A stretch of DNA of 36,930 nucleotides, from positions 1-36,930 of the IMG/VR virus record IMGVR_UViG_3300046167_000598. One strand, given 5' to 3'. Both the position numbers and the translations under genes were made by a program. This stretch comes from a virus. The stretch's first letter is position 1, and every line of letters starts with the position of its first letter. Below are positions 1 through 36,930 of the stretch, piece by piece. The notes under the pieces were generated by a model. It was not told the origin of the DNA. It saw only the letters and a list, made by a program, of their open reading frames with translations, and ran no database searches.

Positions 1-194
1 TTACCTGTGCGCTGATCTTGGATCTGGTCCTCCGATGCTCCTGCTGATGGTGTACCTATGTACTTAAACTCAGCGCCTACGTCTTGCTTGACCAAAGACA
101 CTGTCTTGATCTTTTCCCCTCCGTTACTAACGGTCATTGATTCCCTGTAGAAGGAAATCTTATTCTTCATGCTGCCTGGAGTAAGTACCGCCAT
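1..194 (-). CDS. Head-tail adaptor, N-terminal part (gene cut by window edge)
   Basis: This encodes the first 64 residues of a head-tail joining protein of the SPP1 gp16 / HK97 adaptor type, which closes the portal ring after packaging. The ATG at 194 shares its A with the TGA of the upstream connector gene, a typical coupled start, and the leader carries no Shine-Dalgarno sequence. The protein begins MAVLTPGSMKNKISFYRES, the usual opening beta strand of this family. The frame is open to position 1 with two bases left over. Adding base 36930 completes a lysine codon and puts the frame in phase with the open frame that enters from the right edge. I therefore read this as one gene of about 467 codons split by the cut. 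Family assignment is moderately sure; the join is strongly supported by phase and by family sequence on both sides. Confidence 0.8.
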   Translation of the reverse strand, partial: MAVLTPGSMKNKISFYRESMTVSNGGEKIKTVSLVKQDVGAEFKYIGTPSAGASEDQIQDQRTG

Positions 195-835
195 CAGTAT
201 CGTCTTACGGAGCCCAGCAGCCGCTGGACACCCTCTTTGATTTCCGTGGTGATACCTCCTACATACTCAGCCTCCCGGTGCGAATCATAGTGCGCCACGA
301 GCATAAGTGCTGCCTGGGTAAATTGCTTGGGAAGGTCTTTTACATTCTCTCCTCCCGATAGAGTAATCTTATACAGGTCGTAGTCCTGGTCCTCGTTGAG
401 ATCGTCGGGAGCCTCTGCTCCTGTGAAGTCAATCTGGATTGGGTACCCTGTATTTCTAACCTTTGCCTTAGCGTCTGTGTAGGCCACGTAGTTTCCTGAC
501 GTGTCCAGGTAGTCGATATCGTCTACGGTATACGATCCTGTGACGTTACGAAGTGTTTGGAATTCGTTTGCGTCAAAGCGATCCATATATACCGTCACGG
601 TTGACAGCTTGGCGGCGTCTCCTGATTGGAGGGCGTAGGTCGAGTCCTCGTGCAAAGCGGGCGTACTAGAACAGAACACACGATTGGTCGTCGTGAGCAT
701 GTAGTCCATCGATGCTTCGAGGTATGAGTTGATCAAATCGTCAGCCTCCCCTTGCTCATAGCGCAAGTGGCCACGAACAATGGACAAAGGAACTAGGTCT
801 TCTGCGTAGTAATTCTGGGTGACGATTGTTTTCAT
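194..835 (-). CDS. Head-tail connector protein (HK97 gp6-like / phiE125 gp8-like)
   Basis: A 213-residue protein that probably forms the ring just below the portal in the capsid neck. The N-terminal 50 residues (PLSIVRGHLRYE, then DDLINSYLEASMDYM) match the usual helical start of gp6-type connectors, in which a short hydrophobic segment is followed by an acidic helix. The C-terminal helix (QFTQAALMLVAHYDSHRE) is also typical. It sits directly after the capsid gene and before the adaptor gene, as in HK97-like phages. It overlaps the adaptor start by one base. Its ATG is preceded by AAACCAAAGAA, a form of the leader found before many genes here. A terminator-like hairpin lies between it and the capsid gene, so it may be expressed at a lower level than capsid. 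Confidence 0.8.
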   Translation of the reverse strand: MKTIVTQNYYAEDLVPLSIVRGHLRYEQGEADDLINSYLEASMDYMLTTTNRVFCSSTPALHEDSTYALQSGDAAKLSTVTVYMDRFDANEFQTLRNVTGSYTVDDIDYLDTSGNYVAYTDAKAKVRNTGYPIQIDFTGAEAPDDLNEDQDYDLYKITLSGGENVKDLPKQFTQAALMLVAHYDSHREAEYVGGITTEIKEGVQRLLGSVRRY

Positions 836-846
836 TTCTTTGGTTT

Positions 847-884
847 AAAAAAAGGGGACGACCGCAACAGCCGCCCCCCTTTCA
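847..884 (-). terminator. Rho-independent terminator after capsid gene
   Basis: Read on the minus strand, an AAAGGGGGGCGGC arm pairs with a GGTCGTCCCCTTT arm around a short loop, with one bulge and G-U pairs, and is followed by a run of seven T. It lies 19 bases past the capsid stop and just before the connector start. This suggests partial termination that favours capsid mRNA over the downstream neck genes. Confidence 0.7.
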
Positions 885-902
885 TTCGGTTATTACTCTT
901 TA

Positions 903-1982
903 TTATGAATCGACGCCAGTCAAGCCGTGGAAAGCAGCGCCCTGAAGAGTCTCAACGCTTCGGTATACGTTAGCAATCATTCGAGTCACACCTTTGTCTG
1001 CATCAGTGTAAGGGTCAACGATGAGGTTTAATCCACCCCACGTTCCAGTTACGATTTGCTGCTTGTCAAAGAAGAACGCGTCAGTCGTTGTTGCTTGAGA
1101 AGAGATAAAGGCAGTGTACCCCATAATTTGACGACGTGTCAAAGGAGAGTCTGCAAACAACATCCCAGAACCAGCATCCATACTCAAAGCACGAAGTTCA
1201 CGATAGGCCGTTGTTCCACACAAAGCAACTACGTTTTCCAAATCAACTTCTGCACCCAACAACAAAGCCTCTACGTCGAGCGGGTTGTTAGTTGCAGCAG
1301 CGTACGCTGTGTCTGTTGATGCAGTGTCAATCTTAGCGATAATATCTGCGTTGAACTTTCGGTCGATAGCTGAACGAATCTCACGAGCGAGGAAAGACCC
1401 CATGTCGTCAGCAGACTGAGCCAACATCTGGTCGGTCACCTGTGTGTGAGCAGCGTAACGAGTTGGAGACAAAGTCTTAGCAGTAAACAATGGATTGCTG
1501 GCAGTTTTCGCTACAGCTTCGTTTGGCGAGCCCGCGTGTGTTTGACCGCTGGTCGCTTCCGTATCGTGGTAAGCACTTTGAACCTGGAACACGACATCAC
1601 CAGTCAAGTTACCCAAGTTTCGGACACCCATCTGAGCAGCCAAGTCGTTTGGTCGGAATGACTCAACCAGGCCGTTGTCTACCGTACCAATCTCACCCCC
1701 GAAAGCGGTGTTTACATCAGCGGCACTAGCGCCAGCAGACATAGGAAGAGCACTCGCACGCAAAACGAACTCAGGGACGCATACACCGCCCGCTACGTTT
1801 ACTTTTGCGTTTGAGAACTCGTTACGAGCCTCTTGGTTCATCTCTGCCTCTAGACCAGTCAATCGGCCCTGAGCAGCTTCCTTTACCATTTTGCCGAAGC
1901 TAAATTGCTTAGCAGTGCGGGCCTCTGAATCGCCGAGGCCCTGGACGAACGCAGGAGCGTTCTTCTTGTTTTCTTTTCCCAT
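903..1982 (-). CDS. Major capsid protein from internal start (putative separate product)
   Basis: An in-frame ATG at 1982, residue 302 of the long frame, opens a 359-residue protein beginning MGKENKKNAPAFVQGLGD. The stretch before it, about 25 bases rich in A and holding ATCAAACAAACAAAA, looks like an intergenic leader rather than coding sequence and resembles leaders of other genes in this window. The size fits a normal HK97-fold capsid protein with a helical N-arm (about residues 20-55). Capsid subunits are needed in hundreds of copies and protease in few, so an independent start would make sense. The start is inferred from sequence only. Confidence 0.55.
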   Translation of the reverse strand: MGKENKKNAPAFVQGLGDSEARTAKQFSFGKMVKEAAQGRLTGLEAEMNQEARNEFSNAKVNVAGGVCVPEFVLRASALPMSAGASAADVNTAFGGEIGTVDNGLVESFRPNDLAAQMGVRNLGNLTGDVVFQVQSAYHDTEATSGQTHAGSPNEAVAKTASNPLFTAKTLSPTRYAAHTQVTDQMLAQSADDMGSFLAREIRSAIDRKFNADIIAKIDTASTDTAYAAATNNPLDVEALLLGAEVDLENVVALCGTTAYRELRALSMDAGSGMLFADSPLTRRQIMGYTAFISSQATTTDAFFFDKQQIVTGTWGGLNLIVDPYTDADKGVTRMIANVYRSVETLQGAAFHGLTGVDS

Positions 1983-2885
1983 AGTGGAATTTTGTTTGTT
2001 TGATTTATTATTACGAGCCTCGGTTGGCTCCTTTTTTTCTGTGTTAAACGCCTGTGAATATGGATGCGGCAAAATTGCTGGATCTACTAATTCATCTACT
2101 CGCTCTTCTTCTTCGTCCTCTTCCTCTTCTTCTTCGCGCTCCTCGTCGTCCTCTTCCTCTTCTTCCTCCTCTTCGGATCGCATCTCCTCGTCCTCTTCCT
2201 CTTCTTCTTCCTTCTCTTCCTCGTCTTCTTCGTCCTCATCCTTTACGCCATCGTAATCGGAATCAACGCCAGGAGGTCGTGTCTCTGCTTTCTCTTCTTC
2301 CTCTTCTTCCTCGTCCATGTAGCCCTTCTCTTCCTCGTCCTCTTCTTCGAGCTTTCGGAGTTCAGCTTCTACACCTTCGTCGAGGAAAGCCTCCATCGAT
2401 CGCAAAGCAACCTCTGTAGTTGGGTAAGCACCCTGAGTGGTAGGCGACACGTCAAACAATGTTTCGACTTCGTTGATTACACGAAGGTTGACACCGTCCT
2501 CTCGGCTCTCCCATGAGTCGTCAGAGATCGTGAATCCGAAGCTAGATGTAGATACGTTGCCCATACGGATGTTCTCCGCTAGGTCCTTCGCGTAACTCTG
2601 GCTTCCGAGTTCAAATCGGTACTTGAGACCCTTGTCATCGACTTCCAGTTCTAATCCGCGACCCACGCGGGCCAATGGCATATTCCAGTCGTGATTGAAC
2701 AGAGCGACAGTGTTAGTCATGTCAGCACCGTCAAAAGCACCTCGTGCAATTCGCTCGGCAAACCTTCCGCCAATAACGGTCTCGTCTTCAAATCGAGCGG
2801 CATATCCCTCCACGACTACGTTTCCGTTCTTTTCGGAACGGATCTCAAAGTCGGAGTTCAGTGACCTCTTTTCTAAGTTTTCCAT
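903..2885 (-). CDS. Prohead protease - acidic scaffold - major capsid protein fusion (HK97 type)
   Basis: A 660-residue open frame with three parts. Residues 1-165 are an HK97-type prohead protease: GYAARF near 28, the catalytic histidine in FNHDW (H65), the catalytic serine in STSSFGF (about S115), and the ETLFDVSPTTQGAY segment. Residues about 174-265 are dominated by Glu and Asp and contain one DSDYDGVKDED loop (208-218) that resembles a calcium-binding DxDxDG site. Residues 302-660 are an HK97-fold major capsid protein. In HK97 the protease is a separate gene and the scaffold is the capsid's delta domain; here all are in one frame. The join contains an A AAA AAG heptamer, three tandem stops in the -1 frame and an internal ATG with its own A-rich leader, so separate protease and capsid products are likely. 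A one-base homopolymer error is an alternative explanation. Confidence 0.88.
   Translation of the reverse strand: MENLEKRSLNSDFEIRSEKNGNVVVEGYAARFEDETVIGGRFAERIARGAFDGADMTNTVALFNHDWNMPLARVGRGLELEVDDKGLKYRFELGSQSYAKDLAENIRMGNVSTSSFGFTISDDSWESREDGVNLRVINEVETLFDVSPTTQGAYPTTEVALRSMEAFLDEGVEAELRKLEEEDEEEKGYMDEEEEEEEKAETRPPGVDSDYDGVKDEDEEDEEEKEEEEEEDEEMRSEEEEEEEEDDEEREEEEEEDEEEERVDELVDPAILPHPYSQAFNTEKKEPTEARNNKSNKQNSTMGKENKKNAPAFVQGLGDSEARTAKQFSFGKMVKEAAQGRLTGLEAEMNQEARNEFSNAKVNVAGGVCVPEFVLRASALPMSAGASAADVNTAFGGEIGTVDNGLVESFRPNDLAAQMGVRNLGNLTGDVVFQVQSAYHDTEATSGQTHAGSPNEAVAKTASNPLFTAKTLSPTRYAAHTQVTDQMLAQSADDMGSFLAREIRSAIDRKFNADIIAKIDTASTDTAYAAATNNPLDVEALLLGAEVDLENVVALCGTTAYRELRALSMDAGSGMLFADSPLTRRQIMGYTAFISSQATTTDAFFFDKQQIVTGTWGGLNLIVDPYTDADKGVTRMIANVYRSVETLQGAAFHGLTGVDS
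2031..2037 (-). promoter_or_regulatory. Candidate -1 frameshift heptamer A AAA AAG in protease-capsid frame
   Basis: The codons GAA AAA AAG (residues 283-285) place the heptamer A AAA AAG in the phase required for -1 slippage. After slippage the ribosome would add Gly-Ala-Asn-Arg-Gly-Ser and meet TAA TAA TAA at 2013-2005, giving a protease-scaffold product of about 291 residues. The same heptamer, in the same phase, is used in the tail chaperone gene at 34242-34248. Alternatively the run of seven A is one base short and the two genes are simply separate. Confidence 0.5.
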
Positions 2886-2895
2886 TATTGGTTAT

Positions 2896-3501
2896 TTATT
2901 TAGATGATAATTTATGCCCCTTTGGAAAGAGGTCTGTGTCATGCTTTCCGCCTCGGAACTTCTCATTCTTTAAGGCGTAAAGATAGCTGTTTACTCTAGC
3001 AAAGGCCCACTGCTCAGGAGACTTGACGCTCGGCCTTACGCTGCCAGGGTTTGTCTTGTAGGCTCCGATTCCTCGGTTGTAAACTTTTTGCAAAGTAGCC
3101 TTGGTGGTTTTCTTGTAACTTGCGTCAACCCCTTCGTTATGGTCTTCTGCCTTCTTCTTGAGGGTGTCCGCTGCGGCTCGCTTTTCTTTTTCAGCCTTGT
3201 TGATCGTGCGTTCACACCAACCCTTCATGCTATCACCACCCCAGGCAGCGTACATGATTGACCCGCAAATATCCTTGCCTTTGTCGTTCGTAAACTTGCC
3301 TTGATCGTAAGTTTTAGCTCGTGACAAAAAAGAGAAGGTACGCTTCACTGTAGACAGGGTAAGCTTTTGGCCTGAAGACAATTGCTTAGCCCTGGTCCAG
3401 CCCACGCTAGTCCCACAACTCGTGCCTTTCTCCTCCTTGTGTTTCAAAGCGGCTTTGGCGCGGTTTTTAGCAGCCTGTGGATATCCTCCGTAGGTTGCCA
3501 T
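2896..3501 (-). CDS. Conserved phage structural-region protein, DUF5824-like C-terminus
   Basis: A basic protein of 201 residues. Residues 30-105 resemble a module seen beside phage head genes: a GWTRAKQL motif, then TVKRTFSFLSRAK, then a WGGD motif with WCERTI. The last 85 residues (KVYNRGIGAYKTNP, SVRPSVKSPEQWAFARV, FRGGKHDTDLFPKGH) resemble the DUF5824 domain of marine phages. Function is unknown. Its ATG at 3501 overlaps the stop of the upstream gene, and it is followed after 10 bases by the protease-capsid gene, so a role in head assembly or maturation is possible. The domain names are from memory of family motifs. Confidence 0.6.
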   Translation of the reverse strand: MATYGGYPQAAKNRAKAALKHKEEKGTSCGTSVGWTRAKQLSSGQKLTLSTVKRTFSFLSRAKTYDQGKFTNDKGKDICGSIMYAAWGGDSMKGWCERTINKAEKEKRAAADTLKKKAEDHNEGVDASYKKTTKATLQKVYNRGIGAYKTNPGSVRPSVKSPEQWAFARVNSYLYALKNEKFRGGKHDTDLFPKGHKLSSK

Positions 3502-3887
3502 TATGCTAGGTCACTAATTACTGAGGCTGCGATAGCCGCCGTTAGCGCGGCAGCGTTTGCTGCGGCATCGTATCCATAAGTGATCTGCCAGACGCCCTTT
3601 CCTACACGCTGTTGCCACGGAGAGGTGTCTTCTGCCGCACCGTCTTCTGCGGTGACTAAGTCTCCGACAACTCCAGTCAAAACCGTAATGGCAGCAGAGT
3701 CATAGAGCTTCATGGCTTTAGCCAGCTCTTTCACCATTACAAGCTGTTCTGCCGCGTCTGGATCGGCGGCACCCTGGAAATAAGCCTGGTGAGTCGTGGA
3801 TAATTGTATCTTAGTGCCATCAGTACCCACAGCGGCTGTGGATCCCTTCGTTCGCACGTTGTTTACTTCAAAGTAGTGTGTGGGCAT
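3501..3887 (-). CDS. Hypothetical small protein between portal and capsid genes
   Basis: I do not recognise this 128-residue protein. The N-terminus is polar and beta-like (HYFEVNNVRTKGST). The middle has helical segments, and the last 35 residues are very rich in alanine (NAAALTAAIAASVISDLA). It starts one base after the portal gene stops, and its stop overlaps the next start. The leader AACAACCAATAAC before the ATG matches the style of other genes here. Position suggests a minor head or decoration protein, but nothing in the sequence proves this. Confidence 0.55.
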   Translation of the reverse strand: MPTHYFEVNNVRTKGSTAAVGTDGTKIQLSTTHQAYFQGAADPDAAEQLVMVKELAKAMKLYDSAAITVLTGVVGDLVTAEDGAAEDTSPWQQRVGKGVWQITYGYDAAANAAALTAAIAASVISDLA

Positions 3888-3888
3888 G

Positions 3889-5157
3889 TTATTGGTTGTT
3901 TTCGTCTTCTTCTAGGTTCATTTTCGCCTGGTTATCAACCCCGTCAGAACCCTGTTCATCCCCTTTAGAAACCACAGCACTAGCGTAGTCAGACATAGAA
4001 GAAAGCGGTATTTGATTAAGTTGTATATGGTGGTTGTCACCGCCTTGAACCGGAGCCAAACCTTCCTTAGACCTGACTTCATTGATCGATAGGACTCCAT
4101 CAGATAAGAGGGAGTGATAGTAGCTGGACCGGGAAGTGGAGTCTGCCCGCAGCATGGAGTCGATGTCGAACCGACAGGAAAGGCTGTTGTCTTTTCGTAG
4201 CACTTTCCGTTCGATTTCAAGTTCGATTCGGCGCACCCACGGCAGGATTGTCCCCTGGAAGAATTGTAGTGTTTGCTGTTCATAGTTGTCGTAAGATGAG
4301 TTGCCTTCCATGCCGATGATGGCTGGAGGGACTTGGAAGAACCTTGCGATCTCTTCCGCTGTGTGCTTCTTGACTTCTACAAACTGTAGTTGCTCCAAAG
4401 GCACAGAGAGCGGTTGGTAAGCAAAGCCACCCCCCAAGATAGCGACCTTGTGGGCATTCTTCTTACCCATAAACTCCTGCTTCCAACGCTCACTGGCCTC
4501 CCTCATCTGCTCAATTGTAAGCGGCTCCTTCGTTGTGAGGATACCGCCGAGCATCCCGCCGTTCTCAAAGAACGTGCTGCCGAAATTCTGGATCGACTTG
4601 GCGGTGTTGAGGTTTTGGATCTGTATGTTAGTTGGGTTCTTGCCCCTAAAAGCCTTGACCTCCAGGATTTGCTCCTGTGGGATTGGGCTAGGCGAACCTG
4701 TGTACGTGTACCAGCGGCTGCCGTCGGGCTCTACCTTAGACTGAACCTCCGTGGCAGGAAGCCAATAGATCTCATCGTCGAGAAGCAAGGCTGTACCAAT
4801 GCCGTAGAGCAGCGCGTCGCTGACAATCATCTGCCAGAACTCATACGCACCCATCATAGGGTTTGGTTCGACGGCCATCATGCGGCTTACCGGGTGAGAC
4901 GGCATCGGACGGCGAATACCGTCTTTGTCTACCTTCTCTACCGTAACGGCCATAGACGCAATCGTGTCTGAGATTTTGCTTACGCAAGCGTAGACAGCAG
5001 AGAGGGTTAATGTATCAGCTCCAGAGTTTAGCGTGGTGTCACTAACAATAGTGCTCAACCACCCCGTGTGGGCCTGAGTAGGAAAGACAGGAGCAGCAGC
5101 TCGCTCTTCCTTGTTCAGTCCTAAAATACGTTGAAAGAGGTTGCGTTCCCTGGCCAT
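3889..5157 (-). CDS. Portal protein, HK97 family
   Basis: The dodecameric ring at the capsid vertex through which DNA enters and leaves. The 422-residue protein shows the family's usual blocks: an N-terminal LNSGADTLTLSAVYACVSKISDTIA segment (about 40-65, quoted in two parts: LNSGADTL and AVYACVSKISDTIA), PNPMMGAYEFWQMIV (about 98-112), YGIGTALL, and VPPAIIGMEGNSSYDN followed by an aromatic-rich QQTLQFFQGTILPW helix (about 270-300). Length is normal for the family (about 400-430). The C-terminal 40 residues are acidic and probably disordered. It lies directly downstream of the large terminase gene, as expected. Confidence 0.93.
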   Translation of the reverse strand: MARERNLFQRILGLNKEERAAAPVFPTQAHTGWLSTIVSDTTLNSGADTLTLSAVYACVSKISDTIASMAVTVEKVDKDGIRRPMPSHPVSRMMAVEPNPMMGAYEFWQMIVSDALLYGIGTALLLDDEIYWLPATEVQSKVEPDGSRWYTYTGSPSPIPQEQILEVKAFRGKNPTNIQIQNLNTAKSIQNFGSTFFENGGMLGGILTTKEPLTIEQMREASERWKQEFMGKKNAHKVAILGGGFAYQPLSVPLEQLQFVEVKKHTAEEIARFFQVPPAIIGMEGNSSYDNYEQQTLQFFQGTILPWVRRIELEIERKVLRKDNSLSCRFDIDSMLRADSTSRSSYYHSLLSDGVLSINEVRSKEGLAPVQGGDNHHIQLNQIPLSSMSDYASAVVSKGDEQGSDGVDNQAKMNLEEDENNQ

Positions 5158-5204
5158 TGGCGCGAATATACTACAGAGGTAGTGGTACTAGAAGAATTTT
5201 TAGA

Positions 5205-6956
5205 CTACATTCCTACAACCGACATAAAGAACTCGAAGTCTGGCGCGACTTCCTCCTCCTCAAAGGTGAGCATTTCGCCAATAGCCATGATCGCTGATAC
5301 AACTCCGTCGATCTTGTCTCCTGACTTTGACTTGTCTACTTTTATGTTTCCGCTAGGGTCTAGCTTTAGAAATACGTTACCCATCATCCAACGTAAAACC
5401 TCATCGCCACCGTGATGAAGCTTGCCTTCCAGTGCTAGTTTCTCGTAAAACTTTGAAGGAAATGACATAGAAGCATATCCCTGACCAAAAGGGTCGCAAG
5501 GGACACCGTCACCATCTAAGTCTCTAATCAAACTCAGGGAGTTCCATCGGTCATAAGCCACGCCTTTTATGTTATACTTTTCTGAAAGGTTGTCTGGATC
5601 ATACTGAACCTTCCCGTCCATTACATAGTGACCACTCAACATGCGTCTTATGACATTATAGTCAGTGACATTGCCTTTTGTTACAAAAACATTATCGTAA
5701 GTCTCTATGTTGGCATATATATGAGCCTCGTCCTTCTCTAGCCTGCGTTGCACGGCTCTTTCTGGTAAGAAGTAGTAGTTGTGGATTTGTATTCCTTTAT
5801 CGACGTCCCCAACCGCGACGGTGAAGGATGTGATGTCATCCGTGGCTGCCAAGTCAAGCCCCAGGTATGCGTCTACTTTTTCCGAAGACGTGTCTATAGG
5901 CATGAGTAAGTTGGACTCACACATCCACAAGTCGTCCTCAATCCATATATCCTGAGCTCCTACGAACAAATTGCAGTGTTTGACCATGAACTCCGTGATG
6001 GTCCTGCCGCCATACAGCTTGGCGTTGTTGCACTGTTTCTGTAGGTAGTCCATACTGATAGAAGCTCCTAGTCCTGGGTTTGCTTTCTTCCAGGCTTCGG
6101 GATCGTCCCACTCGTCTCCGTCGTCTTTGTCTATCTCATAGCATAGAAAAAGCAGGTTGTCGTTTATTACGGAGCCGTCAAGTACCTTTTTGCCACCTTT
6201 TACGAACTCGGTTGCTACTCCGTCCAGCACAAACCCGGCAGTCGAGATGGCCAGCATAAGGGGAGACTTACGAGATCCCATAGACGAAGCGAGTACCCGG
6301 TACAGCTCTCCGTCCTTCATTGCGTGCATCTCGTCAACACACCCTATGTTTAAGCTTAAACCGTCCAATGTGTTTGCGTCAGAGGAAAGTGGCTTGATAA
6401 TGCAGTCTTTTGGGCCATGGATCTCTTGCCTATTGGCCGTAAACCTCTTAGCAAGTGCGGGTGACTTTTTTACGCACCTCCTAATCTCATCGAACACCTC
6501 CTTGGCCTGATCTCTCTTCGTAGCGGCTGTAACAAACTGACCCGCTCCGTCGTCATCGAGAACGGACATAGCAAGTATTATAGCTGCGGCGAGCTGTGAC
6601 TTGCCCGATTTACGAGCAACAAAGAAATGTGCGGTCGTAAACCTACGTTTTTTAACATCGTCCTTGTGAACCCAACCAAATAGCTGCCCAATAAAAGCCA
6701 CTTGCCAGTCAGACAATATGAACGGTCTTCCAGACCATTCGCCGCGAGTGTGCAGGCAAACCGTCTCTATAAACGCAATATACCTAGAAGCAGTCTCTAC
6801 ATCAAACACCCAGGGGAAGTCATCGTCTCCAACTCTTTCTAGGTCATTTGCAAACCTTTCGTAAGCTTTTACCACGTATTTTCCCGCAACAACAGACCCG
6901 TCGAGTATTCCCTCGACGTAATCCCACATTCTATTAAGTCTTTGTGTGTTAGACAA
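5205..6956 (-). CDS. terL: Terminase large subunit
   Basis: The ATP-driven DNA packaging motor and headful or cos nuclease. The 583-residue protein has a Walker A-like loop VARKSGKS (113-120), a Walker B GCVDEMH (205-211, D208 and E209), and the coupling segment LAISTAGF. The RNase H-like nuclease has its first aspartate in GLDLAATDD (366-374) and a last aspartate in GDKIDGVVSAIMA near the C-terminus. It fits the Terminase_1 / HK97-like group. It overlaps the small subunit gene by 8 bases. The start at 6956 is supported by this coupling. A 47-base gap separates it from the portal gene. Confidence 0.95.
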   Translation of the reverse strand: MSNTQRLNRMWDYVEGILDGSVVAGKYVVKAYERFANDLERVGDDDFPWVFDVETASRYIAFIETVCLHTRGEWSGRPFILSDWQVAFIGQLFGWVHKDDVKKRRFTTAHFFVARKSGKSQLAAAIILAMSVLDDDGAGQFVTAATKRDQAKEVFDEIRRCVKKSPALAKRFTANRQEIHGPKDCIIKPLSSDANTLDGLSLNIGCVDEMHAMKDGELYRVLASSMGSRKSPLMLAISTAGFVLDGVATEFVKGGKKVLDGSVINDNLLFLCYEIDKDDGDEWDDPEAWKKANPGLGASISMDYLQKQCNNAKLYGGRTITEFMVKHCNLFVGAQDIWIEDDLWMCESNLLMPIDTSSEKVDAYLGLDLAATDDITSFTVAVGDVDKGIQIHNYYFLPERAVQRRLEKDEAHIYANIETYDNVFVTKGNVTDYNVIRRMLSGHYVMDGKVQYDPDNLSEKYNIKGVAYDRWNSLSLIRDLDGDGVPCDPFGQGYASMSFPSKFYEKLALEGKLHHGGDEVLRWMMGNVFLKLDPSGNIKVDKSKSGDKIDGVVSAIMAIGEMLTFEEEEVAPDFEFFMSVVGM

Positions 6957-7431
6957 GGTTATCTATTTCGTCACCTTCAGCACGCTTGCTGTTGGCCGAG
7001 GCTGCGTTTACAGCAGCACCCATCATGCGAGCACGATCCATTGGCGACAACCCTAACTTTGCAGAAAGCTTTCCAACCTCTCCCTGAACTTTAGACAAGG
7101 CGGTCATTTTTCCGCTAACATTCGACGATCCGTTGTCATAAACCTGCACTATATCGTCTATGGTCTGTATTTCTCTAGAAATCATCACGAACATAGACAG
7201 GTTCTTTGCAAGCATTGTTATTGTAACAACATCAACACTCTCTAGCAATCCAGTCTCGTCAAGGTAGTCCAACACCATGGTGAACATACGCTCTCCCTCA
7301 TGGTCTAGATTCACGATCGGCTTCAGGTCCTGGTGCTTCTTAGCGTCAGACTTTAAGATTTTCTTTACCTCATCCTTTGCGGGTGTCGTGGACTCCCTCA
7401 TTTTCTGCAAAAGAGTGCTTTTGTTAGCCAT
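6949..7431 (-). CDS. terS: Terminase small subunit, P27-like
   Basis: A 160-residue helical protein directly before the large subunit. Small terminases bind the packaging site and pass DNA to the large subunit. Features agreeing with the P27 group are a polar N-terminus, a central helical block (ESVDVVTITMLAKNLSMFVMI), and the C-terminal KLGLSPMDRARMMGAA motif, which resembles the family's LGLTPxxRxRL signature. Its ATG overlaps the stop of the previous gene by one base, and its end overlaps the large subunit gene by 8 bases. Confidence 0.85.
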   Translation of the reverse strand: MANKSTLLQKMRESTTPAKDEVKKILKSDAKKHQDLKPIVNLDHEGERMFTMVLDYLDETGLLESVDVVTITMLAKNLSMFVMISREIQTIDDIVQVYDNGSSNVSGKMTALSKVQGEVGKLSAKLGLSPMDRARMMGAAVNAASANSKRAEGDEIDNLV

Positions 7432-7832
7432 TACGCTTCAATCGCTCTGATCAGCACGTTGCTTTCGTATCCGTCCTCGTCGTAATACTCTAGAAACAAA
7501 TCCAGGTTCTTCAAGTGGTAGGTGGTTGTAACACCATCCTCTACAAGGTCGTAAAGAGGGCTATTTTGTACCGCTAAAAAAATAGTGTCTGCCACATTAG
7601 CTGCTTCTGTGTAACTGTTAGAGTAGCAGTAAACAGATATCTCAAATGTACCGAAGTCTCTACTGTTCAGTTCGTTTGTGTCAAAGCTGTTTTGTTGAAT
7701 AATAACTTCAGGATTTTGCTCTGCCTGGAACCTGGTGCCGATTGATGCCTTGATGTGCGAGGTCGCTGAACTTGCGTCCAACGTGCTCCTTACCACTTCA
7801 TACACCGATTTGTGAGCCTTTCTTAAACTCAT
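7431..7832 (-). CDS. Probable tail terminator / tail completion protein (DUF3168-like)
   Basis: A 133-residue protein whose pattern resembles DUF3168-type tail terminators, which cap the tail tube at the neck: an N-terminal helix (KSVYEVVRSTLDAS), a strand-rich middle with VIIQQNSFDT and FGTFEISVYCYSNS, then YTEAANVADTIFLAVQNS and a final strand pair. In HK97-like phages this gene normally lies between the gp10-like gene and the major tail gene. Here that slot is empty and the candidate is found upstream of the small terminase. The assignment rests on pattern and on the gap elsewhere. Confidence 0.5.
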   Translation of the reverse strand: MSLRKAHKSVYEVVRSTLDASSATSHIKASIGTRFQAEQNPEVIIQQNSFDTNELNSRDFGTFEISVYCYSNSYTEAANVADTIFLAVQNSPLYDLVEDGVTTTYHLKNLDLFLEYYDEDGYESNVLIRAIEA

Positions 7833-7835
7833 GCT

Positions 7836-8339
7836 TTAAAATTTTTTTATTCTGACCCGCTTCTTTTTGGCCATCTCCTCACATTGTTCTTTGTACCACT
7901 CGTACATTTTTCTAAGCTCTGGCATGCCAAATTTTTTTAGTTGTTTGGCGCGGAGCATTACTTCCGCAGACACGCCAGGTTGCTCCTTGTCCAGGGCCTG
8001 ACCAAATATCCACTGTTCGCCCTGGGAGTAGAGGTTGCAAGATATGCACTGGGTTCTAATATTCCACTCATGATCCCACCTCGTATTCATGTACCTTCGA
8101 CTAGCGAAGTGCCCGGCCTGTAATTTAGATACGTGATCCTCCTTGCCACATGTGTAGCAACGTGCGATACCGTCCTCGTCAGCCGAACTCCAACGAACGT
8201 ACTTACTGCACCACTCGTCCACCTTCTTCTTCATCTGAGCGTGCGTGTACTTCTTCTCGGCTCTCGGCTTTCCTTTTGCTTTCTTCTTCAATAGTTTGCT
8301 GGATTTGGAGTCTGCGTGATTACTCTGCTTTCTCTTCAT
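7836..8339 (-). CDS. ninG: NinG/Rap-like recombination nuclease
   Basis: A 167-residue protein matching the lambda NinG (Rap) family, which cuts branched DNA such as Holliday junctions. It has a very basic N-terminus (about 35 residues) and the KKVDEWCSKYVRW segment. It then has CYTCG (a zinc-binding CxxC), LQAGHFASRRY, WDHEWNIRTQCISCN (second zinc pair and HNH-like core) and the C-terminal KMYEWYKEQ. All these blocks occur in the expected order. It sits in the packaging operon rather than with replication genes, so it may resolve branched concatemers before packaging. Its start overlaps the previous stop (TAATG). Confidence 0.85.
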   Translation of the reverse strand: MKRKQSNHADSKSSKLLKKKAKGKPRAEKKYTHAQMKKKVDEWCSKYVRWSSADEDGIARCYTCGKEDHVSKLQAGHFASRRYMNTRWDHEWNIRTQCISCNLYSQGEQWIFGQALDKEQPGVSAEVMLRAKQLKKFGMPELRKMYEWYKEQCEEMAKKKRVRIKKF

Positions 8340-8542
8340 TAAACAAGTCCTTCCTGCATGATCATATACACCACTCTCTCGTCATCGGTCTCGACTGAGA
8401 TGTCCATCTTTGAGTCAACACCTTCGATCACCTCGATGTGACACTCATACTCTTCAGCCATGTCACAAAGATAGCTCTTAAAACTATCCTTCTCAACCTC
8501 AGTCCAACCCATACTGTTTATCAGAACCTTCTTCATTTCCAT
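8339..8542 (-). CDS. Hypothetical small protein
   Basis: I do not recognise this acidic protein of up to 67 residues. It has an alternation of strands and helices (KKVLINSMGW, KSYLCDMAEEYE, HIEVIEGVDS, VVYMIMQEG) that could be a small alpha/beta fold. It overlaps the upstream HNH gene by 44 bases if the first ATG is used; ATGs at 8536 and 8512 would shorten the overlap. Its stop is coupled to the NinG-like start. Confidence 0.5.
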   Translation of the reverse strand: MEMKKVLINSMGWTEVEKDSFKSYLCDMAEEYECHIEVIEGVDSKMDISVETDDERVVYMIMQEGLV

Positions 8543-8942
8543 AAAGTTTCTTTCTCATGTATTTAACGCAGCTGTCAAAGTCATCGAACCTAACACCGTT
8601 GGCTTCATAGGACGCTCTCCTGGCGTTACAACTCCGACAACTGCCCACAATGTTACTTTGGTCGTAGCCAGAAATGCCTTTGTTGTCACATCGGTTGAGT
8701 GGGATTACGTGATCTGCCTCGTTCGCTTCTGTCACCTTGCCTAGGTGCAAACACCACTGACATATGGCATCCCGGTTCAGCACAGCCTCCCGTGTCGATC
8801 TCCACTGAGAGGTCTTGTAGAACCCGTTGCTCGCCACTCCCTCGAACGGACGAACCAGGTTTCCTCCTTCGAGCTTCCGCCTGTTCCTTCCCTGCTTTTT
8901 AGCAAGCCAAGGTTTGCGCCTCGATTTCCTTTTGAGTTCCAT
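8499..8942 (-). CDS. HNH endonuclease (packaging-associated type)
   Basis: A 147-residue HNH nuclease. It has a highly basic N-terminus (KRKSRRKPWLAKKQGRNRRK), then FYKTSQWRSTREAVLNRD, a CQWC zinc pair, EADHVIPL (the DH of the HNH core), and SNIVGSCRSCNARRAS (the asparagine and second zinc pair). HNH proteins of this size next to terminase genes assist the terminase nuclease in many HK97-like phages. It is the first gene of the leftward late operon. The ATG is only 4 bases from a TACATTTG box, so its mRNA may have almost no leader. Confidence 0.85.
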   Translation of the reverse strand: MELKRKSRRKPWLAKKQGRNRRKLEGGNLVRPFEGVASNGFYKTSQWRSTREAVLNRDAICQWCLHLGKVTEANEADHVIPLNRCDNKGISGYDQSNIVGSCRSCNARRASYEANGVRFDDFDSCVKYMRKKLYGNEEGSDKQYGLD

Positions 8943-8946
8943 AAAT

Positions 8947-8954
8947 CAAATGTA
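8947..8954 (-). promoter_or_regulatory. Candidate late promoter -7 box TACATTTG
   Basis: TACATTTG on the minus strand exactly matches the Bacteroidetes -7 consensus TAnnTTTG and lies immediately before the first late gene. Two GTCACCC repeats occupy the spacer directly upstream. I see no clear -33 TTG at the normal distance, so an activator or another promoter is possible. Confidence 0.35.
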
Positions 8955-9197
8955 GGGTGACGAGGGTGACTTTATTTCGGAAACTTTTTCCTATTGACCA
9001 TTTCGGTCTAGATATACTTTTAGAATAAATATGTCACCTTCTCACCCAAAAGGGGTGTAGCCCTTGAAAACACTGTCGCTAGAGTGGGTGAGTTTTTGGT
9101 GAGTTGGTTCTTTTTATCTCACCCTGCGGGATCTATGTCACCCCCCCGTACCTCTAAATGGGTGACGAAATCCTGACGAAAGTGAGATTAGGGTGAC
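8955..9197 (+). repeat. Cluster of GGGTGAC repeats upstream of late operon
   Basis: The heptamer GGGTGA(C/G) occurs about nine times in both orientations. Forward copies are near 8955, 8964, 9086, 9160 and 9191. Reverse copies (GTCACC or CTCACCC) are near 9033, 9041, 9118 and 9137. The first two are 9 bases apart and lie against the candidate late promoter. The pattern suggests binding sites for a regulator of late transcription. No gene is visible in this stretch. Confidence 0.6.
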
Positions 9198-9295
9198 TTT
9201 AACTCCCCCCTCCTCGTGTTGAAACGCGTTTAAAGAAAGCCCGCCCGCCGACGGTCCCCGTTCACTGCCATATCGTGTCCAAAGTACACCTACCC

Positions 9296-9408
9296 TTCGT
9301 CGATAATTATAGCGTGTTCGTCGATGATAATGTGCTGTTCGTCGATTCGTCGATGATTATATATCGTTCATCGATGATTATAGTTCGTTCATCGAAATTC
9401 CAACATCG
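9296..9408 (+). repeat. Iteron cluster 1, 21-bp period
   Basis: Units begin with TTCGTCGA or TTCATCGA at 9296, 9317, 9346, 9367 and 9388, with a truncated 8-base unit at 9338. The best consensus of the first 16 bases is TTCRTCGATGATTATA. Spacing is exactly 21 bases, two helical turns, which places protein sites on one face of the DNA. A 15-bp palindrome flanks the cluster on each side (9275-9289 and 9408-9422). Confidence 0.85.
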
Positions 9409-9511
9409 TGTCCAATGTACACGATACAATTCAGTGAATACTAAAATGTTAAAATATGTTAACGCCGTCGAACGTGTTGCTTTTTTACGTATACGCGAGC
9501 CATTGCGCAGT

Positions 9512-9535
9512 GTTGATAACTTTGTTGATAACTTT
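9512..9535 (+). promoter_or_regulatory. Tandem 12-mer GTTGATAACTTT carrying two TAnnTTTG boxes
   Basis: GTTGATAACTTT is repeated head to tail, followed by G. Each copy creates TAACTTTG (9517-9524 and 9529-9536), a match to the Bacteroidetes -7 consensus. A TTG at 9503-9505 lies 23 bases before the second box, at the long end of the usual spacing. This could be a rightward promoter reading across the origin, or simply protein-binding repeats. Confidence 0.4.
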
Positions 9536-9556
9536 GAATAGAATTAACATTTAAAG

Positions 9557-9758
9557 CTTGACTCGTATACGTGTTGTGACATGACACGTTTTAAGGCGTT
9601 TTAAGCGCATTTAGGTGCTTTTTGGTATCCTAGTACCTTTCGCCTTTCGTTATACGCTCTATCAAAAAAGTACCCATGAATGGCTGTTTTTACCCGATTA
9701 ATAGCGGATAATCTTCGATAAAGATATTTGTTAAAATACTTGACTCGTATTCATGGGT
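9557..9758 (+). repeat. Direct repeat CTTGACTCGTATWC and inverted ACCCATGAAT pair
   Basis: CTTGACTCGTATAC (9557-9570) recurs as CTTGACTCGTATTC (9739-9752). The second copy overlaps ATTCATGGGT (9749-9758), which is the inverse of ACCCATGAAT at 9672-9681. Both direct copies follow AT-rich sequence. No gene lies in this stretch. Confidence 0.5.
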
Positions 9759-9770
9759 TAATATCGCCTG

Positions 9771-9812
9771 TTCGTCGATTGTTTTCCGCTCTTCGTCGAA
9801 TAATTGTATAAT
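9771..9812 (+). repeat. Iteron cluster 2, two 21-bp units
   Basis: TTCGTCGA occurs at 9771 and again at 9792, the same 21-base phase as in the main cluster. The second half of each unit is less conserved but AT-rich (AATAATTGTATAAT). Confidence 0.7.
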
Positions 9813-9861
9813 AATTTGGAATTGTGATTGTCGTGTATTAGACGCGAGCCGCCCCATTTGC

Positions 9862-10131
9862 TAAATGCTTGATACTCAGTGAGTTACGCGTAAATGCTTG
9901 ATACTCAGTGAGTTAGCAAAAATATCGTGTACTTTGGACACGGGTGAAAAAAAAGCCATATTCGTCGAACATTATCGGTGTTTCATCGAGCTTTTTAACC
10001 TTTATGTCGAAAATACGAAAAAAAATTTCAAACAGGGGTAACGCACTGACAATCAACGAGTTACAAAAATATCGTGTACTTTGGACACCCCTAAAAATAG
10101 GTGCTAACTGCTTGATACTCAGTGAGTTACG
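9862..10131 (+). repeat. Direct repeat TTGATACTCAGTGAGTTA, three copies
   Basis: A 25-base element ending in this sequence occurs at 9862-9886 and 9891-9915, in tandem with a 29-base period. A 23-base form recurs at 10109-10131. The centre ACTCAGTGAGT is a perfect odd palindrome. The second and third copies are followed, after a short AT-rich spacer, by the GTGTACTTTGGACAC element, forming composite units. A degenerate unit occupies 10039-10088. Confidence 0.75.
9961..10023 (+). repeat. Iteron cluster 3, three 21-bp units
   Basis: TTCGTCGA at 9961, TTCATCGA at 9982 and a degenerate TATGTCGA at 10003 keep the 21-base phase. The cluster lies between two copies of the palindromic element (9927 and 10074). 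Confidence 0.65.
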
Positions 10132-10232
10132 AATTATTATATGTACTTTGGACACGATAGTTTGAGAACGAAATGCTCGTCCAATATTTGCCCCATCAAA
10201 CGAAACAAACACACACACAAACACAGCACGAT

Positions 10233-10367
10233 ATGAGCACACGTACAGACCTATTAGAATGCATCGAAACGCTAACATCGATGAACCTTTCAGAATCCGC
10301 CTTTATATATGCAATGCGCCAATTACTCACCGAATACGAATCCACCGACAAACTCGAAACGTTATGA
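10233..10367 (+). CDS. Small hypothetical protein, first early gene
   Basis: A 44-residue protein beginning MSTRTDLLECIETLTSMN. I chose this ATG over one 60 bases upstream because the sequence before it (CAAACACAGCACGAT) is a typical A- and C-rich leader. The earlier ATG would also place low-complexity threonine-glutamine sequence at the N-terminus. Two helices are likely. Function is unknown. Its TGA overlaps the next ATG, so the two are translationally coupled. It follows the last palindromic repeat by about 75 bases and is probably under its control. Confidence 0.6.
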   Translation: MSTRTDLLECIETLTSMNLSESAFIYAMRQLLTEYESTDKLETL

Positions 10368-10519
10368 AATTGACCAACGGAAAATCCCGCAACTCGAAAT
10401 ATCGACGAATCACCGACCACCGCCACGACAATCTAAACAACGACCATTTGAGCAGAGCCATACAACGAGCCGAACGAGCGACCGAACAACGCGAGAGCCG
10501 CAGAGCCAAACGAAAATAA
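10364..10519 (+). CDS. Small basic protein
   Basis: A 51-residue, strongly basic protein (MKLTNGKSRNSKYRRITDHR at the start and REQRESRR-like sequence at the end, with many arginines). The ATG is fused to the TGA of the preceding gene. The C-terminal half is a likely amphipathic, arginine-rich helix. Such a charge suggests binding to nucleic acid, but no family is recognised. The codon pattern and coupling support a real gene. Just after it, about 100 bases (10520-10616) hold no gene. Confidence 0.55.
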   Translation: MKLTNGKSRNSKYRRITDHRHDNLNNDHLSRAIQRAERATEQRESRRAKRK

Positions 10520-10616
10520 CAGACCTAAAATATCGAGGGAGTCCACCTCACTAAACACGGAATCACGTTCGGAATTCATCCGACGTAATACAAAACCATG
10601 CCCTAAAATTTAACAT

Positions 10617-10730
10617 ATGCAAGACGTACTTACCTCCTTTATCCTTTTTTCCACCTTCGGAATCGTTGTGGCAATTTGGGAACTAATCGAATACACAATC
10701 AAATTAATCTTCAAATCCAAGAAATCATGA
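10617..10730 (+). CDS. Small single-span membrane protein
   Basis: A 37-residue protein: MQDVLTSFILFSTFGIVVAI leads into WELIEYTIKLIF and ends in KSKKS. About 20 hydrophobic residues followed by a lysine-rich tail indicate one membrane span with the tail in the cytoplasm. Its stop overlaps the next ATG (ATGA). It could modify the host envelope early in infection, or be a toxin-like peptide; neither is shown. Confidence 0.5.
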   Translation: MQDVLTSFILFSTFGIVVAIWELIEYTIKLIFKSKKS

Positions 10731-10972
10731 ACAAATTCGAAAACGAAATAATCTGCGAACTTAGGTCGCAGTGGAAATATACCGAACTAAACTATCAAGC
10801 CTTTGCAAAGGAATGGCGTCGATTAGACGACGAAGAACAAGAAATTAAAGACAAGGAATCGCTAAAAGCAAAAGAGAACCGCGCAAACAAAAGAGCAACA
10901 TTCGACAAAATGTACGAACTTGACAAGAAATGTGTCGCACTGATCAAGGCTATCGACAAACTCGAAAACTAA
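10727..10972 (+). CDS. Hypothetical coiled-coil protein
   Basis: An 81-residue, highly charged protein starting MNKFENEIICELRSQWKYTE. Residues 25-80 are almost all helix-forming and rich in Lys and Glu, as in a coiled coil. The ATG follows the leader TCCAAGAAATC, one of the recurring CCAAGA leaders, and overlaps the stop of the membrane peptide gene. No family is recognised. Confidence 0.6.
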   Translation: MNKFENEIICELRSQWKYTELNYQAFAKEWRRLDDEEQEIKDKESLKAKENRANKRATFDKMYELDKKCVALIKAIDKLEN

Positions 10973-10985
10973 AACCCAAGAAATC

Positions 10986-11153
10986 ATGAACAAATATCCA
11001 AACGGATACCTGCCAAAGGTTGTATACCACGTAAGCAAAGGCAATTTAGAAAGAGCAAAATCATTCATGGCATCTCATATTGAGAAGTACGGAAGCCTGA
11101 CTGATGAGCAATGCAATTATATAAACCAAGAACTCAAAAAAGAGAACTCATGA
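10986..11153 (+). CDS. Small hypothetical protein
   Basis: A 55-residue protein beginning MNKYPNGYLPKVVYHVSKGN and containing SFMASHIEKYGSLTDEQCNY, which looks helical. The leader AAACCCAAGAAATC precedes the ATG and nearly repeats the leader of the previous gene. Its TGA overlaps the next ATG. Unknown function. Confidence 0.6.
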   Translation: MNKYPNGYLPKVVYHVSKGNLERAKSFMASHIEKYGSLTDEQCNYINQELKKENS

Positions 11154-11764
11154 CCTTATCAGACGTAACCAAGAATGCGATGGTGCGGGCGGCTCTCCGC
11201 TCAAACCTTCGCCATTGGTTCAACCAAGCAAGCGACCAAGAAATACAAGACGGATTGAATTGGTACGCAAGAGCGAACGAAGCCGCAAACGAAATGGCTG
11301 GCAAGAACTTCTCACCCTTGGTGACTGCTGGCGTTATCAGCGCACTAAGTCCGAACAACAAATGGAAACGAAACCTAATCGATGCAAGAGCGGTGCTCAA
11401 TGCTGTCGAAAACAAGCAGTCAAGCATTGCTGTAAAAGTATGCACGTACACAAACAACAAGCTTAAAGCTTTTGAGATAGCAAGAGGCAACCAAGAGATC
11501 CTTGCCAGGTCACCAAAAACCTACGCCTTCGCCAAGAACGTCGGAGAACTTGACGACAAATTCGTGACCATCGATGTATGGCACTTGCGAGCCTGTCAGA
11601 CGAGAAGCAACAAGCGCAAAGAATTACAATCCACCATAACCCCTCTACAATACAAAGTCATCCAAGAAGAAACGCTCAAGGTCGCCAAAGAGTTTGGCAT
11701 CAAGGGCTACGAATTCCAAGCCATCGTTTGGGTAGCAATCCGCAACCGGTGGAGCAATCAATAA
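11150..11764 (+). CDS. Conserved phage protein, possible HhH DNA-glycosylase-like fold
   Basis: A 204-residue protein. The block GVISALSPNNKWKRNLIDA (about 59-77), the later KTYAFAKNV and VTIDVWHLRAC form a pattern common to a family of phage proteins (DUF7178-like as I recall). In these an ALSP..W..N..DA motif and a VTID.H aspartate recall helix-hairpin-helix DNA glycosylases. Substrate and activity are not known. I placed the start at ATGA coupled to the previous gene because the longer reading lacks a leader. It ends 10 bases before the next gene. It could act on modified bases or be a regulatory protein. Confidence 0.6.
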   Translation: MTLSDVTKNAMVRAALRSNLRHWFNQASDQEIQDGLNWYARANEAANEMAGKNFSPLVTAGVISALSPNNKWKRNLIDARAVLNAVENKQSSIAVKVCTYTNNKLKAFEIARGNQEILARSPKTYAFAKNVGELDDKFVTIDVWHLRACQTRSNKRKELQSTITPLQYKVIQEETLKVAKEFGIKGYEFQAIVWVAIRNRWSNQ

Positions 11765-11774
11765 ACCAAGAAAC

Positions 11775-12017
11775 ATGTCAAAGATGAAAGAACGACAAAT
11801 CACAATCAAGCAAGCGGCTCAAGAGTTAACGCTTCAAGGATTCAAGCCTGTGGTATCAGGATTCGATATCACCCTTCGGGTATGGAACGAAGACCGAAGC
11901 GGTGCATACGGAATCCAAATGTCACCACCTCACATCGAGTGGCTTGCGAGTCTATACAGCAAGCGACTAACCGATGCGAACCAAGCAATGAAAACACAAT
12001 ACGGAATCAACGACTAG
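11775..12017 (+). CDS. Hypothetical protein
   Basis: An 80-residue protein starting MSKMKERQITIKQAAQELTL. The first 40 residues could form a small helix-turn-helix (IKQAAQELTLQGFKPVV), but the match is weak. The rest holds ITLRVWNEDRSGAYGI and an IEWLASLYSKRL helix. It follows the leader AAACCAAGAAAC. No family is recognised. Confidence 0.6.
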   Translation: MSKMKERQITIKQAAQELTLQGFKPVVSGFDITLRVWNEDRSGAYGIQMSPPHIEWLASLYSKRLTDANQAMKTQYGIND

Positions 12018-12022
12018 AAACC

Positions 12023-12310
12023 ATGAGCGACAAGAACTTCACCCTCAAGAAACCACGTAAGTTTTACATCATAAAAGTAGACAGCACGCACGGATTCAAA
12101 CTTCAGTACATACCAAAACTAAAACTCAACTATGGAGAATTCTACTTCTACATCGGACAATTCATTCAGAAAGCACACATCAAATCAATCAAGTACATCG
12201 GAACGTACTTAGTCAAAGACCATTTTGGCAACGACACCGAAGAGATATTCGAAAACTCCAAGCGAGTCTTCCCTCAAGACCTTATCGAAGCATTCAATAA
12301 CGACAAATAG
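12023..12310 (+). CDS. Hypothetical protein
   Basis: A 95-residue, lysine- and aromatic-rich protein (MSDKNFTLKKPRKFYIIKVD, FYFYIGQFIQKAHIKSIKYI). Its strand-rich pattern suggests a small beta-barrel fold. I chose the ATG at 12023, preceded by TAGAAACC, since the longer upstream reading overlaps the previous gene heavily. Unknown function. Confidence 0.6.
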   Translation: MSDKNFTLKKPRKFYIIKVDSTHGFKLQYIPKLKLNYGEFYFYIGQFIQKAHIKSIKYIGTYLVKDHFGNDTEEIFENSKRVFPQDLIEAFNNDK

Positions 12311-12315
12311 AAATC

Positions 12316-12558
12316 ATGACAGGAACAATAAAATTCGAACTCGACTTCGAAGTAGACAACGATTGGCAAGACGCTGACGAAACAATCCAACACATCAAGA
12401 ACATCGTCCGCGATCAACTGATGCAGATGGATTACAAGAACAAGTTAGGACCGGGAGTGTCCTTTGATGGACTATACGAAGACTGGCACGACTTGACCTT
12501 CAAGACCTCTCAAGACCGATACGAAGACCACTTAATGAATACAAACCCAAAAGTGTAA
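12316..12558 (+). CDS. Hypothetical acidic protein
   Basis: An 80-residue acidic protein: MTGTIKFELDFEVDNDWQDA is a strand followed by a long helix (IQHIKNIVRDQLMQMDYKNK). Six bases separate it from the previous gene. No family is recognised. Confidence 0.6.
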   Translation: MTGTIKFELDFEVDNDWQDADETIQHIKNIVRDQLMQMDYKNKLGPGVSFDGLYEDWHDLTFKTSQDRYEDHLMNTNPKV

Positions 12559-12562
12559 GACC

Positions 12563-12763
12563 ATGAAAGAAATACAACAGAAAGAATACATCTTCACCTT
12601 CGAAGAAGGAGGATGGAATACAGTGTGGGCAAAGACGAAGCGAAGTGCAATCAAGAAAGCTGTCAAGCAGTACGAATACACCGACAAGCTAAACCCCATT
12701 GTCGATAGCGTGACGTTAGCAACCAAGGACGTACTGGAATCAGCAATGTCAACCTTTTACTAA
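12563..12763 (+). CDS. Hypothetical small protein
   Basis: A 66-residue protein, MKEIQQKEYIFTFEEGGWNT at the start, then WAKTKRSAIKKAVKQYEY. The strand plus basic helix arrangement recalls small phage proteins with an EYxFxFxxGxxxVxAxxxxxAIxxA pattern, which are of unknown function. It lies 4 bases after the previous gene. Confidence 0.6.
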   Translation: MKEIQQKEYIFTFEEGGWNTVWAKTKRSAIKKAVKQYEYTDKLNPIVDSVTLATKDVLESAMSTFY

Positions 12764-12774
12764 ACCCCAAGACT

Positions 12775-13113
12775 ATGAAATACCCAAGACAATGCGACGT
12801 AACCCAAGAAGGAATGACCGAAGGGTGGGTGTGGTATGGAGGCACATTCTACACGAAGTATCTAAAAGACACGATTGACCAACTAAGAAAAAACGACAGA
12901 GACGATGTCTTAGTAATGGCAAACCAAGCTACGATAGAAACCCTCGAATGCCCATGGGAAAGCGAAGAATTCTTCTCTGCCCTCAAGAAGGCTAACAACA
13001 ACGAAGAAAGCGACCAAGAGTTACTAACGATTGCATGGCAGATGGACATTCTGTACTATACAGAATGGGACGATGATGACCCTGAAGACCTACAATACGA
13101 CGACGGAAAATAA
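12775..13113 (+). CDS. Hypothetical acidic protein
   Basis: A 112-residue acidic protein that starts MKYPRQCDVTQEGMTEGWVW and then YGGTFYTKYLKDTIDQLRKN. The last 25 residues are dominated by Asp and Glu (EWDDDDPEDLQYDD). The N-terminal EGMxEGWVWxxGxxY pattern occurs in small phage proteins of unknown function. The leader AAACCCCAAGACT stands before the ATG. Confidence 0.6.
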   Translation: MKYPRQCDVTQEGMTEGWVWYGGTFYTKYLKDTIDQLRKNDRDDVLVMANQATIETLECPWESEEFFSALKKANNNEESDQELLTIAWQMDILYYTEWDDDDPEDLQYDDGK

Positions 13114-13130
13114 CTATAAACCCCAAGACA

Positions 13131-13517
13131 ATGTACAAAGTAAGATTTCACCTCGCACAAGGCGAGAACTTCATGAAGTGGCAAGTCAAGCTTGTTGACT
13201 CCAAAGAAGTGCAGTACTACGACCCCGAAGAAGTGACGCTACTGATGAGCAAGTGCAAACTCAGGAACCAAGCCTCGACAGCCAAGAAGATCAACGAAGG
13301 AGCAAACAAGACGGTCTGTGCATGGATTGACTGCGAGAACGTAAGAGTACTCGACAGGAAGATACCTCAGACCCACATCGACGACTTCGTTCGCTTCAAC
13401 CCAAGAATCAAACCCTATTGGATGGGGCGCAACGAGAGCGACAACCTAGACAACCAAGAGATAGAGACCCTATGGACAGACGGACGTAACATTTTAACAA
13501 CTGATATTTGCGAGTAA
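13131..13517 (+). CDS. Conserved marine-phage protein of unknown function
   Basis: A 128-residue protein. The opening MYKVRFHLAQGENFMKWQVK, the YYDPEEVTLLM segment and the block SKCKLRNQASTAKKI ... NKTVCAWIDCENV make a pattern I recognise from marine phages, including cyanophages. No function is known to me. It holds three cysteines (in CKL, CAW and CEN) that might bind a metal. The leader AAACCCCAAGACA precedes the ATG. A gap of 37 bases follows. Confidence 0.65.
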   Translation: MYKVRFHLAQGENFMKWQVKLVDSKEVQYYDPEEVTLLMSKCKLRNQASTAKKINEGANKTVCAWIDCENVRVLDRKIPQTHIDDFVRFNPRIKPYWMGRNESDNLDNQEIETLWTDGRNILTTDICE

Positions 13518-13554
13518 GAACAAAGAACACTAACATTGTAAAAACAAAGAACAC

Positions 13555-13761
13555 ATGACAAAGAAAGAATTGATTGACCTGATGTCGGAATACCCCGATG
13601 ATGCACTCGTAGTAATCGAGGTTCATGACACCACGCTCTACGAAGACCTCTATGACTTTACCTTCGACGGAGTATCATGGAAACGCTTTGACTTCAAAGC
13701 CAATACAGAGCAACAAATGCACGAACTGCGCTTATGCGCCATAAACCACAGCGAGAAATGA
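13555..13761 (+). CDS. Small hypothetical protein
   Basis: A 68-residue protein, MTKKELIDLMSEYPDDALVV followed by IEVHDTTLYEDLYDF. The first 22 residues match the short pattern xTxxELIxxLxxYPDDxxV found in many phage proteins of unknown role. Its stop overlaps the next ATG. Confidence 0.6.
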   Translation: MTKKELIDLMSEYPDDALVVIEVHDTTLYEDLYDFTFDGVSWKRFDFKANTEQQMHELRLCAINHSEK

Positions 13762-13973
13762 CGAACGAACAAAAACATCAAGCAGAAGAAGCTATGCAAA
13801 ACAGCATCTCTGTAAGCGCAATTGAGTACGAAGCATCGAACGCTTGCTTCTCCGCCTTTGAATCAGAGTTCACAGCGGCTATGGCTGACGTAGAAAGCGA
13901 AGAAGAGCGAGAGTACCTGTACTCAAGAATGAGCGACATCAGAACAGAAATCTTTAAACTACTAAACATCTGA
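13758..13973 (+). CDS. Small hypothetical acidic protein
   Basis: A 71-residue acidic, mostly helical protein beginning MTNEQKHQAEEAMQNSISVS. The start is the ATGA overlap with the preceding gene; a longer upstream reading adds residues but lacks a leader. No family is recognised. Confidence 0.55.
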   Translation: MTNEQKHQAEEAMQNSISVSAIEYEASNACFSAFESEFTAAMADVESEEEREYLYSRMSDIRTEIFKLLNI

Positions 13974-13976
13974 ACC

Positions 13977-14222
13977 ATGAAGAATATACGGAGATTACTA
14001 AAACACGTAGAGGAAGGCGAATATTGGGGCGAACTAGGAGAAGATGCGGCTCGTGACCTTGACGAAATATCAGAACGAATGTATGCGCTAGAAAGTATGT
14101 GCAACATCCTGAACAAGTGCGGGTTTCAAATCGATGGCTCATCCCAAGACACTGAATACGTGTTATGGGCAGAAAAGCTTATCAATGAAGCAGTAGAACA
14201 ATACAATACAAACAAACGATGA
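13977..14222 (+). CDS. Small hypothetical helical protein
   Basis: An 81-residue helical protein: MKNIRRLLKHVEEGEYWGEL, then a helix with SERMYALESMCNILNK and a C-terminal helix. It follows the previous gene by 3 bases (ACC leader) and overlaps the next start. Unknown function. Confidence 0.55.
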   Translation: MKNIRRLLKHVEEGEYWGELGEDAARDLDEISERMYALESMCNILNKCGFQIDGSSQDTEYVLWAEKLINEAVEQYNTNKR

Positions 14223-14368
14223 ACGAGGAATACAACTGCGAGTTTTGCGATAAGCAAATGACTGAGGAAGACCACGACTTCTGCGATATATGTGGCGATT
14301 GCCTAGAAGAAAATGAACAAGAAGTAGAAGATGATATCGTTCTTCTCGTCAGACACACTACCAAATGA
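14219..14368 (+). CDS. Zinc-ribbon mini-protein
   Basis: A 49-residue acidic protein with two CxxC pairs, C7-x2-C10 and C22-x2-C25 (NCEFCDKQ and FCDICGDC, with a fifth cysteine at 28). This is the layout of a small zinc ribbon. The acidic C-terminal half (ENEQEVEDDIV) follows. Small zinc-ribbon phage proteins often bind host proteins or nucleic acid, but no target can be named. ATG and TGA overlap both neighbours. Confidence 0.55.
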   Translation: MNEEYNCEFCDKQMTEEDHDFCDICGDCLEENEQEVEDDIVLLVRHTTK

Positions 14369-14559
14369 ATAAAAAATACCACATGAAAAAAGAAATCATT
14401 AACCGCCTCGAATACGTAGAGGAAACATATGCAGGTGAACTAGAAACGTGGCGCGATCCCGTAACAGGAAACTACTACCACGTACCCATCGAAATCAAAC
14501 GTCGTTGGAATGAATCAGAAGTGATTGGAAACGACAAAGGAAATGGAGACAATGACTAA
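14365..14559 (+). CDS. Small hypothetical protein
   Basis: A 64-residue protein (from MNKKYHMKKEIINRLEYVEE). The second methionine at 14383 is an equally good start because an A-rich leader precedes it. The centre has TWRDPVTGNYYHVPIEIKRR. The first ATG overlaps the stop of the zinc-ribbon gene. Unknown function. Confidence 0.5.
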   Translation: MNKKYHMKKEIINRLEYVEETYAGELETWRDPVTGNYYHVPIEIKRRWNESEVIGNDKGNGDND

Positions 14560-14623
14560 CGAAGAACTACAAGACCTATACGGACTAGAATGGATTGATT
14601 ACATAGAATACCTAGAACAATGA
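14552..14623 (+). CDS. Very small acidic peptide gene (uncertain)
   Basis: A 23-residue reading, beginning MTNEELQDLYGLEWIDYIEY. It overlaps the preceding gene by 8 bases and the next by 4 (ATGA), exactly like its neighbours. The tight fit argues for a real peptide or a coupling leader. Its length does not allow more. Confidence 0.4.
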   Translation: MTNEELQDLYGLEWIDYIEYLEQ

Positions 14624-14904
14624 ACGAAGCAAAAATAATTGATGACTACTACGAAGTGTTAAACGTCCCTATGGAGCTAGTGTCAAGAAGGCACGAGCAC
14701 CTACAGCCAAGAGTCGCTCTCATGGTTGCTATGTCAAGATACAGAACAGACACAAGGCTTGGTGACTTGTTTGGTCTTGACCGATCAAGCGTCAACCACC
14801 ACAGGAACAACCACAAGAACAACACAGAAACGTGGGGAGGATACAAAAATCACTACGACCTAGCATGCAGTATCATTAATCAAAACCTAAAACGAAGAAT
14901 ATGA
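14620..14904 (+). CDS. DnaA domain IV-like helix-turn-helix protein
   Basis: A 94-residue DNA-binding candidate. Residues 30-62 (RVALMVAMSRYRTDTRLGDL then FGLDRSSVNHHRNN) resemble the DnaA C-terminal domain, in which a basic loop and the sequence GxxFGxRDHxTVxxA contact DnaA boxes. Here the recognition helix reads LDRSSVNHHR. The ATPase part of DnaA is absent. It could be the protein that binds the iterons or other repeats upstream, or a regulator. The C-terminus is basic (NQNLKRRI). The ATG overlaps the preceding peptide gene. Confidence 0.55.
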   Translation: MNEAKIIDDYYEVLNVPMELVSRRHEHLQPRVALMVAMSRYRTDTRLGDLFGLDRSSVNHHRNNHKNNTETWGGYKNHYDLACSIINQNLKRRI

Positions 14905-15140
14905 CTAAGCTACAAACCATTGTGAAGAATGCGTACCCTTCAGAAAAAGAGAAGGACAAGGTTCTTCTGCTGACTGACGACTTGACAAACGAGCTGATGG
15001 ACAGGTTGATAAGAATTCATCTAAAAGATGGACTTGAATCAGACCAAGATGACGCTGCATACGAATTCGTGTGGGAACAAGTGTCTTGTTTTGTTTGGTC
15101 AATGCGTGACGACTTTAATTGGGAGTCTTTTGGTAAATAA
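14901..15140 (+). CDS. Hypothetical acidic protein
   Basis: A 79-residue acidic protein, MTKLQTIVKNAYPSEKEKDK at the start and a helical C-terminus with aromatic residues (YEFVWEQVSCFVWSMRDDF). It overlaps the HTH gene by 4 bases. No family recognised. Confidence 0.55.
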   Translation: MTKLQTIVKNAYPSEKEKDKVLLLTDDLTNELMDRLIRIHLKDGLESDQDDAAYEFVWEQVSCFVWSMRDDFNWESFGK

Positions 15141-15157
15141 AACCTGAAACAAATAAC

Positions 15158-15301
15158 ATGAGCAGAAAGCAAAACAAAAACTCCAAGGAGACAACGGTTA
15201 GCGTAGTCTCTTCGGGCGCAAGACAGCTTGGTAGATACCTATCACCAAGAGCGTTAAGACGAAAAGAACAAAGAGAGAACAATAAAAACACAGAACAATG
15301 A
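15158..15301 (+). CDS. Small basic protein
   Basis: A 47-residue basic protein, MSRKQNKNSKETTVSVVSSG then ARQLGRYLSPRALRRKEQ. It follows an A-rich leader (AAACAAATAAC) after a 17-base gap and its TGA overlaps the next ATG. The composition suggests nucleic acid binding. No family recognised. Confidence 0.5.
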   Translation: MSRKQNKNSKETTVSVVSSGARQLGRYLSPRALRRKEQRENNKNTEQ

Positions 15302-15489
15302 AACTGACAGAACGACAGCTACTACACGCTATTGACATAGCCAAGATCCATGTCAAGCGTGGCGATGCACACCAAGAAGAGGTGGATTACCTGGAGGCTA
15401 TGCATGAGAAACATTACGGAAAGTTTGGATTGCAGAATATCAAGAACTACATTGCTCCAAATCATTCATTCCTAACCCATGGTAATTGA
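15298..15489 (+). CDS. Small hypothetical protein
   Basis: A 63-residue protein with a long helix (MKLTERQLLHAIDIAKIHVK) and a second helix YLEAMHEKHYGKF. It overlaps its neighbours on both sides by a few bases. Unknown function. Confidence 0.5.
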   Translation: MKLTERQLLHAIDIAKIHVKRGDAHQEEVDYLEAMHEKHYGKFGLQNIKNYIAPNHSFLTHGN

Positions 15490-15625
15490 AAAAGAAGTCC
15501 TAGACAGCGTGTACTTTATGTCAAGAATGTTTGGCTTAAAAGTACCTCATCTAAAAACAGTATACAACCAATCTAAAAAGTATGAAAGCAGAAATACAGG
15601 GAGTTACAATCGAGACAAACAATGA
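15479..15625 (+). CDS. Small hypothetical protein (overlapping gene)
   Basis: A 48-residue reading beginning MVIEKEVLDSVYFMSRMFGL with a basic tail. It overlaps the previous gene by 11 bases and the next reading by 44. One of the two overlapping readings may not be real; both have plausible leaders. Confidence 0.4.
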   Translation: MVIEKEVLDSVYFMSRMFGLKVPHLKTVYNQSKKYESRNTGSYNRDKQ

Positions 15626-15722
15626 TGCTGAAGATATTTTAACAATCGTTGTGAGCAAGAATGACGTGACCCATTCAGTAATTAACGTACCTTTGGACAA
15701 ACCCCAAGACAATGAAGTATGA
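15582..15722 (+). CDS. Small hypothetical protein (overlapping gene)
   Basis: A 46-residue strand-rich reading starting MKAEIQGVTIETNNDAEDIL, then TIVVSKNDVTHSVINV. Its leader is TCTAAAAAGT. Its final codons also form the leader AAACCCCAAGACA of the next gene. Supported mainly by position. Confidence 0.4.
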   Translation: MKAEIQGVTIETNNDAEDILTIVVSKNDVTHSVINVPLDKPQDNEV

Positions 15723-16002
15723 AATAACAGAAGCCCAGGAGCAGTCAATCAGCATCATCAAGGACGACCATGCTCTTGCTAATCCAATTGGTTTTAACGA
15801 GATAGTAATTGATCACGGCATGAAGTGCCAGCTTAACTCTCAAGGCAACCTAGAAGCAACCCCTGTTGACCACACCTTCCACTTCGAGATTCAAGAAGAC
15901 GAAAGCATATTGGTAACTGTTGAAGAGGTGTTTGACAAAGGATACAATATGTTTACAACCACGCATCAAATAGAAACAGACGGCACAATACATGACCTAT
16001 GA
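15712..16002 (+). CDS. Hypothetical acidic protein
   Basis: A 96-residue acidic, beta-rich protein: MKYEITEAQEQSISIIKDDH, later FHFEIQEDESILVTVEEV. The ATG stands after the leader AAACCCCAAGACA, identical to that of the 13131 gene. It overlaps the next start by 4 bases. Unknown function. Confidence 0.55.
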   Translation: MKYEITEAQEQSISIIKDDHALANPIGFNEIVIDHGMKCQLNSQGNLEATPVDHTFHFEIQEDESILVTVEEVFDKGYNMFTTTHQIETDGTIHDL

Positions 16003-16163
16003 GTAAATCAAACTACCCCCCAAAGGCGTGCAGTAGCATTAGAGAATACTACGAGCACTGCTACGAGCTGTCAGAGCTTGACAAGAACTACGACATGATG
16101 CATTTTTACCAACAGTTAATTACCAAGACAAATGAGCAAGGACAAACGGCAAGTGGGCGGTGA
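15999..16163 (+). CDS. Small hypothetical protein
   Basis: A 54-residue protein with MSKSNYPPKACSSIREYYEH and a helix CYELSELDKNYDMMHFYQQL. It is coupled to the previous gene by ATGA and overlaps the next gene by 32 bases. Its late codons carry the leader ACCAAGACAA of the next gene. Probably real but unproven. Confidence 0.45.
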   Translation: MSKSNYPPKACSSIREYYEHCYELSELDKNYDMMHFYQQLITKTNEQGQTASGR

Positions 16164-16476
16164 CCACTACAAAACAATGGAGATCCAGCCACTGGAATAC
16201 ATTGTCAAGAACGACATAGGCTACCTAGAAGGCAATGTCATAAAGTACGTCAGCCGATATCAGGCTAAGAACGGACTAGAAGACCTCAAGAAGGCAAAAC
16301 ATTATCTGAACATACTGATTGAACTTGAAGTAGAAAAACTAACGAAAGATGCTATACAAAACCTTGAAGAACTTGCTAACGAAACGGACTCAGATCAAGT
16401 CACCAACTGGCTCTATTCTAATTGCACCGACTGCCCCAAGGATTATGTCGACTGTTCATGCCCAGAAGACGACTGA
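16132..16476 (+). CDS. DUF3310 protein with cysteine-rich tail
   Basis: A 114-residue protein. Residues 6-60 match the DUF3310 phage family closely (RQVGGDHYKTMEIQPLEYI, GYLEGNVIKYVSRYQAKNG, DLKKAKHYL). The family is widespread in phages, is sometimes labelled nucleotide-kinase-like, and has no proven function. Beyond the domain lies an acidic helix and a tail with C98, C101, C108 and C110 (NCTDCPKDYVDCSCPEDD), which is unusual and could bind a metal. The leader ACCAAGACAA precedes the ATG. Confidence 0.75.
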   Translation: MSKDKRQVGGDHYKTMEIQPLEYIVKNDIGYLEGNVIKYVSRYQAKNGLEDLKKAKHYLNILIELEVEKLTKDAIQNLEELANETDSDQVTNWLYSNCTDCPKDYVDCSCPEDD

Positions 16477-16567
16477 CTTCAACGACTGGTCGCAAACTCT
16501 GTACGCAGAACGCATGAAGTTACACAACCTAAAGCCAAGAACTTATGACAGAGGATCAAGCGACTGA
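16445..16567 (+). CDS. Small overlapping reading frame (uncertain)
   Basis: A 40-residue reading, MSTVHAQKTTDFNDWSQTLY then AERMKLHNLKPRTYDRGS. It fills the 70-base gap between two firm genes but overlaps both by 23-32 bases. Its composition is protein-like. It may be a short coupled gene. Confidence 0.35.
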   Translation: MSTVHAQKTTDFNDWSQTLYAERMKLHNLKPRTYDRGSSD

Positions 16568-16823
16568 ACTGAAGTTCTTAGCAGCAAGAAACAAGCTAAA
16601 AGTTAGGCTTGAAATGATGGCTGACTTCGTGAGCAAGTCAACCCCTGAGAGCATTGGCAAGCAGAAGTATGAGAATCTTAGAGAGGTTGCTTCGCTAGGT
16701 CTGTTGCTGATCCTAGAGAACGACTGGCAATCAAGAACCATAAAGAACCTGAGAGAGGATCTTAATGCAGAAATGAGGAACAACAATGTGTTCTTAAAGA
16801 AGATGCTCGATGGCGATACCTAA
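16545..16823 (+). CDS. Hypothetical helical protein
   Basis: A 92-residue, mostly helical protein: MTEDQATELKFLAARNKLKV, NLREVASLGLLLILENDW, and a C-terminal coiled stretch. It overlaps the next gene by 14 bases. No family recognised. Confidence 0.55.
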   Translation: MTEDQATELKFLAARNKLKVRLEMMADFVSKSTPESIGKQKYENLREVASLGLLLILENDWQSRTIKNLREDLNAEMRNNNVFLKKMLDGDT

Positions 16824-16995
16824 GCACTGGCCTAACCCTCCCCGTTGGAACAAAGACTATCCGTGTCCTGCTTCAGTTACGCTTTACCTGTCTGCCCTCG
16901 CTTGTAGGCGATACAACAAGTCGTTTGTCATGCCGGAAGAACCTGACTGGAAAAAAATATGGAACGACTATAGGATTTTAAACAAAAACGATTAA
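16810..16995 (+). CDS. Hypothetical small protein rich in Trp and Pro
   Basis: A 61-residue protein with an unusual start (MAIPKHWPNPPRWNKDYPCP) and five tryptophans. It also has a helix with LYLSALACRRYNKSF. It overlaps the preceding gene and is followed 9 bases later by the next. Unknown function. Confidence 0.55.
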   Translation: MAIPKHWPNPPRWNKDYPCPASVTLYLSALACRRYNKSFVMPEEPDWKKIWNDYRILNKND

Positions 16996-17004
16996 ATTTG
17001 CAAA

Positions 17005-17412
17005 ATGAAAGACGATGAAATAAAAAGATTCAAGGCATTAGCCGAGAAGTACGACCTTCAGGCAACCGACTTCTGGAAGTCACCCCAAGGGTTTGTAATA
17101 ATCTCCAGGCGAGGTATTGAGAAGATACAGAATGGCCTGAACGCTGTTGTTTACTTTGACACAGTGCCTGAGTTTAGCAGCCCCCAAGACAACAAGTTTG
17201 TAGTCAAGGCGATAGGCCATATAGAGCAAGAAGACAAGTCGCTAACGAAGATGACCCAAACCTTTGGAGAGTCATCACCCAAGAACACAAGAGGAGGTGC
17301 TCAAGCTTACCCAATCGCTATGGCGGAAAAAAGAGCACTCTCAAGATGTATCCTTAAAATGTCTGACCTCTACACTTTAAATGTGTTTGGAGAAGACGAG
17401 ATCAATGAGTGA
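17005..17412 (+). CDS. Possible Rad52/Erf-like ssDNA annealing protein
   Basis: A 135-residue protein. The segment TQTFGESSPKN followed by AYPIAMAEKRALSRCILKMS and LYTLNVFGEDEIN recalls phage annealing and recombination proteins. In those, an AYPxxxAEKRA.xR helix and an acidic C-terminus (YSEDE) are common. The N-terminal half carries strands (GFVIISRRGIEKIQ, AVVYFDTVPEF). It directly precedes the SSB-like and helicase genes, which fits a role in recombination. The assignment is based on pattern only; another DNA-binding role is possible. Confidence 0.45.
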   Translation: MKDDEIKRFKALAEKYDLQATDFWKSPQGFVIISRRGIEKIQNGLNAVVYFDTVPEFSSPQDNKFVVKAIGHIEQEDKSLTKMTQTFGESSPKNTRGGAQAYPIAMAEKRALSRCILKMSDLYTLNVFGEDEINE

Positions 17413-17704
17413 TGAATATGATTGGGTAGAAGATCTACTCAACACACCGATAGAAGGTGTGCCGAACGTAACCTGGAGCACCCAAACGTGGCTGCTCGCA
17501 TTATTAAGAACCTCAACAATAGACCAAGATGAAGAAAGAGTAATAGAAGACGATATTATTGAAGGCAAATTCACTCCTGAGTCGCTAGAAGAACTGATCA
17601 TTCGACTCAAGATGAACCAACAACACTTCACTAATGTACCGAACCCCTCACAAAAGCAGATCAGATTATTTATCGAAAATTTATCAAAGAATGACAATCC
17701 CTAA
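17405..17704 (+). CDS. Hypothetical acidic protein in replication operon
   Basis: A 99-residue acidic protein: MSDEYDWVEDLLNTPIEGVP, a tryptophan-rich region (VTWSTQTWLLALLRTS), and a C-terminal helix. The start is taken at the ATG that overlaps the previous gene by 8 bases. An earlier methionine would extend it but lies inside that gene. Its position between a recombination candidate and an SSB-like gene suggests a helper role in DNA metabolism. Confidence 0.55.
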   Translation: MSDEYDWVEDLLNTPIEGVPNVTWSTQTWLLALLRTSTIDQDEERVIEDDIIEGKFTPESLEELIIRLKMNQQHFTNVPNPSQKQIRLFIENLSKNDNP

Positions 17705-18023
17705 AAGCGTGTCGCTATCGATCGACCTAAACAAAATCGATGACAAGTACATAACTCCTGGCAAAAACGGAGCAAGGTATCTAGACCTCAAGTTGGTCAA
17801 CACCCCTGATAATGAGTACGGCAATGACTACTTCGTGAGTCAAGGCTTACCAAAGGCTGTTCGTGACGAGGTCAAAGCCAGTGGAGGTGAGTATCCAAGA
17901 ACGCCAATCGTAGGAAACGCTAAGGCATGGCAGTGCATGGAAGGCAAGTCCAATGAAGGCAGTCAGGGTGCAAGCACCTCTGAGCCGAAAGCCGAGAGCC
18001 AATCAAACGACATGCCGTTCTGA
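17691..18023 (+). CDS. Probable single-stranded DNA-binding protein
   Basis: A 110-residue protein. Residues 1-70 are strand-rich with a SVSLSIDLNKID strand, KYITPGKNGARYLDLKL and NDYFVSQGLPK, an OB-fold-like order. The final third is low-complexity (SQGASTSEPKAESQ) and ends in SNDMPF. This has the form of the SSB tail DDIPF, a docking tip for partner proteins. Its stop touches the next start, and it sits just before the helicase gene. The tail motif and context carry the call. Confidence 0.65.
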   Translation: MTIPKSVSLSIDLNKIDDKYITPGKNGARYLDLKLVNTPDNEYGNDYFVSQGLPKAVRDEVKASGGEYPRTPIVGNAKAWQCMEGKSNEGSQGASTSEPKAESQSNDMPF

Positions 18024-18391
18024 TGCCGAAGCCAGAAGCTAACTTAAACGCAAGAGCTTACGCCTACTTGTTGCTAAAGGACTTCCTTGAGGTCCTTGGC
18101 AACAGGGCGGAGTCTTGTCTCGATTTAGAGACAGATAAAGCTGACCTGCTGTGGAGTATCCTGGAAGACACGGTGTCTGACTTTGGAAACGACATCTGCG
18201 GAACCGAGTTGACCTTCTCAGAAGATGGATCAATGGACGTGCAGTCTGATGTCCTTTCCTTTTTAGAAGCAAAAGAAGAAGTGGTTCCTGAAGAGACGTT
18301 GAACCTCACCCTGTCTGTGATTTTTGAACGCCTATCTTTACTAGAGGGCAAAATAGAATCCATGAATGGAAAAAGTAATATCAAATATTGA
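18023..18391 (+). CDS. Hypothetical protein before helicase gene
   Basis: A 122-residue acidic protein, MPKPEANLNARAYAYLLLKD at the start and a helical C-terminus (SVIFERLSLLEGKIESM). It overlaps the SSB-like stop by one base and the helicase start by 26. No family recognised. It could be a loader or partner for the helicase, which is only a guess from position. Confidence 0.55.
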   Translation: MPKPEANLNARAYAYLLLKDFLEVLGNRAESCLDLETDKADLLWSILEDTVSDFGNDICGTELTFSEDGSMDVQSDVLSFLEAKEEVVPEETLNLTLSVIFERLSLLEGKIESMNGKSNIKY

Positions 18392-19787
18392 AGCGATGAC
18401 CGACGACACGAGGTTTCATTTAGTTGGAGAGGACAAGAAGATTCCTCAGAAAGCTATGCCTTCGTCGTTGGCAGCCGTCATAAACTGGGCAGCAAACGAG
18501 GCAAGAACGCCCGTGCTCATGCTAGGACAGGTTGTGCATCTATTCAATGGGAGATATTATGAGGCTGGAAAGATGTACGACATAATGGAGGCGGCCCTGA
18601 ACAGGTTGAATCTTCCAATATCGTTTGCTATTGACCCGGATGTTTTAAGAGCAACGGAGAAGTCTCTGAGCGCCTGTATCGATCGGTACGGAGTGGACCT
18701 AGACATGAATCCAAGAGGCTTGAACTTCCGAGACGGGCGATTAATGATATCGCAAACGTCTCTTGAGTTTTTGGAGGGGCATGATCACAGGTCGGTATTT
18801 ACATACTGCCTTCCCTTCAATTACCATGGAGACCGAGAGCGATCTATTGTTTGGAGTAAGTTCATAGAACAAATCATCCCTAACGAGGAGATGAGGAGGT
18901 ATGTACTTTCTTCTTTCATTAACGCCATTGCAGGAGACCCTATGCACGCACAGAGAATGTTGCTGCTTATGGGTGTCGGAGCAAGCGGTAAATCTACACT
19001 TATTGACGCAGTGGTTGCGGCAATAGGGAAACAGAATGCGTGCCGAGTAGATGATTTAAGGAACCTAACCAAGGACGAGAGCCGATACAGGATCGACCTG
19101 GCTAACCACATCCTTTGCATCTGCGGTGACGCATCAGGAAACCTTGGCAACAAGGACGTGTTGAAACAGATCGTTTCTAAGGAGGAAATAAGCGGGCGTC
19201 GATTGTACAAAGAGGTTGAATACTTTGTGCCGAGGGCCTCGCTGATCGTTGCTTCTAACGAGATTGGTTTTACACACGCCCTTGGAGACTCAGGGATAAG
19301 CCGACGGATTGACATCATTCAGTTTAACAACCCCGTGGAGGAGAGGAACAGAGACCCTTTTATTGGGTTGAAGCTGGCCTCGCCCAACGAACAGCGGGAG
19401 ATGGTGTTGGACATGGTGGCCTGTCTGATTGAAATGCAAAACAACCATGGTCGCATGGTCAGACCAGACGCTTTGGCTCAGGCCCTGGACGATCTTCGTT
19501 ACGATGGAGACACCTTTCTTTCCTTCCTGGGGAGTGCAGGTGTTGAGATCATAAAGAAGGGCCAGGAGGACGAGCACTCAAAATGGATTCATCAGTCAAA
19601 CCTGTTCGGTGCATACAACTACTTCTGTGGGCTGAATGGAAACAAGTTGGGAACGATGCGAACCCTGAAGGGTAAGTGTAAGTCCCATGGCGTTTTCCAG
19701 GAGTCTGCTGGTAAGAGACAGCACAAGTTCCTGTTTAAGGTTTCTAACGAGAGGGATTTTAAACAAACGTTTAACCTGCTAAAATGA
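18366..19787 (+). CDS. SF3 replicative helicase (D5/P4-type primase C-terminal ATPase)
   Basis: A 473-residue helicase. Walker A is GVGASGKS (203-210), Walker B the hydrophobic strand ending CICGD (251-255), and motif C the strand SLIVASNE with N298. An arginine finger lies in ISRRIDIIQF (R313/R314). The first 190 residues correspond to the D5_N-like region (FNGRYYEA, NPRGLNFRDG). No primase or polymerase active site is present, so it is shorter than P4 alpha or prim-pol fusions. It probably unwinds DNA at the iteron region. A second methionine at 18396 would remove the overlap with the previous gene. Confidence 0.88.
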   Translation: MEKVISNIEAMTDDTRFHLVGEDKKIPQKAMPSSLAAVINWAANEARTPVLMLGQVVHLFNGRYYEAGKMYDIMEAALNRLNLPISFAIDPDVLRATEKSLSACIDRYGVDLDMNPRGLNFRDGRLMISQTSLEFLEGHDHRSVFTYCLPFNYHGDRERSIVWSKFIEQIIPNEEMRRYVLSSFINAIAGDPMHAQRMLLLMGVGASGKSTLIDAVVAAIGKQNACRVDDLRNLTKDESRYRIDLANHILCICGDASGNLGNKDVLKQIVSKEEISGRRLYKEVEYFVPRASLIVASNEIGFTHALGDSGISRRIDIIQFNNPVEERNRDPFIGLKLASPNEQREMVLDMVACLIEMQNNHGRMVRPDALAQALDDLRYDGDTFLSFLGSAGVEIIKKGQEDEHSKWIHQSNLFGAYNYFCGLNGNKLGTMRTLKGKCKSHGVFQESAGKRQHKFLFKVSNERDFKQTFNLLK

Positions 19788-20347
19788 ACATACTACAACA
19801 ACTAAACAACACTAAGTTTTTAGACAATAATGAAATAGATTGGCTGACATCGGACATACTAGGAGAGTTCGATTGTTCGTCGGCTAGGCACTGTGGAGAT
19901 CGCAGGTTGATTGCCTGGTTTTTGCGTAACGTAGCGTACTTGCCATACAAGAAAATATCAGATGCTCTGGGTTACTTTCGCGCTCCCCAAGCATATTTAG
20001 CGGACATGAAGTTTGCTAACTCTGCTGGGATGACGTTCTCGATATCTGGTGTTGACAAACACAAGGTGGACATGATGAGGAGCATTGCCGACGGTTACTA
20101 TGACTGTAGCAAAAACCTTTATCTCGATCGAGTTTCGAACGAGTACCTAGAGGAGGCTCTTCTTTACGGCGCTTGCAAGGCTTGTGGAATCTATGACAGA
20201 AAATCTAATTACAATGCTGGGTTTGATTTAAAAAAATCGCCTACAGACTCACAGCTTTTTAACCTAAAGGATTTAATACACATGTATGAAAACAACGAAA
20301 GCATAAATGATTTCCTTGACATATTTGAAATAACAAAGAATGAGTAA
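19784..20347 (+). CDS. Hypothetical protein, possible DNA-binding
   Basis: A 187-residue protein coupled to the helicase gene (ATGA). The segment DRRLIAWFLRNVAYLPYKKI followed by SDALGYFRAPQAYLADMKF is helical and may hold a winged-helix-like motif. The C-terminal half has two cysteines (ACKACGIYDRK). Its role in replication is suggested only by position. Confidence 0.55.
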   Translation: MNILQQLNNTKFLDNNEIDWLTSDILGEFDCSSARHCGDRRLIAWFLRNVAYLPYKKISDALGYFRAPQAYLADMKFANSAGMTFSISGVDKHKVDMMRSIADGYYDCSKNLYLDRVSNEYLEEALLYGACKACGIYDRKSNYNAGFDLKKSPTDSQLFNLKDLIHMYENNESINDFLDIFEITKNE

Positions 20348-21467
20348 ATATTCTGAACACTTGAACAGAATCCTTGAGCTGAGGAAAATGGGCCTTTCCA
20401 ACACAGAGATTGCCATTAAGCTAAAGGACGAGGCTGAGTTGAGCCAATCGGAGGAGACCATACGCAAGCAGATAAGCCGTATGATTCCTAAAGATGAGGC
20501 TCACGAGAACATGGTTGGGTTTGCTGAGGCAAATGGAGTGCCTGCTGACAAGGTTAGTTCCTACTGGTTTAAAGGGGATCACTTCTCTTTGCATGTAAAG
20601 AACAACAAAACCGTGGACTGGACTGAGATCCGTGACTCGCTTATTGACGACATGAAATCCTACGCCCCGAAGTACGGAGGGTTTGACTACAAACAATACT
20701 CAGACGGGCATTGTCTTGTGATCGATCCAGCCGACATTCATATCGGAAAGCTTTCTATGGCTTTCGAAACAGGGGAGGACTATGACTCTAACATGGCAGT
20801 CGCTAGAGTGTTGCGTGGCGTTGAGGGGATCGTCGATAAATCTCATGGGTTTGACATTGATCAGATCGTTTTTATTGGAGGCAACGACATCCTGCACATA
20901 GACTCTCCGCGAAGGACCACCACCTCTGGCACCCCACAGGATACAGATGGTATGTGGTTTAGCAACTTCATGATGGCGAAGCAGCTTTACATAGATGTAA
21001 TCGAGGCGCTGTTATCAATTGCCCCGGTTCACTTTGTTTACAACCCTTCCAACCACGACTACGTCCATGGGTTCTTCCTGTGTGACATCATTGCAACATG
21101 GTTCTCAGAGGAGCCGAACATGACGTTCGACACCAACCTGAATCATCGCAAATACTACAAGTACGGCAACAACCTCATCGGAAGCACACACGGCGATGGG
21201 GCGAAGCTAAACGACCTTCCCTTATTAATGGCTACAGAGGCACCTTTATACTGGTCTCAAACTGAACACAGGTACGTGTACACACACCACGTCCATCACA
21301 AAACCAGTAAAGATTATCCTGGAGTCACTATAGAGTCGTTAAGGTCGCCATCAGGGGCGGACAGTTGGCACCACAGAAACGGGTACCAACACGCACCGAA
21401 GGCGGTCGAGGGTTTTGTCCACCACCCTAAGCACGGTCAGGTTGCTAGGATAACACATCTCTTTTGA
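20340..21467 (+). CDS. Metallophosphoesterase with N-terminal helix-turn-helix
   Basis: A 375-residue protein. Residues 8-50 form a helix-turn-helix (RILELRKMGLSNTEIAIKL). Residues 125-375 are a calcineurin-like phosphoesterase with the five metal motifs: DIH (132-134), GGND (180-183), SNHD (237-240), HGD (284-286) and HHVHH (316-320). This is the fold of Mre11/SbcD nucleases. The extra HTH suggests DNA as substrate. Similar genes are common in phages of marine and gut bacteria. It overlaps the preceding gene by 8 bases. Nuclease activity is inferred. Confidence 0.8.
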   Translation: MSKYSEHLNRILELRKMGLSNTEIAIKLKDEAELSQSEETIRKQISRMIPKDEAHENMVGFAEANGVPADKVSSYWFKGDHFSLHVKNNKTVDWTEIRDSLIDDMKSYAPKYGGFDYKQYSDGHCLVIDPADIHIGKLSMAFETGEDYDSNMAVARVLRGVEGIVDKSHGFDIDQIVFIGGNDILHIDSPRRTTTSGTPQDTDGMWFSNFMMAKQLYIDVIEALLSIAPVHFVYNPSNHDYVHGFFLCDIIATWFSEEPNMTFDTNLNHRKYYKYGNNLIGSTHGDGAKLNDLPLLMATEAPLYWSQTEHRYVYTHHVHHKTSKDYPGVTIESLRSPSGADSWHHRNGYQHAPKAVEGFVHHPKHGQVARITHLF

Positions 21468-21727
21468 TGCAGGTTATCTTACTACTGGCCGACGTAGGTC
21501 TGTTTGTTTTGGGATACATGATTTTAAATAAACAAAAAGAAATCATGATCCTTGCCAACAGGCGTGAGAGGACACGATCCAGGGTGCCTAGAAAGAAGCG
21601 TGACAAACGTTACGTGATCGTAAAAAAGACTCATGAGCGAGAGGTGGTTAGAGTTGTGCCGACCGCCACAGAGTTTATGAGAAGTCAATACCAAAGAGTA
21701 GCAAAACAATACAATGAAAAAAAATGA
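21467..21727 (+). CDS. Small membrane-anchored basic protein
   Basis: An 86-residue protein. MQVILLLADVGLFVLGYMIL is one membrane span, followed by a very basic stretch (RRERTRSRVPRKKRDKR) and a polar tail. I use the ATG that overlaps the preceding TGA (TGATG); the reading could begin one codon earlier with TTG. It overlaps the reductase start by 14 bases. A membrane protein of this type could tether phage DNA or proteins to the membrane; no family recognised. Confidence 0.55.
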   Translation: MQVILLLADVGLFVLGYMILNKQKEIMILANRRERTRSRVPRKKRDKRYVIVKKTHEREVVRVVPTATEFMRSQYQRVAKQYNEKK

Positions 21728-23609
21728 AACACCATGGGGAGAAGTAGGTTACCCCGTCTTTAAAAGAACCTATGCCCGTCCATTGGAAGGTGATTCTGGA
21801 CCGACCGAGGAATGGGAAGACACAGTTGACCGCGTGGTCAAAGCTTGTGACGAACAGCTTAACGTTGGCTTCACTCAGTTTGAGGAGGGAGAGCTTAAAC
21901 GCATCATGATGGAGCTTAAAGGCACCGTCGCTGGTCGATTCCTTTGGCAGCTAGGCACAAAGACAGTCGATCGACTAGGGCTTCCGTCCTTGCAGAACTG
22001 CGCCTTTGTCGTGGTCGATGATCCTATCCGTCCATTCACCTGGGCATTCGAGATGCTCATGCTTGGGTCGGGAGTGGGGTTTAATATCCAACGAGAGAAC
22101 GTATACCAACTGCCTAAAGTAAAGAACCGGGTATCTGTTGACCGCATAGACGCTAACGACGCAGACTTTATTGTGCCTGACAGCAGAGAGGGCTGGGTTG
22201 AGCTGCTTCGTCGTGTACTTGAGTCTTCGTTTGTAACAGGAGAGGACTTCACCTATGCTACTCACCTCATACGATCTAAAGGGTCTGCCATCAAAGGCTT
22301 TGGAGGCACCGCTTCTGGACCAGAGGATTTGGTTTGGGGAATGGGTGAGATCAACGCGATCCTGAACAATCGCTCAGGGCGTCGATTACGGCCTGTCGAC
22401 TGCTTGGATGTGATGAACATCATCGGCAAGATTGTAGTGGCAGGAAACGTACGCAGAAGCGCCCAGATTGCACTTGGTGACTGCGACGACATCGAGTACC
22501 TACAGGCAAAGCGATGGGACCTTGGAGGCATACCTAACTGGAGAGCCATGTCCAACAATTCTGTGATCTGTTCAGACATGGAGCTGTTGCCAGAGGAGTT
22601 TTGGGAAGGCTACAGAGGAAACGGCGAGCCTTATGGATTAATCAACCTTGACGCCTCACGCAAGATGGGACGTACGTTTGAGGTAGAGTATCCTGATCCA
22701 GACGTGCAGGGATTCAATCCTTGTGCGGAGCAGTCCCTTGCTAACTTTGAGACATGTTGTTTGGCTGAGATCTATTTGCCTAACATCGAGCACTACGAGG
22801 AGCTCAAAAAGGTTGCTCGTTATCTTTACAGGATTAACAAGCACAGCCTGTCGATCAAGTGTGCCATTAAAGAAACAGAGGACATCGTCCACAAAAACAT
22901 GCGAATGGGAATCGGAGTGACTGGGTACCTCCAGGCCACCGAGGAACAGCGCGGTTGGTTGGACGAGTGCTACAACTACCTACGATCATATGACAAAGAA
23001 TATTCTAGACTGGCGGGATTCCCAGCATCTATTAAGCTTACAACAGTCAAGCCTTCTGGAACGCTTAGTTTACTTGCTGGCGTTACACCAGGAGCTCACC
23101 CAGGATACAGTCAACACTACATTAGACGAGTCCGAATGGCGGTTGATAGCGATCTGGCACTTACCGCCAGGCAGCACGGGTACCCTGTGGAGTTCGTGTT
23201 GAACTTTGACGGCACGGAAGACAAGTCTACTGTGGTTGTTAGCTTTCCATGTAAGTTCCCAGAGCACACTAAGTTTGCAGAGGACATGACAGCGATCGAT
23301 CAGCTAGAGGTTATTAAACGACTCCAGGCCGAGTGGTCAGATAACGCGGTGTCAGTGACAATCTACTATCGCCTTGAGGAGCTAGACCAGATAAAGGAGT
23401 GGCTTTCGAAGAACTACAAAAACGTGAAGTCTGTTTCCTTCCTATTGCACAGCGACCATGGGTTTAAGCAAGCTCCGCTGGAGGAAATCGACGAAAAGAC
23501 CTACCTGGAAATGTCAAGCACAGTGACTCCTATTAAGAGCATTGAGGAGCTTACTATCGATGAGGTAGAGATTGATGATTGTGAAACCGGAGCATGCCCA
23601 GTACGATGA
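21714..23609 (+). CDS. nrdJ: Class II (adenosylcobalamin-dependent) ribonucleotide reductase
   Basis: Reduces ribonucleotides to deoxyribonucleotides for phage DNA synthesis, using vitamin B12 as the radical source. The 631-residue protein carries the redox cysteine C96 (SLQNCAFV), the NPCAEQ motif (N335, C337, E339) that holds the radical cysteine and base-accepting residues, and C348 eleven residues on. All have the spacing seen in the Lactobacillus enzyme (119, 408, 410, 419). The C-terminal CETGAC (CX4C) shuttle pair is also present. It is shorter than the 739-residue relative. All key residues are present, so it is likely active. The host must supply or scavenge B12. Confidence 0.93.
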   Translation: MKKNETPWGEVGYPVFKRTYARPLEGDSGPTEEWEDTVDRVVKACDEQLNVGFTQFEEGELKRIMMELKGTVAGRFLWQLGTKTVDRLGLPSLQNCAFVVVDDPIRPFTWAFEMLMLGSGVGFNIQRENVYQLPKVKNRVSVDRIDANDADFIVPDSREGWVELLRRVLESSFVTGEDFTYATHLIRSKGSAIKGFGGTASGPEDLVWGMGEINAILNNRSGRRLRPVDCLDVMNIIGKIVVAGNVRRSAQIALGDCDDIEYLQAKRWDLGGIPNWRAMSNNSVICSDMELLPEEFWEGYRGNGEPYGLINLDASRKMGRTFEVEYPDPDVQGFNPCAEQSLANFETCCLAEIYLPNIEHYEELKKVARYLYRINKHSLSIKCAIKETEDIVHKNMRMGIGVTGYLQATEEQRGWLDECYNYLRSYDKEYSRLAGFPASIKLTTVKPSGTLSLLAGVTPGAHPGYSQHYIRRVRMAVDSDLALTARQHGYPVEFVLNFDGTEDKSTVVVSFPCKFPEHTKFAEDMTAIDQLEVIKRLQAEWSDNAVSVTIYYRLEELDQIKEWLSKNYKNVKSVSFLLHSDHGFKQAPLEEIDEKTYLEMSSTVTPIKSIEELTIDEVEIDDCETGACPVR

Positions 23610-23875
23610 CTGACGCATACGCCAAAGCCATGATTATGGAACGCCTTGCCGACGAGGAAGCCTTGCTTGCTGACGGGTTTGACCGCGCTCTAATCGGTCA
23701 CACACAGGGGATGAATGTTGTCGCTGTCTATGACTACGACGTATGCATTGACATCCTTGTGAAGAGTGACGACATGTCTATTGAGGACGCTGTAGAGCAC
23801 ATGTCCTTCAATGTAGTGGGTGCTTATGTAGGGGAGAAAACTCCCTTGTTTGTGTCGCTTACCGGGTGGTTATGA
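23606..23875 (+). CDS. Conserved phage protein of unknown function
   Basis: An 89-residue acidic protein starting MTDAYAKAMIMERLADEEAL. The sequence FDRALIGHTQGMNVVAVYDY, then CIDILVKSDDMSIEDAVEHM, then FNVVGAYVGEKTPLFV matches a small family found next to replication genes in many phages, with no known function. The start is the ATGA overlap with the reductase stop. It is the last gene of the rightward operon. Confidence 0.65.
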   Translation: MTDAYAKAMIMERLADEEALLADGFDRALIGHTQGMNVVAVYDYDVCIDILVKSDDMSIEDAVEHMSFNVVGAYVGEKTPLFVSLTGWL

Positions 23876-23934
23876 AGAATATAGCTAATTGCTGGGTGTG
23901 CCAGCTCTACTATATTGGTTAGGTGATGGGGCGA

Positions 23935-23975
23935 AAGGGGGGAGTTTTTCTTGATTGTCTCCCCCCCTTCTTTTT
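23935..23975. terminator. Bidirectional terminator between converging operons
   Basis: AAGGGGGGAG (23935-23944) pairs with CTCCCCCCCTT (about 23959-23969) around a 14-base loop. The plus strand has TTCTTTTTC after it; the minus strand has AAAAA in the loop and only a short T stretch after it. It lies between the ends of the rightward early operon and the leftward tail and lysis operon. Confidence 0.75.
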
Positions 23976-23989
23976 CAACCAACCACGGT

Positions 23990-24415
23990 CTATCTTCGTG
24001 TTTTTTCGATCGTTCTTCCTGCGAAATATGCACCAAATACGGTGAGCATAAGGATCTCCAATAAAGACACGTAGCTGTCTCTCGGTATAAACGTTTCGTC
24101 CATGCCGTCCCACACCATTACGATCATAAAGAACAACATCAGGGCGATCATAATAGCTGGCCTGATAACCTTGGCCAACTTAACGTCACTTGACATGTCA
24201 GCCTCCCACCTTCGGGATACGTTGTTTTGAAACTCAACCTCTGCCTTTACAGCAGTAGCAGCCTCGGCTTGATTTAAGCCCTTCTCTTTCTCTAAAAGGT
24301 TCTTTACTATACCTAGACCTCCTTGGTCTGGCAAAAGGTCCCCAACAAGGCTTAAAACGCCTGGCGCCTTCTCTTTCAACCACTCTCCTAGTTTGGTTTG
24401 TTTAATCTTTTCCAT
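23990..24415 (-). CDS. Holin (GTA-type, two or three spans)
   Basis: A 141-residue membrane protein. The first 70 residues are soluble and mostly helical (a short hydrophobic stretch at PGVLSLVGDLLPD could enter the membrane). Span 1 is about 84-103 (VIRPAIMIALMLFFMIVMVW) and span 2 about 115-134. The SRRWEADMSSD to RPAIM stretch and the TIEK end match the 3TM holin family of gene-transfer agents (PF11351 as I recall). Holins time lysis by opening the inner membrane for endolysin. It overlaps the endolysin gene by 14 bases and is the last gene of the lysis operon. Confidence 0.8.
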   Translation of the reverse strand: MEKIKQTKLGEWLKEKAPGVLSLVGDLLPDQGGLGIVKNLLEKEKGLNQAEAATAVKAEVEFQNNVSRRWEADMSSDVKLAKVIRPAIMIALMLFFMIVMVWDGMDETFIPRDSYVSLLEILMLTVFGAYFAGRTIEKTRR

Positions 24416-24827
24416 CTATCCATTCTTTTACGTCAAACGAAGGACAAGCCTTGCTCACCCCTGGAAGATCGCGGTGACCAACAACTTGATCTTTATCTAT
24501 GCCGTAGGTTAAAATAAGGTTTTGAACGGTACACCAAAGTTCAGCTTCTTGGTTCTTGGTCATGTTGTTCTCTGGGCTCATGTCCTTGTCAACACCTCCA
24601 ACCCAGCACACGCCTATTGATGTCTTATTATGCCCCCTGGCGTGAGCCCCTTGCATCTCCAGTGGCCTTCCAAGCTCTACCTCTCCGTCCCTTCTTACTA
24701 CAAAGTGATAACCGATGTCTCTCCACTTACGCTCGTTGACATGCCATAATCTAATCTCTTCAACACCAATATCCATTGTGGGTGGTGTTGCCGAACAATG
24801 TATCACGATCTTGTCGAGCGTTCTCAT
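24402..24827 (-). CDS. Endolysin: N-acetylmuramoyl-L-alanine amidase (T7 lysozyme type)
   Basis: Cuts the bond between N-acetylmuramic acid and L-alanine in peptidoglycan. The 141-residue protein fits the Amidase_2 fold. It shows H10 (IVIHCSAT), Y40 (IGYHFVV), H118 (VVGHRDLPG) and K126/C128 (SKACPSFD), which match the zinc ligands H17, H122, C130 and catalytic Y46 and K128 of T7 lysozyme. There is no signal peptide, so a holin is needed for export. The length is nearly that of T7 lysozyme (151). Overlaps on both sides show an operon with the spanin-like and holin genes. Confidence 0.92.
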   Translation of the reverse strand: MRTLDKIVIHCSATPPTMDIGVEEIRLWHVNERKWRDIGYHFVVRRDGEVELGRPLEMQGAHARGHNKTSIGVCWVGGVDKDMSPENNMTKNQEAELWCTVQNLILTYGIDKDQVVGHRDLPGVSKACPSFDVKEWIDGKD

Positions 24828-25036
24828 ATGCCTTTTTTTGCTAGGAGGATCTTAATCTCCTGAATAGCCTCCATGAGATCGTCTAGCTTCTTGTCCGTGA
24901 CTCCTTCTTTTTTTTCCAAGCTTATGATTCTCGATTTAAGTATAGTCACGTCGTTGTTTATTTTTATCCATGCGCTTACTCCACCGCCCAAAAGGACGAT
25001 GAACTCCACTACCATTCCTATCGCTGTGCTTTCCAT
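24824..25036 (-). CDS. Membrane protein with coiled coil (possible spanin or lysis regulator)
   Basis: A 70-residue protein with one N-terminal span (about 6-25, IGMVVEFIVLLGGGVSAWI) followed by a charged coiled coil (ILKSRIISLEKKEGVTDKKL). The layout recalls inner-membrane spanins or XhlA-type lysis proteins. A GTG two codons upstream, overlapping the previous stop, could also serve as start; I prefer the ATG. It overlaps the endolysin start by 4 bases. Confidence 0.6.
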   Translation of the reverse strand: MESTAIGMVVEFIVLLGGGVSAWIKINNDVTILKSRIISLEKKEGVTDKKLDDLMEAIQEIKILLAKKGI

Positions 25037-25038
25037 TT

Positions 25039-25296
25039 TCACTTTAATTTGCCGTATTCACCAACTGGTATCGTTAAGATTTCTGTACCCGTTGCTGTTA
25101 CGATTTGCACGGTTTTTTCTTGTTCAACAACCCACGTTTTGTAGGTGGCAAAATACTGACCATCAACCTCTTCGCATTCGTCCAACGATTCTTGGTCGAA
25201 CATATAGTCCACGTGCGGTGTAGCTGGGTCTTTCCAGCCTGCAATAAAGTCTGTGTCTGCCGCTACTTCTACTCTGTAAATGTTTGATTTCTGCAT
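25039..25296 (-). CDS. Small protein downstream of RCC1-like tail gene
   Basis: An 85-residue strand-rich protein (MQKSNIYRVEVAADTDFIAG, then FATYKTWVVEQEKTVQIV). I start it at the ATG overlapping the stop of the preceding gene (TAATG). A longer reading begins in that gene and lacks a leader. Genes at this place often encode tail-fibre assembly or attachment proteins. No family is recognised. Confidence 0.55.
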   Translation of the reverse strand: MQKSNIYRVEVAADTDFIAGWKDPATPHVDYMFDQESLDECEEVDGQYFATYKTWVVEQEKTVQIVTATGTEILTIPVGEYGKLK

Positions 25297-26504
25297 TATC
25301 CTTTTGCTAATACGCCTGCCCTTTGAGCAACGCAGTTTGTTCCTGATGAAATAATTTCTACCCAATGTCGAGAATCGCTGGCATTGCCGTCTGGGTCTAC
25401 GTTACCTTTAAATTCTGCCGAGTCTTCGCCACCGTTCCACATCGCCCCGCTTTTTATAGCGACTGCATTGTGTTCACTGGATGTACTGTTTTTATCCATA
25501 CCGCGATAATCTGTCCAACCTGAACCCATGGATGTAAGTTTGTAGCCGCCAGAAGCTCCTTTCTTGTCTGTTGTAGAATTGTCAGGACGCATATAACCGC
25601 CCGCTTCGCCCGAAAATCTGAGGTAGCCATCGCTGTCGATGTGGCAGCCTCCGTGGTATGAAAACGTGCCGAGTTTTGCGCAGTTGTAGTGAGCCGCAGC
25701 AGTGCTTGCTGCCATCGGGCCGTTTCGGTCACTGCTTGTTGTAATTAGTGGGCCTGCATGCTGGTTTGCGTTGGCGCCTGTGAAGTAGGTATTTCCTGAA
25801 CTGTCGCGAAGCCATGCACATCGGTAGCCTCCTGACACTTCCACAATGTTAGTTAGGTCGTTCTTTTCTCTTGCCAATGTTGAGATGGTCGATGTCGTTC
25901 CTTGGCCAGTCATGTAGTCGTAACCATACCCCGTAGAGTAAGCTTCTCCGCTTGTCGTTATTAACCATGTATGGCGATAACCAAAGAAAATCTTAGACCA
26001 AGTTAGGCTGCTGTTCGCGATAGTCCAACCCGTCGAACCGCCAGTTGAACCATCGCCCGCTTGGCGATATCCACCATAGCCCATAAAATAATAATCGCCA
26101 CCCTTTATCGCACCCCAAACGTTGTGACCGGCTGCCAAATCAGTCCAGTCTGTATCTGTGCCGTATCTGCGCCATGTTTTGTCTGCCGTAAAACCCGAAC
26201 CTAACCAAGTGGGGGAATCGCAATTGTACCACAATTGACCGCTGGACGTTAAAGCCATGACCTGCGTGTAACCCCTGCTGCATTCAATCTTGCTGAAGGT
26301 CACGGTCGTGAAGGCTTCACTGCGAGCAAACGTTTTAGGTACGTCAGCACGCATCCACAATGAAGTACTGCCGTATAATTGCGCCCCTGTTGCAATTGGG
26401 TTTTCCTCAACCCCTGTGCCACCGCCTCCGCCACCTGTTTGCGTGGTGTAAAACCCGTCTACGTTGTCTATGTCTGTTGTTGGAACTCCTGAAATTTCTC
26501 CCAT
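25296..26504 (-). CDS. RCC1-like beta-propeller tail protein (probable host-binding)
   Basis: A 402-residue protein. The N-terminus (GVPTTDIDNVDGFYTTQTGG then a poly-glycine stretch) is typical of tail-fibre attachment segments. Residues about 80-380 hold at least five RCC1-type blades: CSRGYTQVMALTSSGQLW, AAGHNVWGAIKGGDYYFMG, FFGYRHTWLITTSGEAYSTG, SGGYRCAWLRDSSGNTYFTG, FSYHGGCHIDSDGYLRFSG. Each has the pattern GxxHTxxLxxxGxxxxxG. RCC1 propellers bind proteins in eukaryotes; in phage tails they are rare and may bind a host receptor. Its position with the fibre genes supports this. Confidence 0.75.
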   Translation of the reverse strand: MGEISGVPTTDIDNVDGFYTTQTGGGGGGTGVEENPIATGAQLYGSTSLWMRADVPKTFARSEAFTTVTFSKIECSRGYTQVMALTSSGQLWYNCDSPTWLGSGFTADKTWRRYGTDTDWTDLAAGHNVWGAIKGGDYYFMGYGGYRQAGDGSTGGSTGWTIANSSLTWSKIFFGYRHTWLITTSGEAYSTGYGYDYMTGQGTTSTISTLAREKNDLTNIVEVSGGYRCAWLRDSSGNTYFTGANANQHAGPLITTSSDRNGPMAASTAAAHYNCAKLGTFSYHGGCHIDSDGYLRFSGEAGGYMRPDNSTTDKKGASGGYKLTSMGSGWTDYRGMDKNSTSSEHNAVAIKSGAMWNGGEDSAEFKGNVDPDGNASDSRHWVEIISSGTNCVAQRAGVLAKG

Positions 26505-26506
26505 AA

Positions 26507-28537
26507 TTAATCGATTTGAATCCAGTCATTACTTGGATTGAAGTAAACTAAAAAACCTCCTGAAACAGCTCCAACATAGTGACCTACTACGCGAGCGTAT
26601 GAATCTGTAGCTGTTGGTGCAGATGCTATAAATGAACCTGACGTTCCAAGCCACAGCGGTCTTCCGTTTGTCGCTCCTGTTGGTACGGATTGGCTAATCT
26701 CAGCCACTCCGTTTATAATGCATTGGTCAGAAGTGCTAGTAACAACCCCTAAAAAGTCTTTGCTGTTTGCGTCCGTGTTGTCTGCTGTTTCGTCTTGCAG
26801 AATGCTAACGATCTTGCCTGCACTTTCAGTGATTCCGTTCGTGTTCTCAAATATTGTGTTCTTTGGCAGGTTAGTTCCTGACTCGTCATATGGGGCTATT
26901 ACGTTCTGTAGGTAAGTCTTGTCTGAGGCTGACATCGAACCTGCTGCACTTGATGTAGCCGCTGATATACTAATAGCAGGTGTATTGCCTCCGCTGCTTA
27001 CAATTGGCGCTGTACCTGTGACGGCTGTTAGGCTGCCCCCTCCTCCGCCAGATCCTGTTGAAGCAGCCGTTATCCTACCTTGTGCGTCAACAGTTATGTT
27101 TGTGTTTGTGTAGCTACCTGGCGTGACCGCTGTGTTAGCTAACTTGGCAGCGTCTACTGCGTCATCGGCAATTTTATCGTTGTTGACGGCTTCATCTTGG
27201 ATTTTGCCTGTGCCAACCGCCAAGTCTGGCAGTACAAAAGTCTCAAATGCAAGATTTCCTGATCCATCTGTAGTCATGTACTGACCGTTTGAGCCATCGC
27301 TCGTGGGTAGAGTCAGTGTATAAGTAGCGCCTGCTGAGTGAGGAGGCGCTTGTATCGTGACACCGTGCGAGTTGTTCTGGCAATTTAGTACGATTGCAGC
27401 ACTGTTGGTGTCCCCTTTAACTTCTAAAACACCTGTGCCGTTAGGTGCAACAATAATGTTGCCGTCTGTAGTTGACGTGTTTATCTCTTGAGCCTTTACG
27501 TCTAGATCACCACCAAGCTGTGGGGATGTGTCTGCCAAGACCGAAGCAATAGATGCGGGTATGTCAGTTGTTTTCGCTAAAGTACCTCCTGTAGCTGGCA
27601 AAGTAATGGCTGCTCCGCTACCCGTATATTGCAGTCTCGCGCCACCGCTCGCTCCATGAATGTAAAAAGCAGTTCCATTGTTAATATTCATTTCCGCTAC
27701 GTTCGCGGTAGTCTGACCATTAATCTCTACAGCAGTAAATGCTGTTTCTGCACCTGACGCACCTGCCGCCACCACAAAGTCCAATTGACCAGGGCTTGTC
27801 TCAGTGACCTTTAACTCTGTTACACCTGACTTCAAACGCGCTGTGGTAGATGTCAGTTCAACATTTGAGTCCGTTCCAAACTTCAATTCAGCCTTTGCGT
27901 CAGTCAGATCAAGTCTTCCATCGTCCGTGCTTGTCCCTGACCCATCACCCGTGATTGTCGTGCTTCCCGTTCCTGTTTTAAGCAGTTCCTTTAATTCCTG
28001 CAAGGTGTTTGCGGATACAAATGTCCCAGCTCCATTGGCAACTAAAACATCGCCTGTCGAAACACTTCCCGTTGTCACGTCTGACAAATCATCTAACGCG
28101 CCACCACCGGACTGATCGACATACTCTAAAGATGTAGCGCCTGAGTTAACAGCCAATACCTGACCGCTGCTACCTAAAGAAGTAGGTACATCAGCAAGCA
28201 CCCCTATAGCCTGTCCGCTGACGCTATTAGTGTCTTCGACATAACTGATAACGAAGTTTGACCCGCTTTGACGAGTTGAGGTGACCATTAGCTTGTCTGT
28301 TGCCTCTAAAGCAATAGGCGAAACCAACAAATCAGTGCTTGCGTTTGAGGCAAGTGTCTGATTTACGATTTGCATGATCGTGCTGCCTTTTTTAACACTT
28401 AAAGTTATTGTCGCTCCTTGTGCGTCATTGCAGATAATGCTTGACACAACTGTGTTGCTTGCGCTTGCTGCAAACGCTTCTTGCGATGTGTTAGAGGCGG
28501 TAACCGTAAATTGCGCTATTTTGTATGCTGTAGCCAT
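26507..28537 (-). CDS. Tail fibre-like protein
   Basis: A 676-residue protein made of beta-rich, Gly/Ser/Thr-rich segments. The N-terminal 110 residues resemble the start of marine phage fibre proteins ([20 protein letters not shown]). The middle has [20 protein letters not shown], a trimeric-fibre hallmark, and the stretch [20 protein letters not shown]. The latter leads into [20 protein letters not shown], a repeat common in phage fibres. The C-terminal 150 residues would form the receptor-facing tip. It ends 2 bases before the RCC1-like gene and overlaps the 28537 gene by one base. Confidence 0.75.
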
Positions 28538-31329
28538 TATTTCTTGCTAATAAAGATTGGGAATAAATCGCCAAATAAAGAACTGTCACCGCCAGCGGAA
28601 AGCGTGTCCAAGTCAACCGATGTGGTAACATCAATAAGTCCTAGTTTAGCCGTGTGACCAGCCACTGTGGTTGTTAGTGTTTGGTTCTTCTGAAAAATGT
28701 GATTAACACCTCCCCCAGGAGTGAACCCTCCATTACCCGAACCAGGAGGTCCGTTAGGATCCCTTCCTGTGTCGGAGGCTTCGTCAACCGTTGTGATCTC
28801 AGCCTCTACAGAACACCTTAATGCTTCGACGCGTTGAGCATGATCATTTACCTGCAAAGTTAAGGAATGGGGAAGAAAATACTCCACATTCCCTGATAGT
28901 TTCTTAGTGCTAAACTTTTTGTACGGACGACAAACATCTGTACCTACTGTTCCTGGGTTCCATCGTATGATCGTCCCTGAAACAGACTGCCGAGTCTTGC
29001 TCCTTATGGACAGAGCCCTAGAAGTAGCGTAATACCCCATAGCAACGTACATGTCTGAGTAGGACATGCTTGATCCGTCTGGGTGAAACTTAAGGTTGTC
29101 TTCTCGGTTCAGCGGACTTGAAGTGTCGCTTGGGTGTGAAGCTCGGTACCTACCAAAGGTTCTGTTGCCTGAGTTTTCAAATGTAGCTCCAAACGTGGTG
29201 GAATCTAAAGAGACTTGCTCAGAACCGTTTGAAGGCGCAGTAATAGAGCTGACGTACCTGGCGTCGTAGTTTTCTGTTCCGTCGCCCGTATAAACTTCTA
29301 TCCCCGATAGCTGAAACGACCTAAGTATAGAGTCAGATTCTGAATAATTTGAACCAGTCAAAGAACCGCCTGCCTGAGAAGCGGTTACTAAAGGCCATGA
29401 GCTAGATGCAAAATTAGTTTCTTCTTGCGAAGAAGAGACGACGTCAACAGGGTCTCCATTGCTGTCTAACAAACCGTTCCAGTGATTGTAATGAGAAACT
29501 TCGTATAGCCTTAAGACAGGGCTTACTTGAAGTTTTGATATAGAAGACGAAACACCCTCGCCTGTTGTAGGCATTTGAATTTCCTCATCAAACCTGTATA
29601 TAAAATGACTTCTCGATTGGTCCGCCACCAACTCTAAATCGTCGTTCCCTTGCTTTAGTAGTGGAGGCGTGTAAAAAACATAAGAAAATTCTTGAGACTG
29701 AAGAAACTCCTCTGTAGTACCTGCGTTGTCGTCAGTAAGGACGGTTGGATCAGCTCCAATCATTACCTCAAGGAACGCTGTGCTGTAGTTTGACGCAGTG
29801 TCTTTTATCCATTGATACTGCTCGTATGTTTTAGCTCTGTAGTCTTGAGACGTAGAAGGCACATCTATGTCAAAAACAGCCCCCGTAGACGTGTAGCCCA
29901 AGGTCCTCACCCTCCTTCTTAGCCTAAACCAATTGCTTCCATCGTACACCTTTATGTCTAGACGGAGGACAGCTATGTTTCCTCTGTTGTCGTTTTCATA
30001 AGAACCTCCTCCAATTCCTGATCCAGAATTCCAGTAACTGGCGTCGCCTGAGAAATGAAGCCTAAAGGTGCCGTCATTTGATCCATTAGGAATGGATATC
30101 TCATCTATGATCCCGTTAGGAGGTAGGTTAGAATAGTAATTACTCGTTAAAATCGCATCAAGTTGAGTGTTTACGTTTATATCTTCTTTCCTGTAAAGAA
30201 AGGTCTCGAACGTAGGTCCGTCGTAGCCGATGCCAGTTCGGTACAATAAGTCGCTTCCAGCCCCCTCGTGTACTTGCGCTACAGACTCTACCGGGTAAAC
30301 GCCTCTCCGCGTGGCTCCTTGAAGAAAGTCGGCCCCGATGTAGTCCAGGTCCACCCGCTGTAAGTCAGCGCCCTCAGAGGCTCCTGACGAGGTGAAAACC
30401 ACCGAATGAGAGAACAGCCCATTGCTGTCTTTTGTCCAATTAAAGAAGCCAATATCGTCGTCGTCACCCCTTATGATTCGTTCTCTGTCAAACAGGTGAA
30501 ACTTTCCGTCTGAAAAACAAAAAGTAGCTCCTAGCGAAGAGCACATGTCCGCCAGGATATCGTAAGTGGAAACGAAGTTTGTTCTTCGGTCTGTTCTTTT
30601 TCTATCAAATCCTTTCTTCCTTTCTTCAGAAGGTTTTGGGTTGGTGTAGAAAGAATCTGCCTTCAAAAAGTAGTGATCCAGAACCGCGTCGTCTGACGGA
30701 AAAGTTTGGTGTGTCGCGTTCACAGGACGAACCAATCTATGCTCTACAAACATAGGCTCAGACGTACCTATATGCGCGTCTAAAACAGCCCAATGGGGAA
30801 GTTTGTTTACGATCTCTTTTAGCCAATAAATTAACGCCCGCTCACTGGATTCGCTGCCTTGATTATAGTACAGCTCTGGTTCTGAACCAGTAGTGTCCTT
30901 AAAGTCAATGTTTTTGAGTGAGGCTATCCCATCACTGGCAACGAAAGTGGTCAGGATTCTTCCGTCCCCAATCTCTTCTGTCGTTTCTTCAGGGTGTATT
31001 ATTCCCGACCACTCTAGGGTTTCTTGCACCCCTGTAGATCGATAAAGACGAACGGACATAGCAAACTCTTCGTCGCTATAAACGCCTAAAGTCAAGTGTG
31101 TTCTTTGATACTCTGTCAGGTAAGCAGAGAACTTCATTGAAGAAGACATGATGGGTTGCAGTATGCTGTCTATACCCCCTTTCCAGTCTATCGTGAAGCC
31201 TGGGTTAGATATTTCCACGTCTGTGATTGGAGAAAAAGTGGTTGACGTCAAGGTCATGTTCCAGATCTCCATTCGATAAGACCATCCGTCTGGCGTCTTA
31301 TATGTCGTATTTACTATTCTCCTAGCCAT
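28537..31329 (-). CDS. Large distal tail / baseplate protein
   Basis: A 930-residue protein lying between tape measure and fibres, in the usual slot of the distal tail or tail hub. The N-terminus ([20 protein letters not shown] then [40 protein letters not shown]) resembles distal tail segments of Bacteroidetes phages. The [22 protein letters not shown] stretch near residue 260, given here as [15 protein letters not shown], resembles hub proteins. The last 150 residues are Gly/Asn-rich ([14 protein letters not shown]) and may carry the fibres. No lysozyme motif seen. It overlaps the tape measure gene by 8 bases. Confidence 0.65.
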
Positions 31330-33928
31330 AAACTCTATCTAATGCGGTTACCCCTCGGCGGGACCCTAAAACTACGTCAGACCCACTAAGAACGCCTTCT
31401 ACTCTTAGATTGTTTTCTCTACCAGACTTTGTGTTAAAAGACCCTACGCCCATCCCTTGTAGCATAAAGTTTCCAAACCCAGCACTTTTGATGTTTTGCG
31501 CCGCCAGTTGAAGATTACTTCCTCCTGTTGCTATGGTTGCCAAAAGAGCGACAATACCCCAGGCTACAGCCAGTCCCGCTAGTTTTGCAATCAAAGATTT
31601 GATTGCGTCAATTAGCGTTGTTTTTATAGCTTTACCCAACGACTCGGTTCCTTTAAGCGCCGTTTCAAATGCTTTCGAAAACAAATCACCAATACTGAAC
31701 ACAACACCCTCTATCTCTTGAATATTAGCAAGTAATTCTCCTTCTTCAAGTTGCTCTATTATCTCCTGTATGGCTTCATGGGCTTCATTTGCTCCGGTCT
31801 TCAAGCCTCTCATCGGGTCTATCATTCCAGCAAAAGCCGCGTCCATCCTTTTGGTCCTTTCCTCGTCGGTAAGGACTTCTATTGTATCGCTTACTTTTTT
31901 GCCTGCGGAATCAAGCCTGTCCAAAGACTCAGGGATTTTTAAAAGATCATCGGCTGCTTCTGCTCCTGAAACCCCTAACGCCTTTAGCTTTTTTCCTATC
32001 TCTTCGTACTTATTCTCTAGCTCATCCAGGGCGTTGAAGTCAACGTCTTCTCCTCGAAGTCCTGCTTTTTTAAGGTCAAGGAGTTGGTTTTTTAACTTAG
32101 AATACTCGTCAACTAATTTAGCAATATTGCTTATGCTTCCTTCGTCTATCTTAGACTGGATCTCATCTTCTTTTCGCTTTTTTGCTAAGGCGGCAAAGTA
32201 TTGGTTTATGGCTATTGTAAAAGGATCTCCCCCAAACAGATTTACTCCTGAGTTTATTATTTCATCTGCTCTTTTTTGAATCGCCTCAGCAACACCTAGC
32301 GGAACCAACCTCTCAGCTATCTTATCAACAGGCACAGGTGTTATGCCGTCCCTAAAATCCAACGTTAATTTAGCAGCACCCTCTCTGACCCGCTTTTCGA
32401 CTTCGGTCATGTCTAGGTCATCTAGAGCTTTTACCTCTGCCTTTACCTCAAGTTGAAGAGCTGCGTCTTTTGCCGACGCCACGGCCATTTCTTCATCAAC
32501 ATTTAAGGCCCTATTGATTTTATCTATTAAAGCGAGTATTCCTTCAAGGGCGAATATAATAGCCGAACCCCTTAACGCTTTACTAAAAAGTTTAAACCTT
32601 GTTGTTGTTTTTACGGCAGCCACTCCCGCTGCATTTGTAGCGACCTTAGACGCTATGGCGGCAGATGTCTGAGCGCCAAAGGAGCTGGCGACAAATCCGA
32701 GCTCCATGGCCAGTTGTCTAAAGAAAACCCTTACTCTCAACACCTTAAAACCAAGCCCTGCTATTGCGCTAACAAAAAACCCAGCAGCAGAAGTAAGACC
32801 ACCTATGATTAACAAAAGAGGACCAAGAGCAGCGAAAAAAGCAAGCGTGATAGCTATGTTTCTTTTTACCTGAGAGTCCATTTCAGATAGCCCTCTAACA
32901 AAGTCAGTAATTCCGTTTATAAATTCTTTTAGTTGTTTTCCAAAAAGCTCTTCTAGCTCAATCGCAAAGTCAGAAAGAGCAGATATCAACCTTTTAAAAA
33001 CAGCAAACAAAGATTCGTCCATTGCGGAAGCGAACTTGTCAACAGTTCCCTCTGAGTTTTCTAGAGCCTCTTTTAGCTCTTGAAATTGAGGAAGGAGATC
33101 AGCCAAAACCTTACGCCCACCCGCTCCTCTTAAACCGAACTGCTCAAGCTCTGCTGCATAACCTTTTGTAGAACTAAATAACGCGGCAATTGCTTGTTCT
33201 GCACTAAGGCCGTCTTTTGCAAGCTGGCCCAATATACGTCTAAATGTAGTACCACCCCTGCTTGCTTCAAAACCATTATCTGCAAGCAAGCCAAGTATAG
33301 CCGCCGTGTCCGTAAGAGTGAGGCCATAGGCTGCTGCCTCTGATCCAGAATAATTTAATGCGGTCGCCAGGCTTTCAGACGTTAGGAGTGACGACTGAGT
33401 GGCTTTTGTAAAGACGTTCGTTATAAACGAAGCTTGTTCCAGGTCGGTTCCTACAGCTTTAAGGGAGTCTCTAAACCTGTTCTGGTTCTTAACGACCAAC
33501 TCTCCAGCTTCAGCCAGGTCCATGTCCATGGCTTGAGCGAGCTTTAAAATAGAGCCCTGAAGAGCCAGTATTTCATTGTCGCTCTTTCCAAGTTTTGCTA
33601 GAGAGAGCTGAAGGTTACTAACTTCCTCTGCCGTAAAGATCGTGCTGGCACCAAGCTCCCTGGCTGTGCTTACCAGTTTTTTAATTGGCGCGTCTGCCCC
33701 TCGAATACCCTGTATTTTTCTTTGGGCCAAGTCAAAGCTACTGGCAACTTTTAAAGCCTCTCTTCCTAAAAGTATAAGAGGCGCTGATATCGATGTCGTT
33801 ATGTCTCTTCCAGCCTTCGTTGCGGCAGACGAAAACTTTTGCAAAGACGATCCCGCTCTTTTCATTCCTTTTGAGAAGTCCGATACATCCGCAAGTATCT
33901 TAGCCGTTACTGTTGTTTGTGCTGCCAT
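31322..33928 (-). CDS. Tail tape measure protein
   Basis: Sets tail length and helps DNA pass into the cell. The 868-residue protein opens with KILADVSDFSKGMKRAGSSL and FSSAATKAGRDITTSISAPL. The tape-measure core follows (LVSTARELGASTIFTAEEVS, LALQGSILKLAQAMDMDLAE, ATALNYSGSEAAAYGLTLTD), agreeing with the PhageMin_Tail family. Hydrophobic segments occur near 355-395 and 775-805. At about 1.5 angstroms per residue, a tail of about 130 nm is expected. It directly follows the tail chaperone genes. Confidence 0.93.
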   Translation of the reverse strand: MAAQTTVTAKILADVSDFSKGMKRAGSSLQKFSSAATKAGRDITTSISAPLILLGREALKVASSFDLAQRKIQGIRGADAPIKKLVSTARELGASTIFTAEEVSNLQLSLAKLGKSDNEILALQGSILKLAQAMDMDLAEAGELVVKNQNRFRDSLKAVGTDLEQASFITNVFTKATQSSLLTSESLATALNYSGSEAAAYGLTLTDTAAILGLLADNGFEASRGGTTFRRILGQLAKDGLSAEQAIAALFSSTKGYAAELEQFGLRGAGGRKVLADLLPQFQELKEALENSEGTVDKFASAMDESLFAVFKRLISALSDFAIELEELFGKQLKEFINGITDFVRGLSEMDSQVKRNIAITLAFFAALGPLLLIIGGLTSAAGFFVSAIAGLGFKVLRVRVFFRQLAMELGFVASSFGAQTSAAIASKVATNAAGVAAVKTTTRFKLFSKALRGSAIIFALEGILALIDKINRALNVDEEMAVASAKDAALQLEVKAEVKALDDLDMTEVEKRVREGAAKLTLDFRDGITPVPVDKIAERLVPLGVAEAIQKRADEIINSGVNLFGGDPFTIAINQYFAALAKKRKEDEIQSKIDEGSISNIAKLVDEYSKLKNQLLDLKKAGLRGEDVDFNALDELENKYEEIGKKLKALGVSGAEAADDLLKIPESLDRLDSAGKKVSDTIEVLTDEERTKRMDAAFAGMIDPMRGLKTGANEAHEAIQEIIEQLEEGELLANIQEIEGVVFSIGDLFSKAFETALKGTESLGKAIKTTLIDAIKSLIAKLAGLAVAWGIVALLATIATGGSNLQLAAQNIKSAGFGNFMLQGMGVGSFNTKSGRENNLRVEGVLSGSDVVLGSRRGVTALDRVYG

Positions 33929-34571
33929 CAGAATGATTTAAAAGTTTCGTAAAGCATTTCTGCTTCTTTTTTAGTTGGTAGTTTTTTATGGTGCTCGCTG
34001 TAAGGATTAAAGTCTTTGGGCTCAAACTTCTTTCCTTTTGCGGCATTTATGTTTGCGGTAAGACACATCATTGAAGACGTATGATTCCACATTAACTCAT
34101 CCCTCATTAAGTAGCCACTACAAACGGAAGAGACTTCGGCTAAAGTCATTGTCCAAAAGGATTCATGAGAAACACCAGCCTTAAGAGCTCTAAAGTAAAG
34201 GTCTTTTAGGCTAGGTGTCTCTAAATCTTCCTCATCCGTTACTTTTTTCCCTCGTCAGAAACCTGCATTGCCGAAGCCATAGCTTCAGATATAAGTTCTA
34301 GCTGACCAGAGTCAAGGATTTCCGCAATGAAAACCTCTTTGTTCGCAGAAAACTTTTTTCCTGCATAAACACAACTATTTAAAACGCTGTAATAACCAAT
34401 TAAGGGAATCGAAGTAAGAGGGTCAGAAGACACCCATTCATCGAACGATTCTAATTTAGTTTTTTCGTTTTTCAAAAGAAGCCTTAACGCATTCATTGTG
34501 AACAGGGCGTCGTGTTCCTTCTTCTTAAAGGTAACCTTAAACTCCCCTCGAAAGTTGTTTGATAAATCCAT
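33928..34571 (-). CDS. Tail assembly chaperone GT-like fusion made by -1 frameshift
   Basis: Before the TAA of the 110-residue chaperone lies GGA AAA AAG TAA, in which A AAA AAG allows -1 slippage. The -1 frame is open for 31 codons (VTDEEDLETPSLKDLYFRAL and on) and is in phase with the frame that contains ATG 34149 and ends at 33928. This gives a total product of about 214 residues. The two-product arrangement just upstream of the tape measure is that of lambda gpG/gpGT and relatives. The overlap, heptamer and phase are all seen directly. The 73-residue tail part alone (from 34149) could also be translated. Confidence 0.82.
34239..34571 (-). CDS. Tail assembly chaperone G-like protein
   Basis: A 110-residue protein preceding the tape measure. 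It opens MDLSNNFRGEFKVTFKKKEH then DALFTMNALRLLLKNEKTKL and has IPLIGYYSVLNSCVYAGKKF and an AILDSGQLELISEAM helix. This is the pattern of short tail chaperones that coat the tape measure during tail assembly. Its stop follows the slippery heptamer. A strong terminator lies just upstream (between it and the major tail gene), so it is made at a lower level than the tail tube. Confidence 0.75.
   Translation of the reverse strand: MDLSNNFRGEFKVTFKKKEHDALFTMNALRLLLKNEKTKLESFDEWVSSDPLTSIPLIGYYSVLNSCVYAGKKFSANKEVFIAEILDSGQLELISEAMASAMQVSDEGKK
34242..34248 (-). promoter_or_regulatory. -1 frameshift heptamer A AAA AAG, tail chaperone
   Basis: The heptamer spans the last A of GGA and the codons AAA AAG and is followed at once by TAA. 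This is the best kind of site for E. coli-type tandem slippage, and the frame beyond it leads into the second chaperone half. Confidence 0.82.
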
Positions 34572-34582
34572 GTGGTTGATTA

Positions 34583-34619
34583 AATAAAAAAGAGGGCGAC
34601 ACGACTTTCATGCCGCCCT
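34583..34619 (-). terminator. Rho-independent terminator after major tail gene
   Basis: On the minus strand AGGGCGGCA and TGTCGCCCT form a 9-bp stem with one G-U pair around a 9-base loop, followed by CTTTTTTATTT. It stands 17 bases past the stop of the major tail gene and 12 bases before the chaperone start. This favours high major tail protein mRNA and lower levels of what follows. Confidence 0.75.
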
Positions 34620-34635
34620 ATGAAAGACCTAATTA

Positions 34636-35262
34636 TTAGGCTGCAATCTCCTTGTACAAGTCTCCGTATCCACGGAAAGTTGCGCTGTATGTCGCGATAT
34701 CGTCTACACCACCAGTCAGTGACGCTGATTCGATAAGAGCTTGGCCAATATAAGAAACCACCCCTGAGTCGTCTCCGAGACCACCTCCTGTATCGTTTCC
34801 GATTTTAGTTGTAAAACGGACGATAACGTACTTTGACTCCTTAGCTAAATCCACGATCGTGATAGGGGTTCCCGTGTCTCCTGCTGCGTTTGCGGTCAGG
34901 TCAATAAGACCGTCTACTGAGAAGTTCCATGAGAACGCACCTGAAGCGATATAGTTGGTTGATCCACCAACTCCGTTACGAGCAGCTACCTCATTGATAG
35001 TGTTTGAAGCGTCTAGGGTTGTAGTCGTTGCTGCTGCACAAAGATCGCCTGCCACTACGCTGTAATCAGCAAGAGAGCTTGCTCCCGCCTTAAGCAGTCC
35101 AACGAACGCTCCGGCTGAGTCGATCTTAATAATGAATTCGTTTTCTACGACACCTGCGGGGTTGGAGCCGCCGTCGCTGAGTGTTGTCGTTGTTGTTAGA
35201 GGAGAAATCGATCCCCCGTCGATGGCGTAAACGCCTAATTGATTTGATGCTACTGTAGCCAT
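34636..35262 (-). CDS. Major tail tube protein
   Basis: A 208-residue protein of beta-rich, Thr/Ser/Gly-rich composition without charged helices, as in TP901-1-type tail tubes. It shows ASGAFSWNFSVDGLIDL, KYVIVRFTTKIGND and DIATYSATFRGYGDL near the C-terminus, the usual closing strands of this family. It lies between the gp10-like gene and the tail chaperones and has its own terminator, both normal for a tail tube gene. Leader: TAAATAATC then ATG. Confidence 0.85.
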   Translation of the reverse strand: MATVASNQLGVYAIDGGSISPLTTTTTLSDGGSNPAGVVENEFIIKIDSAGAFVGLLKAGASSLADYSVVAGDLCAAATTTTLDASNTINEVAARNGVGGSTNYIASGAFSWNFSVDGLIDLTANAAGDTGTPITIVDLAKESKYVIVRFTTKIGNDTGGGLGDDSGVVSYIGQALIESASLTGGVDDIATYSATFRGYGDLYKEIAA

Positions 35263-35268
35263 GATTGA

Positions 35269-35721
35269 TTATTTAAAAGTTTTGTTTGCTAGTTTGTCCA
35301 AAATCAGGACTATTTCTTTGTTTAATTTACCTACAACCTCTCTGTTCTTTTTTTGAAAAAGGCCATAGAAGTTGACTCTTTTTCCTGGGCGTATTTGTCT
35401 TGCTGGAGATGCAAAAAAGTGAGCTCTCCACCCAGCAGACTTGCCTTTCATTTTTGGACCGACTCTTCTTCCGTAAATCTTTTTTGACTTACCCTTTATC
35501 TTAGTGTTGCCCATTGGTTTGTCAAAGCCACCGGTGTTTCTTTGCAGCTTCTTGTACATCTGTCCTCTGTTTAAAGCGTTTTGCCACGGAGTAGCAGAGC
35601 GCCTTAAGGCTTTGTCAAACTCTCTCTCAACGGAGCTTTTCTCTAAACCTTGCCCAAAGTCCCTTATAGCTCTGTCTAGCTTTTTTAACTCTGAAGCTGG
35701 TATCTTAAGCTTTACTCCCAT
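35269..35721 (-). CDS. HK97 gp10-like neck / tail completion protein
   Basis: A 150-residue, very basic protein. The start (KIPASELKKLDRAIRDFGQG) and the KALRRSATPWQNALNRGQMY helix agree with the gp10 family. The lysine/arginine-rich middle and the HFFASPARQIRPGKRVNFYG segment (xxxxExGtxxxpaxPFlrPa-like place) also agree. Such proteins sit at the neck between connector and tail. It overlaps the stop of the adaptor by one base and is 6 bases before the major tail gene. Confidence 0.7.
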   Translation of the reverse strand: MGVKLKIPASELKKLDRAIRDFGQGLEKSSVEREFDKALRRSATPWQNALNRGQMYKKLQRNTGGFDKPMGNTKIKGKSKKIYGRRVGPKMKGKSAGWRAHFFASPARQIRPGKRVNFYGLFQKKNREVVGKLNKEIVLILDKLANKTFK

Positions 35722-36930
35722 TACACCAATTTATAAGTTAGATCAACACCTATCGCAGATGTCGTGTTTTCAGAATGGGTGCCAGTGGTAGTGTTTGGAG
35801 AGAAGTCTACATTAAAAGTAATTGATCCTCCTTTGTGGTCACTTAAAAGTGTTTGAGATTCTGCAAAAGAAATCCCTGCTGGCCCCGACTCTGAAGCGAT
35901 CTCAAAAGTGGCAGCAACGTCTTCCGTTGTTCCGTCCACCTTGGTCACAACGGCAGAGTTTATTACACTTATCCTCAACCCGCCAGTCGAATCCGTTACA
36001 CGAACGTTACCTGTTTTTGGCTTCTCCTTAGAAAAAGAAGTGAGTATGTCTTCTTGGCTGTTTGTGGAAATACGACCGCTCAACTGACCTCCCTGACGAA
36101 ACGTCCTGGATGTGATGTCGGTAGGAAAAGAGAGAGACTTATTGGTAACCGTTACAGGGTGTCCGTACTCTGAGTAAACAGATCCGCCCGCTGTTCTAGT
36201 CACTGAGTTCTCACTGTCCCTAGAGTTTAAGGTGCTGAGATAATTTGCAATAGGTCCAATCGGTGTTAACCTGTAGTAAAGAAATCCCTGAGTGTCTCCG
36301 TAAGGAGTGCTGTACTGAGCAGCATCCACATCAGACCAGTTGGCCGTGGTTGCTTTGTAGAACTTGTTCCCGTTTGTGTCCGTAGTAGCAGAGGCAGTCC
36401 CGGCACCGATCAATATATCTGTACCTGTAAACAAAGATACTCCACCTACCTCTAACCTAGCGTAAGGAGAATCGCTGCTTGGGTACATGTTGTACCAGGC
36501 AGACGTGTAGCTTCTTATCTTTCCGTCAGCGGGAATAGCCAAGTCTCCTGCAACAGTGTACGGGAACCTTTCTTGCACGCTCGTTATGTTTGAGGACTCC
36601 TGGGAAGCAGCCCCGTCACCAATCGTGAGTGTAGCCGCAGATCCAAACACATAATTGCCGCCTGACTGTTTAGGAAACGGAGCGTTCTCTATAACCTTAA
36701 AATCAGCAGACGTTCTGGTATGATCAGAGTCGTAAGCTGTTATGAATTCATAGTCCTCGTTCGGTAGGCCGAAAAAAGTATCGTCGTCTCGGAGCTCGGC
36801 CCGAAGCTTCAGTACCTCGTGCCGCCCTTCATACTGTATAGAGTAGATCCGAAACTTACCTCCCTCAAAGTAGATGAGGTCCTCAAACTTAACACCCTTA
36901 AAGTACCTACAGCGAATCTCCGCTTTGATC
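35721..36930 (-). CDS. Head-tail adaptor, C-terminal part with long beta-rich extension (continues across window edge)
   Basis: The frame is open from the right edge (first full codon at 36929) to the stop at 35721. There is no proper start: the first possible start is GTG 36650, and sequence before it is coding without stops. The edge sequence (IKAEIRCRYFKGVKFEDLIY then FEGGKFRIYSIQYEGRHEVL) is exactly the second half of an adaptor domain. It joins in phase to the 64 residues at positions 194-1. The whole gene is about 467 codons, far longer than the usual 110. The extra 350 residues are Ser/Thr/Gly-rich and probably beta-sandwich domains, as in decoration or neck-collar proteins. Confidence 0.8.
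   Translation of the reverse strand, partial: IKAEIRCRYFKGVKFEDLIYFEGGKFRIYSIQYEGRHEVLKLRAELRDDDTFFGLPNEDYEFITAYDSDHTRTSADFKVIENAPFPKQSGGNYVFGSAATLTIGDGAASQESSNITSVQERFPYTVAGDLAIPADGKIRSYTSAWYNMYPSSDSPYARLEVGGVSLFTGTDILIGAGTASATTDTNGNKFYKATTANWSDVDAAQYSTPYGDTQGFLYYRLTPIGPIANYLSTLNSRDSENSVTRTAGGSVYSEYGHPVTVTNKSLSFPTDITSRTFRQGGQLSGRISTNSQEDILTSFSKEKPKTGNVRVTDSTGGLRISVINSAVVTKVDGTTEDVAATFEIASESGPAGISFAESQTLLSDHKGGSITFNVDFSPNTTTGTHSENTTSAIGVDLTYKLV

Follow-up and report, generated by a model that had tools for sequence, protein, structure and literature searches.

A putative second capsid start codon and a small RNA hairpin ahead of it are conserved inside the protease-capsid fusion gene of a phage family

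The window, i.e., the whole stretch of DNA that was analysed, is a 36,930-base record of an uncultured virus. Its minus strand carries a gene that joins a prohead serine protease, an acidic linker and an HK97-type capsid protein in a single reading frame. The features of this gene are as follows.

903-2885, minus strand: protease-acidic linker-capsid fusion open reading frame of 660 amino acids, whose frame is open in all two-domain relatives, apart from two breaks within the capsid that are described below
2382-2852, minus strand: prohead serine protease domain, Peptidase_S78 (PF04586), residues 12-168 (Pfam, E 1e-40)
2085-2354 (approximate bounds), minus strand: Glu/Asp-rich linker, highly variable in length among relatives and always a multiple of three
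2031-2037, minus strand: A AAA AAG heptamer, judged incidental
2015-2030, minus strand: stem-loop GAGCC-AACCGA-GGCTC in the coding RNA, single copy, with fixed synonymous sites and outlasting peptide changes
2005-2013, minus strand: TAA TAA TAA in the -1 frame, judged incidental
1983-2014, minus strand: A/U-rich leader preceding the internal ATG, defined by composition and GC3 across 65 junctions
1980-1982, minus strand: internal ATG at which the capsid protein is proposed to begin
1794-1982, minus strand: first 63 residues of the proposed capsid protein, with helices at 20-56 in the model, probably a short cleaved delta-like region
903-1982, minus strand: proposed separate capsid protein of 359 amino acids with a predicted HK97 fold (model pLDDT 64 and Foldseek)

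Pfam places the Phage_capsid domain at residues 439-638 of the fusion, and the phrog_617 profile spans both domains (residues 44-638 aligned, E 4e-33). As in other phrog_617-type serine protease-capsid fusions, an N-terminal protease domain is followed by a C-terminal HK97-fold capsid in the same, stop-free frame. The first-pass annotation had described this frame of 660 codons, a run of seven A (2032-2038) with A AAA AAG in slipping phase, three successive stops in the -1 frame and an in-frame ATG at 1982, and all of these elements are present.

The surroundings of the gene and the remainder of the window contain several other features. A 128-aa protein encoded at 3501-3887, flanked by the portal and a DUF5824 protein, has no Pfam or PHROG match. 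Genes for a NinG/Rap-like junction endonuclease and an HNH endonuclease (7836-8339 and 8499-8942) lie near the terminase block, and a ribonucleotide reductase gene (phrog_367, E 7e-130) occupies 21714-23609. Between two divergent gene blocks, the region 9270-10160 contains direct repeats of 25-52 nt (TGCTTGATACTCAGTGAGTTA; TTCGTCGATGATTATA), along with copies of an 18-nt sequence (CGTGTCCAAAGTACACGATA-like), some in each orientation, at 9272, 9405, 9923, 10070 and 10142. It resembles a regulatory region or an origin.

Are the protease and capsid domains genuinely encoded as one continuous gene? A scan of IMG/VR with the fusion yielded 79 loci and a scan with a capsid-only alignment yielded 80, many of them on the same contigs. 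Among the two-domain loci, 122 are fused in one open frame, and the only two exceptions (L036 and L044) are broken inside the capsid, with open junctions. Removal of identical junctions left 65 distinct junctions, a number that overstates the sample size because the relatives are not independent. The distance from the protease to the internal Met takes 37 distinct values between 40 and 161 codons and always stays in frame, indicating that the linker is translated through and that the fusion noted in the first-pass annotation is thus real. That annotation had also offered a rival view, in which a one-base sequencing or assembly error hides a true run of eight A and the protease and capsid are separate genes. 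Homopolymer runs are indeed error-prone, and L036 and L044 illustrate such errors within the capsid. However, the identical seven A recur in contigs of different metagenomes (L002-L007 and L009). Furthermore, relatives without any A-run are equally fused, and for this reason the error can be set aside with near certainty. The family recognized by these comparisons, with protease and capsid in one continuous gene, is one of uncultured, mostly marine phages; a close isolate or host genome for the window's phage was sought and not found.

The heptamer and the triple stop had also been read as a programmed -1 frameshift, through which a share of the ribosomes would end at TAA TAA TAA and release a 291-aa protease-linker protein. 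A AAA AAG (2037-2031) fits the N NNX XXY YYZ phase of a canonical slippery site, and the -1 frame reads KK-GANRGS before the stops (2013-2005). Another clade carries an in-phase T TTA AAC ahead of the hairpin, and in-phase heptamers as a class number 21 against 6.6 in a synonymous-codon null, although this count ignores descent and its excess is confined to a few related clades. However, A AAA AAG occurs in only 9 of the 65 junctions, and 44 of them have no in-phase A/T-type heptamer. The presence of A AAA AAG changes state at least five times on a tree of 57 members, and in close relatives a deletion or substitution leaves no heptamer (NTEPTEAR in L008, L024 and L039; EKVEPTEAR in L015). The structure that stimulates frameshifting usually lies 5-9 nt downstream of the slippery heptamer, whereas the stem starts 0 nt after A AAA AAG and 3 nt after T TTA AAC. 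The stops themselves are read in frame 0 as CGT AAT AAT AAA (Arg-Asn-Asn-Lys) in the A/U-rich linker. For the window's linker peptide, such a triple stop has a probability of 0.03 under gene-wide codon usage and 0.17 under leader codon usage, and the earlier statement that three stops in a row are hard to get by chance was therefore too strong. Over the 65 junctions, 119 -1 stops were counted where gene-wide codon usage predicts 106; in the comparison based on leader codon usage, 109 were counted and 121 predicted, which leaves no excess. For A AAA AAG itself, the probability under the encoded peptide is 0.11. Compared with a dnaX-like -1 site, the locus thus has an in-phase heptamer and lacks a structure at 5-9 nt, a conserved site and a selected -1 stop. 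Conservation, spacing, codon nulls and tree counts all argue against frameshifting, which we reject as very improbable, and the suspected frameshift signal is, on this comparison, an incidental feature of a few family members. The in-frame fusion and the internal capsid start are what stands of the first-pass interpretation.

The internal Met is found in all 65 junctions, 9-13 residues ahead of Q-x-x-GD, in a linker that otherwise varies. The sequence upstream of this codon has the composition of an initiation region. The last 20 nt before the Met contain 51% A and 4% G in the 65 junctions, compared with 26% A and 29% G at positions -20 to -1 of 1056 other internal Mets. The folding energy from -25 to +20 is -3.0 kcal/mol at the internal Met versus -8.2 kcal/mol at the other Mets and -2.6 kcal/mol at the window's other gene starts. 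The bias extends to synonymous positions, with AAA used in 23 of 23 leader codons of its kind (33% elsewhere), CAA in 13 of 13 (38%) and GAA in 11 of 11 (47%), and with an AAT share of 67% versus 25% elsewhere. The GC3 of the leader is 22%, whereas 60% is expected for the same amino acids. A consensus scan revealed no sigma-70 promoter near the internal start.

In the lambda C/Nu3 system, a shorter head protein is produced from an internal in-frame start inside the protease gene. The window's family likewise presents a conserved in-frame start codon and an initiation-type upstream sequence, and the internal capsid start suggested by the first-pass annotation thereby gains support, with the capsid product itself being predicted. 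The inner product is a scaffold in lambda, whereas it is proposed to be the capsid protein itself in the window's gene. Among the representatives, A is found at -3 in 72% and at -12 in 66%. A at these two positions matches positive determinants of initiation measured in Flavobacterium johnsoniae, a member of the Bacteroidota that dispenses with Shine-Dalgarno (SD) sequences (PMC6847099). From this -3/-12 match alone, we infer a Bacteroidota-type host for the window's phage.

Between the linker and the leader lies a stem-loop with the consensus GAGCC-N(3-6)-GGCTC. In 58 of the 65 junctions, 14-32 nt separate the end of this pattern from the ATG, and no locus contains the pattern twice (1.05 Mb of loci). 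The codons of the stem were compared in 32 representatives with a median capsid identity of 53%. The stem Ala codon is GCT in 26 of 26 and the first Glu codon is GAG in 25 of 25, as it also is in L061, whereas at other conserved Ala and Glu columns the share of a single codon is at most 78% and 87%, respectively. The third base of the Pro codon falls in the loop and is variable. The stem also persists where the peptide changes. L096 has a compensatory GAGCT-GGA-AGCTC, the only clear double compensatory change seen, and L125, which is missed by the pattern, keeps the stem with another peptide as GAGC-GTTCA-GCTC. L061 places GAGC and GCTC around a longer loop (a 14-nt-loop form is also among the variants), L035, L048 and L059 carry CGAG-GAAA-CTCG, and the stem-loop is absent from L027 and L029-L034. 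The hairpin pair counts leave out the MAFFT alignment (right-aligned). The stem-loop is short, with five pairs, and because its single-sequence folding p-values are weak (median 0.12), the support for the hairpin comes from the fixed synonymous sites and from the persistence of the stem where the peptide differs. No Rfam match was obtained for the stem-loop. The encoded EPEAR as a mere protease site was rejected, since the peptide differs while the stem persists (L096, L125 and L061), and a repeated operator was rejected, since the stem-loop is single-copy in each carrying locus. On the plus strand, 2015-2038 reads as a hairpin followed by seven T, a terminator-like arrangement for antisense transcription that is restricted to the A-run clade.

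Fusions of this kind are also present in isolates. Members of the phrog_617 'major head protein' group (R4C, VP882, phiHAP-1, CRP-811, vB_EcoM-ep3, S-CBS1 and others) likewise encode a serine protease and an HK97 capsid in frame. A junction Met is found in all 19 isolate phages with protease-capsid fusions. An anti-SD match of 4 nt or longer, spaced 3-12 nt from the start codon, precedes 14 of these 19 Mets and 56 of the 301 remaining internal Mets (Fisher p = 9e-7; the test is post hoc, since an exploratory scan came first and the isolate Mets were then chosen by position). For example, Roseobacter phage CRP-811 has an ATG at codon 404 (3623-3625) with TAAGGAG 6 nt upstream; its fusion is annotated as an 816-aa 'major capsid protein' and is extended at the N-terminus by a region that includes a TUDOR-like domain. 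In the phrog_617 isolates, an SD match usually precedes the junction Met and a long helical delta domain follows it, whereas the window's fusion lacks an SD sequence and has a hairpin and an A-rich leader before the Met and a short N-terminal region after it. A nested capsid start thus seems, from these junctions, to be general among such fusions, with a local initiation signal that follows the host.

For the predicted 359-aa product, AlphaFold2 gives an HK97-type core with moderate confidence (pLDDT 64), and the best solved Foldseek match to this model is the capsid of the marine roseophage R4C (8gta, E 1.6e-12). HK97 proheads are among the top matches (Prohead II, TMt 0.70), and a profile search likewise returned 8gta as its only match. 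R4C has a fused protease-capsid coding sequence of 629 residues, of which the solved chain starts at residue 362 with GGVLV; N-terminal processing therefore probably occurs in the R4C group. The window's GGVCV resembles GGVLV, and on this similarity a short stretch of about 63 residues may be cleaved from the N-terminus of the 359-aa product. By analogy with R4C, the window's fusion would undergo proteolytic maturation in the virion.

We propose, with a probability of about 77%, that one frame yields two head proteins by two starts and not by frameshifting. Initiation at 2885 would produce the full 660-aa protease-linker-capsid fusion, and initiation at the internal ATG (1982) would yield only the capsid protein of 359 aa, probably as by far the more abundant product. 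This second start would operate without an SD sequence, through an A-rich, G-free and unstructured leader of the Bacteroidota type. The stem-loop just upstream of the leader appears to be kept by selection on the RNA and most likely keeps the leader open or marks the start region. A few fusion molecules would co-assemble with capsid subunits and so carry the protease into the procapsid, where it would trim the capsid N-termini and free itself. What evolution has conserved here is, as far as sequence comparison can tell, a hidden second start codon for the capsid and a small RNA hairpin ahead of it.

Could all subunits instead be made as the 660-aa fusion, with the protease excising itself together with the linker and with the Met and A-rich linker serving as a flexible, cleavable peptide? 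The fused frame is universal, and a cleaved polyprotein would also conserve it, so the fusion is not strictly required to be a minor product. The R4C chain points to N-terminal removal from a comparable fused coding sequence, and the available parts of the Gifsy-2 and MD8 descriptions give tripartite genes without mentioning an internal start. However, a polyprotein does not account for a Met that never varies while the Asn/Ser-rich linker around it does, for the shift in synonymous codons across the leader or for the SD matches at the equivalent Met of the isolate fusions, and it would require some 415 protease domains for each T=7 head. We therefore consider production by polyprotein cleavage alone quite unlikely. 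A different doubt concerns the stem-loop, which might act in DNA or as an mRNA processing site (an operator, a cleavage point or a stabiliser of the capsid-transcript 5′ end) and not in translation. Its palindromic form, its single copy per locus and its fixed synonymous sites would suit such a role, as would the T-run that follows the stem on the opposite strand in the A-run clade. Nevertheless, the 3-6 nt loop and the CGAG-GAAA-CTCG and 14-nt-loop forms resemble RNA stems, and further copies, as expected of an operator, are not seen; we regard this role as unlikely, if still worth keeping in mind. The two-start reading accommodates the Met, the leader and the hairpin together.

The order of portal, protease and capsid is the same in HK97 (gp4/gp5), Cellulophaga phage phi39:1 (gp11/gp12) and an uncultured Bacteroidales prophage (L139), in which the protease and capsid are separate genes, unlike the window's fusion. 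The Gifsy-2 protease is ClpP-like. In the descriptions available in part, the Salmonella phage Gifsy-2 has a tripartite capsid gene (Effantin et al. 2010, as referenced in PMC8538268), as does Pseudomonas phage MD8 in gene 5, whose protease was modelled as ClpP-like (PMC8508860). Both genes, like that of the window, combine a protease, a middle scaffold-like region and an HK97-fold capsid, whereas the window's protease is a Peptidase_S78, unlike that of MD8. In the available parts of these two descriptions, neither a hairpin nor an internal start was found. More broadly, the literature searched, with partial coverage of subscription papers, describes tripartite genes without a nested capsid start in any such fusion; within the same coverage, no description of a hairpin plus leader of the window's type was found. 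Thus, the protease-capsid fusion is of a known kind (Gifsy-2, MD8 and phrog_617), and the SD-less candidate nested start with its conserved hairpin appears, within that coverage, to be a new form of it.

Many phages have protease-capsid fusions that are annotated as single 'major capsid proteins'. The junction Met and the initiation signals, in the window's family and in the 19 isolate fusions, suggest that a separate capsid protein has been overlooked in these annotations. A nested start offers a simple answer to the need for few proteases and hundreds of capsid subunits from one gene. Tentatively, the stem-loop and the G-free, A-rich leader may constitute a compact, SD-independent internal initiation element within a coding sequence, kept across a diverse phage family, that determines how much protease is made relative to capsid protein; the fusion would then serve to deliver the protease to the procapsid interior. 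The SD-less version with its hairpin would be a tractable case of in-frame start-site choice in hosts whose ribosomes ignore Shine-Dalgarno sequences.
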